Source: Acidimicrobiales bacterium (GTDB taxonomy: Bacteria; Actinomycetota; Acidimicrobiia; Acidimicrobiales; GCA-2861595). From it: 64,000 nt of DNA. Numbering within the stretch: position 1 is the stretch's first letter; the number at the start of each line of letters is the position of its first letter. Positions 1 to 64,000 of this stretch are shown piece by piece. The stretch covers positions 406,971 to 470,970 of the forward strand of contig JAUJNQ010000002.1 of NCBI GenBank assembly GCA_030448025.1. The letters are read 5' to 3'. The translations under genes and the position numbers were made by a program. A model generated the notes under the pieces. That model worked only from the letters and a program-made list of their open reading frames with translations. It was not told the DNA's origin and did no database searches.

Positions 1-895
1 CGGCGGCGAGCCCCGGCCAAAGGTCACCGAAGGTGAGGTCCGAGGGGTCACCCAGCGCCCGGAGCTGCGCCGCCCGTCCTCCCGTGGCGGCGAGGGCGGC
101 GGTTAGCGCGCCCCGGCAGTCGGGATCGAGGGGCCCGGCGCCTCGCAGCGTCCCCGAAGCAAGGTCATCGAGAAGGTCCGGCCAGCGGTCGACGATGACC
201 TGGCGCAAGCGCAGCAGGGTGGACGGGTTCGCCGTGGCCATCGCCGTGAGGTTGCGCTCCGCGAGGGCGAGGGCGGCGATGGAGTAGTAGCGGGCGTCGT
301 AGTCGGCGATGGTGAGCGTGACGGGCGGGACGATGTAGCGGCGACGGATGATTCCCGGCATGCCTTCGAGGATCATCCCGCTGGCCGAGCCGAACGGCAT
401 GCCACTGGGACCATGACCCTCGACGGCCGGACCGCCGATGCCGAGGATCCGACCCGACAGGGACCCGGTGGCGGCGTGGACCATGGTGGCCAGGAGCCGT
501 TGAGCCTTCGCTTGGCGGTTCAGGCCGGTCGGGGTCACCGGGATGTTTTTCGGCTCGCCGGTGGTGCCGCTGGTGATGGCGTACATGATGGGCGCCTCGG
601 CCGTGAGGACCGCTTCGCCTGTGGTCTGCTGACGCTCGATGTGCGGGCGGAGCCCTTCGTAGTCGTTGACCGGTACTGCCTTGGCGAACTCGCCGTGACC
701 CCGGATCGAGCCGAAGCCTTGTGAGCGCCCGAACGTGGTGTCGGTGTTGCGGGCGAGAATCTCGGCCAGGACCTTTGCCTGCGTCCCGGCGGGGTTGGCG
801 GACTGCTCGGTCAGCTCACCCCATAGTGTCCGGCGTCGCCAGCGCATGCCCAGGTCCAGGGCCGCACCGCTGAAGGCGTCCATCAACTTGGTCAT
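1..895 (-). CDS. GH3-family acyl-adenylating enzyme (3' end outside window)
   Basis: This gene is absent from the ORF track because its stop lies beyond the window. Reading the minus strand from an ATG at 895 gives about 298 residues with no stop. The segment TFGRSQGFGSI, then PIMYAITSGTTGEPKNIPVT about 100 residues in, matches the GH3 (auxin-responsive promoter family) adenylate-forming enzymes, the second part being the ATP/AMP-binding motif. GH3 proteins activate carboxylic acids as acyl-adenylates and transfer them to an acceptor such as an amino acid. Bacterial members are poorly characterised and the substrate here is unknown. The start overlaps the stop of the upstream hydroxylase gene (ATGA), so the two are probably co-translated. 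Family assignment is fairly sure; function is inference. Confidence 0.8.
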   Translation of the reverse strand, partial: MTKLMDAFSGAALDLGMRWRRRTLWGELTEQSANPAGTQAKVLAEILARNTDTTFGRSQGFGSIRGHGEFAKAVPVNDYEGLRPHIERQQTTGEAVLTAEAPIMYAITSGTTGEPKNIPVTPTGLNRQAKAQRLLATMVHAATGSLSGRILGIGGPAVEGHGPSGMPFGSASGMILEGMPGIIRRRYIVPPVTLTIADYDARYYSIAALALAERNLTAMATANPSTLLRLRQVIVDRWPDLLDDLASGTLRGAGPLDPDCRGALTAALAATGGRAAQLRALGDPSDLTFGDLWPGLAA

Positions 896-2301
896 GACGA
901 CGCGACGGCCCGCCGGAAGGGGGCGGCGACCTGCCCGACGAAGGTCGTCGGATAAGACGGTTCGCCATTGCCGAGCTCGCCGACCTCGCGATCGGCGGGC
1001 AGGTACCGCGTGCCGAAAAGCGTGTCCCAGATGATGAGCTTGTTGCCGTAGTTGTGGTTGGCGTCGCGGAGGTCGGCCGCGTGGTGCCACCGGTGCAGTT
1101 CGGGCCCGGCGATCAGCTGGTTGAGCGGACCGAGCCGCACGTCGCAGTTGGAGTGCTGGAAGAAGCCGTTCACCGCATAGAAGACGTAGTAGCCGGCCAG
1201 GACCCGGGGGTCGACGCCGAGAATGACGAACGGGAGCGTTTCAACGAGGGACTGAAGTACCTCGTCCAGGGGGTGGAAGCGACCGACGTTGAGCCAGTAG
1301 AGCCGGTCGGGTGAGTGATGGATGGCGTGGAGCCCCCAGAGGGTCGGGCTGTTGTGCGTGGCCCGGTGCAGCCAGTAGCGGAAAAAGTCCGCCACGATGA
1401 GCATCAGCGCCACCTGCACGATGCCGGGAAGGCGGTGAGGCCACAGGTGGTCCACCTCCCAGACCGAATCGGCGAACGCACTGGCGCACAGCGCGAAGGC
1501 GATCCCTGCGAAAGCCGGGACGACCATCTGCACCACGGCCATGAAGGCCATGTCGGTCGTGACCGTGCCGCGGTCGGGTCCCCATGCCGCCCGGTACGGC
1601 CAACGCTGCTCCACAACCGTGATCAGGATCGCCGCAACAAGGATCGGACCGTAGGCGGCGACGGCGGTGGGGGTGCCGCTCCGGTCCAGCAGGTAGAAGG
1701 CGACACAGGCACCGATCGACACCAGGGGATAGAGGAGAACCCGCGGCGCTGCCGCCGGCATCGTCCAGCCGCCGGACTCGTGATGCATCCAGGTGAAGAG
1801 GAAGCTGGCAAGAACGAGGTGGAAGATCGTCGGGAGCCGAGCGTCGAGCCACCCCCCGTCGGTGGCGAAGGTGAGACCGGCGATCAACCGGAAGGCCATC
1901 ACCGCGAGGTAGATGACTGCGAGGGCAGAGACTGCCCGTCGCCATTCCTGCGGCAGGCGGCGCTGGCCTCGGCTGACGGCTCGGACCACCCGGAGCTGCC
2001 CAGCGACGATCACCAACTGCAACGCGACGAGGACCGCGTACGGGAGCGCGCCGCTCTGCCATTCCTCGAAGCCAGGCAGGACGTCGACGGGGTGGAAGTA
2101 CTGGATGAGCTGGACAACGACACGACCGACGAACAACACGGCCAGCAGCGCCAGGAGGCGGGCGTGGAACCGCGAACTGCCGGCACGCTCCGTCGGCTTT
2201 CTTTGTTCCGCTTTGGCGGTTGGGATCTTTCCCGACTCGGTCCCGGGTTCGTACGGTGATGCCACATCGGCACCATAAGCGTGGATCACGTCTGGGGGCA
2301 T
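892..2301 (-). CDS. sterol desaturase / fatty acid hydroxylase family membrane protein
   Basis: Integral membrane di-iron oxygenase of the sterol desaturase superfamily. Several hydrophobic segments come first, followed by the histidine clusters RYWLHRATHN, GLHAIHHS and ELHRWHHA that bind the di-iron centre, and a C-terminal NYGNKLIIWDTLFGT motif typical of the family. It should use O2 to hydroxylate or desaturate a lipid at the membrane. The track begins at 2379, but the ATG at 2301 is preceded by AGGGGA at good spacing and gives about 469 residues, so I prefer it. The stop overlaps the start of the GH3-type gene, suggesting a two-gene lipid-modification operon. The substrate cannot be read from sequence. 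Confidence 0.82.
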   Translation of the reverse strand: MPPDVIHAYGADVASPYEPGTESGKIPTAKAEQRKPTERAGSSRFHARLLALLAVLFVGRVVVQLIQYFHPVDVLPGFEEWQSGALPYAVLVALQLVIVAGQLRVVRAVSRGQRRLPQEWRRAVSALAVIYLAVMAFRLIAGLTFATDGGWLDARLPTIFHLVLASFLFTWMHHESGGWTMPAAAPRVLLYPLVSIGACVAFYLLDRSGTPTAVAAYGPILVAAILITVVEQRWPYRAAWGPDRGTVTTDMAFMAVVQMVVPAFAGIAFALCASAFADSVWEVDHLWPHRLPGIVQVALMLIVADFFRYWLHRATHNSPTLWGLHAIHHSPDRLYWLNVGRFHPLDEVLQSLVETLPFVILGVDPRVLAGYYVFYAVNGFFQHSNCDVRLGPLNQLIAGPELHRWHHAADLRDANHNYGNKLIIWDTLFGTRYLPADREVGELGNGEPSYPTTFVGQVAAPFRRAVASS

Positions 2302-2521
2302 CCGGGATTCCCCTCGTTGCCGGCTGGGGAACCCCCTATTGGATGGCGAGGACATGTGAAGTCGGCGGCGCCCTCCCACTTAGCGACTCCGTTGGGAACG
2401 CTCGGGAACGGCACGAGTGTGGCGCGAGGTATCGCGACCGCGAGGGCGCACCGAACCTTGCATCGCTCGTGGCATGGCCTGCCTTCGACCGCTGTTCGAC
2501 CGCGCGGGTTCCTATTTCTAC

Positions 2522-4044
2522 TTACGTGTCGTCGAGACCACCGCCGCCCCCGCCCTCGGCAGGTTCCGCAATCGGGGCGAGCGCTCTAAGCAGCGTCGCG
2601 TCGAGCGTCTTTGGCGACCAGCCGCCCGGGCGGGTGAGCGCGTCAGTGAGCACCTCGCGCAGCAGCTTCACGGCGACGTCGCAGTGTCGTATGTGCTGTC
2701 GCCGAGGGTCATTCGTCGCGAACGATCGCCGGGCGTGCCGTGGACGACTGCTGACCGGTGTGAGTACACCTTCCTTACCAACTCGTAGACCGTCTGTGCG
2801 TCAGCGGGATCGCTCGCGCGAGTTGCAAGAGCAGTTGCCGCCCGCAGCGCAAGGCGGTGCGAGAGTTCGTCGCGTCCCTCGCTGAGCAAGGCTTCCAGGC
2901 CGATACACGCGTCGATGGTTCGATCGTCGTCGGTTGCCCGCAGAGCCGCCAAAGACAGTCGCCGCGCCGCGAGCCGGACGTGTGCCGCGGCCGCACGCAA
3001 CGAGGACACGAGGGCCGGGACCAGTTGCAGGGCCTCGTTGGAGATCGGGTTTGGCGCTCGCAGCCAGCCGTAGTCGTCGAACGAGTCGGGGTAGCGGCGA
3101 AAGGTTGCCACCGTCGTCAACGGGGGGAGGTCGTAGTCCCACCGATCGGCCCAGCCGAGCGGACGACGGAGCACCTGCGCGTACCCGACGTCGATGTGGG
3201 TGGCGATGCGCAGCGCCTCGCATACGAGATCGGCGTCGTCCAGCGGAACCGGTTCGTTGTCTCGGCCAAACAGCCTCGGTCCCGGTCCTGGATTGGAGAG
3301 CTGGCGTCCGGACACGACCAGCGCGTGGGTCGCGGCACCAATCACGGTGTCGGGGACGCTCGTGATCGAGTAGTCGCCTGGGGCTCTCGCTGCCTGTGTT
3401 GCAGCGTCCATCGGTTCGATGCGGGTCGTGGCGTCGACGACCAAGACCTGACCGAGTTCGAAGGCGGTAAGCACGAGCGGGATGACGTACTCGACCGGGA
3501 GCGGATCGAGGAGCCACGCTCGCTCACGTTCCAGGTACAAGGGAAGTAGGGCGTCCTCGGTCGCCACCCCAGTTGCGCGAGCACGGTCGAGCAGGGATAG
3601 GGCGAGGTCTGCCACCTGGATTTCAAGCATCCGGTCCTCGATGTCAGCCCTGCCGGTCGCAGTGGCGATCGCCACCCGAGCGCGCAGGTCGTCGTGTGCG
3701 CGGACGTACAAGATGAGCGCGGCGAGTTCTGGAACATCGCTGTAGGCGATCGGCTTGAGCTGATCCCTCTTCGGTCCGAACAGCGCGGAAAAGTCGGTTG
3801 GCGCGTCGTCATGTGGGAACAGGCGAGAGCGGCTGAGGTTGGGCCAGCCGCGGTCGAATGCGGTGACGGACGGCAGCTCAATGCTTGGACGCCATCCACC
3901 ACGCTCGAGCTGTCGGTCGGCAGCGGCGCCGGCTGCCCACACGGCTGCTCGAGTTAGGTTCCAAAGCTCGGGCTCGATCGGCTGTACGCCAACGTTCGCG
4001 GGCGCGACGGGCGGCTGCGCGACATCGTCTATTCGAGAACCCAC
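2522..4044 (-). pseudogene. Apea-like HEPN domain protein with C-terminal frameshift
   Basis: The open frame stops at 2668. Its last 80 residues include DACIGLEALLSEG, ELSHRLALRAA and VYSHRSAVVHG, the hallmark of Apea-like HEPN domains (Rx4-6H ribonuclease-type motif RSAVVH). Just before that stop the other frame continues as VAVKLLREVLTDALTR and LDATLLRALAPIAE up to a TAA at 2522, exactly the helix expected after the HEPN motif. A one-base frameshift near 2675-2690 is therefore likely, either real or a sequencing error. The N-terminal 350 residues form an unassigned region. The listed start at 4179 gives low-complexity sequence; a GTG at 4044 after GGGGAG is more likely. HEPN proteins are often RNases in defence or toxin systems; the role here is inferred. 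Confidence 0.6.
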
Positions 4045-4476
4045 TAACCCATGATCTCCCCATCGGGCCTCGCCGCGCGCTGGACGGGATTGTCGGCTGC
4101 GCCGCCTGCCACAGATCGACGCTTCTCGTGCGGTTCTCAGCCATGGGCGGGGACACTGGGCACCGCCGGAGTACGGCACGGGTTGGGCGCGAGGTAACCG
4201 CGCCGTACATGGGCGCCTGGCCTCCCGCCCGAGGCAGCCTCCGGCCGGCGATCAGGGGCAGTTCCGACCCTCTTTGTAACCGCGCAGTAGTTGGCACATT
4301 CCCGCTCGACTACGCGCCGGCCGCGGCGGCACGTGGTGTCCGGTTACCGATGCTGCTCACTCCCACATACGCCGTGGTCAGACGCTGCTTTCGTCCAATC
4401 AGCGCTCACGCGGCGACGCACCCCGATCTGAACTTGGGGGATCGGGGCTACAACGCAGCCGCCGCACCAGGCGGCT
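4045..4476. other. intergenic region, no gene recognised
   Basis: About 430 bases between the HEPN-type gene and the end of the relaxase-remnant gene. ORFs on both strands are shadows without recognisable motifs. I see no tRNA, no repeat of the tRNA-Ala 3' end that could be a distal attachment site, and no clear terminator. Confidence 0.5.
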
Positions 4477-5784
4477 CTAGGGCTCGCTGAACACCCGGAT
4501 GTCGCGCCACATGTTCTCGTGGCTCTGGTGCACCTCACGGACCCAGGCGGGCACGGCGCTCCAATCGACGGTCACCTCGCGCTCTCCCCATCCAACCCGC
4601 ACAATCCGGCGATCGCCAGCGAAATCGGCGACCAAGTCGCGGCGGACGAACAGCAGGTGTCCGCGCCACGGTTCCTCCGCGCGGAAGGTCGCCGACGCAC
4701 GGACCCCGTCGAAGCCGACAAGATCCAAGGTGCCGGGCAGCTGACGAAGCCCGAACCGGGCAGCGAACTCGAACGACGGCACGTCATAAGACCGCGTCAG
4801 CACCGTCGGTGAGCCGCCTTCACCGGTCGAGAGCTCTACGGCCACCTGCCCGAGCCCGATGCCTTCGTCGCGCCAGTCACGACGCAACGCAGGACGGGAG
4901 TAGGTGTCATCGTCACCGTCCTCGAAGCGCACCTCGAACCTGGGGCTCCACGGCACCTCCCCGGCGAACACACCACGGACTGTCGGGAGCTCAGGAAAAA
5001 AGTCGTTCCCGAGGTACTTGAGCCCGCCGATCATCTCGAGTGCGGGATCCACATCGGCAGGCTCCAAAAGGAGCGTGCGGAAGAACCCCCAGACGCGCCG
5101 CCCGTCACGCTTATGCTCCAAGAACCCCTCGACCAGCAGCCACCCGCCGGCGACGCCGTAGATCTCCTCAGGTGACCACAACTCCGCTGGCACGTGCACC
5201 GCACCGGTCCGGAGCCACACCTCGTCGGCCATCGATGCGGTAGGCGCCCACTCCGGGAGCGGGAGGGGAAGGACCGGGGGTTCATCGGGGAACGACGGGT
5301 CGATGTCGGGCGTCACGTTCCGCGCACCCCCGACCCGCTGGTCCCGAATCCGCCCGGCATCAGCGAGACGGCCGATCAGCTCGAAGTACGCGATCCAGCC
5401 GTACTTCGCCGCTCGGCCCTCCACGAATGCCAGCGCCTGCGCCACCGCCTCCACGTGGGCCCGGACCACCACCGAGGAGATCTGCGGGCTCCCGAAGGCC
5501 CACAGCAGCGACACCGACTTGGGGGCGGAGAAGGTGGCGTCGAAGGCCATGTCCCGCCGCCCCCGCTTGCCGGCCAGCAGGTCTGTCCCCACCTCGGGGT
5601 CATGGCCGTCGACCAGAGCCCGCAGGTCGTCGTGTCCCACAACTCCGGACAGGCCCAGCTCACCGGCCCATGTCCCGGCCCACACGCCTGGGGCCTCGCC
5701 GTGGCCCAGGTAGTACTCCTCCAGCCCCTCGGCTACGGCCGAGATGGTGTACTCGGCGTCGGTGAGGGCCGCCACCCTCAACAC
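4477..5784 (-). CDS. truncated MobF (TrwC-type) relaxase N-terminus joined to unknown C-terminal region
   Basis: The first 125 or so residues are the start of a MobF conjugative relaxase: YY near the N-terminus for DNA nicking (LEEYYLGHGEAPGVWAG), LGLSGVV, and the highly conserved FDATFSAPKSVSLLWA. After VEGRAA (about 5406) the similarity ends, just before the region that should carry the three metal-binding histidines, and about 310 unrelated residues follow with no domain I can name. Nicking activity is therefore unlikely. A GTG at 5784 after GGAGGGG, overlapping the upstream stop as GTGTTGA, is a better start than the tracked 5850. It looks like a deletion or insertion scar in a mobile element and may encode a chimeric protein. 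Confidence 0.7.
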   Translation of the reverse strand: MLRVAALTDAEYTISAVAEGLEEYYLGHGEAPGVWAGTWAGELGLSGVVGHDDLRALVDGHDPEVGTDLLAGKRGRRDMAFDATFSAPKSVSLLWAFGSPQISSVVVRAHVEAVAQALAFVEGRAAKYGWIAYFELIGRLADAGRIRDQRVGGARNVTPDIDPSFPDEPPVLPLPLPEWAPTASMADEVWLRTGAVHVPAELWSPEEIYGVAGGWLLVEGFLEHKRDGRRVWGFFRTLLLEPADVDPALEMIGGLKYLGNDFFPELPTVRGVFAGEVPWSPRFEVRFEDGDDDTYSRPALRRDWRDEGIGLGQVAVELSTGEGGSPTVLTRSYDVPSFEFAARFGLRQLPGTLDLVGFDGVRASATFRAEEPWRGHLLFVRRDLVADFAGDRRIVRVGWGEREVTVDWSAVPAWVREVHQSHENMWRDIRVFSEP

Positions 5785-6488
5785 GGGTCGGCCCCTCCCC
5801 CGCCGCTGCCACCAAGGCCGGCCGCATCGGCCTCCCCGGAGGGGTGGCAACTGTCTGGAGTTCGAATCGGTGAGATTGCGTAGCGATGGTGGTGGTCGTC
5901 GTCGGGTTCGGTGTCGAGCTGGTCGAGTGGCGTTCTGTGCTGCGTTGAGGTCGGAGTTGGCGCTGTCGTTGATGACGTGGTGGTCGTGTCGTCTTCAGGC
6001 GCAGCGTCCTCACCGAGAAGGCTGAGTTGGGCGGCGCGTGAAACTGGGCTGTCGTCGGCGACCGGTGCCCGGCGCAAGCGCCGACGTCGTGCGCCGTCCC
6101 CAACCTCGGGACGCCCGGGCCTGTCCCCGTTCGAGGGACGCACGACTGTGCTAGTGGCGACAGGATCGGCGGCACCGAGCCGAGTCAGGCCGGAGATCGG
6201 TGTCACCACGTAGTGCGAGCCGTCGGCGGGCCGCTCGGTTGAACAGCGGAGGACGAAGCCGGCGGCGGCGAGCCTGACCAGGGCCCGGGCCACGGTGTCC
6301 TTGTCCAGGCCGAGCGCCGTTCCCAGCCGGCGCACGCTGGTGGTGGCGACCAGGCGGCCGTCTTCGCCTCGCTCGGCGCCGAGGGTCAGTTCCTCCAGCA
6401 CGGCCCAGGCCGTGGGGCCGAGCCCTGCCTTCGCGGCGCGCGCGGCGCCGGTGAGCACCACGGTCGGCTCTGGGCCGGGCTCGCTCAT
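5778..6488 (-). CDS. winged-helix DNA-binding protein of an integrative element
   Basis: A 236-residue protein. Residues 20-90 form a MarR/GntR-like winged helix (LGPTAWAVLEELTL, then VRRLGTALGLDKDTVARALVRLAAAGFVLR). The C-terminal half is low-complexity, rich in Asp, Thr, Pro and His, ending in a His/Asp run and a Gly tail. It overlaps the excisionase-like gene upstream (ATGA) and the relaxase start downstream, so the three are translationally coupled. Comparable small wHTH genes sit next to relaxases in actinobacterial integrative elements, where they probably control transfer or replication. That role is inferred from position. Confidence 0.65.
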   Translation of the reverse strand: MSEPGPEPTVVLTGAARAAKAGLGPTAWAVLEELTLGAERGEDGRLVATTSVRRLGTALGLDKDTVARALVRLAAAGFVLRCSTERPADGSHYVVTPISGLTRLGAADPVATSTVVRPSNGDRPGRPEVGDGARRRRLRRAPVADDSPVSRAAQLSLLGEDAAPEDDTTTTSSTTAPTPTSTQHRTPLDQLDTEPDDDHHHRYAISPIRTPDSCHPSGEADAAGLGGSGGGGADPC

Positions 6489-6775
6489 GGCCGGCGGCGC
6501 CGGCCCCCGTCCATGCCGCGCAACTGCGGTGCGGGTGCAGGGGGATCAGCAAGGAGGAACTGCTCGAGACGGACCCGGACCACTCGCAGGCAGCGGCCAA
6601 GGCGGACCACGGGGAGGCCCTCTCGCCCGCCGGTGGCCTCGAAGCGGGCGGCCAGCTCATAGGCCGTCCGGCGGCCAATGCGCAGCAGGGCCGCTGCCTC
6701 CTCGATGGTGAGCAGGTCGGCGACGTCGTTGGACAGGACGCTGGCTCGGCTGTGGGGCTCGGGGTGCTCCGCCAC
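6485..6775 (-). CDS. excisionase / MerR-type helix-turn-helix protein
   Basis: A 96-residue protein with an excisionase-type HTH: DLLTIEEAAALLRIGRRTAYELAARFEA, followed by LPVVRLGRCLRVVRVRLEQFL, the usual wing. Such proteins bend att-site DNA and direct the integrase to excision, or act as regulators. It starts at a GTG that lies only about 8-10 bases beyond the -10 hexamer of a good promoter, so its mRNA is probably near-leaderless, common in actinobacteria. It is the first gene of the minus-strand operon with the winged-helix and relaxase genes and diverges from the XRE repressor. Confidence 0.75.
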   Translation of the reverse strand: MAEHPEPHSRASVLSNDVADLLTIEEAAALLRIGRRTAYELAARFEATGGREGLPVVRLGRCLRVVRVRLEQFLLADPPAPAPQLRGMDGGRRRRP

Positions 6776-6783
6776 GGCCGGGG

Positions 6784-6812
6784 AAGTTACGCCCTTGTCA
6801 TTCCCTGGTCAA
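6784..6812 (-). promoter_or_regulatory. predicted promoter of the excisionase operon
   Basis: On the minus strand TTGACC (6807-6812) and TAACTT (6784-6789) are separated by exactly 17 bases and point at the GTG of the excisionase gene. The predicted transcription start lies within about 3 bases of the start codon. It overlaps the divergent promoter of the XRE gene, so the two probably compete. Confidence 0.55.
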
Positions 6813-6822
6813 CGGGTAGAAT
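6795..6822 (+). promoter_or_regulatory. predicted promoter of the XRE repressor gene
   Basis: TTGTCA (6795-6800) and TAGAAT (6817-6822) with a 16-base spacer lie upstream of the XRE gene on the plus strand. The expected transcript starts near 6829 and runs through the 10-bp repeat array to the ATG at 6891. It physically overlaps the minus-strand promoter. Confidence 0.5.
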
Positions 6823-6840
6823 TACGGGGTCATGTACTCA

Positions 6841-6890
6841 TGGACACCAGGGGACACTAGGGGTTACCAGCGAGTACCAACGGACACTAG
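6841..6890 (+). repeat. five tandem 10-bp repeats (putative operator array)
   Basis: Five consecutive decamers, tggacaccag, gggacactag, gggttaccag, cgagtaccaa and cggacactag, share an nGGACACYAG or nRGTACCAR core. The preceding decamer (catgtactca) is a weak sixth copy. The 10-base period puts each copy on the same helix face. The array ends exactly at the ATG of the XRE gene, as expected for cooperative autoregulation. Confidence 0.6.
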
Positions 6891-7547
6891 ATGAACGAGA
6901 AAAAATCTTCGCCGAGGTCGCCTCGCAAGGCCCCAGAGGCTCGATATCGGGGCATGACGCCCAACCAGGTGGTGGCCTACAACCTCCTGCGGGCCCGCCA
7001 GCTCCGGGGCTTGACCCAGGACCAGGCCGCCGCCGCCCTCGAGCCCTACCTCGGACTGCGCTGGTCCAAGGCCAGCTTCTCCCAGGCTGAGCGATCCGTG
7101 GGGGGGAAGTTCGTGCGCCAGTTCGACGCCGACGAGGTGGTGGCCTTCGCCCGGGGCTTCGAGCTGCCCGTCACCTGGTTCTTCATGCCGCCTCCTGCGT
7201 GGAAGGACGGCGCCCCGGTCAAGCTCAGCACCCCCGACGCCCGGCGATTCGGCACCGAGCTGGCCCTGCTGGTCGACCTGGTCTTCGGGGACGACAGCCA
7301 CCACTGTCAACTTCTCGAAGCACGGCTGGCCGAGTTCCTGGACTCGCTCGGCCCCGACCGCCTCACGCAGGCGCAGGAGCAAATAGCCGGCGCCGCCCTG
7401 CGAGCCGCTGGGATCGTGCGACACCGGCTCGGTGATGTCGAACAGTGGGAGGAGTCGCTACGGGCAGTAGCCGATCACCTTGGCGGGCTGCGGAGGCAGC
7501 TGGAGGGGTCTGTGGGTGAGGCGGCAGAGAAGGACGGAGAACGCTGA
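6891..7547 (+). CDS. XRE-family helix-turn-helix regulator of the integrative element
   Basis: A 218-residue protein. The N-terminal Cro/C1-type HTH spans about residues 25-90 (VAYNLLRARQLRGLTQDQAAAAL, SKASFSQAERSV, then ADEVVAFARGFELPVTWFF), followed by a helical C-terminal half. The layout matches repressor-like regulators of actinobacterial integrative elements. It is transcribed away from the excisionase operon across a shared control region with a 10-bp repeat array, and the integrase follows 28 bases downstream on the same strand. It probably represses excision genes and itself; that is inference from the arrangement. Confidence 0.78.
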   Translation: MNEKKSSPRSPRKAPEARYRGMTPNQVVAYNLLRARQLRGLTQDQAAAALEPYLGLRWSKASFSQAERSVGGKFVRQFDADEVVAFARGFELPVTWFFMPPPAWKDGAPVKLSTPDARRFGTELALLVDLVFGDDSHHCQLLEARLAEFLDSLGPDRLTQAQEQIAGAALRAAGIVRHRLGDVEQWEESLRAVADHLGGLRRQLEGSVGEAAEKDGER

Positions 7548-7575
7548 TGACGGCGATCGCGGAGGGAGTTCAGTC

Positions 7576-8709
7576 ATGGCTGTGAAGAGACTGTCGAGCG
7601 GAAAATGGGAGGCGTCGTACCGCGACCCGGTGGGTCGTGAGCGGATCAAGACCTGTCGCACGCGCGCCGAGGCGGACCGATGGCTCGCCGGCGTGAAGAC
7701 GGACATGGGACGAGGCGACTACATCGACCCGCGCCTTGCTCGCTCACGGTTCGGGGAGTGGGCCGAGGAATGGCTGGCGACGACAACGCACCTGAAGGCG
7801 AAGACCCGAGTCGACTACGAAGGAATGCTCCGTTGTCATGTCCTCCCGGCGTTCCGCGATCGGCCCATCGCCACCATCCAGCAGGTGGACGTTCGCCATT
7901 TCATCGCTGTGATGGCGGAGTCCGGGGCAGCAGCGGGCACCATCCGATCGGCCCGCAAGGTGCTCCGCCTGGTGCTGGCCACGGCCCAGAGCGCTGGGGC
8001 CGTCAAGGCGAACCCTTGCGACGGCGTGAAGGTGGGCCAGTCTCCGAAGGACGAGATGATCTTCCTGACCGCCGAGCAGGTTGAGAGGCTGGCCACCAGC
8101 ATCCGGCCGCCTTATGACACGCTCGTCCGCTTCGCGGCCTACACCGGTCTCCGGGCTGGCGAGGTCGGCGCCCTGAGGGTCGGGCGCCTGGAATTGCTGC
8201 GGGGACGGGTGCAGGTGGCCGAGTCGGTGACCGAGGTGCAGGGTCGGGGGCTTGTGTTCGGACCGACGAAGACCTACGAGCGTCGGGCGGCTCCCCTACT
8301 GCCCTCGGTGCGAGACGAGCTCGGTGCCATCCTCGCCGGACGGCCAGCTGATCCTGCCGCGTTCGTGTTCACCGCTCCAGAAGGCGGGCCTCTGCGCCAC
8401 AAGAACTTCTACCGGCGCCTCTTCAAGCCGGCCGTGTTGGCCGCCGACCTGCCCCAGGGGACGCGTTTCCATGACCTACGCCACACTTGCGCAGCGCTGA
8501 TGATCGCCCTCGGCGCTCATCCCAAGGCCATCCAGGAACGCCTCGGGCACTCGTCGATCACGGTCACCCTCGACCGCTACGGTCATCTCTTCCCATCCCT
8601 TGACGAGGCCCTCACGGCCCGCCTGGACGAGATGCGCCAGGACGCTCTCGCCGCACTGGGCAATCGGCCGCCGGCCGGGTTGGCCGCGGTCCGTAAACTG
8701 GGGGACTGA
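7576..8709 (+). CDS. tyrosine-family site-specific integrase
   Basis: Tyrosine recombinase of about 377 residues. The ATG at 7576 follows GGAGGGAG and is preferred over the tracked start at 7480. It has an arm-binding N-terminus (SGKWEASYRDPVGRERIKTC), a SAM-like core-binding domain (about residues 60-140), and a catalytic domain with the conserved Arg in AYTGLRAGEVGAL, HDLRHTCA, GHSSITVTLDRYGH and the nucleophilic Tyr in DRY. All catalytic residues are present, so the enzyme looks intact. It lies less than 800 bases from the 3' end of tRNA-Ala(TGC), the likely attachment gene. The element's relaxase is truncated, so it may still excise but probably cannot conjugate by itself. Confidence 0.92.
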   Translation: MAVKRLSSGKWEASYRDPVGRERIKTCRTRAEADRWLAGVKTDMGRGDYIDPRLARSRFGEWAEEWLATTTHLKAKTRVDYEGMLRCHVLPAFRDRPIATIQQVDVRHFIAVMAESGAAAGTIRSARKVLRLVLATAQSAGAVKANPCDGVKVGQSPKDEMIFLTAEQVERLATSIRPPYDTLVRFAAYTGLRAGEVGALRVGRLELLRGRVQVAESVTEVQGRGLVFGPTKTYERRAAPLLPSVRDELGAILAGRPADPAAFVFTAPEGGPLRHKNFYRRLFKPAVLAADLPQGTRFHDLRHTCAALMIALGAHPKAIQERLGHSSITVTLDRYGHLFPSLDEALTARLDEMRQDALAALGNRPPAGLAAVRKLGD

Positions 8710-8710
8710 G

Positions 8711-8914
8711 ATGGCAATCCAACCCGCCAAGGACAATCCCGGGGACCGGAACCCCGACACTGAACCGGTTGAGCCAGGGGACCACGCTGCTGACCGGCTC
8801 ACAGTCGACGAGCTGCTGCGGCGTGCCCGGCCGCTCCCCCCGCATGAGGAGATGGTGATCGAGGGCATCACGGAGGAAGAAGGCGCCGCCTTCCTCGCTG
8901 CACTCGACGATTGA
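8711..8914 (+). CDS. putative antitoxin partner of the PIN toxin
   Basis: A small acidic protein of 67 residues (TVDELLRRARPLPPHEEMVIEGITEEEGAAFLAALDD). It starts at an ATG one base after the integrase stop and overlaps the PIN-domain gene, whose TTG start lies in its final ATTGA. Its size, charge and coupling to a PIN gene fit an antitoxin, although I cannot see a classical AbrB, Phd or RHH DNA-binding motif. It probably stabilises the element by addiction. Confidence 0.55.
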   Translation: MAIQPAKDNPGDRNPDTEPVEPGDHAADRLTVDELLRRARPLPPHEEMVIEGITEEEGAAFLAALDD

Positions 8915-9342
8915 ACGCCCGGCGGAGGCGTGGCCCAATCGTCATCGACACCAACGTGTTCGGCGCCGACCTTGTGCCGGGCTCGCTGCTCACCGAACTC
9001 TACGAGCCGCTCATGGTGGGGAGGGCTGCGTTCATCTCCTTCCAGACCGTCGCGGAGCTTCGCTTCGGAGCGCTACGCCGTGAGTGGGGCGCGCCACGCC
9101 TCCTCCAGCTCCACATGAAGATCGCCCGGGCTCAGGTGGTCCACTCCAACGAGAAGCTCGTCGTCACCTACGCCGAGCTGCGAGCGGCTTGCGAACGTTC
9201 CGGCCACGCTCTTGGCCAGCGGGACCATGACGCCGACCGTTGGATCGCGGCCACGGCCATCCGCCTTGGCGTGCCGTTGCTGTCGCACGACGGAATCTTC
9301 CGGAACGCTCCCGGCCTCGTTCTCGAGAACGCTGACGAGTGA
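8911..9342 (+). CDS. PIN-domain ribonuclease toxin (VapC-like)
   Basis: A 143-residue PIN protein. The first acidic motif is IVIDTNVFGADL near the N-terminus, the second VAELRFGA, and the third HDADRWIAATAIRLGVPLLSHDGIF, giving the usual quartet of Asp/Glu residues for Mg2+-dependent RNA cleavage. The start is a TTG overlapping the stop of the small upstream gene, a standard toxin-antitoxin layout. It is the last gene before the tRNA-Ala attachment region, a frequent position for element-stability modules. The RNA target is unknown. Confidence 0.85.
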   Translation: MNARRRRGPIVIDTNVFGADLVPGSLLTELYEPLMVGRAAFISFQTVAELRFGALRREWGAPRLLQLHMKIARAQVVHSNEKLVVTYAELRAACERSGHALGQRDHDADRWIAATAIRLGVPLLSHDGIFRNAPGLVLENADE

Positions 9343-9391
9343 CCAACAGTGGCATCCCGTGCCCTTCAGGACCGCCCCGTGTCGCCTGGTG

Positions 9392-9421
9392 TCGCGGAGT
9401 TTCGCGGAGTTTTCGCGGAGT
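9392..9421 (+). repeat. three direct repeats of TCGCGGAGT
   Basis: TCGCGGAGT occurs at 9392-9400, 9402-9410 and 9413-9421, spaced 10 and 11 bases apart, about one helical turn. The array lies between the PIN gene and tRNA-Ala. Placement suggests integrase or excisionase arm-binding sites, which is inference. Confidence 0.4.
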
Positions 9422-9493
9422 AGGCGCCGACCCACTCCGTTATCCACAGCTCGCCAGGGCCTGAAAAGCGCCTCTGACCTGCGCTGTTACCAG

Positions 9494-9567
9494 TGGAGAC
9501 GATGGGACTCGAACCCACGACCCCCTGCTTGCAAAGCAGGTGCTCTAGCCAGCTGAGCTACGCCCCC
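9494..9567 (-). tRNA. tRNA-Ala (TGC anticodon)
   Basis: A 74-base cloverleaf can be drawn on the minus strand: acceptor GGGGGCG with CGTCTCC, D arm GCTC/GAGC, anticodon arm CCTGC-TTTGCAA-GCAGG with anticodon TGC, and T arm GTGGG-TTCGAGT-CCCAT. The 3' CCA is not encoded. The 3' end faces the integrase and PIN genes, as expected if the element uses it as attB. No second copy of the 3' end was seen in the window. Confidence 0.95.
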
Positions 9568-9749
9568 GGGGCATGCTGAAAAGGTGGCAGAAAACCCACC
9601 GGACCGATTCAGCGGCCTTGTCCAGCCGATTCTACCGGGCCGATCCGTGAGCCAACCGCTGGCCGGGGCCCGCGCCGGGTGACCAGCACCCCTGCCACTG
9701 CTAGGACGAGCGCGCCAAGTGGCCCTTGGGTCGTTTGGAGCGGACGGAC

Positions 9750-10143
9750 CTATGCGGCGCGCTCGCCCGGCGGGGCGAGCGACTGGCGGTGGCGGTGAAG
9801 CACCAGGGAGTTGACCATCATGGCGAAGCCGAGGAGGTCGCCCAGCTGGCGCTTGGCACCAGCCCGAGTGAGCGCGACCGAGCCAATCGAGTCATCGAGC
9901 GCCCTACTTGTCGCCTCGGCATCGGCTCGTTGGGGGTAGAGGCGCTTGTATCGGCATCGCTCGGGGGGAAGCGCCGCAGGTGCTCATTCCGGTTGAAGCG
10001 CGTCCGGCGGTCCTCGTCTGTCTGATCGAAGCGCACGCGCAGCTCGCCGCCACCAAGCTCATCCGGCACCAGGTACTCCCCATAGATCCGCCAGGTGCCA
10101 TCGGCATTGCGACACCTTCGCACCCTGCGCTTGTCGAGCTGGA
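9750..10143 (-). pseudogene. degraded transposase-like gene
   Basis: Two minus-strand reading frames together make a plausible transposase C-terminus. One gives RRTRFNRNEHLRRFPPSD, and after a shift at a C-run the other continues YKRLYPQRADAEATSRALDD and LGDLLGFAMMVNSLVLHRHRQ to a TAG at 9750. An aromatic residue, an R.xAE segment and a hydrophobic C-terminal helix resemble the ends of DDE transposases. Family assignment is tentative and no flanking inverted repeats are evident. Confidence 0.35.
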
Positions 10144-10534
10144 TTCAAGTTCGAGGAAGATCCAGATAAAGTCGAGCAAGCCCATCTTCGCAGTAGGCGG
10201 CGACTACAACAGCATGGTCTCCGGATTGATGCGATCCGGCCGGGTAATCAGCGATGACGGCGCGAGCGTGATTCCTAATGACGGGGCGAGCTTCAGGCGG
10301 TAGCGCTCTTGGCAGTGGAGGCAACCCCTCCACGCCCCAGCGCCAGCCGCAGGCGGCCGCTACCCTCTCACTGGCCAGAGAACCAAGGATGACGGCGCCC
10401 CTTCCTTGATGAGGTCGCCGACACCGGACGACCATCAGGCCATGCCGAGCGGCTTGGTGGGTCGCTCAGTTCCTCGACGGAGCCGTGGACGAGGTCGCTC
10501 TGGCCCACTGAGCAACCGGGTTACACGTCTGCCA
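10144..10534. other. intergenic region beside the transposase remnant
   Basis: About 390 bases with only overlapping short ORFs on both strands and no recognisable protein motif. It may hold the eroded N-terminal half of the neighbouring transposase-like gene. No RNA gene is visible. Confidence 0.4.
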
Positions 10535-12421
10535 TCAGTTGCCGGCCACCACCTCGAGCGAAGGGGCGTCTGCCTGGTCCGAGCTCCCCGTCGCCGGCAA
10601 CAGCACCTCGACTTCCTCGCCCAAAGCACTGATGTCGAATGCCGAAGCGGCTTCGGTCTCCGGCGCGTCGCCCGCAGCCGGACGGAGGAGCCAGAGCAGG
10701 ACATCGGGTTCATCCGGGTCGGGCGTTCGAGACTCCACCCGACGAGGACCGAGGGAACCCTGGACGCTGACCTCATCCTTGGTGATGATGAGCTGAACCC
10801 TCTGAGTGGCCTGGTTCGAGACATCGACGGGAAACGTCTCCAGGCGCTCGCCGCGGCCCACTCCGAGCACCAACTGCTCCTCTCCGGGTGGGACGCGGAG
10901 CTGCACCTCGGCGGTCACAGTGGCGCCCCGGCGTCGTACCAACTGGTGGAGGTCACCGGGGGCGCCCTCGGTGAGCAGGTACGGCTTTCGTGAAGGGAAC
11001 AGGTCGAGGGCACGGAGATTGGCCCGATCGCCTCGATCGAGAGCCCACACCACTTTCTGATCGAACGACGGATTTCTCAGCTTGGTGAACGGTGTCATCA
11101 ACTGCGGTCCGTACCGCGGGAGGAAAACGATGGCACCGTCGAGCGGTCTCTCCTCGACGGGCGAGTGCAGTGCTCGCAAGCCTGTTGTCCGCTCTCGTTG
11201 ATCGCCAAGGGCCCCGGCGATCACCAACCCGCTGACGGCGGACATGCCGAGCAGGCCGAACCAGGCCAATCGGTGGTCAAGGTGCCAGAGACGGGAGAAG
11301 CCACCGGCTCCCAGGATGGCCAGCGGCACGAGAACCGGCAAGTAATAGAAGGGCCCGATTCGCCACGGGCCTTCGAGGCGGGTGAGCAGGTAGCTCCCCC
11401 AGAAGAGCAGGTAGCCGATCGGGATGGTGAGGGCGACCAGACCCATCCATCCTTCCAAGCCGGTCTTTCTGTGCCGGAGCGCAACCACGCTGAGGCCGAT
11501 CAGGACCAGGCCCCCGAAGCACCAGAAGCTGAGCAGCATCGAGTGGGTGAGGAGGCCATGCCACGCCTGGCCCGCGCCGAACTCCAGCTCGGGGTCCCAG
11601 GGAAAGACCCGCTTGGCGCCGAAGCCCAGTGTGTCGCTCTTGTCCAGGAGGTTGAACGGTGAGCGAAGGGGGCTCCCCGTGGCTGCTTTGAAGAAGGCCA
11701 GCATGGCCACCATAGGGGGGACTGTGCCCATGGCGAACGCGGCGACGTCCGGGATCAGGGTCCGCCAAGAGTGACGCCGGGAGATGACGAACAAGAACCC
11801 GAAGGGCAGGGCAAAGAGGACTGCGTCGAAGGGCCGGGCAAAGAAGGCCAAGCCAATCAAGCCGCCGCTGGCGACCAGCAACCATCTCGAGCTCTGTCGC
11901 ACTCCGCGCAGGAAGGACACGGCGAAACCTTCCAGGAGCAGGACGTTCGGTAGGTAGGAGAGGAAGGTGACCGACTGCATGAGGAAGAACGGTGAGAGAA
12001 CGACGAACAGGGATGCCAGAACAGAAGGCCAGCGACGGCCGAGCACCTCTCGGGCCAGCAGGTAGGTCAGGACCACCACACCGGCCGCCACCAATGCCTG
12101 GGCGGCGTGGTGGCTACCGGTGAGCAGGCGACCTACGGCTATCACCGCTGGCCATACAGGTGAGTACTTGGGCACGTAGTGATCGCCGGAGGTGATGCTC
12201 AGCCACGGGACGAATGCGTCGGCCTCAGCGGGCGGCGCCGGAGGGAAGAGGCGACCCTCTGTCAGGCTGTCGGCCTGGAGCAGGTACACGGTCTCGTCCT
12301 GGTTCACGCTGAGGTAAGGGAACAACGTCACCGATGCGAGAACGGCCCAGCCCGCGGCGAGGACAGCGAGGACGGCGACGACCACGTGCGGCCGATCTTG
12401 GACTGCTCTCAGGTCTGGCAC
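10535..12421 (-). CDS. GT-C (PMT/GT39-like) membrane glycosyltransferase
   Basis: A 628-residue polytopic protein. After a first transmembrane helix comes SVNQDETVYLLQADSL, an acidic first-loop motif typical of GT-C enzymes that use lipid-phosphate sugar donors, then about 10 hydrophobic helices (for example LFVVLSPFFLMQSVTFLSY and IGPFYYLPVLVPLAILG) to roughly residue 410. The C-terminal 210 residues are soluble, predicted extracytoplasmic, with an Asp/Glu-rich end. It probably transfers a sugar to an envelope glycan or protein outside the membrane; the acceptor is unknown. It starts with GTG. No operon partner on the same strand is close. Confidence 0.72.
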   Translation of the reverse strand: MPDLRAVQDRPHVVVAVLAVLAAGWAVLASVTLFPYLSVNQDETVYLLQADSLTEGRLFPPAPPAEADAFVPWLSITSGDHYVPKYSPVWPAVIAVGRLLTGSHHAAQALVAAGVVVLTYLLAREVLGRRWPSVLASLFVVLSPFFLMQSVTFLSYLPNVLLLEGFAVSFLRGVRQSSRWLLVASGGLIGLAFFARPFDAVLFALPFGFLFVISRRHSWRTLIPDVAAFAMGTVPPMVAMLAFFKAATGSPLRSPFNLLDKSDTLGFGAKRVFPWDPELEFGAGQAWHGLLTHSMLLSFWCFGGLVLIGLSVVALRHRKTGLEGWMGLVALTIPIGYLLFWGSYLLTRLEGPWRIGPFYYLPVLVPLAILGAGGFSRLWHLDHRLAWFGLLGMSAVSGLVIAGALGDQRERTTGLRALHSPVEERPLDGAIVFLPRYGPQLMTPFTKLRNPSFDQKVVWALDRGDRANLRALDLFPSRKPYLLTEGAPGDLHQLVRRRGATVTAEVQLRVPPGEEQLVLGVGRGERLETFPVDVSNQATQRVQLIITKDEVSVQGSLGPRRVESRTPDPDEPDVLLWLLRPAAGDAPETEAASAFDISALGEEVEVLLPATGSSDQADAPSLEVVAGN

Positions 12422-12622
12422 CGCTCATCTATCCCCGGCCGCAGCCATCGTGAATCCGAATAGCCAAGGACAAGAAAACCGCGGAAATCTCCGGCCAAGG
12501 CGTATCGCTACCGCCCAGCTCGACGATTACTCAGAAGAAGATCGTGCATGGACGGCGGGTACCGGCAACCGCACCTGTCCCAAGGGCCCGACGAGACACA
12601 CGCCACCACGGAGGTCACCGAG

Positions 12623-13204
12623 ATGGAAGAGCAGGGAACGTCCAGGTTGAAGGCGATCGTCGGAGGGCTGCTGGCCACAGGGGTGGTCTTGACAGCCACC
12701 GTCGCCCTCGCTGCCCGGGGCCCCAGCGGCGGTGACTACGGAGTTGGTGGTTATGGAGGCGACGGTGGCTACGGCAAAAAGAACGGCCATCGCCTGCATT
12801 GCCCTTCCTACAACGGCATGTATCACTCCAACGGACGGGCGACGTGCCACGTGGCGCCGCGTCGAGCGGGAGTGGGAACCGGTGAGGGCGTTACTCCTCC
12901 TGGTGAAGGCGGCGCTGAGCAGGGGGGATCGGCGGAGGCCAGCTCCGCGCCACCACCGCGAGTCAACGCCAATCGCTCACCAAGCAACGGCCAGGCTGTC
13001 CATGCCGGCCAGGCGGGCCGTTCAGCCCAGACTGTTCGGAGTGGGCAGACTGGGCAGAGTGGTCCTGCGGGCGCCGCGGCCCAGCCGGCCAGGCCCAACG
13101 GGCCCGCGCATGACGGTGACGTCGACGATGTCAAAGACGAGCCCAAGAAGTCACGCAGCGACAGGGCCGGCGACCGCCAGCAGGGGGGGCGGGGCCGCAA
13201 CTAG
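12623..13204 (+). CDS. secreted Gly/Gln-rich hypothetical protein
   Basis: About 193 residues. The ATG at 12623 follows GGAGGT at ideal spacing and is preferred to the tracked start at 12548. A signal peptide is clear (LKAIVGGLLATGVVLTATVALAARG). The mature protein begins with a Gly/Tyr-rich stretch (YGVGGYGGDGGYG), has a short segment with two Cys and several His (HCPSYNGMYHSNGRATCHV), and ends in a low-complexity tail of Gly, Ser, Gln and charged residues. I do not recognise the family. It is probably an exported, disordered surface or wall-associated protein. Confidence 0.55.
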   Translation: MEEQGTSRLKAIVGGLLATGVVLTATVALAARGPSGGDYGVGGYGGDGGYGKKNGHRLHCPSYNGMYHSNGRATCHVAPRRAGVGTGEGVTPPGEGGAEQGGSAEASSAPPPRVNANRSPSNGQAVHAGQAGRSAQTVRSGQTGQSGPAGAAAQPARPNGPAHDGDVDDVKDEPKKSRSDRAGDRQQGGRGRN

Positions 13205-13530
13205 CTAGCTAGTAACGACCACTGCGGTCGGGGTCCACTGCGTCGGAGGTAGCTTCCTTCGTCCAGCTCATCGAGGACGAGGGCCGCGATGTGCTCTGGT
13301 TCATGGAACCCCTTGCCGGCCTCCGCCCTATCGCTGGACCGGACGAAGGAATCGCAGACGAAGCGTAACTCTTGGGGGCTCGTCGGCGATTGCTCCGATG
13401 AGATGCCAGACGGGGGCTTCATGGGCCCAGGTGATCAGCGGGAGTCTTCCGTCGCGCCGCCTCACAAGAGCCGGAGCGAAAGTTCCAGGTATGGGTCCGG
13501 ACGTCCGATACGAAGATCGATGGAGATCGC
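13205..13530. other. intergenic region with possible minus-strand gene remnant
   Basis: About 325 bases before the sigma-factor gene. On the minus strand two frames look partly coding, GRLPLITWAHEAPVWHLIGAIAD and then FVCDSFVRSSDRAEAGKGF with ALVLDELDEG, as though one gene had been broken by a frameshift near 13360. I cannot name a family. The sigma-factor ribosome binding site (GGAG at 13522) lies at the right end. Confidence 0.3.
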
Positions 13531-14082
13531 TTGACGGGCCATGAGGCCTTCGATGACGTCCTGAGCGCCGCTCAGGCCAACGCCGGGTGGGCATTCCAGC
13601 GGCTGTTCGATGAGCTGGCTCGGCCGCTTGTCGGCTATCTGCGGGCGCAGGGAGGGCGCGAGCCTGACGACCTGGCCAACGAGGTGTTTCTCGGAGTGTT
13701 CTCCGGCATCGCCAACTTCCAAGGCAGCAAGGAGCAGTTCCGCTCCTGGGTCTTCACCCTCGCCCATCGTCGTCTCATCGATGAGCGTCGCAGGTTGGGA
13801 CGGCGCCCGGCGCTGGTCGACAGCGAGCCCGACGCCAATGTCAGCGGCGGGGACGCGGAGCACGACGCTCTGTGCTCGGCCGGCAACGAGCGAGTTCGAG
13901 AACTGCTTGCCCGCCTGGCACCCGACCAGCGCGACGTCCTGCTCCTCAGGGTCGTGGCCGACCTCACCGTGGAGCGGACAGCCCAGACCCTGGGTAAGAC
14001 GCCCGGAGCGGTCAAGGCTCTCCAGCGACGGGGACTGACAGCGCTTCGCAAGGAAATCACGCCAGAGGGCGTACCCCTTTGA
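13531..14082 (+). CDS. ECF-type RNA polymerase sigma factor
   Basis: A 183-residue sigma-70 family protein of extracytoplasmic-function type. Region 2 spans about residues 25-95 (FDELARPLVGYLRAQGG, EPDDLANEVFLGVFSGI, FRSWVFTLAHRRLIDERRR) and region 4 about 120-175 (LARLAPDQRDVLLLRVVADLTVERTAQTLGKTPGAVKALQRRGLTALRK). It should direct RNA polymerase to a small regulon. It starts at TTG with GGAG ten bases upstream. The next gene starts within its stop codon and has a transmembrane segment, so this is a sigma/anti-sigma pair. Confidence 0.9.
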   Translation: MTGHEAFDDVLSAAQANAGWAFQRLFDELARPLVGYLRAQGGREPDDLANEVFLGVFSGIANFQGSKEQFRSWVFTLAHRRLIDERRRLGRRPALVDSEPDANVSGGDAEHDALCSAGNERVRELLARLAPDQRDVLLLRVVADLTVERTAQTLGKTPGAVKALQRRGLTALRKEITPEGVPL

Positions 14083-14897
14083 GCGTCCTCGGCGATGACC
14101 ATGACGAGATGCGAACGCAGCCCCTCCTCGACGATCACACAATCGAGTCGATCCTCGCCGGCCGTAGGTTTCCGGACCGACCCGAGGTCGACGAGCTGGC
14201 CAGCTTCGTCTCCGAGGTGCGCAGTGTCGCCGACGGGCCAGCTCCCAAACTGGGCGCAGATCTGACGACCATCCTGACGGGCGGCTTACCCAGGGGGAAA
14301 GTCGACCTGCCGGCGGCCGGGCTGGCGAAGAGGAGAAGGTCGAAGATCGAGGCCATCTCTGCCAGTGCCCTGGGCAAGGCGGCCGCAGTGCTGGCCGGCC
14401 TGGGCCTCGCCACCACGGGCGCGGCTGCGGCCGACGTGCTTCCCGAGGTCGCCCAGGACCGCGTGGCCGTCGTCGTCGAGGCAGTGAGCCCCTTCGACCT
14501 TCGCCACAGCGCTGACAAGGGCCAAGACGGCAAGCACCGCAAGGGTGGCGGCGCCGGCGCCGACATCAAGCCGGAGGTCCCCTTCGACCATGCCGACCCC
14601 AACGCCAAGGACAACCTCGGCGCCGATGTCTCCGATCGACCCCAGAGCACGGATGCCAAGGACAGGGACTTCGAACGGAGCCTGAGGGAGACAGCGCCCG
14701 GTCAGGCTCCGGCCACCAGGCCAACGGCGAGCAACCCCGGCACTGAGCGCAGGCAGAGCGCTCCCGGCCAGGCCCCCGCCGGCAGCCCGACGGCAGATAG
14801 CAGGTCCGGGACTCCGCACCGGCAGAGCGCTCCGGGCCAGCCCCCTGCCAGCGCGCCGGCGCCAGATGGCAGGCCCGGGGCGGCTCACCGTCGCTAA
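14079..14897 (+). CDS. putative membrane anti-sigma factor with repetitive C-terminus
   Basis: A 272-residue protein whose TTG start overlaps the sigma-factor stop (TTGA). The N-terminal 90 residues are soluble and could bind the sigma factor (DDHTIESILAG, VDELASFVSEVRSVADG). One hydrophobic segment follows (ALGKAAAVLAGLGLATTGAAAA), then an Asp/Lys-rich outer region. The C-terminus carries three copies of a roughly 23-residue repeat built on APGQAPA or SAPGQPPA. There is no HxxxCxxC zinc motif, so it is not a classical ZAS anti-sigma factor. The role is inferred mainly from coupling and topology. Confidence 0.6.
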   Translation: MSVLGDDHDEMRTQPLLDDHTIESILAGRRFPDRPEVDELASFVSEVRSVADGPAPKLGADLTTILTGGLPRGKVDLPAAGLAKRRRSKIEAISASALGKAAAVLAGLGLATTGAAAADVLPEVAQDRVAVVVEAVSPFDLRHSADKGQDGKHRKGGGAGADIKPEVPFDHADPNAKDNLGADVSDRPQSTDAKDRDFERSLRETAPGQAPATRPTASNPGTERRQSAPGQAPAGSPTADSRSGTPHRQSAPGQPPASAPAPDGRPGAAHRR

Positions 14898-15007
14898 TCG
14901 CCGGCCGTAGCACTCTACCGGAGGCCACAGAGCCGGCGCCTGCCCGAGTCAGCAACCACCGATCGGATGCCCCTGGCGGCCTGAGGCCGTGGCTGCGATG
15001 AACGGGC

Positions 15008-15481
15008 CTACGGGGTGTCCTGGGACTTCCCCCGCATGCCTGCCACCGCCGAGCTCACCGCGTCGGTGTCGAGGATGTCCTCCATGACGCCGATCTGTGC
15101 CTCCCAGACGTCGTCCGGGATCGCCGTCTTGACCTCGTCCTCCAGGACGTGGAACACATCGAGGCCCAACTGGACCCCGGCCAGTGCACCTGCGTACGCC
15201 GGGTCTCCGAGAACCACCGTCTCTGCGGTGATCTCGGCGGCCTCGGCGTCCGGAGCACCGATGAGGACGATCAGGTCGTCCTTACCGTGCTGCTCCGAGA
15301 GCCGGAGTATCGACTCCTGGCTCTGCAGGTCCATGGCTCCTGCAGCCGTTCAGACGAAGCACTCGGTGGCGGAGAACACCACCTTGGCTCCGGCTGCTTC
15401 GGCACAGGCGCTGATCGCCGGCCCCGACACACCATCGCGCTCGCCGAGCGCGATGACCAACTTGTTCTCGAGCGTTTCCAT
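15008..15481 (-). CDS. grdA: selenoprotein A of glycine/sarcosine/betaine reductase (Sec at in-frame UGA)
   Basis: The ORF track shows only the part after the UGA. Reading from the ATG at 15481 gives about 157 residues with TGA at 15350-15352 decoded as selenocysteine. The motif VVFSATECFV-U-TAAGAMDL is the canonical GrdA CxxU site, followed by VLIGAPDAEAAEITAETV and LAGVQLGLDVFHVLEDEVK as in known GrdA. GrdA carries the carboxymethyl-selenoether intermediate from protein B to protein C and is recharged by thioredoxin. It is the last gene of the grdE-B-C-trx-A operon, 3 bases after the trx stop. A hairpin follows the UGA. Sec machinery genes are not in this window and must lie elsewhere. Confidence 0.93.
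15319..15352 (-). promoter_or_regulatory. SECIS-like hairpin after the grdA UGA
   Basis: Directly 3' of the UGA, CTGCAGG (15339-15345) and CCTGCAG (15323-15329) form a perfect 7-bp stem around a 9-base loop, starting four bases after the codon. Bacterial SECIS elements occupy this place and recruit SelB. The exact loop nucleotides needed cannot be judged by eye. Confidence 0.6.
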
Positions 15482-15484
15482 CGA

Positions 15485-15823
15485 CTAGCTCACCTCCTCG
15501 AGGTTCTCGTCCAACCATTCCTCCAACGCCGCCGCGGACAGGCTCGGGCCCGCCAACCGGCTCACCTCTTCGCCGTCGCGGAAGAGCAGGAACGCCGGCA
15601 ACCCCATGACCTTTAGCTCCATGCAGAGCCGCCGCGCCTTGGGCGCCTCCAGGGTCACCACCTTCACGTCCTGCTTCTCCTCGGCGATGCGCTCCACGTC
15701 GGGCATGAGGGCCAGGCAAGTGGTGCAGTCCGGCCCCCACATGTCGACCAATGTGGTGCCCTCGGACACCAGCTCCCTGAAGTTGTCCTTGGTTACCTCT
15801 GGCAACGTCCCTGGCAAAGTCAT
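15485..15823 (-). CDS. thioredoxin-fold protein of the grd operon
   Basis: A 112-residue thioredoxin-like protein. The active site is MWGPDCTTC, with the redox CxxC preceded by Trp as in thioredoxins, and the cis-Pro loop is VMGLPAFLLFRDG. Glycine-reductase operons in known hosts include a dedicated thioredoxin that reduces the selenenyl-sulfide of GrdA after each turnover, and that is the likely role here. Its ATG overlaps the grdC stop (ATGA), and grdA follows after 3 bases. No thioredoxin reductase is in this operon; the trxB near 46 kb may supply electrons. Confidence 0.85.
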   Translation of the reverse strand: MTLPGTLPEVTKDNFRELVSEGTTLVDMWGPDCTTCLALMPDVERIAEEKQDVKVVTLEAPKARRLCMELKVMGLPAFLLFRDGEEVSRLAGPSLSAAALEEWLDENLEEVS

Positions 15824-17253
15824 GCTCCTTCCGGGTTCTTCTCCAACAACACGCTCATGCCGTCCGACATCTGCGACATGCGCCCGAGGAAGAGGCTCCC
15901 CTTGGCGATCATCATCACCCGCTCGGCCTCGCCGCCCCGAAGGCGATCGAGGGCGTGGGGAAGATAACAGAGGGCCGACGCCAGGTGCCCCTGGGTGGGA
16001 GCGAAGCCGGGCATGCCCCGGGTGGCGGCGAAGTCGCTCAGCTCCTCCTTGGTGATGGCGCCGCTCCTGGCGGCCAGCGCGGCGATGGTGCGGTAGTTGC
16101 GCTCGGGCACGTTGCCCGATCCCTGAGGCTCGGTGATCTCGGGGTCGTGCAGCTCGGTTGCGTAGTCGTCCACCTCGGTCATGGGGATGCCCGCCCGCTG
16201 CAGCGGCTCCACCGCCAGCGCCTCCATGATCTGGGGGCTGGAGCCGCCGGCCGACACCCGGTGGCGGCCCACCACGTCGAGGCGGATGCGGGGCGAGGCG
16301 CCGTCGTCGGCCTCGATCAGCGCCGCCGACCCGCCCAGGACGTCCTCGAGCACCGGCATCTCGTGGCGCAGGTGACCCTGGAACTTCATGCCCAGCTTGG
16401 CGAGTGAGCCGCCCGCCACCACGGCCACCCGCTGGAACGTCCCCGAGGCCACCAGGGCGGCGCCCACCACCAACGCCGGGATGGGGGCGGCGCAGAAGTT
16501 CTTCACGTCCATGCCCGAAGCCTCGCTGAGCCCGGCCACCTCGGCCACCGCCTTGGCCATGTTGCCCCCGCCCCGCTGGTAGCGGTCGCCCACCGCCTCC
16601 TCGCCGCAGCCGATCACGTAGTCGATCGAGGCGGGGTCCACGTCGAGGTTGACGAGGAGGTGCAGGAGAGACAGGGTGGCGGTGGCCTTGGTGGCCAGGT
16701 TGTCCAGGAGCACGTACGCCGACAAGGCCTCGTCGGCTTCGTCTCCCCGTCGCATGGCCGCACCCAGGCGGTGGGCGCCGAGGTGCAAACCCAGCGCGCC
16801 GGGCTCAGCGGACACCTTCTCCACGTCGCCAACGGCTCGCTCGATGCGGTCCAGGTCGAGGTGCTTGGCCAGAGGGTGTCCGGCCAGGGCGGCGGCGGCC
16901 TGCTCGGCCACGTCCTCGGCGAGGACCAACAAGTCGAAGTGGTCCACCGCCGCCAGCAGGCCCAGGAGCTCGTCCTCGGGCATCAGCTCGCCGGACGGGG
17001 CGAAGCGCGACGCCTCGGGGTCGGTGGTCGCGAACCAGGGCCGCTCGGGCATGGCGCGTGGATGGATGGCGCCGATGTAGGCCTGGTGGGGCGGGTAGGC
17101 GACGGCCTGGTCGAAGGTGCGCAGCGACCCCAGGAACGACGACTCCACTTCGCCGTCCCTCGGCAGCTCCCGCCGGGGCTTCGAGCCGTGACGGGCCAGG
17201 CCGGGGGCGTGGGCGAGGACCTGGGCGGCCCCACTTATGACCGGGTTGCTCAT
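15820..17253 (-). CDS. grdC: glycine/sarcosine/betaine reductase protein C, beta subunit
   Basis: A 477-residue protein matching GrdC, a thiolase/FabH-fold subunit of protein C. The N-terminus has VISGAAQVLAHAPGLARHG and YIGAIHPRAMPERPW; the centre has IDYVIGCGEEAVGDRYQRGGG and DVKNFCAAPIPALVVGAALV, where the Cys is the expected acyl-carrying residue, then EDVLGGSAALIEADDG. Protein C converts the GrdA-bound carboxymethyl group through an acetyl-Cys intermediate to acetyl phosphate. The usual alpha partner GrdD is not in this operon. The gene begins one base after the grdB stop and overlaps the thioredoxin gene. Confidence 0.9.
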   Translation of the reverse strand: MSNPVISGAAQVLAHAPGLARHGSKPRRELPRDGEVESSFLGSLRTFDQAVAYPPHQAYIGAIHPRAMPERPWFATTDPEASRFAPSGELMPEDELLGLLAAVDHFDLLVLAEDVAEQAAAALAGHPLAKHLDLDRIERAVGDVEKVSAEPGALGLHLGAHRLGAAMRRGDEADEALSAYVLLDNLATKATATLSLLHLLVNLDVDPASIDYVIGCGEEAVGDRYQRGGGNMAKAVAEVAGLSEASGMDVKNFCAAPIPALVVGAALVASGTFQRVAVVAGGSLAKLGMKFQGHLRHEMPVLEDVLGGSAALIEADDGASPRIRLDVVGRHRVSAGGSSPQIMEALAVEPLQRAGIPMTEVDDYATELHDPEITEPQGSGNVPERNYRTIAALAARSGAITKEELSDFAATRGMPGFAPTQGHLASALCYLPHALDRLRGGEAERVMMIAKGSLFLGRMSQMSDGMSVLLEKNPEGA

Positions 17254-17254
17254 G

Positions 17255-18601
17255 TCATGCTCCGTCCGTGTTGTCGCTCGTGTCGCTGTGTTCGCCCTGG
17301 TTGCTCTGGTGGCTGCCGTCGAACACCGTGGGCTCGTCCACGGCCGTGGACAGCGCCACCAAAGCAGTCTCCACCAGCGTGCGCCGCCACGCCCGTTCCT
17401 GCTCGGTCCCGAGCGACGGGTCGCCCGTGGGGAAGGGGATCCCCCGGGTGGGCACGATGCGGGGTGCGCCGACCCTGGTGGCTATGGACACCAGGTTGCA
17501 CAGCAACGCCGTGGGGATCCCTCCCCTCTCCAGCTCCTTGGCAAGCGTTGACCCGCAACGCGTTCCGGTCCCTCACGTGGCAGTCAGGATGGCCGCCCGG
17601 ACCCCGGACTTGCGCAGGTCGGCCACCCATTCGGTGCCGAAGCGCTTGGCGTTGCCCACCGAGGTGCCGTTGCCCGCCGTCACCAGGTACTCGTGATGGA
17701 GCCGGCCGATGGCGCCCTCGCTCTCGAGCTGGCGTGCCACGTCGAGGGGCAGGATCCGCTGCGGGTCCTCGTTGGCCGCCACGGTGGAGAAGCCGCCGTG
17801 CACGGAGATGAACTCACCGGCGGGGAGCGAGTCCCTCCCCTCGATCGAGTAGTGGGCCCAACGAGTGGCTCGGGCCGACTCCAGCTTGTCGGGGTTGTCG
17901 GCCGGCACCACCGCTCCCTCGCTCACAAGGGCGACGGTGACCTCGGAGAGGTCCTCCACCGGAGGCGCGGGCGTCACCTTGTCGAAGTCGGGCAGCGGGA
18001 CCTCGGTGGCTTCCTTGTCGCCGCCCAACCGAGCCAACACCAGGGCCACGGCCCGACGGGCGGCATTCTGGTCCGCGACCCGGTTGCGACGGGGGGGCTT
18101 GCCCAGCCGACCCTCGGCCTCGGTGAGATCCTCACCGGCCGACAACTTCTTGACCGCGGCGGCCAGGGTCTCGAGCGAGGGGCCCATCTCTCTGGCCGCC
18201 TCCCCACTGCGCACCACCGGAGCGCCCGCGGCCTCGGCCAGGCCGGGGTTGTCCTGATGCATGGCGGCGACGACCGCCAGCCCCGCCTGGGTGGCGGCGG
18301 CGGCCAGGCGGCCGCAGGCCAGGCCGTAGCGGCCGCTCGAGAAGGCGGGCCCGATCACCACCACGTCGGGCTTGGCCTCCTTCACCAGGGCAAGGATCTC
18401 CCTCGCCGCCTCGGGTTCGCCGGCGGCGTAGTCGTCGCCGCACGAGACGGTGGCCACCACCTCGAAGTCGTCCCCGAGCAGCGCCTGGAGCTTCCGGCCG
18501 GGGCCCACCGCGCCATCGGTGCGGGCAGGCGGCGTGGACGCTGCGTCCTCGCCTCCGACCCCGGTGAAGAACTGGTTCAGGTAGTGGACGACTCGGGTCA
18601 T
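17255..18601 (-). CDS. grdB: selenoprotein subunit of protein B of glycine/sarcosine/betaine reductase
   Basis: The track splits this gene at TGA 17573-17575. Reading through from the ATG at 18601 gives about 448 residues. The N-terminus RVVHYLNQFFTGVGGEDAA is the family signature, FSSGRYGLACGRL lies in the middle, and the Sec region reads AAILTAT-U-GTGTRCGSTLAKELERGG, equivalent to the UGTCTRCG site of characterised GrdB/F/H. Here the cysteine three residues after Sec is Gly, while the later Cys is kept. Protein B binds the amine substrate; B, F and H subtypes for glycine, sarcosine and betaine cannot be told apart by eye. ATGA overlap with grdE upstream; grdC follows directly. Confidence 0.92.
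17550..17575 (-). promoter_or_regulatory. SECIS-like hairpin after the grdB UGA
   Basis: After the UGA the minus strand reads GACC-GGAA-CGC-GTT-GCG-GGTC (17570 to 17550): a 4-bp lower stem, a GGAA bulge, a 3-bp upper stem and a GUU loop. This is a SECIS-like shape at the expected position, weaker than the grdA hairpin. Confidence 0.45.
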
Positions 18602-19904
18602 GACGGCACCGTCTCCTTGCAGGTCAGGCAACCCCAACCGAGGGGACTCAGGGCACCGTAGAAAGCGGCGGTGGGCAGCTCCATCGGGTCCGTGGCGGGT
18701 TGGTCGACCAGCACCACCCGGTCGCCGCCGAGGGCGCGCTCGGTCTGGGCCAGCTTCACCTTCTCGTCGTAGTTGCCGGTGCTCACCATGGCGGTGGCCC
18801 GATTGGGAGGCACCACGATGGAAGGGGCGGTGCCGTCCGGGCCGGCCATCTCGGCGAACAGCCCCACGGCGGCGATGCCCAGCTCCTCGAGGCGGTCCAT
18901 CTTGAGGGCGACGTCGGCGTCGGCGTTCCCCCCGCCCTCCTTGGTGACCAGCGCGGCGTCGAAGCCGGCGTCGGCACACAGCCGAGCGGCGTGGGCCGAC
19001 ACCAGCTCTTTGCCGACCTGGTCGACGGGTTCGGGAGAGATGACCACCCCGGCGAAGTCGAGGTCGGTCCCGTGGCGATCGAGGAGGGCGGCCACCACCG
19101 GGTGGTTCTGGTAGAGGTACGTGGGGTTCTTGAGCGACGGATGGCCGAACTGGCCGCTCACCACCGCGCCGTCGTCCAGCTCGCCCGGACCGAGCAGCGT
19201 GGGCAGGGCCGCGGTGAAGCTTCGCCCGTAGACGAAGGTCTCCTTGAACGTCCCCTGCGTCTGCAGGTTGGTGATGGCGCCCACTCGGGGGAGACCGTCC
19301 TTTCCCCGCCCACCCGCTCGCAGCGGCGGGAGCGTTTCCTCGTGATCGGGCGGGGCGTCCAGGGCGGCGTCGGCGAGGTGGGCGGCCAGGGCCAGCATGC
19401 CCTGGCGCAGGCCGGCGCTCACCGCTCCCCAGTCGGCGCCCTCCGGCGGGTCGAACTCCACCACCAGGTTGTGGGTGTTGGCGAGGGGGCTGAGCTCGGC
19501 CATCGGCGCCGTCATGTCGACCACGGCCTCCTGGGCCCGTGGCAGGAAGCCGGCGGCCACCACGGCCGCACCCCGGAGCACGTGGGTCTGGCCTCTACCC
19601 TGCGGGCGGGCCGGGCCGAGCAGGCCGGGGAAGATGCCGGCGCCGCCCCGGCCCTTGGTGCGGGGCTCCACGGCGTCGAGGACCTTGACGATGCGGACCG
19701 ACTCCCCGGGCGAGGCCCACGTAGGCGCACCTCGCCCAGAGCCCCTTCACTGAAGTGCGCTCTGGCCTCGTCGGCGGAGACGGTGAGAGTTCCCGACGCG
19801 TAGCTGGTGCGCTCCCCGAGGGCGACGGAGGCAACCTCATGAACGAGCCGGCACAGGCCCCCGGTGGCGTTGCCGTCCTGCGCTGTCCGGGTCTGGGCCA
19901 TCAT
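18598..19904 (-). pseudogene. grdE: protein B proprotein subunit GrdE-like, with apparent frameshift and no pyruvoyl cysteine
   Basis: The open frame from 18598 carries the GrdE body: GGAGIFPGL, GQTHVLRGAAVVAAGF, LPRVGAITNLQTQGTF, then LKNPTYLYQNHPVVAALL. The N-terminus lies in another frame: CRLVHEVASVALGERTSYASGTLTV from ATGATG at 19904/19901, with both joined by PGESVRIVKVLDAVEPR. One missing base near 19722 would restore a single gene; it may be a true mutation or a sequencing error. GrdE is normally cut at a cysteine (SGNCVSACDKNP) to give an N-terminal pyruvoyl group. Here the aligned residues are SGQFGHPSLKNP, with no Cys. The gene overlaps grdB (ATGA) and is first in the operon. Confidence 0.72.
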
Positions 19905-19977
19905 CCGGACGCTACCGCCCAGACCGGCCGGGACGGAACCCGGCTTGCAGCGAGGGGCCCTTGGGTAGGTGGTGTGG

Positions 19978-20166
19978 ATGGAGAACGACCCACCTCTGCC
20001 CCCCGACGACGGCCTCCTCGAACAGCTCCGTGACATGCCGGTCGGGGTCAACGACCCCAACATCATCGGCGACGCAGGCCCTACCGACGTCCCGCCCGGC
20101 ACCGACCCGCCGACTGCATCACGGGAGCCGGGTGGAGAGGTGGTCGAGGAGGAGCCGCTCGGCTGA
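19978..20166 (+). CDS. small acidic hypothetical protein
   Basis: About 62 residues, beginning MENDPPLPPDDGLLEQLRDMP and ending in EVVEEEPLG. It is rich in Asp, Glu and Pro, with no signal peptide, cysteine or domain I recognise. It is divergent from the grd operon and separated from it by about 75 bases, so the spacer may carry promoters for both. The ATG at 19978 follows a G-rich stretch; the tracked start is at 19969. Confidence 0.35.
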   Translation: MENDPPLPPDDGLLEQLRDMPVGVNDPNIIGDAGPTDVPPGTDPPTASREPGGEVVEEEPLG

Positions 20167-20369
20167 TCCCTATCGGGGGATGCGCAGGGCCCGACCGGCA
20201 CAAGGGGCGCGTCCAGTGGCCCTAACCGAACATTTCTCGAACAGCGAGGTGCAGAAGTTGATCGCCCGACTTGCCGGCCTTCTCATGTCCGAGTGACCCT
20301 CGGCTACGCCTAGCCAATCAAGCCAGACCATCCACCCACCGGACTGACGAGGTGGGGCAGAATTTGTCG

Positions 20370-20528
20370 ATGGACCTGCTGAGACTCGGGAGGCAGCTCC
20401 TCGACGAAGCCAAGTCGGACGAGGTGGGTCCCTTTGAGGGAGCGATCGTTGCCCGGGATGGTGGCAGCGAGGAGTCCTACCCCGTTACATTCACGTTCCG
20501 GCGAGAACCCGACAAACTGGCCGACTAA
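20370..20528 (+). CDS. small hypothetical protein
   Basis: A 52-residue ORF (DLLRLGRQLLDEAKSDEVGPFEGA, then TFTFRREPDKLAD) starting at an ATG within a longer track ORF. An amphipathic N-terminal helix is likely. No family is recognised, and codon use alone does not prove it is expressed. Confidence 0.3.
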   Translation: MDLLRLGRQLLDEAKSDEVGPFEGAIVARDGGSEESYPVTFTFRREPDKLAD

Positions 20529-20707
20529 GGCGCTAAGAATCGGCGGCGCTTCCGCTCAATTCCCTTCCTATGACCCCAGTCGGGATCACGGGACCCGTGC
20601 GACTAGCCGGGGGCTGGGTTCGTTTAGCGTGTGAACCTCGCACGCCATCACTCCGATGTCCGTTTCGAGCCAGAGGACCAGGCCGGAACTAGATGTGGCG
20701 TGGCTAG

Positions 20708-21550
20708 CTACACCGGGTCCGTCGATGACACGCCGTTGTCTGCCACATGCTGGGTCCACTTCGTCCCACTCCAGTAGCGAGACTGGTGGCGGCCACTCGG
20801 ATCAGGATGCCAACCCGCTGGCGTGGAGGACCGTGCTGGTGCCGGTGACGGCGCGGGCTGCGCTGCAGCCGGGACAGCGACCTGGGGACCTAGTTGACGG
20901 GGCCGCTGGGCCCGGTGCTCAGTGATCAGCTGCTTCAACTGCGGGATGACCTCGCCCGCATCCCCGTCAGCCCAGGCCAGCCCGACGGCCAGGCGCAGGC
21001 GAAAAGCTTCGGCGGTTTGCCAGTCGTACAGCACGCCGGAGACCTTCTGTCGGTTGGAGACCTGAATGGCCGTCATCGGCAAAGCCTCGTCGTGCTGGAA
21101 GCCAAGCAACTTTGAGAACTGCCATTCCCGAGACTGCTTCATGCCTTGGAAGACCACCCGCCGGTTGGTGATGGTCGCTGTGCCGTTGTCAATGGGCGTC
21201 GGGACTTCGGCCCCCTGCTGGTAGGTCCCCCGGGACGCACCGACCCGGTAGCTCACCCCCTTGGCGATGCGAAAGGAAACACCTTGGCTGCGGCCCACCC
21301 ATTGGCCGGGCAGGCGGCGCGGCTCAACCAAGGCCACGCCACGGATCGCCACGAAGGCCTGCTCACCCTTCTTTAGCTGCAGGGGAATCTCGGACTGGTC
21401 GCTAATGCCGCCGGCTTGGGCAAGGTCAAGAGCTTGAGCGAGCTGCTGGTCTCGCTCCTGCCACGCTGCGAGCGCAGCTGCTTGGGCCTGCCGTTCCTTG
21501 GCAGCCTGGCGCTCGGCACCCGCCTGGCGCATGTTGTCCAGCAGACCCAC
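20708..21550 (-). CDS. DUF2510-containing protein
   Basis: A 280-residue soluble protein. An N-terminal Ala/Gln-rich coiled coil (about residues 5-45) is followed by a beta-rich region (LKKGEQAFVAIRGVALVEP, NGTATITNRRVVFQGMKQSREWQFSKLLGF) resembling a PH/GRAM-like fold that decides membrane or protein contacts. A Pro/Ala linker then leads to a C-terminal DUF2510 motif, PAGWHPDPSGRHQSRYWSGTKWTQHV. DUF2510 is an actinobacterial domain of about 35 residues, usually near a membrane protein, with unknown function. No partner gene is adjacent on the same strand. Confidence 0.75.
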   Translation of the reverse strand: MGLLDNMRQAGAERQAAKERQAQAAALAAWQERDQQLAQALDLAQAGGISDQSEIPLQLKKGEQAFVAIRGVALVEPRRLPGQWVGRSQGVSFRIAKGVSYRVGASRGTYQQGAEVPTPIDNGTATITNRRVVFQGMKQSREWQFSKLLGFQHDEALPMTAIQVSNRQKVSGVLYDWQTAEAFRLRLAVGLAWADGDAGEVIPQLKQLITEHRAQRPRQLGPQVAVPAAAQPAPSPAPARSSTPAGWHPDPSGRHQSRYWSGTKWTQHVADNGVSSTDPV

Positions 21551-21677
21551 TCTGCTGCTCCGTTCACAGCCGGCGCTCTCGTGTCCACAATCCTATAGGG
21601 ACGAGTTCCGCGGTCCCTGGCGACATAACATCGCCGTGGGCGCTGTCGAAGGCCAACTGGGGCGACGGGAGACCAGA

Positions 21678-22013
21678 TTGCGAAAGCTAGGATTGGTACT
21701 GCTGCCGGTTGTTCTGGCCATCGGGGCGTGTTCGGATAGCGAAGACACCACGGACGAGACGACGACAACCACCGTCGTAACCACGACCACCACAACCATA
21801 CCCACCACGACCACGGCGGTGCCCATACCGACCACAGCCGCTCCAGGCAGCAGCGGTCGGACGCCGACTACGGCAGCCACTCCACGATCAGGCGGCGTTT
21901 CCTACTCCAACTGCAGTGAGGCCCGGGCGGCTGGGGCCACTCCCATCAACCGGGGAGAGCCGGGCTACAGCTCGTCCCTTGATCGTGACAATGATGGAGT
22001 GGCCTGCGAGTGA
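21678..22013 (+). CDS. Excalibur-domain lipoprotein
   Basis: About 111 residues. A TTG start at 21678, six bases after GGGAGA, gives a compact lipoprotein signal LRKLGLVLLPVVLAIGAC with a lipobox Cys; the tracked start at 21498 would bury it. A Thr-rich linker of about 50 residues is likely a wall-spanning stalk. The C-terminus is an Excalibur calcium-binding motif: CSEARAAGATPINRGEPGY, then LDRDNDGVACE, with the DxDxDGxxCE loop and paired cysteines. Excalibur domains occur on surface proteins and extracellular nucleases; here it stands alone, so the role is unknown. Confidence 0.75.
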   Translation: MRKLGLVLLPVVLAIGACSDSEDTTDETTTTTVVTTTTTTIPTTTTAVPIPTTAAPGSSGRTPTTAATPRSGGVSYSNCSEARAAGATPINRGEPGYSSSLDRDNDGVACE

Positions 22014-22204
22014 CCACGGCTAGGTCGTCCAAGTCCGCTGGCCAGGTGTACGAGTTCGTAAAGCAGCAGCTGAACAAACCGATTGACGATTCAATTTGGC
22101 GCTCGCCAAGGTCGCCGGGACGGTTGACGGGCTCGATGATGATCTGGTCAGGACCTTCGGAGGGAGACGGGTTCAGACGTGTGAGGTTGTTGGCTGAGAT
22201 CGAG

Positions 22205-22693
22205 TCAGCGCCCCGGCCCGTCCTCAGGACCGGAAGACCAAGGAATTCCGAGAGCCCTCGTGACTGTCCGGGCGGTCTGGACCCAGCTCTCGTTAGTCGC
22301 ATGGCCCTGTTCGAGGCCATTTATCAGAGCGGCAAGGCCACGCTCTCGGAGAGCAGAGTTTGAAGACTCTGGAAGTGCCCCAGGTGAGGATGGCGCCTCC
22401 GACGGTGGGTCTGGCGTTCTGCTAAGTGACACCACATTGGTTGGTCCGAGTTCAATAGGGGACCGGACGAGCCGAAGGAGCTGAGAAACGTCAAGACCCA
22501 ACAGGTCGGCCAGCGGCTTCCGGAAGCGCTCCTGGAGACTCGACTGTCCTCGTTCCCACCGCCCCACCGTCGCCGGTGTCGCCCCGACGGCCGAACCCAC
22601 GTCCTTCCGGCTCAGCCCGAGGTCTTCACGGGCGCGGCGCAAACCCGCACCTCCCGGTTGTTCTCTTGTTCGATCCGCCGCTGTTTCAGCCAA
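22205..22693 (-). CDS. XRE-family transcriptional regulator
   Basis: A 162-residue protein with a Cro/C1 HTH at residues 15-75: LRRAREDLGLSRKDVGSAVGATPATVGRWERGQSSLQERFRKPLADLLGL. The rest is Ser/Pro-rich followed by a helical C-terminus, with no enzymatic motif. A 20-bp perfect palindrome lies 150 bases upstream and is a candidate operator. It marks the start of the lower-GC block. Confidence 0.68.
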   Translation of the reverse strand: MAETAADRTREQPGGAGLRRAREDLGLSRKDVGSAVGATPATVGRWERGQSSLQERFRKPLADLLGLDVSQLLRLVRSPIELGPTNVVSLSRTPDPPSEAPSSPGALPESSNSALRERGLAALINGLEQGHATNESWVQTARTVTRALGIPWSSGPEDGPGR

Positions 22694-22842
22694 CGCTGTG
22701 CCCCAAATCGTGCTCTAAGCAGAGTACGACCGGCCTGTGACTGGTGCAAGGGGTCGGATCTCATCGCAGTTGTGGCCGATCTAGTGCCCAAACTAGTACG
22801 AAACGCATCGCCAGGGCTAGACATGGAACGTGGAATAACCTA

Positions 22843-22862
22843 GAATCACAGTACTGTGATTC
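22843..22862. promoter_or_regulatory. 20-bp perfect palindrome, candidate operator
   Basis: GAATCACAGTACTGTGATTC is a perfect inverted repeat with no loop, in the spacer between the XRE gene (minus) and the 23.0-25.1 kb genes (plus). There is no T-run, so a terminator is unlikely; a homodimeric regulator site fits better. Confidence 0.5.
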
Positions 22863-23046
22863 GAACGTTGTGCCAAACGACCGCGAAACGTACACAAATC
22901 GACTTGCTCAGGCATTGCCCTCTATGCGACGATGACTCCCCCATCGGTGGAGGCAGCCTCCTATGAGGATGGAGGAGCCAGCCGAGGAGGAACGGTCGTA
23001 CCAGGTCCCTGCTTGGCAACCAGGGAAACCGGACGAGGAGCAGGAC

Positions 23047-23256
23047 ATGGGAGACGGACAGCACGTGGCGCTGAATGGGGCTGGTGGGTCGGGCGAAGCC
23101 CCCGAGCCCACGATTGACCCACTCGGACCAAAGGGCAGCCATCCCGAGGTAGAAGCCTGGTTGGACGAACGCGAGCGCAGCGAGAAGCGACGCCGGCGGG
23201 AAGCCCGACTCGCGAACTACTTTGCCAGAGGTCGAGGTCGCTTGCTCCGGCGCTGA
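23047..23256 (+). CDS. small hypothetical protein upstream of the papain-like gene
   Basis: About 69 residues from an ATG at 23047 preceded by GGAGCAGGA (the track begins at 22963). The N-terminal half is flexible (GDGQHVALNGAGGSGEAPEP); the C-terminal half is a strongly charged helix (EVEAWLDERERSEKRRRREARLANYFARGRGRLLRR), as in DNA- or membrane-associating small proteins. It ends 18 bases before the next gene and is probably co-transcribed with it. Confidence 0.4.
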   Translation: MGDGQHVALNGAGGSGEAPEPTIDPLGPKGSHPEVEAWLDERERSEKRRRREARLANYFARGRGRLLRR

Positions 23257-23274
23257 GTCCATATCCTGCGCTAC

Positions 23275-25080
23275 ATGGCTAAACCTGGGGATGACCTTTC
23301 ATCCCGTTCGTCAAATGGTCGGCAACTCCTCTTCTACGGCCCAGAGGACATCTCGACTTGGGAAGCCGGTCTCGCTGACTGCCTCGATCTTTCTGACGCA
23401 TCCGCTTGGTCCGATCTACAGGCTCGATATGAGACTGGGCGGAGCGAAAGAACGCACAACCTCTTACCGTGGCGCCGCTGTCTGCACGTGGCCCGAGCCA
23501 GTGGTGCGAAGTCAGCTGTAATAGAGCGCCGCTACATCTGTTATGACTACCAAAGCGAGTTTAGCGCTTTCTACGCCCACGTTCTGGCTGGCCTCCCTAC
23601 CACAAGTCACCGCATACACTTCTTCTCTTCACATGTAACCAAAGCCGATTATCGTGAGCTTAAGGGGGACCAGAAGGCCGGATATCTAGGCTATATAGTA
23701 TGCCGGCCCCGTGACCTTGAAATAGTAGGAAGGACCGTACTTAAACCGCCTCCTGGCTACCCAGTGCTAACAGCCGTGGAGGATACGCCAACCTTCTTTG
23801 GACAGGAACTGAAAGTTAACGGTGTCCCGTTCATGCAGCAGGACGAAAGACTGGGCGTTTGCGCCAACGTTGTCGCTTGGATGGTTCACTACACAGCCTA
23901 CCGGAAATCCCAAGTTAGCCGTCGCTTTGTTGCTGAGTTTCAGCGGCGAGCTCTCGACTTCTCGCCCAAGGCTGCAGTCGGCCTTGACCCTTTTGAGCTT
24001 CTTGGTCTCCTTGATGGAGTCGGATTTCGTACGGAGCTATTCCCACGTGACGCGAAGGATGACATACCGGAGACTCGTTATCCATGGGATCCAGAGCCTA
24101 CAGCGGGAAGTCTCTCGCTTAGTCCCATTTACCGGGAGAATCCCCCACCGCTGCTCGCTGGTCGAGACGGACTAATGAACGACTCGGAGCTCTTGGCACT
24201 CAAGCGTCGCTTGGTGGACGAGTGCTGTCGGAACCTGAACTCAGGTATCCCACTAATCGCTGACTCATTTGAGCATACGTTCGTCGTCTGCGGGTACCGT
24301 CTGACCGAAGGTGAGTCTGTGGCCAACTTCGTGGTGCAAGACGACCAAGTCGGGCCGTACATCAACGTCCCAGATTGTCTATTTGATCGTTATGACCTTC
24401 GGGAAGCTCAGGCGCTCAGCGTCACCGACCGAGCAGCCAGCCTTGCGGAGGTAAGCACGCACCTGTTTGCAGGAACGTCTCCTGACCCGTCGGAGGAGGG
24501 TCATTCTGAATGGTCTGACTGGATGGAGCTGCTTGTTCCCCTGCCCAGTCGGGTTTTTCTCAGGCTGCACGCAGCCGAGGCCGCCGCCCTGCGGTTGCTG
24601 ACCCTCAACTTTGCCGAAGCGGACAAGGGCGAAGCTGCGGGTCAGCCACAATTCCCCGAACTAGTTGCCCTCCTTAAGGCCCGGGCTAAGAATATGCTCC
24701 GCTTCCGAACGTACTTGGTCTCCGCCAATGAGTTCAAGGGTCGTGTTGTCGAGCGTGGAGCATGCCCGTCGCTAGTCACAGCGTATCGCTCGTTACGGCT
24801 TTCAGAGTGGGTTGCAGTGGTGGAGTTCGTTGATATTGAGGGCCCACTGTCAGCGCACCAGTGCTTAGGCGAGGCTGTGTTTGACGCCACGTCAAATCCA
24901 AAGAACCCCTGGGTACACGCCCTACGGCTCGGTACCTCAGTATCCATCGTGTATAGCAATGGAATCCACAAGACTATTGGAACAACCACTTCTTCGCTCC
25001 ACCCAGCTGCCCGGCCTTACCAGTCCTTGGACGGCCGGCTACTGATAGAGAAGAGCGACAGCGATGCCAATGCAGATTAA
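23275..25080 (+). CDS. 601-residue protein with a possible papain/C39-like cysteine-protease core
   Basis: I do not recognise a named family. Residues about 188-205 read FMQQDERLGVCANVVAWMVHY, with a Gln seven residues before Cys at the start of a helix; about 140 residues later IPLIADSFEHTFVVCGYRL and NFVVQDDQVGPYI place a His and an Asp as expected for a Q-C-H-D papain-like or peptidase C39-like fold. This is inference from motif order. An N-terminal region of about 180 residues and a C-terminal region of about 250 flank it. Codon use is less GC-biased than in neighbours (TTA, ATA, AGA codons), indicating transfer. It may act with the adjacent small protein and membrane operon. Confidence 0.55.
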   Translation: MAKPGDDLSSRSSNGRQLLFYGPEDISTWEAGLADCLDLSDASAWSDLQARYETGRSERTHNLLPWRRCLHVARASGAKSAVIERRYICYDYQSEFSAFYAHVLAGLPTTSHRIHFFSSHVTKADYRELKGDQKAGYLGYIVCRPRDLEIVGRTVLKPPPGYPVLTAVEDTPTFFGQELKVNGVPFMQQDERLGVCANVVAWMVHYTAYRKSQVSRRFVAEFQRRALDFSPKAAVGLDPFELLGLLDGVGFRTELFPRDAKDDIPETRYPWDPEPTAGSLSLSPIYRENPPPLLAGRDGLMNDSELLALKRRLVDECCRNLNSGIPLIADSFEHTFVVCGYRLTEGESVANFVVQDDQVGPYINVPDCLFDRYDLREAQALSVTDRAASLAEVSTHLFAGTSPDPSEEGHSEWSDWMELLVPLPSRVFLRLHAAEAAALRLLTLNFAEADKGEAAGQPQFPELVALLKARAKNMLRFRTYLVSANEFKGRVVERGACPSLVTAYRSLRLSEWVAVVEFVDIEGPLSAHQCLGEAVFDATSNPKNPWVHALRLGTSVSIVYSNGIHKTIGTTTSSLHPAARPYQSLDGRLLIEKSDSDANAD

Positions 25081-25533
25081 CGCAGCCATCTGTACGATTT
25101 GACTGGCATACAAGAGCCCAGCGATGAAGTCGTTGATCTTTGTCAAGGAACGTAGTTCGCCCAAGCTCGTGGTTGCTATTTGCCGTTCAGAATAGCTCGC
25201 CGGCTTTACGAATTCATCCTTCTGTAGGTAGTGCTCCAGTGCTTCTGGATCGGAAACTTCTTGTCGTCGAGGGTTCAGAGCCACTAATCCAAGGATGACA
25301 GCGGCGGCAAATCCGATGAGCCCTGCATACATGTACCATCGGCTGCCGCCAGCTAGCACAGCCTTGTTCCTCGTATAGGCATAGGTGAGGGCGGCGAACA
25401 ATGCTGCAGTTGCGGCGCCAGAACCGGATATGACGATGGCGGCCCTATTCTCAAGGCGCTGACGCCGTTGTTCTTCCCTGTCTATCTGTTGTTGAACGTA
25501 CTTCGTCACAACCTCCCCGGAACTACTGCTCAT
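25039..25533 (-). CDS. three-helix membrane protein with N-terminal coiled segment
   Basis: About 164 residues from an ATG at 25533 that overlaps the upstream gene's stop; the tracked start at 25698 is too far upstream. A charged N-terminal helix (YVQQQIDREEQRRQRLENRA) precedes two transmembrane helices (AAIVISGSGAATAALFAALTYAY; YMYAGLIGFAAAVILGLVAL), then about 50 polar residues and a third helix at the C-terminus. The plan, with an Arg-rich entry and a SxxSLxxLxxLTKIND segment before the last helix, resembles small effector membrane proteins such as SLATT or PycTM families. The similarity is only by eye. Its 3' end overlaps the 3' end of the papain-like gene by 42 bases. Confidence 0.5.
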   Translation of the reverse strand: MSSSSGEVVTKYVQQQIDREEQRRQRLENRAAIVISGSGAATAALFAALTYAYTRNKAVLAGGSRWYMYAGLIGFAAAVILGLVALNPRRQEVSDPEALEHYLQKDEFVKPASYSERQIATTSLGELRSLTKINDFIAGLLYASQIVQMAALICIGIAVALLYQ

Positions 25534-25867
25534 CAGCAGCTCCCTTCCGCCGGCCCAAGAGACGGGGCCGTCGCAGCCTCCGCTTCCTAGGGATGGGAGG
25601 ACCTTCTTCATAGGTCTCCTGTGAGGGCTGGCTTGCCGGACTGCCGGATTCGGCAGGTGACTTTGGTGGGGACTTGGTTTGGTCGGACTTGTCCTCACTG
25701 TGCATTGTTCGCCTCATTGCGGTGGTGCAGTTGTTGTTCCATGCTGGGCCACTCTGCAGTCGCCGAGCACTGTCCACAATGTCCCAGGTGACTGCTGCCG
25801 CCCCAACCAGACTCAGTACTGCGGCGGCGCCATCAATCAAGAGCCACCGGGAAAGTCCTTCACCCAA
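25523..25867 (-). CDS. hypothetical protein with one membrane segment and basic tail
   Basis: A 114-residue protein. One transmembrane helix lies near the N-terminus (LLIDGAAAVLSLVGAAAVTWDIV), followed by a Ser/Pro/Lys-rich linker and a strongly basic tail (PRKRRLRRPRLLGRRKG). It overlaps both neighbours, by 31 bases with the gene upstream and 11 bases with the three-helix membrane protein downstream, so the three form one translationally coupled operon. Function unknown. Confidence 0.45.
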   Translation of the reverse strand: MGEGLSRWLLIDGAAAVLSLVGAAAVTWDIVDSARRLQSGPAWNNNCTTAMRRTMHSEDKSDQTKSPPKSPAESGSPASQPSQETYEEGPPIPRKRRLRRPRLLGRRKGAADEQ

Positions 25868-26703
25868 GGCGGGGGCTCAGTTGGCGGCCATGGGTCCAGG
25901 CCCCGATAATGCCGTCTCGTGGGATACCGAGTACCACCGACCGTCCGTTGCTGCGCAAGTCGCCAGTGATCGGTTTGATCGGCAATTCGCTCGATCGGTC
26001 GAGCAGTGACGACAGCAAAGAGGCCGTCGATCACACCGTCTTCGAAGCCGTCTTCCACTCCCATGGAGAAGAAGAGCGCTCCATGCGGGTTCGGCGGTTC
26101 CGGCCGTTCAACTGCATCAGCCCACTCGTGGAGCGGATGGCCATCTGCCCAGTTGAAGACAGCGGAGGCACCGGGTGGAAGGGCGTAAGCCTGCGTGCCT
26201 TCGCCCCCCACCTCCTGGGGGATGACCACTGGTTCTTCTACCGACGCCGAAAAGGGCCCAGCCTCGTCTACGAAGCGGGTATGGCTCTTCAATCGAACTA
26301 CAGCCGTCGTACGACCCTCGTTTCGAATCAGTCCCCAAATCTTGAACCAGAGCAACTTGTTCTGGTCCCGAGGGAAGGCGAAGACTGAGGTGTGGTCGGG
26401 AAGCTGCGAGCCATGAATATTGATGGCATCCAGCAGCAGTGGCTCCCCTCCACCTGGGACACGCTCACGGCTCATGTGGAGTAGGGGCGGCCACTCCGCT
26501 ATAGGCGGCAACGCCACAACGATCGGCGCCCGATCATCAATGCGAGCCTTTGCGGCTTGCTCGCTCGCCCTGCGGGCAGCCTCGGCGGACGCCAAGGCGG
26601 CGGCGCTGGAACGTGTGGAGATGCGGATTTGCCAAAAGGCCGCAAAGGCCAGGACCCCGGTTACAACGGTTCCTGCCCACTCGCTCACACCACTTGAGTC
26701 CAT
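25837..26703 (-). CDS. hypothetical protein with N-terminal membrane anchor
   Basis: A 288-residue protein. One hydrophobic helix near residue 12 (VVTGVLAFAAFWQI) and a short Ala-rich coiled segment are followed by a beta-rich soluble domain (HTSVFAFPRDQNKLLWFKIWGLIRNEGRTTAVVRLKSH) that ends in a Pro/Trp-rich tail. No domain is recognised. It is the first gene of the three-gene minus-strand operon and runs convergent to the papain-like gene. Confidence 0.5.
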   Translation of the reverse strand: MDSSGVSEWAGTVVTGVLAFAAFWQIRISTRSSAAALASAEAARRASEQAAKARIDDRAPIVVALPPIAEWPPLLHMSRERVPGGGEPLLLDAINIHGSQLPDHTSVFAFPRDQNKLLWFKIWGLIRNEGRTTAVVRLKSHTRFVDEAGPFSASVEEPVVIPQEVGGEGTQAYALPPGASAVFNWADGHPLHEWADAVERPEPPNPHGALFFSMGVEDGFEDGVIDGLFAVVTARPIERIADQTDHWRLAQQRTVGGTRYPTRRHYRGLDPWPPTEPPPWVKDFPGGS

Positions 26704-26828
26704 GATCTCCAGGCGTTGCCAGATCGCAAGGTTTCCCCGCTTACGGGCCTGTAATTACAGTCGGGTAAGCCAGGGAAGTCAACCGGACCTGTTCGAGGTC
26801 GGATGACGAGGCCTGCTCCGTCAGTGGT

Positions 26829-27077
26829 TCATCCTCCGACTGCCCTCTCGAACCGCCGCACCAGCTCCCCGAGGCTGACGCCGAGCACCCCGGCGACGGC
26901 TCTCAGCTCGATGAGGTCAAGCCGGCGCTGACCGGCCTCGTACTTGCTGACGAAGGATTGGTGGCGGTTCAGCCGCTCCGCCAGTTCTACCTGACGCAAG
27001 CCGGCTTCCTCCCGCAGCTGGCGTAGGAGCCCGACCAGGATGCGCTGCTCCTCGCTGTAGATGCTCTTGCTGGCCAC
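26829..27077 (-). CDS. small XRE-family regulator
   Basis: An 82-residue protein consisting essentially of one Cro/C1-type HTH: LVGLLRQLREEAGLRQVELAERLNRHQSFVSKYEAGQRRLDLIELRAVAGVLGVSLGELVRRFE. It lies next to the serine-recombinase remnant, read in the opposite direction. It was probably the regulator of that element or of the adjacent hypothetical operon. Confidence 0.78.
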   Translation of the reverse strand: MASKSIYSEEQRILVGLLRQLREEAGLRQVELAERLNRHQSFVSKYEAGQRRLDLIELRAVAGVLGVSLGELVRRFERAVGG

Positions 27078-27103
27078 CGAGAGCCGGTGGACATCCCCTC
27101 ACT

Positions 27104-27889
27104 GGATATGTTTTGACCAGGTCCAGGCCGTCAATGCCAGTCACCGTTGTTCCCAGGGAGAAGCAGCGGAAGCATCACCACTACCTCAAGAGCACCGTCT
27201 TCTGTGGCGGCTGTGGGGAGCGGATGTGTTTGACCAACGCCAAGGGCACGTACCTCTACTTCTTCTGCATCGGTCATCACCAGCGCCGATCCGCCTGCCG
27301 ACAGCGCTACGTGCTGGCCGAGAAGGTGAGTGCGATGGTGGAGGACTACTACCAGCAAGTGCAGGTTGATCCGAAGGACATCGACCGCATACGGAAGGTA
27401 CTGCACGAGGAGTTGGCCGGTCGGCGGCACCAGAATGCCGAGGAGGTGACCAGGCAGCGCCGGCGCCTCAACCGCTTGTCCAAAGAACGCCAGAAGCTGC
27501 TGCAGGCTCACTACTCCGATGCCATTCCCCTGGAGATCTCCTGAAGTCCGAGCAGAAACGGTTGTCACGGGAAGTGGCCGAGGCAGAGCGATTGATTACG
27601 GCCAGTGAGCGGCGGGTGGATGAAGTGGAGACCACGATCAACCTGGCCTTGGACCTCGTGGCTGACTGCTTCGAGATGTACCGTCGGGCACCCGAGGCAG
27701 TACGCCGCCTGCTCAACCAGTTCTTCTTCGAGCGGGTGCTGGTGGATGCCCAGGACGTACGAAAGGGCTACCTCCGGCAAGCGGTGCAGACCCTCTACGG
27801 GTACATCCGAGAGACGCTCGACGTGGTGATGGAGGGCTACCAGAGGCAAGCACCAGCGCCCAGCCTCTGTTTCCCGAGCAGTTCGAAAG
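27104..27889 (+). pseudogene. decayed large serine recombinase (C-terminal part only)
   Basis: Three overlapping frames spell one large serine recombinase C-terminus: FDQVQAV, then HHHYLKSTVFCGGCGERMCL, the zinc-ribbon, with YFFCIGHHQRRSACRQRYV, and after another shift LLKSEQKRLSREVAEAERLI and AVRRLLNQFFFERVLVD. Frameshifts lie near 27157 and 27538, and the catalytic N-terminal resolvase domain is missing entirely. It is a non-functional relic whose 3' end lies next to tRNA-Ile, a possible former integration site. The track ORF runs on through the tRNA to 28047, but that is not original coding sequence. Confidence 0.8.
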
Positions 27890-27901
27890 AGACCACTTTG
27901 G

Positions 27902-27975
27902 TGGGGCTAGCTGGAATCGAACCAGCGACCTCAGCATTATCAGTGCTGCGCTCTAACCGGCTGAGCTATAGCCCC
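27902..27975 (-). tRNA. tRNA-Ile (GAT anticodon)
   Basis: A 74-base cloverleaf on the minus strand: acceptor GGGGCTA/TAGCCCC, D arm GCTC/GAGC, anticodon arm CAGCA-CTGATAA-TGCTG with anticodon GAT, T arm GCTGG-TTCGATT-CCAGC. It follows DUF3566 and gyrA as in many actinobacteria; the usual neighbour tRNA-Ala is about 18 kb further on. Confidence 0.95.
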
Positions 27976-28006
27976 CGAGCCGGGTGGGGAACGTTACACG
28001 ACCCCC

Positions 28007-28387
28007 CTAAACCACCGTCCGCCGAGGGGCTTGCTCCTTCTCGATGACGGTGACCTCCACGCCGCCCATCAAGTCGGACGTGAGGTTGTAGACCACGGCC
28101 ATGATCACGTTGATCCCGGTTGCGAGCAGCACCAGCACCAGTCCGCCCACGAGGGCTGTGAGGAGGATGACGCCGCCCCTGATCTGGAAGTACTCCAGGA
28201 AGAACAGGTCGGTGACGAAGCGCTCGAGGTTGTCGATCAGCCCTGTGATCGACGCCGCCAACCACAGCAGCGCGCCAGCGACCAGCCAGACCACCAACAT
28301 GCACAGGTAGAAGACGAGCGAGAAGCGAAGGACGGTCCACGGATTGACCCTGCGGACGACCCGACGCACCCGTTGTCCGTCCGCCAC
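28007..28387 (-). CDS. DUF3566 membrane protein
   Basis: About 126 residues from a GTG at 28387, five bases past the upstream stop (the track begins at 28462 inside that gene). Two long transmembrane segments (RFSLVFYLCMLVVWLVAGALLWLAA and GGVILLTALVGGLVLVLLATGINVIMAVVYNLTSDLMGGVEVTV) match DUF3566, which nearly always follows gyrA in actinobacteria. A role in division or envelope homeostasis is suspected but not shown. Confidence 0.85.
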   Translation of the reverse strand: MADGQRVRRVVRRVNPWTVLRFSLVFYLCMLVVWLVAGALLWLAASITGLIDNLERFVTDLFFLEYFQIRGGVILLTALVGGLVLVLLATGINVIMAVVYNLTSDLMGGVEVTVIEKEQAPRRTVV

Positions 28388-28391
28388 CCGC

Positions 28392-29075
28392 TCACGGTAG
28401 CCGCCGGGTGCAGAGCTCGAAGTGGACCGGATCGGTGCGGGGATAGGGCTGGCACAACCCAACTCGGGGCGCCACCGACAGCAATCGGGGCACGAACGAC
28501 GGGGGGACGTCCACGGCCAGACCGAGCTCGTGGCGGGAGGTGCCCGGTACCGCTACCGGGTACGGGTTGGTGGCACGGTTGGCGTACAGGGCAGCCTGCT
28601 GCGCGCGCGAACGGAAGCCCGACGTCACCGGCACCGGCGTCCCCAGGTCGGCTCGAGCCCGATCCAGTGCGGCCCGCATTGCCGGCGCCAACCCGTGCCC
28701 GGACGTGGCCGGCCCGAGCACGCCGCTGCCCGGCATGCTTGCGAGCCCTGCCACTCCTGCCGCCCTCCGTGCTCTGGCCGTGGCACTGGCCCCGCCCAGC
28801 TCGACCCTGACCCGGACGTCGGTCCCGAGCTCCTCGTAGGAGAGGAGGCGGGCACCGTTCCAGACCGCGGCCGACGCCGCTGCCTCCTTGGTGTCAGCCG
28901 CTCCTGCCAGCGCGGCGGCATCGGCAGCCGTGACCGCCTGGGCCCGGGCCATCGCGGCCCCACCTATTCGACCGAGGGCGAGGCACCCCATGCCCATCAC
29001 CACGATCATCAGCGTCACGAGGGGCAGGATCTGCCCGCCCTCGCCCCTCGCGGGCCTCCAGGACCACAAGCACAC
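28392..29075 (-). CDS. TadE/G-like membrane segment fused to VanY-type M15 D-Ala-D-Ala carboxypeptidase
   Basis: About 227 residues from a GTG at 29075 after GGAGGAGG; the tracked start 29498 lies inside gyrA. The N-terminus GQILPLVTLMIVVMGMGCLALGRIGGAAMARAQAVTAADAAALAGA resembles a TadE/G-like pilus-assembly start. The C-terminal 110 residues carry VTSGFRSRAQQAALY, PGTSRHELGLAVDVP and TDPVHFEL, the SxHxxGxAxD and final HxE/H zinc motifs of M15/VanY peptidases, which trim peptidoglycan stem peptides. It lies between gyrA and DUF3566. The fusion is unusual; I infer a membrane-tethered wall peptidase. Confidence 0.75.
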   Translation of the reverse strand: MCLWSWRPARGEGGQILPLVTLMIVVMGMGCLALGRIGGAAMARAQAVTAADAAALAGAADTKEAAASAAVWNGARLLSYEELGTDVRVRVELGGASATARARRAAGVAGLASMPGSGVLGPATSGHGLAPAMRAALDRARADLGTPVPVTSGFRSRAQQAALYANRATNPYPVAVPGTSRHELGLAVDVPPSFVPRLLSVAPRVGLCQPYPRTDPVHFELCTRRLP

Positions 29076-29140
29076 GACGCCCCTCCTCCACCGGTAAGAC
29101 GTAGGGGGAAGTGGTCGGGGTGCTGTCCGAGGGCGGTCGC

Positions 29141-31612
29141 TTAGGTCAAGGCCTCGGCTGGGTCGGCGTCGTCCACGGCCAGGATGGGCGCTACCGACGT
29201 GACCGTCTCCGACGGCGCCAGGTTCATCACCCGCACGCCGGTGGCGTCGCGACCTTGGGACGCCACCTCGCGAACGGCCAACCGGATGGTGACACCGCTG
29301 GACGAGATCAGGACGACCTCGTCGTCGAGGCCCACCATGAAAGCCGCTACCACGCCGCCTCGACGGGCCGTGATCTTGATGCCCTTCACCCCCATGGTCC
29401 CCCGCCCCTTGCGGGGGAAGCGATCGAGCTGGGTTCGCTTGCCGTAGCCGGCGTCGGTGACCAGGAGGATGGCGACGTCGTCGCGGGCCACGTCGCACGA
29501 CACCACCTCGTCGCCAGGGCGGAGGCGCATGCCGATCACGCCTTGGGCCGCCCGGCCGGTGGGGCGCACCTCGTCCTCGCCGAACCGGATGGTGAGCCCG
29601 TGGGCGGAGACCATGAAGATGTCTTCGCCGCCGCCCATCTGGATCACACGTACCAGCTCGTCACCCTCCTTGAGGTTGATGGCGATGAACCCGTCCCGGC
29701 GCGACTTGTCGTACTCGGAGAACGTGGTCTTCTTGACCTGGCCGAACTTGGTGGCGAAGAACAGGTAGCGGTCCTCGCCGAAGTCGCGCGTCTCGATGAG
29801 GGCCTGGATGCGCTCGCCGGCGGCCAGGGGCAACAGGTTGGCGATGTGGGTGCCCCGTGCCGTGCGCTCCTTCATGGGCACCTCGTGGGCCTTCAGGCGG
29901 TACACCTTGCCCATGTTGGAGAAGAACAACAGATAGGCGTGGGCCGTGGCATGGACCACGGTGGTGACCAGGTCCTCCTCCTTGAGCCTGGCCCCTCGCA
30001 CGCCCCGGCCTCCCCGGTTCTGGGTGCGGAAGGTGCCGGCCGCCACCGTCTTCACATAGCCCGCCTTGGTCATGGTGACCACCAGAGGCTCGTCGTCGAT
30101 GAGATCCTCCACGCCGATCTCGCCCGGGTCATAGGTGATCTCGGCCCGGCGAGGCTGGGCGAAGCGCTCTCGTACCTCGCCCAGCTCGGTCTTGATGACG
30201 CCACGCAGCTTGGCGGGGTCGGAGAGGATGGCCTCCAGCTCAGCGATGGTCTGGCGCAGTTTGGCCAGCTCCTCGTCCAGCTCAGCACGGCCCAGGCGGG
30301 TGAGGCGCCCCAGAGTCATGTCGAGGATGTGGTTGGCCTGGACCTCGGTGAACTCGAAGGGCGCCACCATGAGCCCGACCCGGGCGGCCGGCCGGTCGGC
30401 CGAACCCCGGATGAGCTCGATGATGAGGTCGATCATGTCCAGGGCCTTGAGCAGGCCCACCACTATGTGGGCCCTGTCCTTGGCCTTGCGCAGCCGCGAC
30501 TCGCTGCGGCGGGTGACCACCTCGACCTGGTGGTCGACGTAGGCCGAGAGGGCCTGGGCCAGGTTGAGGGTGCGGGGCACACCATCGACCAGGGCCACCA
30601 GGTTGACGCCGAAGCTGCCCTGCAACGGCGTGTGCTTGTAGAGGTTGTTGAGCACCACGCTGGCGTTGGCGTCACGCTTGGGCCTGATGACCAGGCGGGT
30701 CTTGCCCTTGGCCGAGTCGTCGTTGACGTCGGCGATGCCCTCGAGCTCGCGCGTCTTGACCAGGTCGTCGATCTTGGTGGCGATGGCGCCCACCGACGTC
30801 TGGTAGGGGATCTCGGTGACCACGATGACGGTGCCCTTCTTGGTCTCGTCGATCTCGGCCCGAGCCCGCATGCGCACCGAGCCGCGGCCGCTGCGATACG
30901 CCTCCTGGATGCCGCTGCGTCCGAGGATGAGGCCGCCGGTGGGGAAGTCGGGGCCCTTGACGAAGGCCATCAGCTCGTCGGGCGTGGCGTCGGGGTTGTC
31001 GATCAGGTGCACCGTGGCGTCGATGATCTCGCCCAGGTTGTGGGGCGGGACGTTGGTGGCCATTCCAACGGCGATGCCCTGGCTGCCGTTGACGAGGAGA
31101 TTGGGGAATCGGGCCGGCAGCACCACCGGTTCGGTGAACTCACCGGAGTAGTTGTCGGCGAAGTCGACCGTGTCCTCGTCGATGCCGGCCAGCATCTGGA
31201 GGGCAAGCAGGTTGAGCCGGCACTCGGTGTAGCGCATGGCCGCGGGCGGGTCGTCGGGCGAGCCGAAGTTTCCGTGGCCGTCGACGAGTGGGTGGCGGAG
31301 GCTGAAGCTTTGAGCCATGCGCGCCAGCGCGTCGTAGACGGCCTCCGGGCTGTGTGGGTGGTACTTGCCGGTGACGTCGCCCACCACTCGAGCGCACTTC
31401 ATGTTGGGCCGGTCGGGGCGCAGGCCCAGGTCGTGCATGGCGTAGAGGATGCGGCGGTGCACCGGCTTCAGCCCGTCCCGGGCGTCGGGAAGGGCGCGGG
31501 ACACGATGACCGACATGGCGTAGTCCAGAAAGGAGCGCTCCATCTCCTCCTGGATCTCGATCAGCTCGATGGACCCGTAGCCGGCGCCTCCGGTGGTCGC
31601 TGCGTCGCTCAT
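29141..31612 (-). CDS. gyrA: DNA gyrase subunit A
   Basis: An 823-residue GyrA. The breakage-reunion domain has the DNA-linking Tyr in [10 protein letters not shown], and GyrA-box-like and C-terminal beta-pinwheel repeats fill the last 300 residues. With GyrB it introduces negative supercoils. The quinolone-resistance region reads [17 protein letters not shown], where GyrA of E. coli has HGDSAVYD, so Ser83 is Glu and the preceding Gly-Asp is Ser-Pro. The gene starts 3 bases downstream of the gyrB stop and is part of the long origin-proximal minus-strand cluster. Confidence 0.98.
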
Positions 31613-31614
31613 CC

Positions 31615-33576
31615 CTAGATGTCGAGGAAGCGCACGTCTGCGGCGTTGGTGGTGATGAAGTGTTTGCGCAGTTCCACGTTCTCGCCCATCAGGATGGAGA
31701 ACACCTCGTCAGCGATGGTGGCCTGCTCTCCGGAGACCTGGAGGAGGGTGCGCTTGGTGCGGTCCATGGTGGTCTCGCCCAGCTCGTCGAAGTCCATCTC
31801 GCCCAGGCCCTTGAAGCGGGTGAAGTCCGCCTTGTGGTTGGGGTGCTCGGCCACGAAGCGGGACTTGGCTGCGTCGTCCTTGATGTACTCGCGCTCCTTG
31901 CCCACGAGGGTGGAGTACAGCGGGGGCTGGCACACGAACACGTGGCCCTGCTCCACCAGATCGGTCATCTGCCGGTAGAAGAAGGTCAGCAGCAGGGTGC
32001 GGATGTGGCTCCCGTCCACGTCGGCGTCGGTGAGCAGGCACACCTTGTGGTAGCGGATCTTGGAGACGTCGAACTCCTCGCCCACGCCCGCCCCGATGGC
32101 GGCGATGAGGGCCTGGACCTCGGCGTTCTTCAGCATCCGGTCGATGCGGGCGCGCTCGACGTTCAAGATCTTGCCCCGGATGGGCAGGATGGCCTGGAAG
32201 GCGGGATCGCGGGCCTGGACCGCGGAGCCTCCGGCGGAGTCGCCCTCCACGATGAACAGCTCCGCCTCCCGGGCATTGCGGGTCTGGCAGTCCCGCAGCT
32301 TTCCGGGCATGCCTGCGCCCTCGAGGGCGGACTTGCGCCGGATGAGATCTCTGGCCTGGCGGGCCGCGCTTCGCGCCCGCGACGCCTGTAGAGCCTTTTG
32401 CACCACCTGGCGAGCCTCGCTCGGGTGCTCTTCGAGCCACGTCGCGAGCTTGTCGTTGGTGGCCCGCTCCACCAGCGACCGGGTGGACACGTTGCCCAGC
32501 TTGGCCTTGGTCTGGCCCTCGAACTGCGGGTCGCGCAAGCGGACGGTGATGATGGCGGTGAGGCCCTCGCGGATGTCCTCGCCCGAGAGGTTGTCGTCCT
32601 TCTCCTTGAGCAGGCCCTTGGCCCGGGCGTAGCGGTTGACCACGTTGGTGAGGGCCTTCTTGAAGCCCTCCTCGTGCATGCCTCCCTCGGCGGTGGCGAT
32701 GCCGTTGGCGAAGCTGTGGAGGCCCTCGTTGAAGCCGGTGTTCCACTGGAGGGCAACCTCGACCTCCTGGTCGTCCTCCGACTGCTCGAAGGCGGCCACC
32801 TTCTTGAACAGCGCCTCCTTGGAGGCGTTCAGGTGCCTGACGAAGTCAACGATGCCGCCGTTGTAGCGGTAGGCCACCTCCTGCTCGTGGCCGGGCCGCT
32901 CGTCGCTGAAGCGGATCTCGAGGCCCTTGTTCAGGAACGCCATCATCTGGAGGCGCTCGAGCACCGTCTGGGCCCGGAACTCCACGTCGTCGAAGACGGT
33001 GGCGTCGGGCCAAAAGGTGATGGTGGTGCCGGTGCGGCTGCGGGGAGCCTTGCCCACCACCTCCACCTTCCCCTGCGGCTTGCCCCCCTTGGCGAACTCC
33101 ATGCGGTAGCGGTTGGCGTCCCGGTCGACCTCGACCACCAGGCGGCTGGAAAGGGCGTTGACCACGGAGACCCCCACGCCGTGCAGGCCACCGGAAACCT
33201 TGTAGCCACTTCCGCCGAACTTGCCTCCGGCATGCAGCACCGTGAGGACGACCTCGATGGTGGACTTGTTGCGGTGCTGGCGGTGCGGGTGGTTCTCGGG
33301 CGGGATGCCCCGGCCGTTGTCGCTCACTCGGCAACCGCCGGCGGCCAGGAGGTCGACGTCGATCCGGGTGCAGTACCCGGCCATGGCCTCGTCGACCGAG
33401 TTGTCCACTACCTCCCAGATCAGGTGGTGCAGCCCTGCTGCACCGGTGGAGCCCACGTACATGCCGGGACGCTTGCGGACGGCCTCGAGGCCTTCGAGGA
33501 TCGTGATGTCACTGGCGCCGTAGGACCCTTCGCCGGATTGGGATCTTGGGCCGGGTTGGGATCTTGGATCAGACAT
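31615..33576 (-). CDS. gyrB: DNA gyrase subunit B
   Basis: About 653 residues from the ATG at 33576 (the track also offers 33591). The GHKL ATPase domain has [19 protein letters not shown] and [15 protein letters not shown]; the TOPRIM domain has [14 protein letters not shown] and [20 protein letters not shown]; the C-terminal [10 protein letters not shown] type motif is also present. It hydrolyses ATP to drive supercoiling with GyrA, which follows after 3 bases. Upstream are dciA, recF and dnaN, the classic origin-proximal order. Confidence 0.98.
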
Positions 33577-33599
33577 GGTTCCCTGCGCCACGGGCGCGA

Positions 33600-33634
33600 C
33601 CTCTCAGCACTGACGAGCTCTCAGCACTGGCGAA
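33600..33634. repeat. short tandem repeat CTCTCAGCACTG between dciA and gyrB
   Basis: Two near-identical 17-base units (ctctcagcactgacgag and ctctcagcactggcgaa) lie back to back just upstream of gyrB. No function is evident; they could be a regulator site or a simple duplication. Confidence 0.4.
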
Positions 33635-33664
33635 TCGAGGGCATCTGCAGCGCCGCCGGGACGG

Positions 33665-34039
33665 TCAAGGCGCCGAGTTGCGATGGGCGAAGTTTACCAC
33701 CGAGGAGCCCCTTCCCCGGGTACTTCGCGATCGGACACGCACCTCCATCCGGGTCGGCGAGCCGCGCCCCACACTGCCCGCGATGCTGGCCAAGATGTCC
33801 TGCGCCCGGTAGCGGAGCTCGCTGCCCCACGCCGGATCGTCCACGGTCACCACCAGCACGCCGCCGCGCAGCGAAGAGGGGCGCGCGTTGGCGGCGGCGG
33901 TGGGGCCGACCAGGTCGGGCCACTGTGAGAACACCGCCTCCAGCACGGCCGCCGAGGGCATGCCCAGCGCTCGGGTGACGTGGTCCAGGGATGCCGCCAC
34001 CGGTCGAGGGCCGGCGTCGGGGAGCTCGGGATCGGTCAC
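33665..34039 (-). CDS. dciA: DciA-type replication protein (DUF721)
   Basis: A 124-residue DUF721/DciA protein. The core VTRALGMPSAAVLEAVFSQWPDLVG and HRxARP-like KH-type segment ARPSSLRGGVLVVTVDDPAWGSELRYRAQDIL are the family pattern. DciA loads or operates the replicative helicase in bacteria that lack DnaC. It overlaps recF (ATGA) and precedes gyrB, as in other actinobacteria. Confidence 0.85.
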   Translation of the reverse strand: MTDPELPDAGPRPVAASLDHVTRALGMPSAAVLEAVFSQWPDLVGPTAAANARPSSLRGGVLVVTVDDPAWGSELRYRAQDILASIAGSVGRGSPTRMEVRVRSRSTRGRGSSVVNFAHRNSAP

Positions 34040-35178
34040 GACGCCCTCCCCGCTTCGACGCGCCCCGCTCGAACGGACACCGTGCGGGCGGGTGAAAAGC
34101 CGGCCGGTGCGGAGCCAGCCGTGGTGAGCAGGGCTTGCCCGAGGGGCAGGGAGGCCAGGAGCGCCGAGCTCCGTGCTGCGTCGAGCTCGGAGAACACGTC
34201 GTCGAGGAGCAGGACCGGCGATGAGCCGGTGCTCTCCGTGATCAGGACGTGGGCCCCGAGGCGAAGGGCGAGGGCCAACGAACGCTGCTCGCCTTGGGAG
34301 GCGTGGGTGCGGGCCGGCAAAGGCACAGGCACCTCCCGGCCCCCGCCGGTGATGGCCAGCGACAGCTCGTCGCGGTGCGGTCCGGCGGTAGTGACCGCCC
34401 GTCGAAGATCCTCGTCACGAGCCGTGGCCAGAGCGTCCGACAGCGGCCCCCGCCACGAGCGTTGGTAGGCCAGGGTGACGTCGCCCTTACCCGTCGCCAG
34501 CTGCCCATAGGCTTTGGTGACCTGTGGTTCCAGGGCCATCACCAGATCTTCTCGGGCGTCGGCCAACATCTCCCCCGCGTCGCTGAGCTTGGCGTCCCAG
34601 ACATCGAGGGTGGAGGCGACGTCGGGGCTCAGTTGGTCGCTGCCTCTCTTGCGCTCTGCCAGTCTTGCTTGGGCCTGCTTCAACAGGGCGTTGCGCTGCC
34701 GGAGTATGCGCTCCACGTCCGCTCGCAGCGCCTCGTTGGCCGGACGCAGAGCCACGAGCACCTCGTCCAGGTACTGACGCCGCTCGCCGGGCCCGCCCTT
34801 CACCATGGAGAGGTCGTCGGGGCTGAAGACGCTGACCCGTAACGCTCCCAGCAGATCTCGGGCCCGGCGGACTGGTTGGCGGTTCACCATCATGCGATGG
34901 CGGCCCCCGGCGTGGATCTCCACCTCCAGCAGCACGCTACGACCCTCTCGCTCGACCTCGGCCCGGACCACAGCTCGCTCGACGCCGTGACGGACCAAGG
35001 CATCGACGGGGGCGCCCCGGAACGAGGACAGGGTGGCGAGGTAGGCGACGGCCTCGAGGAGGTTGGTCTTGCCGTCACCGTTGGCGCCCTCGATGACGGT
35101 CAGCCCTTCAGGGGCTGGCTCCAACTCCGCAGACTCGTAGTTCCGATAGTTCCCGACCCAGAGCCTGATCAGCCTCAC
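34036..35178 (-). CDS. recF: DNA replication and repair protein RecF
   Basis: A 380-residue SMC-like ABC ATPase: Walker A GANGDGKTNLLEAVAYL near the N-terminus, a coiled-coil-poor middle, a signature region ASQGEQRSLALALRLG and Walker B VLLLDDVFSELDAARS. RecF loads RecA at gapped DNA. It overlaps both dnaN (ATGA) and dciA, showing translational coupling within the origin cluster. Confidence 0.97.
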   Translation of the reverse strand: MRLIRLWVGNYRNYESAELEPAPEGLTVIEGANGDGKTNLLEAVAYLATLSSFRGAPVDALVRHGVERAVVRAEVEREGRSVLLEVEIHAGGRHRMMVNRQPVRRARDLLGALRVSVFSPDDLSMVKGGPGERRQYLDEVLVALRPANEALRADVERILRQRNALLKQAQARLAERKRGSDQLSPDVASTLDVWDAKLSDAGEMLADAREDLVMALEPQVTKAYGQLATGKGDVTLAYQRSWRGPLSDALATARDEDLRRAVTTAGPHRDELSLAITGGGREVPVPLPARTHASQGEQRSLALALRLGAHVLITESTGSSPVLLLDDVFSELDAARSSALLASLPLGQALLTTAGSAPAGFSPARTVSVRAGRVEAGRAS

Positions 35179-36293
35179 GAGACCCGCACGGGCATCAGGA
35201 GGTACAAGAACTCCTCCGAGCCGGTGCCGCGGATGATGGCCGGGCGCAGGGCGTCGATCGTCTCCAAGGAAACTTCGTCCCCGTCGGTGGCCTCGATCCC
35301 GTCCACCAGGTACCCGGGATTGAAGGCCACCGTCATCTCGGTGCCCTCGTATTTGGAATCCACTTCCTCGGACGCCTGGCCCAGGTCACTGGTGACCACC
35401 GACAGCTCGATGGTGTCCGGTCGCAGAGCGAGGCGAACCGGCGTAGTGGCGTCGCGGGCCAGTAGTCGCACCCGGCGCAGCGCTCCTTGGATCTCCTCCT
35501 TGTCCACGACCAGGCGGTTCGGATACGAGGAAGGGATCAATTGTCGGTAGTTCGGGAAATCACCCTCGATCAGGCGGGTCGTGAGCCGGACCCCGGCCAG
35601 GTCGAAGGTTGCGTCGTGGTCACCGAATGCCAGCTCGACCTCTGAAACTGACGGCAGCAACCGCTGCAGCTCGGCCAGGGCCTTGGAGGGAACGAGAACT
35701 TGTTGCCCTTCGCCCAGCACGTTGCGCCCCGGCAGATCACGGATGGCGAGGCGGTACGAGTCCGTGGCCACCAGGCGCAGACCCCCTTCCTCGGCGGTCA
35801 TCAAAACGCCGGTGAGGATGGGTCGAGCATCGTCGGAGGAAGCGGCCCGCACCACCTGGCGAAGAGCTTGCCCGACGTCTCCCACGTCCAGGTTCACCAC
35901 ACCCTCGGTGACTCCCCCGTCCCCCCTGGTGAGAGCTGGGACTCGAGGAAAATCGTCGGCGGGTAGGGCCCGCAACGAGGAACGGTACCTGCCCGAGGAC
36001 AGGTGGGCCTCGTCCTCGTCGCTCTCGATGCTCACGGCCCCGGCTTCAAGGGCTCGAGTGATCTCGGTCACCGTGCGCGCCGGCAGGACACAAACGCCGT
36101 CCTGGCTTCCCTTGACTTGAGTCTCGACCCGGATGGTGAGGTCGAGGTCCGAGCCCGCCACGTACAACCGGTCGCCTCCCACCTCGAGCCGCACGCCGGA
36201 CAGCACAGGCAAGCTGCCGCCCCTCCCGGTGGCGGCCCGACTGGCTACGGCAAGAGCTTCGAGCAGGACATCTCGTTCACAACTGAACTTCAT
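35175..36293 (-). CDS. dnaN: DNA polymerase III sliding clamp (beta subunit)
   Basis: A 372-residue sliding clamp with three similar domains (starts MKFSCERDVLLEALAVASRA; ends GSEEFLYLLMPVRV, the usual clamp end). It encircles DNA and tethers polymerase III. Its ATG follows an AT-rich stretch that forms part of the candidate origin; recF overlaps its stop. Confidence 0.97.
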   Translation of the reverse strand: MKFSCERDVLLEALAVASRAATGRGGSLPVLSGVRLEVGGDRLYVAGSDLDLTIRVETQVKGSQDGVCVLPARTVTEITRALEAGAVSIESDEDEAHLSSGRYRSSLRALPADDFPRVPALTRGDGGVTEGVVNLDVGDVGQALRQVVRAASSDDARPILTGVLMTAEEGGLRLVATDSYRLAIRDLPGRNVLGEGQQVLVPSKALAELQRLLPSVSEVELAFGDHDATFDLAGVRLTTRLIEGDFPNYRQLIPSSYPNRLVVDKEEIQGALRRVRLLARDATTPVRLALRPDTIELSVVTSDLGQASEEVDSKYEGTEMTVAFNPGYLVDGIEATDGDEVSLETIDALRPAIIRGTGSEEFLYLLMPVRVS

Positions 36294-36490
36294 GGTTTGT
36301 TTTCTTCTTTTTCAAGAGAGGGTTTGTAAAAGGGGTAGTAAGGGCTGTGGATTGTGCACAACCTGCCATGTGTCCAGGTCAGAGCGGACATTCGTTTCCA
36401 ACCGGCCATCCCCAGAATCCCACAGGGGTGTGACGGTTCGAGGGATCTCCCCAACCGTCATCCCCAGAACCCACAGGGTGATCCACAGGA
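36294..36490. other. oriC: candidate replication origin (oriC) between dnaA and dnaN
   Basis: About 197 bases between dnaN and dnaA. On the dnaN side lies a stretch of unusually low GC (ttgttttcttctttttcaa) that could be the unwinding element. DnaA-box-like sites are TTGTGCACA, present on both strands as TTGTGCACAA (36352-36361), and TGATCCACA (36479-36487), each one mismatch from TTGTCCACA or TTATCCACA. Two imperfect 22-base direct repeats (CATCCCCAGAA...CCCACAGGG) lie at 36407 and 36459. Position and content fit an actinobacterial oriC, though boxes are few. Confidence 0.6.
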
Positions 36491-36499
36491 TCACCCTGT
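36473..36499. repeat. 12-bp-arm inverted repeat at the end of dnaA
   Basis: ACAGGGTGATCC and GGATCACCCTGT form perfect 12-bp arms around an ACA loop, overlapping the dnaA stop codon (36491-36493) and including a DnaA-box-like TGATCCACA. No T-run follows, so it is either a Rho-independent-like end without poly-U or an origin element. Confidence 0.5.
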
Positions 36500-37942
36500 T
36501 GTGCGAACTCTATGGATCAACTCGGTGACCTGATCGTAAACGGGACGTTGCTGCTTCATGAGGTTGGCGATCTTCTCCACGGCATGGATCACCGTGGTGT
36601 GGTCCCGCCCTCCGAACTCCTTGGCTATGGCCGGGTAGCTGAAGTCGGTGACCTCTCGGAACACGTACATGCTGACCTGTCGGGCGATCACCAACGGCCG
36701 GCGGCGGCTGTGGCCGCACAGGTCTTCGACGCTGAACCCGAAGAGCTCCGAAGTGGCGTCGAGGATGGCGCCCGGGGTGATTTGTCGAGGCTGGCCGGCG
36801 GCGAGGATGTCGGAGAGCACCCGTTCAGCCGACTGTGGTGTAAGCACCTCGCCGCTCACGCTGGCATAGGCCGAGACCCGGATTAGTGCTCCCTCGAGCT
36901 CGCGGATGTTGTCGGTGACGTTGGTGGCGATGAGAGCCAGGACGTCGTCGGGGACGTCGACCCGTTGGGCACCGGCCTTCTGGCGCAGGATGGCCAGGCG
37001 GGTCTCGAGGTCCGGCGGTTGGATGTCCGTGGTCAGCCCCGACAGGAAGCGGCTGCAAAGACGGCCTTGGAGGGTGGCGATGGCTTTGGGTGGGCGGTCG
37101 GAAGTGATGACGATCTGGTGGGACGCCTCGTAGACGGTGCAGAAGGTGTGGAAGAACTCCTCTTGAAGTCCCTCCTTCCCTTCCATGAACTGGATGTCGT
37201 CCACCAGCAGCACGTCACACTGGCGGTAGTGGCGCTTGAACGCGGTGCCGGTGTTGGTGCGGATGGCTTCCACGAAGTCATTGAGGAAGGTCTCCGTCTG
37301 CACGTAGCGAACTCGCTGGCCCCGGAAGTTCTGAAGGACGTAGTTCCCAATGGCGTGCAACAGGTGAGTCTTTCCCAGCCCGCTGTCCCCGTGGATGAAC
37401 AATGGGTTGTAGGAGCGCGCCGGCGTTTCGGCCACCGAGCGGACGGCGGCATGAGCGAAACGGTTGGAGGCACCGATGACGAAGGCCTCGAACGTGTAGC
37501 GAGGGTTGAGGGCCACCTCTTGGTTGACCCCTGTGGGGTAGGTCCTGGGCCTGGCCACCTGAGCAGGGGGCCCGGCGACGTCAGCGCTTCCTGCGGGCGT
37601 TGGCAAACTCCCGTCGTAGGAGTCGGACCAGCTCGTCTGGGCAACGGCGGATGTGCCGTTGGATGCCGCCGGAGCATCAGCTGGGGGGGCCGAACCGATG
37701 GAAACGTCGAGGACCACGGGGACGGGTAGATCCACGGTGGCGGCCACCACCTCCCGGACCCGGGAGAGGTAGCGCTCCTCGATCCGCCTGCGGGCCAGAG
37801 CGCTCGGCACGGAGAGGCGAAGGCACCCATCCTCGCCCACGGCCGCCGTAACCCCCTCGAAACAGGTCCGCCACGCGGCATCGGGGATCTGGGAGCGCAA
37901 GAGCTCCGCCGCGTCTGTCCAAAGTTGCTCAGCGTCCCGCAT
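36491..37942 (-). CDS. dnaA: chromosomal replication initiator DnaA
   Basis: A 483-residue DnaA. Domain I is at the N-terminus (LWTDAAELLRSQIPDAAWRTCF), then a low-complexity domain II, an AAA+ domain with Walker A GDSGLGKTH and Walker B VLLVDDIQF, and C-terminal domain IV with GRDHTTVIHAVEKI that reads DnaA boxes. It opens the origin. Its promoter region faces rpmH; a DnaA-box-like site lies in that spacer at 37992. Confidence 0.98.
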   Translation of the reverse strand: MRDAEQLWTDAAELLRSQIPDAAWRTCFEGVTAAVGEDGCLRLSVPSALARRRIEERYLSRVREVVAATVDLPVPVVLDVSIGSAPPADAPAASNGTSAVAQTSWSDSYDGSLPTPAGSADVAGPPAQVARPRTYPTGVNQEVALNPRYTFEAFVIGASNRFAHAAVRSVAETPARSYNPLFIHGDSGLGKTHLLHAIGNYVLQNFRGQRVRYVQTETFLNDFVEAIRTNTGTAFKRHYRQCDVLLVDDIQFMEGKEGLQEEFFHTFCTVYEASHQIVITSDRPPKAIATLQGRLCSRFLSGLTTDIQPPDLETRLAILRQKAGAQRVDVPDDVLALIATNVTDNIRELEGALIRVSAYASVSGEVLTPQSAERVLSDILAAGQPRQITPGAILDATSELFGFSVEDLCGHSRRRPLVIARQVSMYVFREVTDFSYPAIAKEFGGRDHTTVIHAVEKIANLMKQQRPVYDQVTELIHRVRTTG

Positions 37943-37991
37943 GACGCCCTCTCCCCTTCATCGATCCTGCACTTCGCTCTCCCACAAGGGC

Positions 37992-38000
37992 TGTGGACAG
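37992..38000. promoter_or_regulatory. DnaA-box-like site upstream of dnaA
   Basis: TGTGGACAG (CTGTCCACA on the other strand) is one mismatch from the actinobacterial DnaA box TTGTCCACA. It lies 50 bases upstream of the dnaA start, as expected for autoregulation. The rest of the 37943-38237 spacer holds no gene I recognise. Confidence 0.45.
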
Positions 38001-38161
38001 GCCGAGACGGGCTTTGGGGAAGGGAAGCCACGAAGACGGCGCCGCTGTCCCGTAGGGGCGGCGAAGCTACCACCCGGCCTGGCTGCTGGCGAGGGAGCGA
38101 CGGGAAAGCTGGTTGACCAGCGGAGATGAGCGGGGTTGTCTGCAGCGCCGTGCGCCCCCTC

Positions 38162-38196
38162 AGTACAGCCAGACGGGCTGTCAAACCGGCTGTACT
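38162..38196. repeat. inverted repeat AGTACAGCC/GGCTGTACT upstream of rpmH
   Basis: Perfect 9-bp arms at 38162-38170 and 38188-38196 flank a 17-base loop that itself contains a second GGGCTG. It sits about 40 bases before the rpmH start, in the probable promoter region, and may be an operator or leader hairpin. Confidence 0.4.
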
Positions 38197-38237
38197 ACCC
38201 TCGGTGGCGCCCAGCCGACGCGAGCAGGAGTGATCAG

Positions 38238-38372
38238 GTGAAGCGAACCTTCCAGCCAAAGAACCGCCGGCGGGCGAGGAAGCACGGGTTCCGCCATCGG
38301 ATGTCGACTCGAGCGGGACGGGCGATCCTGCGGTCGCGACGCCAAAAGGGCCGCCACAAGCTCTCGGCCTGA
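38238..38372 (+). CDS. rpmH: 50S ribosomal protein bL34
   Basis: A 44-residue ribosomal protein: [38 protein letters not shown]. It starts with GTG at 38238 after GGAG (the track begins too far upstream at 38136). Part of the large ribosomal subunit. It is the first gene of the rpmH-rnpA-yidD-yidC-jag-rsmG cluster opposite to dnaA. Confidence 0.97.
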
Positions 38373-38410
38373 CCGGGCTCTTGCCTGATCGGGACGGCTG
38401 ATCGAATCCC

Positions 38411-38770
38411 CTGATCCACTCCATTGGCGACCGGGCCACCTTCACCGCCCTCCGTCGGTCGGCCCGGCGGGTGCGAAGGGGACCGATCACGGTAACCTAC
38501 GCCGCTGGACCCGTCACGGATCACGTCCGAGTGGCTTATGCCGTCGGTCGCCGAGTGGGTGGTGCCGTCAGGCGCAATCGCCTGCGGCGACGGTTGCGGG
38601 CAGTGATGTCGGAGCAAGTCGGCAACCTCCGCTCGGGGGCCTACCTCGTGGGCGCTGGACCGGGAGCGACATCGCTGTCCTTCGAAGAACTGAGAGAGTG
38701 CGTGGCCCAAGCGTTGGACGACCAGAGACTGCTGACGAGCATCCCGGAAGAAGACCGTCCTTGCCATTGA
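38411..38770 (+). CDS. rnpA: ribonuclease P protein component
   Basis: The track starts at a GTG at 38471, giving 99 residues that lack the N-terminal strand. Upstream in frame, a CTG at 38411 gives IHSIGDRATFTALRRSARRVRRGPITVTYAAG, matching RnpA beginnings of the type M-I-x-x-I-x-D-R-A-T-F. I see no ATG, GTG or TTG between the preceding in-frame stop and 38471, so a CTG start is likely. The RNR signature is GRRVGGAVRRNRLRRRLRAV. It assists the RNase P RNA in tRNA 5' processing. The stop overlaps the yidD start. Confidence 0.88.
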   Translation: MIHSIGDRATFTALRRSARRVRRGPITVTYAAGPVTDHVRVAYAVGRRVGGAVRRNRLRRRLRAVMSEQVGNLRSGAYLVGAGPGATSLSFEELRECVAQALDDQRLLTSIPEEDRPCH

Positions 38771-38979
38771 CTGCACGACCGCTGTACGTGTTGATTCGCC
38801 TGTACCAGCTGGCCCGGGCCGGGCGCCCCTCCGCCTGCCGCCACTGGCCGACGTGCTCGGCGTACGCCCTGGAGGCCCTCGAGCGCCATGGGGCGTGGCG
38901 GGGAACTCGGCTCATCGCTCGCCGACTGGGGCGGTGCCATCCCTGGGGCAGCTGGGGCCCGGACCCGGTGCCGGAGTGA
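38767..38979 (+). CDS. yidD: membrane protein insertion efficiency factor YidD
   Basis: About 70 residues: LYVLIRLYQLARAG, CRHWPTCSAYALEALERHG, RRLGRCHPWGSWGPDPVP, which is the complete YidD signature with its paired cysteines. A TTG start at 38767 overlaps the rnpA stop (ATTGA); a second TTG is two codons upstream. YidD assists YidC-dependent membrane insertion, and yidC follows 15 bases later. Confidence 0.9.
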   Translation: MTARPLYVLIRLYQLARAGRPSACRHWPTCSAYALEALERHGAWRGTRLIARRLGRCHPWGSWGPDPVPE

Positions 38980-38994
38980 GGTAGCGGCCGACTC

Positions 38995-40110
38995 ATGTTC
39001 CAGTTTCTGTCAGGACTCCTGGCCTTCTTCTACGGGATAATCCCCAACTACGCCATCTCCATAGCTCTGCTCACGCTCAGCGTGATGTTGGTGCTGTCAC
39101 CCCTCACCCTCAAGAGCACGCGCTCGATGCTGGCCATGCAGCGGCTGCAGCCCGAGATCAAGCGGATCCAGCAGAAGTACAAGGGCGGGGATCGCCAGCA
39201 GATGCAACAGGAGATGATGGCCCTCTACAAGGAGCATCAGGTGAACCCCATGTCGGGATGCCTCCCCATGGTGGTGCAGCTGCCAGTGCTCTTCGTGATG
39301 TACCACGTCATCCGGGGGCTCACCCAGGTTCGCTCGGCGGGGCCCTGCCCCGGCTTCGACGCGAAGTACCTCGACAAGGGCACGCAGCTCTTCCAAGACC
39401 TTTGCTCGTCCGGCCGGGAGATGAACGCCTTCGGCATCGACTTGGCCAAGTCCGCCAGCGAGGCGCTGAGGATATCGGTGCTGGGAGGGATCCCGTTCCT
39501 CCTGCTCACCGGTTTGGTGGCGTTCGTGCAGTACTACCAGAGCCGCCAGATGACCAGACGCAACCCCCAAGGCTCCCAGAGCCCTCAGATCCAGATGATG
39601 ACTCGGGTCATGCCGGTGATGTTCGGCGTGTTCTCCTTCGCCTTCCCGGCTGCGCTCAACGTGTACTGGTTCGTCTCTGGGTTGTTCCGGGTGGCCCAAC
39701 AAGGAGCCATGTATCGCTGGGACCCCAGCCTGGCGGCTCACGCCCGGGAACGGGCCAAAGAAGCCCACGCCACGGCGAAAGACGCGCCCACAAAGCGCCC
39801 CAGCCTGCGGGAGCTCGCGTCCAAAGCCTTGGAGCCGAAGGGTGACGCCAAACCCAAGGCCAGATCAGGCGACGCCAAACCCAAGGGATCGAAGGGTGAC
39901 GCCAAAGCGAAGGGCAAGGCGGGGGGGCCCAACGGGCAAGGGCGGGTGAATGGGCAGAAGCCTCCGGGCAAGGGCAAGGGGAACGGCACGGGTTCGCCCG
40001 CCAAGGCTCAAGTGGCCAAGAGCCAGCGAAACGGCGGGGCGCGACCGCGATCCGGACCCAAGAACGCCAAGAAGCCCACGCGAAAGCGGCGAGGCAAGGG
40101 GGGCCGGTAG
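38995..40110 (+). CDS. yidC: membrane protein insertase YidC
   Basis: A 371-residue YidC/Oxa1 family insertase. Five hydrophobic segments are visible (FFYGIIPNYAISIALLTLSVMLVLSPL, VQLPVLFVMYHVI, FLLLTGLVAFVQYY, VMFGVFSFAFPAALNVYWFVSGLF); the Arg after the first transmembrane segment (LTLKSTRSMLAMQRLQPEI) is the conserved hydrophilic-groove Arg. No large periplasmic domain, as in Gram-positives. The C-terminal 120 residues are a Lys/Pro/Gly-rich, repetitive tail (GDAKPK repeats) that may bind ribosomes. Confidence 0.96.
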   Translation: MFQFLSGLLAFFYGIIPNYAISIALLTLSVMLVLSPLTLKSTRSMLAMQRLQPEIKRIQQKYKGGDRQQMQQEMMALYKEHQVNPMSGCLPMVVQLPVLFVMYHVIRGLTQVRSAGPCPGFDAKYLDKGTQLFQDLCSSGREMNAFGIDLAKSASEALRISVLGGIPFLLLTGLVAFVQYYQSRQMTRRNPQGSQSPQIQMMTRVMPVMFGVFSFAFPAALNVYWFVSGLFRVAQQGAMYRWDPSLAAHARERAKEAHATAKDAPTKRPSLRELASKALEPKGDAKPKARSGDAKPKGSKGDAKAKGKAGGPNGQGRVNGQKPPGKGKGNGTGSPAKAQVAKSQRNGGARPRSGPKNAKKPTRKRRGKGGR

Positions 40111-40115
40111 CGGAC

Positions 40116-40937
40116 ATGGAGTGGGTAGAGACGACCGGGCGGAGCGTCGAGGAGGCACTTGAGTCCGCCCTCGATCAACTGGGTATCGACGAGCGGGAGG
40201 CCGAGGTAGAAGTCCTCGAAGAACCAAAAACGGGGCTGTTCGGCAGGCTTCGGTCTGAGGCCAGGATCCGGGCCAGGGTCCGGCCCACCCGACCTCGGCC
40301 CAAGGTTGAACGTCAGGACCGAGGTCGGAAGCGGCCGGCCAAGGGTCCGAAGGAACCGAGGGAATCAGCCGAACCCCCAGCCAAGCACCAAGGAGAACCC
40401 GTTCGTGCGGCGCAAAAGCGGGCACCCGAGAAACGACGACGACAAGGTGATGAAACGGTGATGGACGATCGAGAGGTACCGTTGAACGAGCAGGCCGATA
40501 CCGGCCGAGCGTTCCTGGAAGGTCTCGTGGCTCAGCTCTCGTTGTCGGCTTCGGTCGCCACCGTGGAGCTGGACGAGGACACCGTGGAGTTGAGGGTGGA
40601 TGGGAGCGATCTGGGGTTCCTGATCGGACCCAAGGGGGCAACGCTGGGCGCGCTGCAGGACGTGACGCGTACGGTGGTCAATCGCAAGACCGGGGGACGC
40701 AACGGTCGGCTCATGGTGGACGTGGCCGGCTACCGGCAGAAGCGGAAGGTGGCGCTGGAGCGCTTTACACGTGAAGTCGTCGTGCAGGTCCAGCAAACCG
40801 GGACACCTCGGGTGCTGGAGCCGATGGCTCCCCCTGACCGCAAGATCGTTCATGACACGGTCAACGACCTAGAAGGGGTGTCGACGGTATCAGAGGGCGA
40901 GGAGCCGGCGCGTAGGGTCATCATCACCCCGGACTGA
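40116..40937 (+). CDS. Jag/KhpB RNA-binding protein
   Basis: A 273-residue protein: a Jag_N domain (WVETTGRSVEEALESALDQLGIDEREAEVEVLEEPKTGLFG), a charged linker, a KH domain with VELRVDGSDLGFLIGPKGATLGALQDVTR, and a C-terminal R3H region (RKIVHDTVNDLEGV). KhpB binds RNA and influences division and elongation in Gram-positives. It starts 5 bases after yidC, the usual position. Confidence 0.92.
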   Translation: MEWVETTGRSVEEALESALDQLGIDEREAEVEVLEEPKTGLFGRLRSEARIRARVRPTRPRPKVERQDRGRKRPAKGPKEPRESAEPPAKHQGEPVRAAQKRAPEKRRRQGDETVMDDREVPLNEQADTGRAFLEGLVAQLSLSASVATVELDEDTVELRVDGSDLGFLIGPKGATLGALQDVTRTVVNRKTGGRNGRLMVDVAGYRQKRKVALERFTREVVVQVQQTGTPRVLEPMAPPDRKIVHDTVNDLEGVSTVSEGEEPARRVIITPD

Positions 40938-40953
40938 AGGGGTCGGGCGGGTA

Positions 40954-41589
40954 ATGCAGCCTGCGTGGCTCGGCTCTGCCGTGCTGATCGAGGTGCTGCT
41001 GGAGGCCCGACGGCGTGGCTTTCTCGGGCCCGGCCCGGTCGAAGACCATCTGCGGCACTCGCTTGGGTTTGTTCGTGCCGGAACGCAGGGCGGGCACAGC
41101 ATGGTTGTAGACCTTGGTAGTGGCGGCGGAATACCCGGGCTGATCCTGGCGCTGGCATGGCCTGAGTCGAGGGTGATGTTGCTCGATGCCAGTGAACGCC
41201 GGACCAGCTTCCTCTCGGATGCGCTTGACCAACTCGGCTTGGCGGGGCCGCGAGTCAAGGTCGTCCGAGAACGAGCGGAGTCCGCCGGCCGGCAGGCTCG
41301 GTGGCGTTCGACGGCGGACCTGGTGGTGGCCCGGGCATTCGGGCCACCGGCGGCGGTCGCCGAGTGCGCGGCCCCGTTGCTCATGACCGGGGGGAGGCTG
41401 ATCGTCTCCGAGCCGCCTGAGGGAGGTCACGCACGTTGGCCGCAGGCAGGAATGGAGGCGCTGGGGCTGGCGGGGAGCTCGCCCGAACTTCATGAAGGGC
41501 GCTGGTATCGGGTGCTGGAACAGAAACAGCTTTGCCCCGACCGGTTCCCCCGGCGCTCCGGTGTTCCAATGAAGCGCCTACTGTTCTGA
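40954..41589 (+). CDS. rsmG: 16S rRNA (guanine527-N7)-methyltransferase
   Basis: A 211-residue RsmG (GidB). The SAM motif is VVDLGSGGGIPGLILALAWP, followed by VMLLDASERRTSFLSDALDQLGL and, near the C-terminus, the usual GR.Y loop (GRWYRVLEQK). It methylates G527 of 16S rRNA. It ends before the parA/parB pair, the standard order. Confidence 0.93.
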   Translation: MQPAWLGSAVLIEVLLEARRRGFLGPGPVEDHLRHSLGFVRAGTQGGHSMVVDLGSGGGIPGLILALAWPESRVMLLDASERRTSFLSDALDQLGLAGPRVKVVRERAESAGRQARWRSTADLVVARAFGPPAAVAECAAPLLMTGGRLIVSEPPEGGHARWPQAGMEALGLAGSSPELHEGRWYRVLEQKQLCPDRFPRRSGVPMKRLLF

Positions 41590-41640
41590 AAGAGCTGGGC
41601 CAGCCGGTCGTGACGTACCTACAGCCAAGGGGAGGCGTCA

Positions 41641-41656
41641 TGTTCCACGTGGAACG
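41641..41656. promoter_or_regulatory. parS centromere-like site
   Basis: TGTTCCACGTGGAACG is a 16-base site matching the variant TGTTCCACGTGGAACA of the ParB-binding sequence except for its last base, and is palindromic apart from the ends. It abuts the parA start codon at 41657, so ParB bound here could also repress parA. Confidence 0.85.
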
Positions 41657-42982
41657 ATGCTTGACGGCGGTGACCAAGGCCGCCAGAGTGGGCTCGTGAA
41701 GGACCCGGCTGACGACCCGCGCCAACGCGGGTGGGCCATCTTACAGCGGCTACGATCGCTCGAAGGCCCTACATTTCCCGCCTCTCAGGCCGCGTCCGAG
41801 CCCAGCGAGGCGGAGCCCCTTGATGTCGAGATGCTGGGGGACGAGGCCACCGAGTTGGGTCTGGCTCAAACCGTGGCTGAGACAGGCGCGGGCGAGGTCA
41901 GGGCCATCGCCCGTGGGCCGAGCACGGACGAACCCGCCGTAGAGCATCCGGGAGTCGGGGTCATCCAGGAAACCGTTGCCCCCGAAACCACCAACGGCAG
42001 CGATTCCCCCGTAGACGACCGGCTGGGACAACCGAAGGCAGAGGTTCTCTCTCCCTCAGCGCCGGGCACCGCGGTCGCCGAGGCCGCAGGAGCCGCCCCG
42101 GACCGTTTTGACGGCAGCTCAATCGGAGAGCGCAGGCCGGCTCCGGGGGACGAGGAACGCCCGGTCGTTTCGGAGGAGAAACCCGCAAGCCCGTTCTTCC
42201 GGCCGCTTCCGAGGGTCATCGCCGTTGCCAACCAGAAGGGCGGTGTGGGCAAGACGACCACAGCAGTCAATGTGGGGGCGGCGCTGGCCCAGCTCGGCTA
42301 TCGCGTCCTGGTGGTGGACCTCGACCCCCAAGGGAACGCCACCACGGGCCTCGGAGTCAACCCCCGCAACCTCGACTCCTCGATCTACGACGTCATAATG
42401 CGCGAGACGCCCCTCGAGGACTGCATTGAGCCAACCAGCCTTCGGAACTTGTTCGTGGCCCCTGCCACCATAAACCTGGCTGGGGCCGAGATCGAGCTCG
42501 TGCCCGCGTTCAGTCGGGAGCTGAAGCTCCGACGGGCCCTCGAGCAGGTGATGGACGACTTCGACTTCATGCTTATCGACTGTCCGCCCTCGCTCGGCCT
42601 CCTCACGGTGAACGGCCTGGGTGCCGCCTCCGAGGTGCTGGTCCCCATCCAGTGCGAGTACTACGCCCTCGAGGGGTTGGGCCAGCTCTTGCGGAACGTG
42701 GGACTGGTTCAGGGCCACATCAACCCTCGACTGGAGGTCAACGCAATCGTCCTCACCATGTACGACGCCCGGACCAAGCTGGCAGAACAGGTGGCCCGCG
42801 AGGTGCGTGAGCATTTCGGGGCCAAGGTGTGCCGGAACATCGTCCCCCGTACGGTCCGGTTGTCCGAGGCCCCGTCGTTTGGGCAGCCCATCGTGGTGTT
42901 CGATCCGACCTCCCGGGGCGCCATCGCCTACCGGGAGGTTGCCAAGGAGGTGAGTGGTGGCGCGCCGCAGCGGGTTGGGTAA
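41657..42982 (+). CDS. parA: chromosome partitioning ATPase ParA with long N-terminal extension
   Basis: A 441-residue protein. Residues 183-441 are a complete ParA: Walker A-like VANQKGGVGKTTTAVNVGAALAQLG, VVDLDPQGNATTGLG, DCPPSLGLLTVN and the C-terminal TVRLSEAPSFGQPI. The first about 180 residues form an acidic, Glu/Pro/Ala-rich, low-complexity region not seen in standard ParA. It may be a tether, or the start may lie later, but I see no good internal start after it. ParA segregates parS-bound ParB; parB overlaps its end. Confidence 0.95.
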   Translation: MLDGGDQGRQSGLVKDPADDPRQRGWAILQRLRSLEGPTFPASQAASEPSEAEPLDVEMLGDEATELGLAQTVAETGAGEVRAIARGPSTDEPAVEHPGVGVIQETVAPETTNGSDSPVDDRLGQPKAEVLSPSAPGTAVAEAAGAAPDRFDGSSIGERRPAPGDEERPVVSEEKPASPFFRPLPRVIAVANQKGGVGKTTTAVNVGAALAQLGYRVLVVDLDPQGNATTGLGVNPRNLDSSIYDVIMRETPLEDCIEPTSLRNLFVAPATINLAGAEIELVPAFSRELKLRRALEQVMDDFDFMLIDCPPSLGLLTVNGLGAASEVLVPIQCEYYALEGLGQLLRNVGLVQGHINPRLEVNAIVLTMYDARTKLAEQVAREVREHFGAKVCRNIVPRTVRLSEAPSFGQPIVVFDPTSRGAIAYREVAKEVSGGAPQRVG

Positions 42983-43874
42983 GGGACTCGGGGCCCTCAT
43001 TCCCAGCGAGGTGATGACCGAGCGAGAATCGGCGCTGTTGGAGGTTCCCATTACCAGCATCCGCGCCAGTTCCTTCCAGCCCCGCAAGCACTTCGACGAG
43101 GAGAGCCTGGTGGCGCTCACTTCGTCCATACGAGAGCTCGGCGTTCTCCAGCCCGTTCTGGTGAGGCCGGGCGAGCAGGACACCTATGAGCTAATCGCTG
43201 GCGAGCGCCGATGGCGAGCGGCCAAGCGGGCCGGCCTGCAGACCATCCCCGCCCTCGTCCGCAAGGTACGTGACGACACCAGCCTCGAACAGGCCCTGGT
43301 CGAGAACGTGCAGCGCGAGGACCTGAACCCCCTAGAGGAGGCAGCGGCGTACCAGCAGCTGATCGAGGACTTCGGCCTCACGCACGAGGAGCTCGCCACC
43401 CGTGTGGGCAAGAGCCGAGCGGCCATCACCAACACTCTCCGACTCTTTCAGCTCACCCCCGCCATCCAGCGTCTGGTCGCCGAGGCAGAGCTCGCCGAAG
43501 GCCACGCGCGCGCTCTGTTGGGCACACCGGACCGGGCCTTCCAAGAAGCGCTCGCCCGGCGCGTGGTGAGCGAGGGACTCTCGGTGCGCGCCGTGGAGGA
43601 GGCGGTTCGAGCCCGCTCGCAGCTGGCAACGCTTGGGCCAGGTGCTGACGCGCCCGCCGGTCAGCCCGGCCGGCGGCTGCGCCCCCCCGGCCTGTTGGAG
43701 CTGGAGGAGCTGTTGTCACAGCACCTGGACACCACGGTAAAGGTGGACATGGGCGCCAAGAAGGGTCGGGTGATCATCGACTTTGCCAGCCTCGAAGATC
43801 TCGAGCGGCTCTACCGCGCCATGACCGACGCCCGCGTGGACCCGGACACCGACTCCACCCCCAGGCCTGGTTAG
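42954..43874 (+). CDS. parB: chromosome partitioning protein ParB
   Basis: A 306-residue ParB: N-terminal SGLGKGLGALIPSE, CTPase/ParB-N domain (ITSIRASSFQPRKHFDEESL, AGERRWRAAKRAGL, ENVQREDLNPLEEAAAYQQLIEDFGLTHEELATRVGKSRAAITNTLRL), the HTH and a C-terminal dimer region. It spreads around parS and loads the condensin. The GTG start at 42954 lies 29 bases inside parA, so the two are coupled. Confidence 0.97.
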   Translation: MVARRSGLGKGLGALIPSEVMTERESALLEVPITSIRASSFQPRKHFDEESLVALTSSIRELGVLQPVLVRPGEQDTYELIAGERRWRAAKRAGLQTIPALVRKVRDDTSLEQALVENVQREDLNPLEEAAAYQQLIEDFGLTHEELATRVGKSRAAITNTLRLFQLTPAIQRLVAEAELAEGHARALLGTPDRAFQEALARRVVSEGLSVRAVEEAVRARSQLATLGPGADAPAGQPGRRLRPPGLLELEELLSQHLDTTVKVDMGAKKGRVIIDFASLEDLERLYRAMTDARVDPDTDSTPRPG

Positions 43875-43956
43875 GGAGCGCCGCAGCTTTCCTCGAAATC
43901 CGGCCCCCACGTAGTTCGACTCCGTGAGGCAGTCCGATCGGCGCAACAGGTCGTCG

Positions 43957-44913
43957 TCAGTCCTCGTCGGCCTGGTCACAGGGGTGGGCGGCCCAGTCGG
44001 AGAGAACCTTGGTCACGACGGTGGCGAGCAAGGCCGAGCGGGTCACCACCCGCTCAGGGGGCCCGACCTCGCACAAGACGGCGGGCATCCGAGTCTCTTT
44101 TAGAACAGGCAGGGCCATGCCTCGAACGCCGGCGTCGTGAACGCCCAGCGCGGCCGGCACCGCGGCCTGGACCAGCTCGGCCAGTCGTCGCCCGCCGGCC
44201 GACTCGTAGCGGTGCCCGGCGTAGTGGGCGGACGAGCACTCCTCCCGGTCGGCGACGAGGAAGAGGCCCAGGTAGACGTCGGCCTCGGAGGCGTTGGCCT
44301 CGGTGGCCTGCTCGGACTGGTCAGGGTGCTGCACCAGAGTGACCTTGGCCCCCGCCTCTACCAGGGTTCTGGCCGCGGCCGAGAGCACGGCGTGCAACCC
44401 GTTCCCGCCGAGCGCCACGTGCCTGGAATGGAGGGTCCGCGGGGCTCGACGGAGGGTCTCGGTCTCTCGGACGACGGTTACCGGCTCCCGCTCGTCCTGA
44501 CGCTTGCCCAGACGCTCGAGCCCGTGGATCGTTGCTGGCCCGCAGACTCCGTCCACGACCAGGCCCGTGTTGCGCTGGAACTCGGTGAGGGCCGACTGGG
44601 TGTCCGGGCCGAAGATGCCGTCCACGCGGCCGGCGTCGAACCCGAGGGCGCCGAGGCGGCGCTGCAGCGTCGCCACGTCGTCGCCGCGCAGCATGGGTTG
44701 GCGGAGATAGATCAGCCGGTCCCCGAGTCGGTAGCCGGCCTCGACCACCGCGGCCCAGGTCTGGAGGCCGCAGACTCCGTCGACCCGCAGTCCCCGTCTC
44801 TCTTGGAAGGCGCAGACGGCGGTGGCGGTGTGACGCCCGAAGTGCCCTGCCAAGTCGCCGGACGCGTCGAACGACAACCCGGCCAACCGCTGCTGCAGGT
44901 CGCCAACCTCCAC
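43957..44913 (-). CDS. cwlM: CwlM-like amidase-fold protein with two peptidoglycan-binding domains, probably catalytically inactive
   Basis: A 318-residue protein. Two peptidoglycan-binding repeats (FGRHTATAVCAFQERRGLRVDGVCGLQTW; DGIFGPDTQSALTEFQRNTGLVVDGVCGPAT) precede an amidase_3-fold domain. At the first zinc ligand the sequence is ALGGNG rather than DPGHGG, and at the second LGLFLV rather than SIHAN, so the metal site seems lost; a Glu in AVLCEVG remains. M. tuberculosis CwlM, next to trxA/trxB and parAB as here, activates MurA instead of cutting wall. The true start may be an in-frame CTG just upstream, adding LPLRSGDRG. Confidence 0.85.
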   Translation of the reverse strand: MEVGDLQQRLAGLSFDASGDLAGHFGRHTATAVCAFQERRGLRVDGVCGLQTWAAVVEAGYRLGDRLIYLRQPMLRGDDVATLQRRLGALGFDAGRVDGIFGPDTQSALTEFQRNTGLVVDGVCGPATIHGLERLGKRQDEREPVTVVRETETLRRAPRTLHSRHVALGGNGLHAVLSAAARTLVEAGAKVTLVQHPDQSEQATEANASEADVYLGLFLVADREECSSAHYAGHRYESAGGRRLAELVQAAVPAALGVHDAGVRGMALPVLKETRMPAVLCEVGPPERVVTRSALLATVVTKVLSDWAAHPCDQADED

Positions 44914-44945
44914 ACCCCGGTCGCCGCTGCGCAGCGGCAGGCCGT

Positions 44946-45272
44946 CTACAGGAATGCCTGCAACTCCTCGAGCAGCTTGCCCTTGGGCTTGGCCCCGACC
45001 AGGCGGACCCGGGGCTCGCCGTCCGAGAAGAGGATCATGGTGGGGATGCTCAGGACCTCGAACCGCCGGGCCAGGCCCACGCTGTCGTCCACGTTGACCT
45101 TGGCGACCCGCAAGCGGTCACCCTGCTCATTGGCAATCTCTTCCAGTACAGGTGCCACAGCCCGGCACGGACCGCACCACTCGGCCCAGAAGTCCACGAG
45201 GACGGGCGACGAGGCGGCGGCGATCTCCTCGTCGAAGGTGCTGTCGGTCAGCGTGGTGATGGTTGTAGCCAC
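44946..45272 (-). CDS. trxA: thioredoxin
   Basis: A 108-residue thioredoxin from GTG 45272 after AGGAGGT (the track starts at 45623, inside trxB). Active site FWAEWCGPCRAVAPVL and cis-Pro SIPTMILFSDG are canonical. It reduces cytoplasmic disulfides with electrons from TrxB, encoded 67 bases upstream on the same strand. Confidence 0.96.
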   Translation of the reverse strand: MATTITTLTDSTFDEEIAAASSPVLVDFWAEWCGPCRAVAPVLEEIANEQGDRLRVAKVNVDDSVGLARRFEVLSIPTMILFSDGEPRVRLVGAKPKGKLLEELQAFL

Positions 45273-45339
45273 AGTGGTGCGACCTCCTGGTTGCGAAGTG
45301 GGTTGGGTGAGAGAAAGTCGGCATGGTCGGTGCCCGCCC

Positions 45340-46323
45340 TCACCAGTTGCGGGGGGTTTCGAGCAGGTGATCCGGCCCGTCCTCATGGGACTCCAGCCAG
45401 CGCTCGGCGTCGATGGCGGCCATGCATCCCGAGCCGGCTGCGGTGACCGCCTGGCGGTAGACGTGGTCTTGTACGTCGCCACATGCGAACACACCGTCCA
45501 CGTTGGTCCGAGTGGTACCCGGCTTGGTGACGAGGTACCCGGAGTCCTCCATGTCGAGCGTGCCCTTGAAGACGTCGGTATTGGGAACGTGGCCGATGGC
45601 CACGAACAGCCCGGCGACCGCAAGCTCCGACTCCTCGCCGGTGACGGTGTTCAGCACCTTCACCCCGGACACGGCTCCGTCACCCAGGACCTCGGTGACC
45701 TTGGAGTCCCAGACGAACTCGATCTTGTCGTTCTTGTATGCCCGGTCCTGCATGATCTTCGACGCCCGCAGCTCCTTGCGGCGGTGAACCACGCTCACCT
45801 TTTCGGCGAACTTGGTGAGGAAGATCGCCTCTTCCAGGGCTGAGTCACCGCCACCGACCACGGCGATCTCCTCGCCACGGAAGAAGAAGCCGTCGCAGGT
45901 GGCACAGGTGGACACCCCGTGACCCATCAAGCGCTGTTCGCTGGGCAGGCCGAGGGTGAGGGCCCGGGCTCCGGTGGCGACGATGACGGTGCGGGCCTGG
46001 TACTCGTGGTCGCCGACCCACATGCGGAAGGGGCGGTCCGAGAAGTCGACCCGGCTCACCTTGGCCGTCAGGTACTCGGCACCGAAGCGGGCCGCCTGAG
46101 CACGGAAGGAGGCCATGAGCTCCGGACCCATGATGCCATCGACGAAGCCGGGGTAGTTCTCGACCTCGGTGGTGAGCATGAGCTGACCGCCGGGCTGGTC
46201 GCTGCTCGAAGAAGGTTCCCCCTCGATGACCAAGGGCTTCAGGTTGGCTCTGGCGGTGTACACCGCCGCCGTGAGCCCGGCTGGGCCCGAACCTATGATG
46301 ATGACGTCGCGGACGTCGGACAA
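45340..46323 (-). CDS. trxB: thioredoxin reductase
   Basis: About 327 residues from TTG 46323 after GAGGT (the track begins at 46419). FAD motif [23 protein letters not shown] active site, NADPH-binding [28 protein letters not shown] and C-terminal GVFACGDV. It reduces TrxA with NADPH and could also serve the grd-operon thioredoxin, which has no reductase of its own in the operon. Confidence 0.97.
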
Positions 46324-46328
46324 CGTGG

Positions 46329-46730
46329 CTACCTCGTGGTCGGAGTGGTGGTGGCCTTTCGAAGGAGGAACGCTCCCACGGCAGCGAAAAGTCCGCCGAC
46401 GGCCAGGTGGGCGATCCACACGTTTCCTTCCCCCGTGAACACGTCGATCACACGCACCAGCATCACCGCCACCAGGATGGCGACGACGATGCCCATGACG
46501 GCCGCAAGGAGGCCGAAGACCAGCGCCCGGGCGACCGTGACGAGCGGCACCGACGTCTTGTCGCGAACCTTGCCGACCAGGCGTTCGATGGTGTCTGCCG
46601 CTTGGACGGCCCAGTCGCCTTCGTCACCCGCTCCGGAGCCGGCTGCCGGAGCGCCGGCCACCGGTCCGCTCGTCACCGGAACACCGGTGGCGGGCCGGCG
46701 CGCCACAGGAGGTCGACCCGGCTGCACCAT
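46329..46730 (-). CDS. hypothetical two-helix membrane protein
   Basis: A 133-residue protein with a Pro/Ala/Gly-rich N-terminal tail, a helix ([15 protein letters not shown]) and two transmembrane segments ([41 protein letters not shown]). The plan resembles small holin-like or phage-shock-type membrane proteins. It lies just upstream of trxB. Function not recognised. Confidence 0.6.
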
Positions 46731-46813
46731 GCCGCAACCCTAGTCACGGTGGCCAGCAGGAGCCTTCGCTAGAGCTGCGAAGCCGGGATCAAGGCCCGGG
46801 ACGGCTCTGGGGG

Positions 46814-47224
46814 TCAGAGGCTCTGGGCCACGAGGAGCTGGCATCCGGCCGTGGACACGACGAACACCCGGTGCTCGAGGCCGGTGCCCGGGGCACGGGC
46901 CACCCGGTAGGCGAGAGCCACGGCAGGCACCCCCTGCCACCGCAGCCTGGCGGCGTACACCAGGGGACCGAGGTCTTGGCCGTAGCTTTCCCGGGTCTGG
47001 ATCGCGCAGGTGGCGGACGACTCCGCTGCCGGGGCGCCGCGCCCTCGATCCTCTATGGCGGCGTCCACGGCGGTACCCAGCGAGCTCGGGTCCGACTGGG
47101 CGCCGAGGTCGGCCCAGTGCGCCGCGTCGCCGCTTCGGACCACGACGAGGGCGACGATCGCCATGAGGACGCAGACGGCCAGCCCGGCAAGAGCCGCCCG
47201 TCGCCGCCGAACGGGCACGAACAT
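46814..47224 (-). CDS. hypothetical membrane-anchored protein
   Basis: A 136-residue protein. One N-terminal transmembrane helix (ALAGLAVCVLMAIVALVVV) anchors an extracytoplasmic domain with two cysteines (SSATCAIQ; STAGCQLLVAQSL) that may form a disulfide and a beta-rich core (VYAARLRWQGVPAVALAYRVARAPGTGL). No family recognised. It lies downstream of the DegV gene on the same strand, 25 bases apart. Confidence 0.6.
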   Translation of the reverse strand: MFVPVRRRRAALAGLAVCVLMAIVALVVVRSGDAAHWADLGAQSDPSSLGTAVDAAIEDRGRGAPAAESSATCAIQTRESYGQDLGPLVYAARLRWQGVPAVALAYRVARAPGTGLEHRVFVVSTAGCQLLVAQSL

Positions 47225-47249
47225 GCCGGCGGGGCGCAGGGGTGGCTCC

Positions 47250-48116
47250 CTAGCGGACGAAGAAGATCACGCCCATGACGCGGGGGCCGGTGTGGGTCCC
47301 GATGACCGCCCCCACGTCGCCAACCACGATCTCCTCCCGCCGATGGGTGGGGGAAAGCAGGTCGAGCATCTCGTCGAGGTCCGGGGCGTCACCGTGCATG
47401 ACGGCCAACGAGTCCACGGGCTCGTGTTGGCGCACCTTCTCGGCCAGGTACCGAAGGGCCTTGGCCCGGGTTCGCTGGCGCGACTCGGGCTCCACCTTGC
47501 CTTCGCTCACCTGGATGACGGGCTTGATGGACAGCATCGAACCGAGGAAGGCCTGGGCCCCTCCGATGCGGCCCCCTTTCTTCAGGTTCTCGAGGGTGTC
47601 GAGGGCGGCGAACGTGCGGCTCCGGCCGACCAGGTCGTCGAGCTCCCGGACCACGTCGTCGAGCCCGCCTCCCGCCTCGGCCAACTCGGCGGCGCGGACG
47701 GCCATCAGACCCTCGGCCAGGGCCACCGCTCGGGAGTCCACCACCCGAACCGGTATGGAGCCGGTCACTGCCTGGGCTGCGAGGTTGGCGGCCTCGTAGG
47801 TGGCGGACAGGCCGGCGGAGATGGTGACGCAGACCACGCCGTCGCAGCCGTCGTCGGCCGCCCTTCGGTAGGCGGCCTCGAAGGCCCCGGGAGACGGGGC
47901 CGCAGTCTCGGGCAACACCTCGGAGCGGGCCAGCCGGTCCCAGAACTGCCCGGGTGTCAGGTCCCGGCGGTCCACCAGCTCTTCGTCACCGAACCGCACG
48001 GTCAGGGGGACGATCTCGATGCCGTGCCGCTCGGCCGTCTCGGGTGGCAGGTCACAGGCGCTGTCGGTGACGATGCGGACCGGGGCTGGGCGGATCGGTG
48101 CTGTGCTGTCGGGCAC
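47250..48116 (-). CDS. DegV family fatty-acid-binding protein
   Basis: A 288-residue DegV protein: VRIVTDSACDLPPE at the N-terminus, TISAGLSATYEAANLA in the middle, VVDSRAVALAEGLMAV and LKKGGRIGGAQAFLGSMLSIKPVI. DegV proteins bind fatty acids and pass them to the fatty acid kinase FakA; no fakA is next to it. It is coupled to the small gene upstream, whose stop lies immediately before its start region. Confidence 0.9.
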   Translation of the reverse strand: MPDSTAPIRPAPVRIVTDSACDLPPETAERHGIEIVPLTVRFGDEELVDRRDLTPGQFWDRLARSEVLPETAAPSPGAFEAAYRRAADDGCDGVVCVTISAGLSATYEAANLAAQAVTGSIPVRVVDSRAVALAEGLMAVRAAELAEAGGGLDDVVRELDDLVGRSRTFAALDTLENLKKGGRIGGAQAFLGSMLSIKPVIQVSEGKVEPESRQRTRAKALRYLAEKVRQHEPVDSLAVMHGDAPDLDEMLDLLSPTHRREEIVVGDVGAVIGTHTGPRVMGVIFFVR

Positions 48117-48476
48117 TCAGACTCCTCTCTTCGGGGCTGCGGCTGTGACCGAGACGTCGTACCAGCTCCTCACCTTGTCCACCTTCTTGAGGACGAGGGA
48201 AGGTGCCTCACGGGCCACGGTGACGTTCACGGTCCGGGCGCCGTCGATCGCAAAGGAACGCAGCGACGCGTCGCGGTCCAAGACGATCTGTTCGGCTGTT
48301 GCCCGGGCCTGACTGGCGTCGCCCGACCGCGAGAGGGTTAGGGCGGACTCGTCGGCGACGTCATGGGCCACGCCGTCCAGCTGCACGCGGACGATGAGCG
48401 GCGAACCCAGCTCCACGGCGGCGAACCCCAGCACGGCGATGCTGATCACGACCTTGGCCAGGAAGCGGCTGATCAT
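48117..48476 (-). CDS. hypothetical protein with N-terminal membrane anchor
   Basis: A 119-residue protein. The N-terminus is a signal or anchor helix (FLAKVVISIAVLGFAAVELGSPLIV), followed by an extracytoplasmic alpha/beta region. Its stop directly precedes the DegV start. The upstream flank carries one arm of a long inverted repeat that extends into murJ, so it may be separated from murJ by a hairpin in the transcript. No family recognised. Confidence 0.55.
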   Translation of the reverse strand: MISRFLAKVVISIAVLGFAAVELGSPLIVRVQLDGVAHDVADESALTLSRSGDASQARATAEQIVLDRDASLRSFAIDGARTVNVTVAREAPSLVLKKVDKVRSWYDVSVTAAAPKRGV

Positions 48477-48484
48477 GGCTGTTG

Positions 48485-48635
48485 AGCGGCTGTCAGGAAA
48501 CTACCTGTTCACGAAGAGACGACGCTCGTCCACGCCGTACTCGGCTCGGTCATCGCGTGCGAATGGGGTCATTCGGGTTCCCGTCGAGGTGGACGGGCGT
48601 CGTCTCTTTGCTCACGTAGTTTCCTGACAGCCGCT
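48485..48635. repeat. long inverted repeat (about 48-bp arms) at the 3' end of murJ
   Basis: AGCGGCTGTCAGGAAACTAC (48485-48504) is perfectly matched by its reverse complement at 48616-48635. A second block AAGAGACGACGCTCGTCCAC (48514-48533) pairs with 48589-48608 with one mismatch. The roughly 55-base centre is unrelated. The right arm encodes the last residues of MurJ; the left arm is in the spacer. It may be a mobile small repeat, or a transcriptional hairpin. Confidence 0.75.
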
Positions 48636-50212
48636 TGCGGACGCCTCCGAACGGGAAGGAGCGTGTCCAGCTCCGTGACGCCGAGAGCCTTGGCCCCGGC
48701 GACGTAAACGGTAACACCGGCGGTCACGCCCACCACGGCTTTGGCCAGCGGCGCGTCCAGGAGCGGGGTCAGGCCGGAGACGACGGCGCCCATCACCGCG
48801 CTGGCGCCGGCCACGCTCAACCACGACCGGATCAGGGGCCTCCCTCCGATCCCCTGGGTGCGGCGGCGAAGGTGTGCCAGTGCCACTGCGGTGCCCACCG
48901 TGTAGGCCAGGGCGTAGGCAAGGGCCAGGCCCCGCACGCCGAGCGAAGGGTAGAGCGCCAGGGCCAGCACGATGTTGACACCGTTCTCGACGGCGTAGAG
49001 GAAGAAGACGGTCCTGGTGTCCTGCATGGCCTGGTAGGCGCGCATCAACAGGATGTAGATCGAGAAGCCGGGAAGCCCCAAGGCCAAGAGGGCGAGGACC
49101 TCCGCCGTGACCCTCGCCGAGCCGGCCGCCAGGGCGCCGTGGTCGAGCACGAGGGTGACGATGGGCCGGGCCAGGCACACGTAGCCCACGGCGGCGGGGA
49201 CGACGATCACGGCGATCGTGCGAAGGCCCACGCTCAGCCGGCGGCGGTAACCGTCGACGTCGCCGGCATCCCAACGCTCGGACAGTTCGGGGAGCAAGGC
49301 GCTCACCACCGAGACGGCGAAGATGCCATGGGGCAGCAGGAAGAAGACCTGCCCGGCCTGGTAGGCGGCAACGTCGCCCTCCTGACCTCGGTTGGCGAGG
49401 CTCAGCACGACCCACAGGGCCACCTGGTTGGCGACGGTGAAGCCGAAGGTCCAGCCCGACAGGCGCACCACGGTGCTCACCGCCGGGTGGCGTGGCTCCC
49501 AGCGGAGGCGGAGCGGGACCTTGGCCCGGCGCAGGGCAACGAGGAGGGTTGCGGTCATGGCGGCCACGCCCGCGGTGGTGCCGAGGCCGAGCAGGATCAG
49601 GGCGCTCGGATGGCCACGGATCGCCCCGAGCGACAGGTCCTCGGTGACCTTGGGCAAAGCCAGCAGCACCCCGATCACCACGAGGTTGTTGAGGACGGGG
49701 GCGAACATGGGGGTGGCGAAGCGGCGGCGGGCCTGGAGCAGGGCGGTGGCGATGGTGATCACCCCGTACAGGGCCACCTGGGGGGCGAACATGCGCAGCA
49801 AGGTGGTGGCCACCGCCCGCTGCTGGTCGGGCACCGGTCCCTCCTGGCCCAACGTGTACAAATGGATGAGCAGCGGCGCCCCTGCGACGAACAATGCGGT
49901 CACCGCCAGCAGCACGACGCCGGACACGGTTGCGACCGCCGAGATGGCCCGCCAGTTGTCCTCGCTCTCCTTGTCGACCAGCTCGCGCACGAAGACTGGT
50001 ACGAGCGTGGCCGACAACATGCCTCCGAGGACCAGCTCGTAGACGATCAACGGAGTGTTGTTGGCCAGGTTGTAGGTGTCGGTGAGGTCGGTGAAGCCGA
50101 GGGCGTAGGCCAGGGCCAAGAGGCGCCCGAACCCGGTCAGGCGGGACAGGGCCGTGCCCGCAGCCATCACGCCGGTGCTGCGGGACAGGCTCGGCCGCTC
50201 TTCCTCCTCCAA
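48569..50212 (-). CDS. murJ: lipid II flippase MurJ
   Basis: A 547-residue MviN/MurJ family protein with about 14 transmembrane helices (for example TGVMAAGTALSRLTGFGRLLALAYALG at the start, then DTYNLANNTPLIVYELVLGGMLSATLVPVF, and ALPGFSIYILLMRAYQAMQDT). It flips lipid II for peptidoglycan synthesis. The end of the gene, encoding a basic KLREQRDDARPPRR tail, lies inside an inverted repeat that may have replaced an older C-terminus. It is followed by the membrane gene and DegV, and preceded by DUF6049 on the same strand, as in mycobacteria. Confidence 0.95.
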   Translation of the reverse strand: MEEEERPSLSRSTGVMAAGTALSRLTGFGRLLALAYALGFTDLTDTYNLANNTPLIVYELVLGGMLSATLVPVFVRELVDKESEDNWRAISAVATVSGVVLLAVTALFVAGAPLLIHLYTLGQEGPVPDQQRAVATTLLRMFAPQVALYGVITIATALLQARRRFATPMFAPVLNNLVVIGVLLALPKVTEDLSLGAIRGHPSALILLGLGTTAGVAAMTATLLVALRRAKVPLRLRWEPRHPAVSTVVRLSGWTFGFTVANQVALWVVLSLANRGQEGDVAAYQAGQVFFLLPHGIFAVSVVSALLPELSERWDAGDVDGYRRRLSVGLRTIAVIVVPAAVGYVCLARPIVTLVLDHGALAAGSARVTAEVLALLALGLPGFSIYILLMRAYQAMQDTRTVFFLYAVENGVNIVLALALYPSLGVRGLALAYALAYTVGTAVALAHLRRRTQGIGGRPLIRSWLSVAGASAVMGAVVSGLTPLLDAPLAKAVVGVTAGVTVYVAGAKALGVTELDTLLPVRRRPQAAVRKLREQRDDARPPRREPE

Positions 50213-50227
50213 GACGACCCGTGCCCG

Positions 50228-52315
50228 TCAGGCGGGAACGAGTCGCCGGTTGCGCCGGCTGCGCCGGCCCCGCCTGTGGTGGCTGGCCCACCACAGCAGC
50301 AGGAAGCCTCCGGCACCGGCGGAGAGGATGACGCCGACGCCCGAGGCGGCGGTGGACCGTACGGTGAGGCGGCTGCGGCCGAGCACGAGGGCGCCGTCGG
50401 GAGAGACCAGGTTGACCCGGAGGGAGAACGCTCCCGAGGCGCGGGCCTCGACGAGGAACCGCTCGGTCGTGTTACGACGGGCCAGATCGATGTGTCGCAC
50501 GGCGCCGCCCGGGAATTCGAGCTTGTCGCTCACGATCTGCACTTGGAGCCGGACGGGATAATCAGTCTTGTTGAGGATGGTGACGGGGATCTCGCCGTTG
50601 CGAGCCGTCAGGGTGATGGACCTGCTGCGGGGCACGTCGATCTGGTCCAGCTCGCGCGCGATCTGGGTCTCGAAGCCCTCGAGGTACCTCGAGCGCTGGC
50701 GGGCTCCCAGATCGGCGCTCTGGGACACGAGCAGGAACTCCTCGAGCTGTTCGTCGAGTGGGTTGTCGGCGGCGAGCATGCTGGAGAAGGACACGAGGCG
50801 CCGGCGGGCGTCTCTGGTCGGCGCTGCCGGCGCCGTGGCCGCGCCGGGCTTGGATGCGGCCAGACGGCGCACCAGCGGGGCCCCGGAGGCCGTGGTGGCG
50901 GGAGGGGTGGCGAAGGCTGTATCGAGGGTGGAGCCGGCGAGGATGGGGCTCGTGGCCAGGCCGCCGAGTAGGGCGTCGAGGAAGGCGGTGGTGGGTCGCC
51001 ACGTCCGGGGGGCGGCAGCCACCACCGAACGGGAGCGGCCCGGGCGGTCGAAGTAGACGATGGCCAGGTCGGCCAGCATCCGATGGGCGGCCAGGACCGG
51101 ATCGTCACTGCCCTCGAAACCGGCGGACAGGCCCGCGTCCGCGGCCATCACCTGGGGTCGACGCACCGCCCGGGCGTCGAGCTCGAAGGGCTGGGCGAGG
51201 GTGATCGGGAGGTCGGCGGGCTCGAAGGCGGACTCGGGGACGACCAGACGGTCGGACCGCTGCTGGCGGAGCCGCTGGACGGCAGCCGCGTCGAGTGGCC
51301 CGTCGGTGACCCAGGTACCCGGGTCGGGGCGGGCCCCGAGGGTGCGGTTGATCACCTCGCTGCCCCGGTCGAGCTGGGAGACCGCCTCGGTGTCGAGGCC
51401 GGCGGCCATCAGGCTCGGTAGATCGACGGGCACGTAGGTTCCAGCTCCCACCTGACGGCCGGTCAGCCCCTGGGCCAGCTGCTTGACCGTCTGGCCATCA
51501 TCCGGACGGGGGCTGCGGGACAGTGCCTGGAGCGTCTCGGGCGTTGGCGCCAGCGTCAGCGGTACGGCCGGGTTGGCGATGAGGGACCGGGCCAGGGCGC
51601 CCAAGGGCTCGGCGGCGTCGGGCGCCAACTCCTGGCGTCCGTCGGGTTGCACGGCCGGGGGCGCGTGGGCGGGAAGCACCAGGGCCACTCCCAGAGGGCG
51701 CCCTCCCTGGCTGGGCGGGGCCACGTACACGAGGTGGGTGACGAGGTCGGCGAGCGAAGCTCCGCCCCCGACCTCCCGCAACTCCACGCGCACGGGGTAG
51801 ACCCCCTCCTCCGACAGCCGGAGCCGGGGCCATTCCGGTGTCCTGCCCGGATCCTGGACAGGGAGGCGAATCAGGACGGCCCCACCCGCGTCGGTGGTGA
51901 GATCGGACAAGGTGGTGGAGGTCACGCTCAGCGGTGCGGTGCGGGGCCGGCTCCCGAGGGTCCGGTTGAACTCGCTGCGACTGGTGGTCCGGCGGTAGAC
52001 GGCCACCGCTACCTCGACCTGGTCGGGCGGGCGGTTGGTCCGGGCCATCACCCGGAGCACCATCTCCTGGCCCGGGCCCACCCAGGGTGTCTGGGACGCC
52101 AGGCGGACCCTGTTGTCGGGGTTGATTGTGCCGGACGTGTTGTCGCCGGGGTCGTCACCGCCGCCGCCTGCTCGGCCGGTGGCCGGTGGCCGCTTCGCCT
52201 CCTCGGGAGCGGCCAGGGCATGGCCTCCCACGGCCGGAACGGCGAGCGCCATCACGATCGCGAGCACCGCGAGGAGGCGTCTCAGCGGTCGGAGCCCTCT
52301 CGCCGCTCGGCCCAT
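50228..52315 (-). CDS. DUF6049 family secreted/membrane protein
   Basis: About 695 residues from ATG 52315 (the tracked start 53044 lies within the GNAT gene). A signal peptide (RRLLAVLAIVMALAVPAVGGHALA), a long extracytoplasmic region with beta-sandwich-like stretches (MVLRVMARTNRPPDQVEVAVAVY; VYPVRVELREVGGG), and a single C-terminal transmembrane helix (VGVILSAGAGGFLLLWWASH) followed by basic residues. This is the actinobacterial DUF6049 protein found beside murJ (Rv3909-type). A role in envelope assembly is suspected. Its start overlaps the GNAT gene by 34 bases. Confidence 0.85.
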   Translation of the reverse strand: MGRAARGLRPLRRLLAVLAIVMALAVPAVGGHALAAPEEAKRPPATGRAGGGGDDPGDNTSGTINPDNRVRLASQTPWVGPGQEMVLRVMARTNRPPDQVEVAVAVYRRTTSRSEFNRTLGSRPRTAPLSVTSTTLSDLTTDAGGAVLIRLPVQDPGRTPEWPRLRLSEEGVYPVRVELREVGGGASLADLVTHLVYVAPPSQGGRPLGVALVLPAHAPPAVQPDGRQELAPDAAEPLGALARSLIANPAVPLTLAPTPETLQALSRSPRPDDGQTVKQLAQGLTGRQVGAGTYVPVDLPSLMAAGLDTEAVSQLDRGSEVINRTLGARPDPGTWVTDGPLDAAAVQRLRQQRSDRLVVPESAFEPADLPITLAQPFELDARAVRRPQVMAADAGLSAGFEGSDDPVLAAHRMLADLAIVYFDRPGRSRSVVAAAPRTWRPTTAFLDALLGGLATSPILAGSTLDTAFATPPATTASGAPLVRRLAASKPGAATAPAAPTRDARRRLVSFSSMLAADNPLDEQLEEFLLVSQSADLGARQRSRYLEGFETQIARELDQIDVPRSRSITLTARNGEIPVTILNKTDYPVRLQVQIVSDKLEFPGGAVRHIDLARRNTTERFLVEARASGAFSLRVNLVSPDGALVLGRSRLTVRSTAASGVGVILSAGAGGFLLLWWASHHRRGRRSRRNRRLVPA

Positions 52316-53109
52316 GGGCGGGCCCGCAGGCCGCTTTGCAGGCCGGCGGTCAGGACGGACAACCCACGCGGCTCGCGACGAAAGCCCAGGCCCTCGTACA
52401 GAGCCAAGGCGGCCCGGTTGCCGGTGGGCGTATTGACGACCGCCCGTTCCGTTCCCCATCGCCGCAGCCACCGCAGGGCGTCGAGGACCAGGACCCGGCC
52501 CAGGCCCCGGCGGCGGTGCGCAGGGTCGACGGCCAACCTCTGCAGGAAGCCCCGCCACCGGGCGCGGCCCGTGAGGGCGTAGGCGATGACCACGTCCCCG
52601 CTGGTGATGACACGAAAGCGGGTATGCGACGTGGCCCGGATTGCGTCGTCGAGGCCCCGCTGGTCCAGATGCCAGAACGTGGGGAACGCCCGCCCGTCGA
52701 GCTCGAGCACCGCCCGGTGGTCGCCGGAGCGGGCCCGTCGATGACTGGCGGGCACCGTGTGGACACCTGCCCGAGACGCGGTTCCCTGGCCCATGGATCG
52801 CCGAGCCCCAGGGAGAGCTCCAGGGAGGTGGCGCAGGTCGTGGCCCAAGAGGTGGAGACGCTCCTGGACCTCGAATCCGGCCCCGAGGAACGCCATCTGC
52901 TCCATGGGCGAAAGGGCATTGGTGACCACTCGGGAGAAGCCTCGGGCGCTCAGCTCGGCCATGGCCCAGCGCACGAAACCGACCGAAGGCGTCGGCCCAT
53001 CGGGCAATGGCACCAGGTAGGCGACGCGAAGGTCCCCTTGCCATGGTCCGGCCCGGGCCTGCTCCCGCCCCCAGCGGATGACGTCACTGTCCTCAGCGCG
53101 AGAGATCAT
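52282..53109 (-). CDS. GNAT-family N-acetyltransferase
   Basis: A 275-residue protein. The C-terminal 150 residues form a GNAT fold with the acetyl-CoA motif LAVDPAHRRRGLGRVLVLDALRWL and NRAALALYEGLGFRREP. The N-terminal half (LRVAYLVPLPDGPTPSVGFVRWAMAELSARGFSRVVTNALSPMEQMAFLGAGFEVQERL) looks like a second, degenerate GNAT unit, so it may be a tandem-GNAT protein. Substrate unknown. It is first in the murJ-ward operon, divergent from pcnA. Confidence 0.85.
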   Translation of the reverse strand: MISRAEDSDVIRWGREQARAGPWQGDLRVAYLVPLPDGPTPSVGFVRWAMAELSARGFSRVVTNALSPMEQMAFLGAGFEVQERLHLLGHDLRHLPGALPGARRSMGQGTASRAGVHTVPASHRRARSGDHRAVLELDGRAFPTFWHLDQRGLDDAIRATSHTRFRVITSGDVVIAYALTGRARWRGFLQRLAVDPAHRRRGLGRVLVLDALRWLRRWGTERAVVNTPTGNRAALALYEGLGFRREPRGLSVLTAGLQSGLRARPWAERREGSDR

Positions 53110-53176
53110 TTCGACGGTCCGAGGTTACCGGTGTGGCATCGGGAGCCCCTACCGCGGGGCAACCTAGTCTTCGGGA

Positions 53177-54568
53177 GTGTCGTCGGAGGAGCGAAACGCC
53201 GAGCGTCTGGCGCCCCTGGTCCGGGAGACGGCGTGGCTGGTGGAGCGGTTCCAGTCGGCCGGCCGCAGCCTGTACCTGGTTGGTGGCGTGGTGCGCGACG
53301 CGGCCCTTGGCCGCATCGATCCGGCAGGGGATCTCGACCTCACCACCGACGCCCGCCCCGAGGAGATCAAGCGGCTGGTGAGACCGGGGGCCGACGCCGT
53401 CTGGGACCAGGGGGCGCGCTTCGGCACCATCGGCGTCAAGAGGGACGGCCGATCCTTCGAGATCACCACCCACCGGGCCGAGGCCTACCATCCCGACTCC
53501 CGCAAGCCCGACGTCGCCTTCGCCGACGCCGTGGAGGCCGACCTCTCCCGCCGGGACTTCACCGTCAACGCCATGGCCCTTCGTCTGCCCGACCTCCACC
53601 TCGTCGATCCCTTCGGGGGGGCGCCCGACCTGGTCGCATCCCGGCTGCGAACACCCATGGCCCCCGAGGAGTCCTTCGCCGACGACCCCCTGCGCATGCT
53701 CCGGGCGGCCCGCTTCATTGCCGGTCTCGGCCTGCGTCCCGACCCGGCCCTGACCGAGGCCGTGGAAGTGATGCACGACCGCCTGGCCATCGTGTCCGCC
53801 GAGCGTTTGCGAGCCGAGCTGGACAAGCTGCTCGTCGTCGAACGCCCTGGAGAGGGCCTCTGGTTCCTGGTCCGCACCGGCCTCGCCGGCGAGTTCCTGC
53901 CCGAGCTCCCGGCGCTGGCGCTGGAGCAGGACCCGATCCATCGCCACAAGGACGTGCTGGCCCACACCATCGCCGTGGTCGAGCAGGTGCCGGCGGAGCG
54001 CATCGTGCGCCTGGCGGCGCTGTTCCACGACGTCGGCAAGCCCCGTACGAGGTCGTTCGGGCCGGGTGGCGTGTCCTTCCACCATCACGAGGTGGTAGGT
54101 GCCCGGATGACCCGAGAGCGCATGCGGGCGCTGCGCTACCCCAACGAGGACGTTGATTCGGTGTCCCGGTTGGTGGAGCTCCACCTGCGGTTCCACACCT
54201 ACCGCTTCGGGTGGAGCGACTCGGCCATCCGCCGTTACGTTCGCGACGCCGGGCCCCTGCTGGATCGCCTCAACCAGCTCACCCGCGGCGACTGCACCAC
54301 GCGCAACCGTCGCAAGGCGGCCGAGCTGGCCGAGCGCATGGACGGGCTGGAGGAGGACATCGCCAGGCTCCGGGAGAAGGAGGAGCTGGCGGCCATCCGG
54401 CCCGACCTCGATGGTCGCCAGGTGATGGAGCACCTCGGCGTGGGGCCGGGCAGGGAGGTGGGCGAGGCGTTGGCCCACCTCCTCGAGGTCCGCCTGGACG
54501 AGGGCCCCCTCGGTGAGGAAGAGGCCCGTCACCGGCTCGACCGATGGTGGAAGTCACGCCAGGGTTGA
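53177..54568 (+). CDS. CCA tRNA nucleotidyltransferase
   Basis: A 463-residue protein: nucleotidyltransferase head (YLVGGVVRDAALGR, DLDLTTDARPEEI, EITTHRAEAYHPDSRKP), the RRDFTVNAMAL signature, RMLRAARFIAGLGL, and an HD domain (LFHDVGKPRTR, HHHEVVGA). It adds or repairs CCA at tRNA 3' ends; actinobacterial versions carry this HD domain. Neither of the two tRNAs here encodes CCA, so the enzyme is needed. It starts with GTG 67 bases from the divergent GNAT gene. Confidence 0.95.
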   Translation: MSSEERNAERLAPLVRETAWLVERFQSAGRSLYLVGGVVRDAALGRIDPAGDLDLTTDARPEEIKRLVRPGADAVWDQGARFGTIGVKRDGRSFEITTHRAEAYHPDSRKPDVAFADAVEADLSRRDFTVNAMALRLPDLHLVDPFGGAPDLVASRLRTPMAPEESFADDPLRMLRAARFIAGLGLRPDPALTEAVEVMHDRLAIVSAERLRAELDKLLVVERPGEGLWFLVRTGLAGEFLPELPALALEQDPIHRHKDVLAHTIAVVEQVPAERIVRLAALFHDVGKPRTRSFGPGGVSFHHHEVVGARMTRERMRALRYPNEDVDSVSRLVELHLRFHTYRFGWSDSAIRRYVRDAGPLLDRLNQLTRGDCTTRNRRKAAELAERMDGLEEDIARLREKEELAAIRPDLDGRQVMEHLGVGPGREVGEALAHLLEVRLDEGPLGEEEARHRLDRWWKSRQG

Positions 54569-54621
54569 AGTCACTCCAGCAGGGTGCCGTCCACGTCCCA
54601 GGGATCAGCCGGTCCAGGCTC

Positions 54622-55341
54622 TTAGAAGCCGTCCTTGCGGGCCCGCACGATGAGAGCCCGGGGCACGTAGCGGGAGGCGGGGTGGTGAGCCACGTGCGCA
54701 GGTCCCCGTACCGGTTCCGGCTCGATCACCGTGTCGATCCGGTAGCCCGAGCGCACCAGCCCGACCAGGAGGTCGGCGAGGGTGTGATGGTGAAGCTCGA
54801 CGATCTCCCCGCTGCGGTGCTCGCTGGAGGCGGCCCGGTCGAAGTAGGAGCGGGCGACCACGGGCGGGCGCAGCACGTCGTTGTCGTCGAAGATGTCGTA
54901 CACCGGGTGGCGCAGGCTGAACACGAGGGACCCCCCGACCTTGAGGACCCGGTGCGCCTGGCGGAACACCCGCTCCACGTCCCCGCCGTAGGTGAGGGCG
55001 AAGGCGCTGAACACGAGGTCGACGGAATCGGCCCGAAGGAAGGCCAGGTCCGCCAGGTCGCTCTGGCGGAGCTCCACCCGCACCCTCTCGCGTTCGCAGA
55101 GCCGCTTGGCGGCGTCGATCATGTGGGGGGAGAAGTCCACGCCGATGGCGGTGGCACCTTGGCGGGCGAAGGCGATGGAGCGCTGCGCCGTGCCGCAGCC
55201 GAGCTCCAGCACCCGCTTGCCCTTCAGGTCCCCGAGGAGGCGGAAATCGTCCTCCGTACCCACGTCGGGGCCGTAGGTGACGATGTCGGTGGGAACGGCG
55301 GGTGTACCAGGGCCGAAGCTCACGGGGGAATCTTGGTACAT
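54622..55341 (-). CDS. class I SAM-dependent methyltransferase
   Basis: A 239-residue protein: motif I KRVLELGCGTAQRSIAFARQGA, then VDFSPHMIDAAKRL, DSVDLVFSAFALTYGGDVERVFRQAHRVLKVGGSLVFSLRHPVYD, as in Methyltransf_11. The substrate is unknown. It lies downstream of ino1 on the same strand, with a 9-base gap, so it may be co-transcribed with it and act on inositol or lipid; that link is conjecture. Confidence 0.88.
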   Translation of the reverse strand: MYQDSPVSFGPGTPAVPTDIVTYGPDVGTEDDFRLLGDLKGKRVLELGCGTAQRSIAFARQGATAIGVDFSPHMIDAAKRLCERERVRVELRQSDLADLAFLRADSVDLVFSAFALTYGGDVERVFRQAHRVLKVGGSLVFSLRHPVYDIFDDNDVLRPPVVARSYFDRAASSEHRSGEIVELHHHTLADLLVGLVRSGYRIDTVIEPEPVRGPAHVAHHPASRYVPRALIVRARKDGF

Positions 55342-55350
55342 CGTGGGCGG

Positions 55351-56421
55351 CTACGGGCCGGAGGCGAAATCCTCCACCATGCTGCGGGCGTTCTCGTCTC
55401 GGTACTGCACGGGAGGCGACTTCATGAAGTAGGCGGACGGCCCGTCCAGCGGACCGCCGATGCCCCGGTCCAGAGCGACCTTGACGCAGCGCAGGGCGTC
55501 GATCACCACGCCCGCCGAGTTGGGTGAGTCCCAGACCTCGAGCTTGAGCTCGACGTTGAGCGCCACGTCACCGAAGCCGCGGCCTTCGAGGCGGATGTAG
55601 GCCCACTTGCGGTCGTCGAGCCAGCTCACGTGGTCGGACGGACCGATGTGGACGTCGTCGTCGGCGATGCCGTTGTCGAGCTGGGAGGTGACGGCCTGGG
55701 TCTTGGACACCTTCTTGGACTCGAGCCGGGTGCGCTCCAGCATGTTCTTGAAGTCCATGTTCCCGCCCACGTTCAGCTGGTACGTGCGGTCGAGCACCAT
55801 GCCGCGGTCCTCGAACAGCCGGGCCAGGACTCGATGCACGATGGTGGCCCCGACCTGGCTCTTGATGTCGTCGCCCACGATGGGCACGCCCGCAGCCTGG
55901 AAGCGCCGGGCCCAGCCCGGGTCGCTGGCGATGAAGACGGGGATGGCGTTGACGAAGCCCACCCCGGCCTCGATGCAGGCCTCGGCGTAGTGGCGCTGGG
56001 CCAGCTCCGAGCCCACCGGCAGGTACGACACCAAGACGTCGGCATCGCTCGAACGGAGCCACTCGGCCACGTCGACCGCTTCGGCCGGTGACTCCTCCAC
56101 CGTCTCGCGGTAGTACTTGCCGAGTCCGTCAAAAGTCGGGCCCCGCTGGACGGTGACGCCCAGCTCCCCGACGGGAGCGAAGCGCACGGTGTTGTTCTGG
56201 CCGGCGTGGATGGCCTTGCCCAGATCCAAGCCGACCTTGGATGCGTCGACGTCGAAGGCGGCCACGAAGTCGATGTCGCCCACGTGGTAGCCCCCGAGCA
56301 CCACGTGCATCAGCCCCGGAACCTCTTCGGACGGAGCGGCATGGCGGTAGTACTCCACGCCCTGGACCAGGGAGCTGGCGCAGTTGCCCACCCCGGCGAT
56401 GGCGACTCGGATCTTGCTCAA
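55351..56421 (-). CDS. ino1: inositol-3-phosphate synthase
   Basis: About 356 residues from TTG 56421 (the track starts at 56463). It has the Rossmann motif [23 protein letters not shown], and [46 protein letters not shown] and [20 protein letters not shown], typical of the actinobacterial form. It makes myo-inositol-3-phosphate for phosphatidylinositol and mycothiol. The start overlaps the PadR stop (AATTGAG), so the regulator and enzyme genes are coupled. Confidence 0.96.
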
Positions 56422-57146
56422 TTGGTGCCCTCTCTCTCGGCGGCGATCAGTTGGTCCAACCACGAGATGTCTCGTTCGGTTACTTCGGTGCGGTGCTCGG
56501 CCAGCGAGCGGGCGTAGGTGTCGAGGCGCTCCCGGGCGACCCGGGCCGACGCGCGGGCCTTGGCCAGCCGCTCCACCAGATGGGCGCGCCGGCGCTCGAG
56601 CAGTCCCAAGCGGGCCTCGGCCGGCAGATAGCGGGCGAACGCCAATCTGAGCCCGAAGCCGCGCTCGTCGTCGGCGGACGGCCCCCGGGCGGCCAGCAGC
56701 TCCTCGAAGAGACGCTCCCCCCGCTCGGTGATGCGGTAGACCTTCTTGGCTCTCCTGGCGGTCGACTCCGGCCCTTGGGACTCTTGAGCCTGACGAGGGT
56801 GACGGGCCTGGCGGCCCGGGGTCCCGCGCCGGGCCCGGAAGGCGGCGATCTCGCCTCCGAGCGAACCGGTCATCGGGATGGGCGCCACCATCTCCCTCGC
56901 GAGGCCCGAGCCCTCGACGCCGGTTCCATCCTCACCCGCTCCATTGGCACCGGCTCTGTCTGAACCGGCCTGGTCAGGCTCGACGGCTTCCAGAGCGCCT
57001 GCGGCCGCCAGGCGCTTGAGGGCCGGGTAAAGAGAGCCGAACGACACGCTCGACAGGGGCCCCAGCGCCTCGGTCAGACGCTTCTTGAGCTCATAGCCGT
57101 GGAGCGGCTGCTCCTTCAGTACGCCGAGGATCGCGAGTTCCAGCAC
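56418..57146 (-). CDS. PadR-family transcriptional regulator
   Basis: About 242 residues from GTG 57146 after AGGAGC (the track begins at 57263). The winged helix is [21 protein letters not shown], with [22 protein letters not shown], and [17 protein letters not shown] follows after a long Gly/Glu/Arg insert. A helical C-terminal dimer domain closes it. It is coupled to ino1 and probably controls it and itself. The insert between the wing and helix is unusually long and low in complexity. Confidence 0.88.
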
Positions 57147-57218
57147 GGCTGCTCCTGGTGCGAGGTTGCGGTTGCGACGAACATGGACGGGTCGCTCGAC
57201 AAGTGGAATCAACAAAGT

Positions 57219-57245
57219 CGATGTATCGGGCCGATATATCGAACA
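57219..57245. promoter_or_regulatory. palindrome TATCGG-G-CCGATA, candidate PadR operator
   Basis: TATCGGGCCGATA (57224-57236) has 6-bp arms around one G and is followed by a further TATCGAAC. It lies 75-90 bases upstream of the PadR start, and such TATCG-type inverted sequences suit PadR regulators. Assignment is by position. Confidence 0.45.
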
Positions 57246-57302
57246 GAGTATGTATGCCGGCAACGGGCCCCGTCAAGGCCCGAGCCGCTACCCTGAACCC
57301 CC

Positions 57303-57725
57303 GTGAGTTCCCGGCCCGAGTCCGTGCCCGGCGCCGCCTCCGCCGACGGTCTTGCAGGCCAGGTCGACTATCGGCTTACCCGCAACGCCGTCCTGAGCCA
57401 GTTCCACCGGGGGCGGCTCTCCAAGCTCGACGTGTGCGACGCCCATCCCGAGTTGCTCCGCGTGGCCCGCACGCTCGGCCAGCCCACCGGAGAGACCTGC
57501 CCGATATGCGAGTCCACGCCTCTGGTCCACGTGTCGTACGCCTTCGGCCGCCACCTGTCACCGGGCGGATCCCATTTCGCCGACGCCGCCGAGCTGGCCA
57601 AGTTGAGCCGCCGGGCCGGTGAGCTGGCGTGCTACGTGGTGGAGGTGTGCCCAGCGTGTTCGTGGAACCACCTCGTCCGTACGTTCGCGGTCGGGCCACG
57701 ACGTCGAGCGACGGCTGGGCGCTGA
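57303..57725 (+). CDS. DUF5318 zinc-ribbon-like protein
   Basis: A 140-residue protein. Its body is VDYRLTRNAVLSQFHRGRLSKLDVCDAHPELLRVARTLG, then GETCPICESTPLVHVSYAFG and VVEVCPACSWNHLVRTF, two CPxC knuckles expected to bind zinc. This is the DUF5318 family, next to ponA in mycobacteria as here. Function unknown. Its 3' end overlaps the next, hydrophobic ORF by about 79 bases. Confidence 0.88.
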   Translation: MSSRPESVPGAASADGLAGQVDYRLTRNAVLSQFHRGRLSKLDVCDAHPELLRVARTLGQPTGETCPICESTPLVHVSYAFGRHLSPGGSHFADAAELAKLSRRAGELACYVVEVCPACSWNHLVRTFAVGPRRRATAGR

Positions 57726-58237
57726 TTCTCACAGGACCTGATCTGCGCCTCGGCGCGGCCGCGGCCGCGGCCATGGTGGCCCTGACCTCGACGGGGGACG
57801 TCGTGCTGCTCGGCGTCCTGCTCGGGCTGGCGTCCGCTGACCTGGTGGCGGGCGCCGCCGTGGTCGCCGCCGGGCTGTCGGTCGCCTTCAGGTGGGGCTC
57901 CACGTCCCTCGACGCCATCGCCGGTGCTCAGGCCGTGCTCGGACCCGGAGGCGTCGTGGGGCCCGCCCTGGCCACCACGTCGGCTTGGTGCGCGGCGGCC
58001 GCCCTGGTTCTGGCCACCCCCCGTGGTTGGCGTGCGCCGGCCTTCGGCCTGGCCGCTGCCCTGTTCGTGGCCGGCCCGGCTGCGACCGACGGTGACTCAC
58101 TGGCGCTCCGGGTGGCGGCCGGCGTCGTCGCCGGGGGACTGGCGGTCGCAGCCGGGCGATGGCTGCCTCAGGCTGCGGCTCGGCCGGCGGCCCTAGCCCT
58201 GGCCGCCATCGCCGGCGTACTGGCGTTGGTGGCATGA
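57647..58237 (+). CDS. hypothetical membrane protein
   Basis: About 196 residues from a GTG at 57647 inside the DUF5318 gene; the exact start is uncertain. Nearly the whole length is hydrophobic with about six predicted helices, for example VVLLGVLLGLASADLVAGAAVVAAGLSVAF and AAALVLATPRGWRAPAFGLAAALFVAG. No conserved motif. It is coupled to the next membrane gene (ATGA). Confidence 0.6.
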   Translation: MPSVFVEPPRPYVRGRATTSSDGWALILTGPDLRLGAAAAAAMVALTSTGDVVLLGVLLGLASADLVAGAAVVAAGLSVAFRWGSTSLDAIAGAQAVLGPGGVVGPALATTSAWCAAAALVLATPRGWRAPAFGLAAALFVAGPAATDGDSLALRVAAGVVAGGLAVAAGRWLPQAAARPAALALAAIAGVLALVA

Positions 58238-59463
58238 GGGGCGACGAGGCGGCATGGGCCGGTGCGGCGGCCGTGGTCACCGCTCTGTGGGTGGTGGCCG
58301 CCCTGGCCGGGGGAGATCCTGCTCCGGTCGACACCACCGCCGTAGGCGCCGCAGCGGCGGCAGGCACCGCGGCCGCCGTCGGTGCCGCGTGGGGTTTCAG
58401 GCCACCCCGGCCTCTGTGGTTGGCGGGCCTCACACTGTTGCTCCTGCCCGTCGCCACCGCATCCGCCGTGGGTGGCTCAGCCCCGGTGCTGGCCGTCATC
58501 CTGCTGCTGCTGGCCGCCGGAGAAGTCGTTCCCTCGCTGTCGAGTGGCGGCGGGAGCGAGGACCGGATCGGTCAGCTCCAAGGTGACGAGTCCGAAGCAG
58601 AGGAGACGGGCCAAGAAGAGATCTGGGCCCAGGCCGGCCTGGTGCTCTTGGCGGCCGGACTGCTCGTTGCCGCCATTGCCTCCGGACGCGGGGGCAACGG
58701 GGAGTGGCGCTTCGTCGCCGACGGCGGAGTGGCCGCCGGCTTCGGTCTGGCTGCGGCTGCGGTGCTGCTGGGCGCGGCCGCTCTGGGCCCCACGCGGGGC
58801 CGTGCCTATGCCGTACCGGGCTTCCTCGTCGGACTGGTCGTGGCGCCGGGTGTGTCCCCGCTGGCGCTGGCGATCATCGGTGGGGCCCTCGCCCTCCTGA
58901 GTGCCACGGTGCTCGGCCGCCGGCCCGGGGTCGCGCTGGGCTTCCTCGGCCTCGGAGCAGCCGCCTTCTCGGCCGGGCGGCCGGCGGCGGCCCTCCTCCT
59001 CGCCGGGGCCGCCCTCGCCCTCGCCTACGGGGGCGACCATCCGGCCGCCGGCCTGCTGGGGCTCCCCGGGGCGGCCGCCCTCACCATGGATGCTCTGACC
59101 ACCGGAGGTGGAGGCACCCCGGTCGTGTTGGTCGCGGCCACGGCCGCCACGGCCGCTCTCTTGGTCCTCGCTGCCACCGGCGTCACCGCGGCCATCCAAC
59201 TGGCGCCGGTGCGGCTCATGGAACCGGGTTACCTGCCCTGGGCCGCTGTTCCGGCCGCCGCGCTCGGCACCTGGCTGCTGGTCGCCCCTGGCACCTGGAC
59301 CTGGACGGGCGCCTCGGGCTTGGGCGCCTACGACCGGGGAGCGGCGCCCGCTGCCGCCGTCGGGTGCGCCGTGGTGGTGCTGAAGGCGGCGGCCCGACTG
59401 CGCGAACCTCGGCAAAGCGGGGAGCCGGCTCTTTCCGGATGGTCGCGGGTCACCGACGCCTGA
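58234..59463 (+). CDS. hypothetical polytopic membrane protein
   Basis: A 409-residue, very Ala/Gly/Leu/Val-rich protein with about 10-12 predicted helices, and one polar loop (SEDRIGQLQGDESEAEETGQEEIW) near residue 130. The ATG at 58234 overlaps the previous stop. The pair may be subunits of one complex. Extreme GC content makes many antisense ORFs here. Function unknown. Confidence 0.6.
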   Translation: MRGDEAAWAGAAAVVTALWVVAALAGGDPAPVDTTAVGAAAAAGTAAAVGAAWGFRPPRPLWLAGLTLLLLPVATASAVGGSAPVLAVILLLLAAGEVVPSLSSGGGSEDRIGQLQGDESEAEETGQEEIWAQAGLVLLAAGLLVAAIASGRGGNGEWRFVADGGVAAGFGLAAAAVLLGAAALGPTRGRAYAVPGFLVGLVVAPGVSPLALAIIGGALALLSATVLGRRPGVALGFLGLGAAAFSAGRPAAALLLAGAALALAYGGDHPAAGLLGLPGAAALTMDALTTGGGGTPVVLVAATAATAALLVLAATGVTAAIQLAPVRLMEPGYLPWAAVPAAALGTWLLVAPGTWTWTGASGLGAYDRGAAPAAAVGCAVVVLKAAARLREPRQSGEPALSGWSRVTDA

Positions 59464-59494
59464 CGGGTCGGAGCCGCCCGCCGAGCTGCCCTGG

Positions 59495-59557
59495 TCGAAC
59501 GCTGCGCTGAGTCCAACGGTGGGCCTGATCGAACGGTGGGCTTGGTCCAACGGTAGG
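59495..59557 (+). repeat. 17-bp tandem repeats directly upstream of ponA
   Basis: Units tcgaacgctgcgctgag, tccaacggtgggcctga, tcgaacggtgggcttgg and the partial tccaacggtagg follow one another from 59495 and end at the ATG at 59558. The core is TCSAACGGTGGGC. They lie in the ponA leader and could affect its expression. Confidence 0.45.
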
Positions 59558-61849
59558 ATGACGAGCCAGCCCGCACCGGCGGGGCCCTCGCTTGTGCCAA
59601 TGCCCCCCCGTACGCCGCCCCCCCGTACGCCGCCCACCCGCAGGCCGCCCACCCGCAGGCCGCCGAACGGCAAGCCTGCCGGCCGCAAGCCCCAGGCGGC
59701 CGGCAACCGGACCGCGGGCCGCCCTCGCCGGCGGCGCCGGAGCTGGATGTGGCGGTACCGGCGCCTGCTCTTCATGTTGGCGCTGGCCGTCACCACCGCC
59801 CTGTCCGGTGCGGTCTACCTCCTCGGACGGGTTCCGTTGCCGCCGGAGAATCCTCAGGCCCAGACCACGATGATCACCGACGTCAAAGGCGCCCAGCTGG
59901 CCTCGTTGGACTCAGGGGAGAACCGGGTGTCGGTCAGCCTCGACAAGGTGCCAAAGGTCCTGGTGGACGCCGTCCTCGCCACCGAGGACAAGAGCTTCTT
60001 CGAGCACGGTGGGGTCGATCCGTCGGGAATCGCCCGAGCCACCTGGGCGGACCTGCGGGGGAAGCCCCTGCAGGGCGGCTCGACCATCACCCAGCAGTAC
60101 GTGAAGAACGCCTATCTCAAGACTCGGGAGCGGACCGCGTTGCGCAAGGTCAAGGAGGCGGCGCTGGCGGTCAAGGTGGAGCGGATGTTCTCCAAGGAGC
60201 AGATCCTCGAGCGCTACCTCAACGTCATCTACTTCGGCCGGGGGGCCTACGGGGTGCAGACCGCCTCGCGCGCTTACTTCGGCAAGGACGTCGGCCAGAT
60301 CCAGCTGCGGGAGGCGGCCTACCTGGCAGGGCTCATCCGCTCACCCGAGGCGGCCGACGCCATTCGTGCGCCCGGAGCGGCCGACGCCCGCCGAGCAGGC
60401 ACGCTGGCGGCCATGGAGCGGGCCGGGTTCATCACCACGGGGGAACGAGCCGCCGCCGAGGTGGAGCCCGTCCGGGCCTACGTGGGGGCCAAGCGCCAGG
60501 GGGAGACCACCTTCGCCCAGGCTGACAAGGGCACGCAGTACTTCGTGGAGTTCGTCCGCCAGCAGCTCCTGGCCACGTACGGCCCGGCCACGCTCAACGA
60601 GGGCGGCCTACGGGTCAGGACCACCCTGGACCTCGAGACCCAGACTCACGCCTACAACGCCGTCTACCCGGCCATGCTCAACCGCCCGGACGACCCGGCC
60701 GGCGCCCTCGTCGCCATCGACGAGAACGGCTACCTCAAGGCCATGGTGGGCGGGAAGGACTGGAACTCCCCGCAGCCCTACGCCAAGGTCAACCTGGCGC
60801 TCGGCCGCGAAGGCGGCGGCACGGGCCGCCAGCCGGGGTCGACCTTCAAGCCCTTCGTGCTGGCTGAAGCCGTGCGGCAGGGCTACACCGTGGAGTCGAC
60901 CCTGCCCGGTCCGAGAGAGGTGGTCTTCCCAAACGCCGACCAAGGGAGGGACTACACGGTGGCCAACTACGAGGACCAGGAGTTCGGGCCCTCGGTGAGC
61001 CTCATCGACGCCACGAGCAACTCGGTCAACACCGTGTACGCGCAGCTCATCGACTCGATCGGTCCTGCCAACGTGGCCAACTTGGCCAAGACCGCCGGGA
61101 TCACCGAAACGCTCGTGCCCAACATCTCCCTCACGCTGGGAACGTCAGAGGTGTCGGTCCTGAACATCGCCAGCGCCTTCACCACGTTCGCCAATCGCGG
61201 CCAGCACGTGCCCCCCACCGCCATCCTCGAGGTCGCCACCGCAGACGGCCGGATCCTGTCCGGGGCCCGTCCCCGACCCCAGACCAAGGTGCTCGAGCGC
61301 CGGCAGGCCGACATCGTCAACTTTTGTCTGCAGCAGGTCGTGCAAAAGGGCTCGGGCACGGGAGCCCAGTTCGGAAGGCCCTTCGCCGGCAAGACCGGAA
61401 CCACCCAGGACTTCGGTGACGCCTGGTTCGTGGGTTACACGCCCAAGCTCACGGCCGCCGTCTGGATGGGCTACCCCGAGGGCAACGCCCGCAAGATGGT
61501 CAACGTGCGGGGCCGCAAGGTGAACGGCGGCTCGTTGCCTGCCACCATCTTCAAGCGCTTCATGGAGGCCGCCACCAGGAAGATCGACACCGGGACGTTC
61601 CCGCCCGTGCCGTCGTTCTCCGGGAAGGCGGTGAAGGGGAGCGGGCGAGCTGTCTTCACCACTCCCACCACCTCGGTCCCTGTGCCGGGCCAAGCCATCC
61701 CGCCGGTACCCGGTGCCACCGTTCCCAAGCCCCCGAAGCCCGTAGGCCAGCTCCCGACGACGACGACCCAGCCCGCCCCTCCCACGCCGGTGCCCAGACC
61801 GCCCGGTCCCGGCACACCGCCCGGCCCCAGCACACCCGTGGTCCCCTGA
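59558..61849 (+). CDS. ponA: class A penicillin-binding protein (transglycosylase/transpeptidase)
   Basis: About 763 residues from ATG 59558 (the track begins with a GTG at 59519). A basic Pro/Arg-rich N-terminal tail precedes one membrane helix (LLFMLALAVTTALSGAVYLLG). The GT51 domain has EDKSFFEHGGVDPSGIARA, GGSTITQQYVKN and the RYLNVIYFGRGAYGV motif; the transpeptidase has GSTFKPFVLAEA (SxxK), SNSVN and KTGTTQDF. It polymerises and crosslinks peptidoglycan. The C-terminus is Pro/Thr-rich. Upstream DUF5318 and membrane genes keep the mycobacterial ponA1 setting. Confidence 0.96.
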   Translation: MTSQPAPAGPSLVPMPPRTPPPRTPPTRRPPTRRPPNGKPAGRKPQAAGNRTAGRPRRRRRSWMWRYRRLLFMLALAVTTALSGAVYLLGRVPLPPENPQAQTTMITDVKGAQLASLDSGENRVSVSLDKVPKVLVDAVLATEDKSFFEHGGVDPSGIARATWADLRGKPLQGGSTITQQYVKNAYLKTRERTALRKVKEAALAVKVERMFSKEQILERYLNVIYFGRGAYGVQTASRAYFGKDVGQIQLREAAYLAGLIRSPEAADAIRAPGAADARRAGTLAAMERAGFITTGERAAAEVEPVRAYVGAKRQGETTFAQADKGTQYFVEFVRQQLLATYGPATLNEGGLRVRTTLDLETQTHAYNAVYPAMLNRPDDPAGALVAIDENGYLKAMVGGKDWNSPQPYAKVNLALGREGGGTGRQPGSTFKPFVLAEAVRQGYTVESTLPGPREVVFPNADQGRDYTVANYEDQEFGPSVSLIDATSNSVNTVYAQLIDSIGPANVANLAKTAGITETLVPNISLTLGTSEVSVLNIASAFTTFANRGQHVPPTAILEVATADGRILSGARPRPQTKVLERRQADIVNFCLQQVVQKGSGTGAQFGRPFAGKTGTTQDFGDAWFVGYTPKLTAAVWMGYPEGNARKMVNVRGRKVNGGSLPATIFKRFMEAATRKIDTGTFPPVPSFSGKAVKGSGRAVFTTPTTSVPVPGQAIPPVPGATVPKPPKPVGQLPTTTTQPAPPTPVPRPPGPGTPPGPSTPVVP

Positions 61850-61959
61850 GCCGGCGACGTCCGATCCGAGCCACGACGGCTTGCCTCGGCGCACGGCCGC
61901 CCTCAGACTGGAGCCACCGCCGGCAGCCGTCGGGCGCTGGACGGGAGGAAGGCAATCAC

Positions 61960-62907
61960 ATGAGCCACCCCATCACCGTCCCCGCGGTTCGGGCCAGGAA
62001 GGTGCCGTCCGGCAATGTTGCCCAGGTCAAAGGTGAAGAGGTGCCCGGCGGTGAGGTGCTGGGCGTCGAGCCGCTGGTGATGGTCACGGCGTACGACACG
62101 CCGACCGCCCGCATCGCCGACCACGCCGGCGTCGACCTCGTTCTGGTGGGTGATTCGGTGGCCATGGTGGTGCTCGGCTACGACGACACCCTTCAGGTCA
62201 CCATAGAGGACATGGTCCACCACACGGCGGCGGTGGCGAGGGCGCGGACTCGGGCGCTGGTGGTCGCCGACCTCCCGTGGCTCAGCTACCACGTGGGCGC
62301 CCACCAGACCGTGCACAACGCCGGCCGTCTGCTCCGCGCCGGAGCTCGTGCGGTGAAGTTGGAGGGAGGGCGCAAGCGGGTGCCGATGGTCTCCGCCCTG
62401 GCGGACGCCGAGATCCCGGTGATGGGCCATGTGGGCCTCACGCCGCAGTCCGTGCACGTCACGGGCGGCTACCGCGTGCAGGGCCGAGACCCTGAAGCCG
62501 CCGAGGCCGTGGTGGACGACGCCGTCGCCCTGGCCGCCGCCGGCTGCTTCGCCATCGTGATCGAGAGCGTCCCCGACTCAGTGGCTCGGGCCGTCACCGA
62601 AGCGGTGCCAGTGCCCACCATCGGCATCGGCGCCGGCCCGGCGTGCGACGGCCAGGTCCTCGTCCTGCACGACCTGCTCGGTCTGGACGACGGCGCGGCT
62701 CCGGGGTTCGTGCGCCGCTACGCGCAGCTCGAAGACGACGCCGTGGCGGCCGTGGCCGCCTTTGCCGCCGACGTGCGGGGCCGCCGCTTCCCGGACGACG
62801 GCGAGAACCTGCCGGCGGACGCCTCCGACCCCCCCTCCCAGCCGTCCGACGGGCCCACCCGGCTCGCGGCACCCCGAGCCGGTGCCGGCGGGCGTCGGGC
62901 CAGCTGA
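61960..62907 (+). CDS. panB: 3-methyl-2-oxobutanoate hydroxymethyltransferase
   Basis: A 315-residue PanB (ketopantoate hydroxymethyltransferase): VMVTAYDTPTARIADHAGVDLVLVGDSVAMVVLGYDDTLQVTIEDM, AGARAVKLEGG, VMGHVGLTPQSVHVTGGYRVQGRDPEAAE, IGIGAGPACDGQVLVLHDLLGL. It converts ketoisovalerate to ketopantoate in CoA synthesis with methylenetetrahydrofolate and Mg2+. The C-terminal about 45 residues are a low-complexity tail beyond the usual end. Confidence 0.97.
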   Translation: MSHPITVPAVRARKVPSGNVAQVKGEEVPGGEVLGVEPLVMVTAYDTPTARIADHAGVDLVLVGDSVAMVVLGYDDTLQVTIEDMVHHTAAVARARTRALVVADLPWLSYHVGAHQTVHNAGRLLRAGARAVKLEGGRKRVPMVSALADAEIPVMGHVGLTPQSVHVTGGYRVQGRDPEAAEAVVDDAVALAAAGCFAIVIESVPDSVARAVTEAVPVPTIGIGAGPACDGQVLVLHDLLGLDDGAAPGFVRRYAQLEDDAVAAVAAFAADVRGRRFPDDGENLPADASDPPSQPSDGPTRLAAPRAGAGGRRAS

Positions 62908-62908
62908 C

Positions 62909-63481
62909 ATGGGCCTCTCCGCCGTGACGGAGATCCTGGAGACCAGGTGGGGTGTCCGGGTCCTGCACTGGGCGGTGGCGGCGCTGATGGCGGGGAGCCT
63001 GGTGGCGTGCGTCGCCACGGGCGCCAACCGGCCGGCCGATCCCCGGTTGGAGGGGGGGCAGTCCCGTGTTCCCGGCTTCAGGGAGGTGGCGTTCGGCGTC
63101 AGACCAGCGGCAGGGCCGACCGCGAGCGCCGGCCCGTACTGTGCCCTCCTGGCCGAGACCACCGAACAGGTGCAACGCGGCCTCATGGGCCGGCGAGACC
63201 TCGCCGGCTACGACGGCATGATCTTCCGCTTTCCCGCGGACAGCACCGCGGGCTTCTACATGCGCGACGTGCCGGTGCCCCTCACTGTGGCGTGGTTCGA
63301 TGCCGGGGGCCGATTCGTCTCCTCGGCGGACATGGCCACCTGCCCCGACCAGAACTGCCCGACCTATCCGCCGGCAGCTCCGTACCGCTTCGCTCTGGAG
63401 GTGCTGAGCGGGGGGCTCGGGCGGCTGGGCGTCGGACCTGGGTCGGTCATCGAGGTCGGCGGCGCCTGCAAGGTGCGCTGA
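62909..63481 (+). CDS. DUF192 secreted or lipoprotein-like protein
   Basis: About 190 residues from ATG 62909, two bases after the panB stop (the tracked start lies within panB). A hydrophobic signal ends in LVACVATG, with a lipobox-like Cys. The C-terminal 110 residues form DUF192: VQRGLMGRRDLAGYDGMIFRFPADSTAGFYMRDVPVPLTVAWFDAGGRFV and YRFALEVLSGGLGRLGVGPGSVIEV, a conserved extracytoplasmic domain of unknown role. Confidence 0.82.
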   Translation: MGLSAVTEILETRWGVRVLHWAVAALMAGSLVACVATGANRPADPRLEGGQSRVPGFREVAFGVRPAAGPTASAGPYCALLAETTEQVQRGLMGRRDLAGYDGMIFRFPADSTAGFYMRDVPVPLTVAWFDAGGRFVSSADMATCPDQNCPTYPPAAPYRFALEVLSGGLGRLGVGPGSVIEVGGACKVR

Positions 63482-63683
63482 GGGCCGTCACCGCCAGCCA
63501 GCCCTTCCTGGGGCCTGTCACCGCTGCCTGTCACCGCTGCCTGTCACACCCCCTTGCCATACTCCAAGGCATGAACGCATCGCCGGGCTGGCTAGCATGG
63601 GCGAGTCGTTCCGTAGCCCTGCCCCGCCCCGTCGGGGCCCCGGTCGTGAGGGATCGGGTCCAAAGGGAGGTATCCCAAAGCTC
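63482..63683. other. intergenic region before rpsF with short tandem repeats
   Basis: About 200 bases. Near the left end GCCTGTCACCGCT is repeated almost head to tail two to three times (63514-63548). TAGCAT near 63591 could be a -10 element for the ribosomal operon; no convincing -35 or terminator hairpin was found. Confidence 0.35.
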
Positions 63684-64000
63684 ATGCGACCCTACGAGGT
63701 CATGTTCATACTCGACGCCAGCTTGGAGGAAGATGCCATCAGCGCTGTCGTCGACCGGGCAACCGACCTCCTCTCGAAGGATGGTGGCTCCACACCCAGG
63801 GTCGATCACTGGGGGCGGCGCCGTCTCGCCTACGAGATCGAGCACCGCTCCGAGGGGTACTACGTGCTCATGGAGGCCACGGCGGAGCCGGCGGTCGTCA
63901 GCGAGCTCGACCGGATGCTCTCCCTCGCAGACGAGGTCATGCGCCACAAGGTCATTCGCATCCCGGACGAGGTCGCGGCCAAGGCCGTACGCCGGAGCTC
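63684..64000 (+). CDS. rpsF: 30S ribosomal protein bS6 (3' end beyond window)
   Basis: From ATG 63684 after GGGAGG the reading frame is open to the window end (about 105 residues): RPYEVMFILDASLEEDAISAV, DHWGRRRLAYEIEHRSEGYYVLMEA, LDRMLSLADEVMRHKVIRIPDE, the S6 signature. It is part of the small ribosomal subunit; ssb and rpsR usually follow. The track omits it because it is cut at the edge. Confidence 0.96.
   Translation, partial: MRPYEVMFILDASLEEDAISAVVDRATDLLSKDGGSTPRVDHWGRRRLAYEIEHRSEGYYVLMEATAEPAVVSELDRMLSLADEVMRHKVIRIPDEVAAKAVRRS

Follow-up and report, generated by a model that had tools for sequence, protein, structure and literature searches.

Introduction

Known recombination directionality factors (RDFs) bind direct repeats spaced one helical turn apart, both at attachment (att) sites and at promoters (PMC7498355, PMC11963761). 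In phage 186, the early promoters, which oppose one another, have seven such repeats between them and att has five; both sets are bound by Apl, which is at once an excisionase and a regulator (PMC7498355). Likewise, the lytic operon of phage P2 opens with the gene for Cox, which binds repeats both at the lysogenic promoter, repressing it, and at att (PMC7498355). The integrative element ICEMlSymR7A encodes RdfS, a winged-HTH RDF whose targets are attP and the promoter of its own gene (PMC11963761). The hallmark of such dual-purpose RDFs, as typified by Apl, Cox and RdfS, is a set of one-turn sites that att has in common with a regulatory promoter. Among other DNA-binding proteins, Pukovnik Xis of a mycobacteriophage binds tandem repeats head-to-tail (PMC7498355) and BldC of Streptomyces forms head-to-tail multimers on direct repeats (PMC5859096), with this mode of assembly being shared across the BldC/Pukovnik Xis/RdfS fold group (PMC7498355, PMC11963761, PMC5859096).

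Here we analyze a locus in a 64,000-nucleotide stretch (the window) of the genome of an Acidimicrobiales bacterium, in which an array of decamers sits between a divergent HTH_17 excisionase-like gene (xis) and an XRE gene (xre) within a ~19-kb island in a tRNA-Ala gene. Judging from sequence comparisons, we lean towards reading this array as the operator of an RDF, with the HTH_17 excisionase encoded on the divergent strand as the likeliest such factor. As with the Apl operators of phage 186, one-turn direct repeats are found at both promoter and att; however, the promoters of the window are back-to-back and overlapping rather than facing each other, the operator sequence and the protein family are different, and the element has a truncated relaxase with no phage sign in the genes examined. 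The likeness to P2 Cox lies in xis being the first gene of an operon opposing the regulator gene, whereas the repeat differs and the sites fall within the regulator gene's transcribed leader. In contrast to the sites of RdfS, which have no clear consensus, the window shows a clear GGACAC decamer; further, while RdfS represses its own promoter, the array of the window lies mainly on the xre side.

The integrative element and its genes

The 47-bp att core, corresponding to the 3' end of tRNA-Ala(TGC) (9493..9539, minus strand), has an exact copy at G000:C7:397390-397436. This attL copy lies ~9.6 kb to the left of the window, beyond a 100-N scaffold gap (C7:406871-406970) situated within the element just left of the window. 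The positions of the repeat give an element of ~19.1 kb, an approximate size because the gap lies inside it. The order 3' of the array is xre, a tyrosine integrase, a VapBC-like pair and tRNA-Ala(TGC). The XRE-type regulator (218 aa, 6891..7547, plus strand) belongs to a family across which the HTH is recognized weakly (HTH_3/HTH_31), and the integrase occupies 7576..8709 (plus strand). Between it and attR, at 8687-9342 (plus strand), is a PIN-domain (VapC-like) toxin gene with a small gene upstream.

On the minus strand, the first gene divergent from xre encodes an excisionase-like winged-HTH protein of 96 aa (6485..6775), the candidate binder of the array, which scores 32.9 bits with Pfam HTH_17 (cut-off 27) and falls just below the cut-off of TIGR01764 (28.6 vs 28.8). 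It is followed in the operon by a MarR/Rep-like winged-HTH gene (5778..6488), assigned by weak matches and conserved in relatives, and by a MobF/TrwC relaxase N-terminal fragment fused to unrelated sequence (4477..5850). The family match of the latter is confined to residues 32-148, after which the sequence is unrelated; hence, this relaxase is truncated or fused. Because of this truncation, the present copy of the island may have lost its mobility. Over the same 148 residues, the relaxase is 86% identical to that of a paralogous locus, L072, on contig C9. Elsewhere in the genome, a further element has left a relic at G000:C7:176762 (L005), where a fragment from the C-terminus of a member of this XRE family lies beside another integrase. 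The preliminary description had spoken of a compact lysogeny-type switch: the compact divergent regulatory region of an integrated element stands, but the array resides in an integrative element whose MobF relaxase is truncated, and no phage genes were seen among the island genes examined.

Overlapping divergent promoters and a phased decamer array

Two overlapping promoters can be read from the sequence, just as the preliminary description had them. The minus-strand xis promoter (6784..6812) comprises TTGACC (6812-6807), a 17-bp spacer and TAACTT (6789-6784), and the plus-strand xre promoter (6795..6822) comprises TTGTCA (6795-6800), a 16-bp spacer and TAGAAT (6817-6822). The latter is the sole sigma-70-like match across 3.9 kb, for which shuffles expect 0.1. 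Since the xis GTG lies ~8 nt past the -10 of its promoter, the xis transcript may be leaderless.

The array (6832..6891, plus strand; consensus GGACAC-N4), which we propose to serve as an RDF operator where the xre transcription unit begins, consists of direct repeats one helical turn apart: GGACACCAGG (6842-6851), GGACACTAGG (6852-6861), GGTTACCAGC (6862-6871), GAGTACCAAC (6872-6881) and GGACACTAGA (6882-6891), preceded by a weaker sixth unit, ATGTACTCAT (6832-6841). It begins ~10 bp 3' of the plus -10 and terminates on the start codon, the last base of GGACACTAGA being the A of the xre ATG at 6891. Its lag-10 self-similarity of 0.54 was reached at lag 10 by none of 5000 shuffles and at any lag from 5 to 30 by 0.4% of them; Tandem Repeats Finder reported just the best 2.2 copies.

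The position of the array almost wholly 3' of the plus -10 and ending on the ATG, together with the lack of a clear Shine-Dalgarno sequence before that ATG, would also suit repeats acting as RNA in the leader of the xre messenger rather than as DNA sites. We regard this as highly improbable and reject an RNA-level role because the sites recur at att: the same decamers are present in the att arms in either orientation, outside any leader, and in a related element of another family (G417, below) the array lies upstream of xis.

Conservation across related loci

Using the XRE protein as a query, we found homologs in 33 of 298 genomes of the same order, mostly draft assemblies as with the genomes compared here in general; the class and phylum were also searched. 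An array of GGACAC type separates the -10 from the xre start in seven distinct loci: the window, L065, L066 (on the contig of L001), L067, L068, L069 (on the contig of L002) and L038. The six loci other than the window each have 4-5 decamers in the same position, and the 10-bp spacing is found in all seven. This conservation is stronger evidence for the array than the shuffle statistics. Thirty-five units yield the motif GGACAC followed by four less constrained bases; comparison upholds both the five repeats running up to the xre ATG, which were claimed at the outset, and the idea that they represent a defined decamer.

The minus promoter is kept as TTGACN-17-TAAYTT in all six array loci with a complete upstream side, and also in the array-less paralog L072. 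For the plus promoter, the -10 is retained in 7/7 array loci (as TAGAAT, TAGATT, TACATT or TATATT), but the -35 TTGTCA initially proposed is not, with GTGTGG, GTGTAG, TTGCAA and CTGTCA occurring elsewhere.

Several variants of this organization were observed. At the contig end in L065 (positions 1-60), a further decamer array, in inverted orientation (GTGYC every 10 bp), takes over the position of the xis promoter. Upstream of the XRE homolog of L077 is a short possible array of different sequence (ACGTTGATCT ACGTTGATGG), which suggests that distinct XRE clades may carry distinct decamers. On contig G124:C39, the array GGACACTAAC GGAAACTAAA GAAACTAAAG GATACTAAAG lies immediately 5' of a P-loop ATPase-like gene (L073:2901-2942), and the xre promoter of that contig carries another decamer, GTCCGYCGTC.

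Decamers at the attachment sites

Further copies of the decamer, for which a search had been suggested at the outset, were found mainly at attachment sites. In the integrase-side arm (attR) of the window island, read on the minus strand from 9394 (9335..9394), the units are CGACACCAGG CGACACGGGG CGGTCCTGAA GGGCACGGGA TGCCACTGTT GGTCACTCGT. On the inner flank of attL, four units, GGTAACTGAG GGGTACTGGC GAGTACCAGG GGACATGTAA (C7:397495-397534, minus strand), closely resemble the promoter units GGTTACCAGC GAGTACCAAC GGACACTAGA.

From the promoter arrays of other elements alone (leave-one-out), we built a weight matrix and scanned it over 77 kb with four-unit scores. In the window island, the promoter array scored 31.6, the attR arm 16.1 and the attL arm, just above background, 11.9, as against 11.8 for the best place elsewhere, with the tRNA core left out since its high score is that of tRNA T-loop sequence. 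Both att arms rank next below the island's own promoter array, an outcome attained by 8 of 1000 column-permuted matrices; a 16/20 match to the array is present in each att arm and in 4 of 300 random 150-bp stretches. Two independent elements showing the same pattern strengthen the case. In L068 (genome G066), the promoter array scored 28.1 and two tandem att fragments 18.2 and 16.9, with at most 5.6 elsewhere. The element of G417, a genome of another family assembled as one contig, spans tRNA-Ile to a tRNA-Ile fragment; here, the array upstream of xis scored 44.3 and the att arm 15.7 and 13.3, with the next best at 8.9. The integrase-side att arms of L065, L066 and L069 have no decamers, only 11-bp integrase-type repeats. 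The same sequence is found at att and at the regulatory promoter of one element in the window, L068 and G417, as for Apl and Cox. The sharing of decamers between promoter and att is very probably genuine, and by this sequence comparison the array appears not to be confined to the switch but to extend to the att arms.

This location raises the question of whether the integrase uses the decamers as its arm-type sites and would also repress from the promoter region. In attR, the units adjoining 9400 do grade into integrase-type TTTCGCGGAG repeats. However, a 23-bp block, TTCGCGGAGTTTTCGCGGAGTAG (9401..9423, plus strand), recurs identically in the attL arm and is presumed to comprise the integrase arm-type repeats; more generally, each element has separate 11-bp repeats suiting its integrase, identical in both arms (window, G417) and differing between elements. 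Moreover, the decamer is common to elements whose integrases are just 37-39% identical to that of the window, and we consider an integrase-bound array very improbable. We give a similarly low rating to the repeats being iterons for replication or transfer bound by the MarR/Rep-like protein of the operon. That protein is conserved beside xis in the array loci and weakly resembles replication initiators, but att arms, where no origin would be expected, also have the decamers, and the one-turn repeat unit and the modelled Xis fold fit RDFs better.

The protein reading the array

The preliminary description had left the choice between the XRE protein and the excisionase as the cooperative binder. 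In studied systems, proteins of the excisionase type occupy such an arrangement cooperatively and head-to-tail (PMC7498355, PMC5859096), and the XRE protein is the less likely of the two because the G417 element has the array without an XRE gene. We judge Xis to be, on balance, the probable binder. The best PDB matches of the window Xis model are BldC-DNA complexes (6ama, 6amk), Pukovnik Xis (4j2n), RdfS (8dgl) and Tn916 Xis, albeit with weak E-values of 0.05-0.4; the weaker fold matches include P2 Cox (4lhf). BldC, the best of these, is unlike the window protein a developmental regulator acting on 9-bp AATTXXXX(C) repeats not tied to att, in contrast to the 10-bp repeats here. Pukovnik Xis, from an actinobacterial phage, is a fold match within the above range of weak E-values, but is a phage protein of low sequence similarity to the window Xis (about 30%).

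What counts against Xis as the binder is its distribution. Two unrelated-looking excisionase types accompany the same array—type A in the window, L067 and L038, and type B in L066, L068 and L069—and type A is also found in L071 and L072, both without the array. The persistence of the array where type A has been replaced by type B would suit the XRE protein as the binder, cooperatively repressing its own gene as a lysogeny-type autoregulator, with the att sites letting it hold or release integration. In the same direction, among ~57 XRE homologs, the seven whose recognition helix reads SKASxSQAERS, and no others, have the GGACAC array upstream, and the nearest other XREs (SKGTFSAAERS, TVAQVSAAERS, SIANYSAAERS) are without it. 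However, since the array lies in the xre leader, this correlation could be plain co-inheritance. Further, the G417 element, with its type A Xis, longer array and att decamers, has no XRE homolog within 32 kb, and att arrays are also present in G017, G025 and G052, genomes in which no XRE homolog was detected. HTH_3 proteins usually bind palindromes as dimers, which also speaks against an XRE protein reading direct repeats; the predicted XRE structure (mean pLDDT 69) gave generic HTH matches only. We therefore view XRE binding as unlikely. More doubtful still is its broader form, whereby an XRE/HTH_3 regulator outside the winged-HTH family would read phased direct repeats as both immunity-type repressor and RDF, whatever excisionase the element carries.

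Returning to Xis as the binder, we advance the following plausible mechanism. The XRE protein, assumed to repress the xis promoter, would keep the xis operon low. Once made, Xis monomers might assemble head-to-tail along the decamers, the resulting filament blocking xre by covering its transcription unit from about +5 to +65. The accumulation of Xis would then shut off xre and reinforce the switch once xis is on, while at att the same Xis would bend the arms for the integrase to excise the element. That the effect at the array is repression of xre is, in our estimation, an evenly balanced proposition; one protein probably controls both xre and excision, as in phages 186 and P2. The logic of those phages, with one set of sites for decision and excision, would thereby reach integrative elements of uncultivated Actinomycetota. 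Since the array is kept through exchanges of excisionase type and also occurs without an XRE gene, the identity of its reader is open to direct testing.

Decamer arrays elsewhere in related genomes

Relatives were searched for GGACWC or GGWCAC occurring three times at 10 bp; in stricter searches, the reversed-pattern control gave few matches (4 in one and 1 in another). Outside the xis/xre promoters, 25 places matched, mostly att sites. Eight of these lie <100 bp from an intact tRNA gene (L106, L110, L117, L118, L135, L140, L154, L157), against ~0.1 expected by our estimate at ordinary tRNA density, and four are at tRNA fragments recognized by eye (L107, L116, L142, L143). One (L144) is 60 bp from rnpB and adjoins an integrase start, and two (L137, L139) are at an acyl-CoA dehydrogenase-like 3' end, L137 being bordered also by an integrase start. 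At many of the places, the decamers are beside separate element-specific repeats that suit the integrase. GGWCAC every 10 bp is thus a searchable motif marking att sites in these genomes, at tRNAs, rnpB and protein genes; as it persists at decayed elements too, it helps to delimit islands.

Exact decamer matches in viral contigs (L006, L007) fall in repeat-rich contigs that are apparently unrelated; XRE relatives were absent from the plasmids searched, and only distant ones were found in viral contigs. Finally, at G000:C7:292885-294208, two copies of tRNA-Ser(CGA) 1.3 kb apart each have a decamer array (L117, L140). No integrase was found near these copies, and they are a probable vestigial att pair; one of the two sites is present too in the sister genome G162 (L106).
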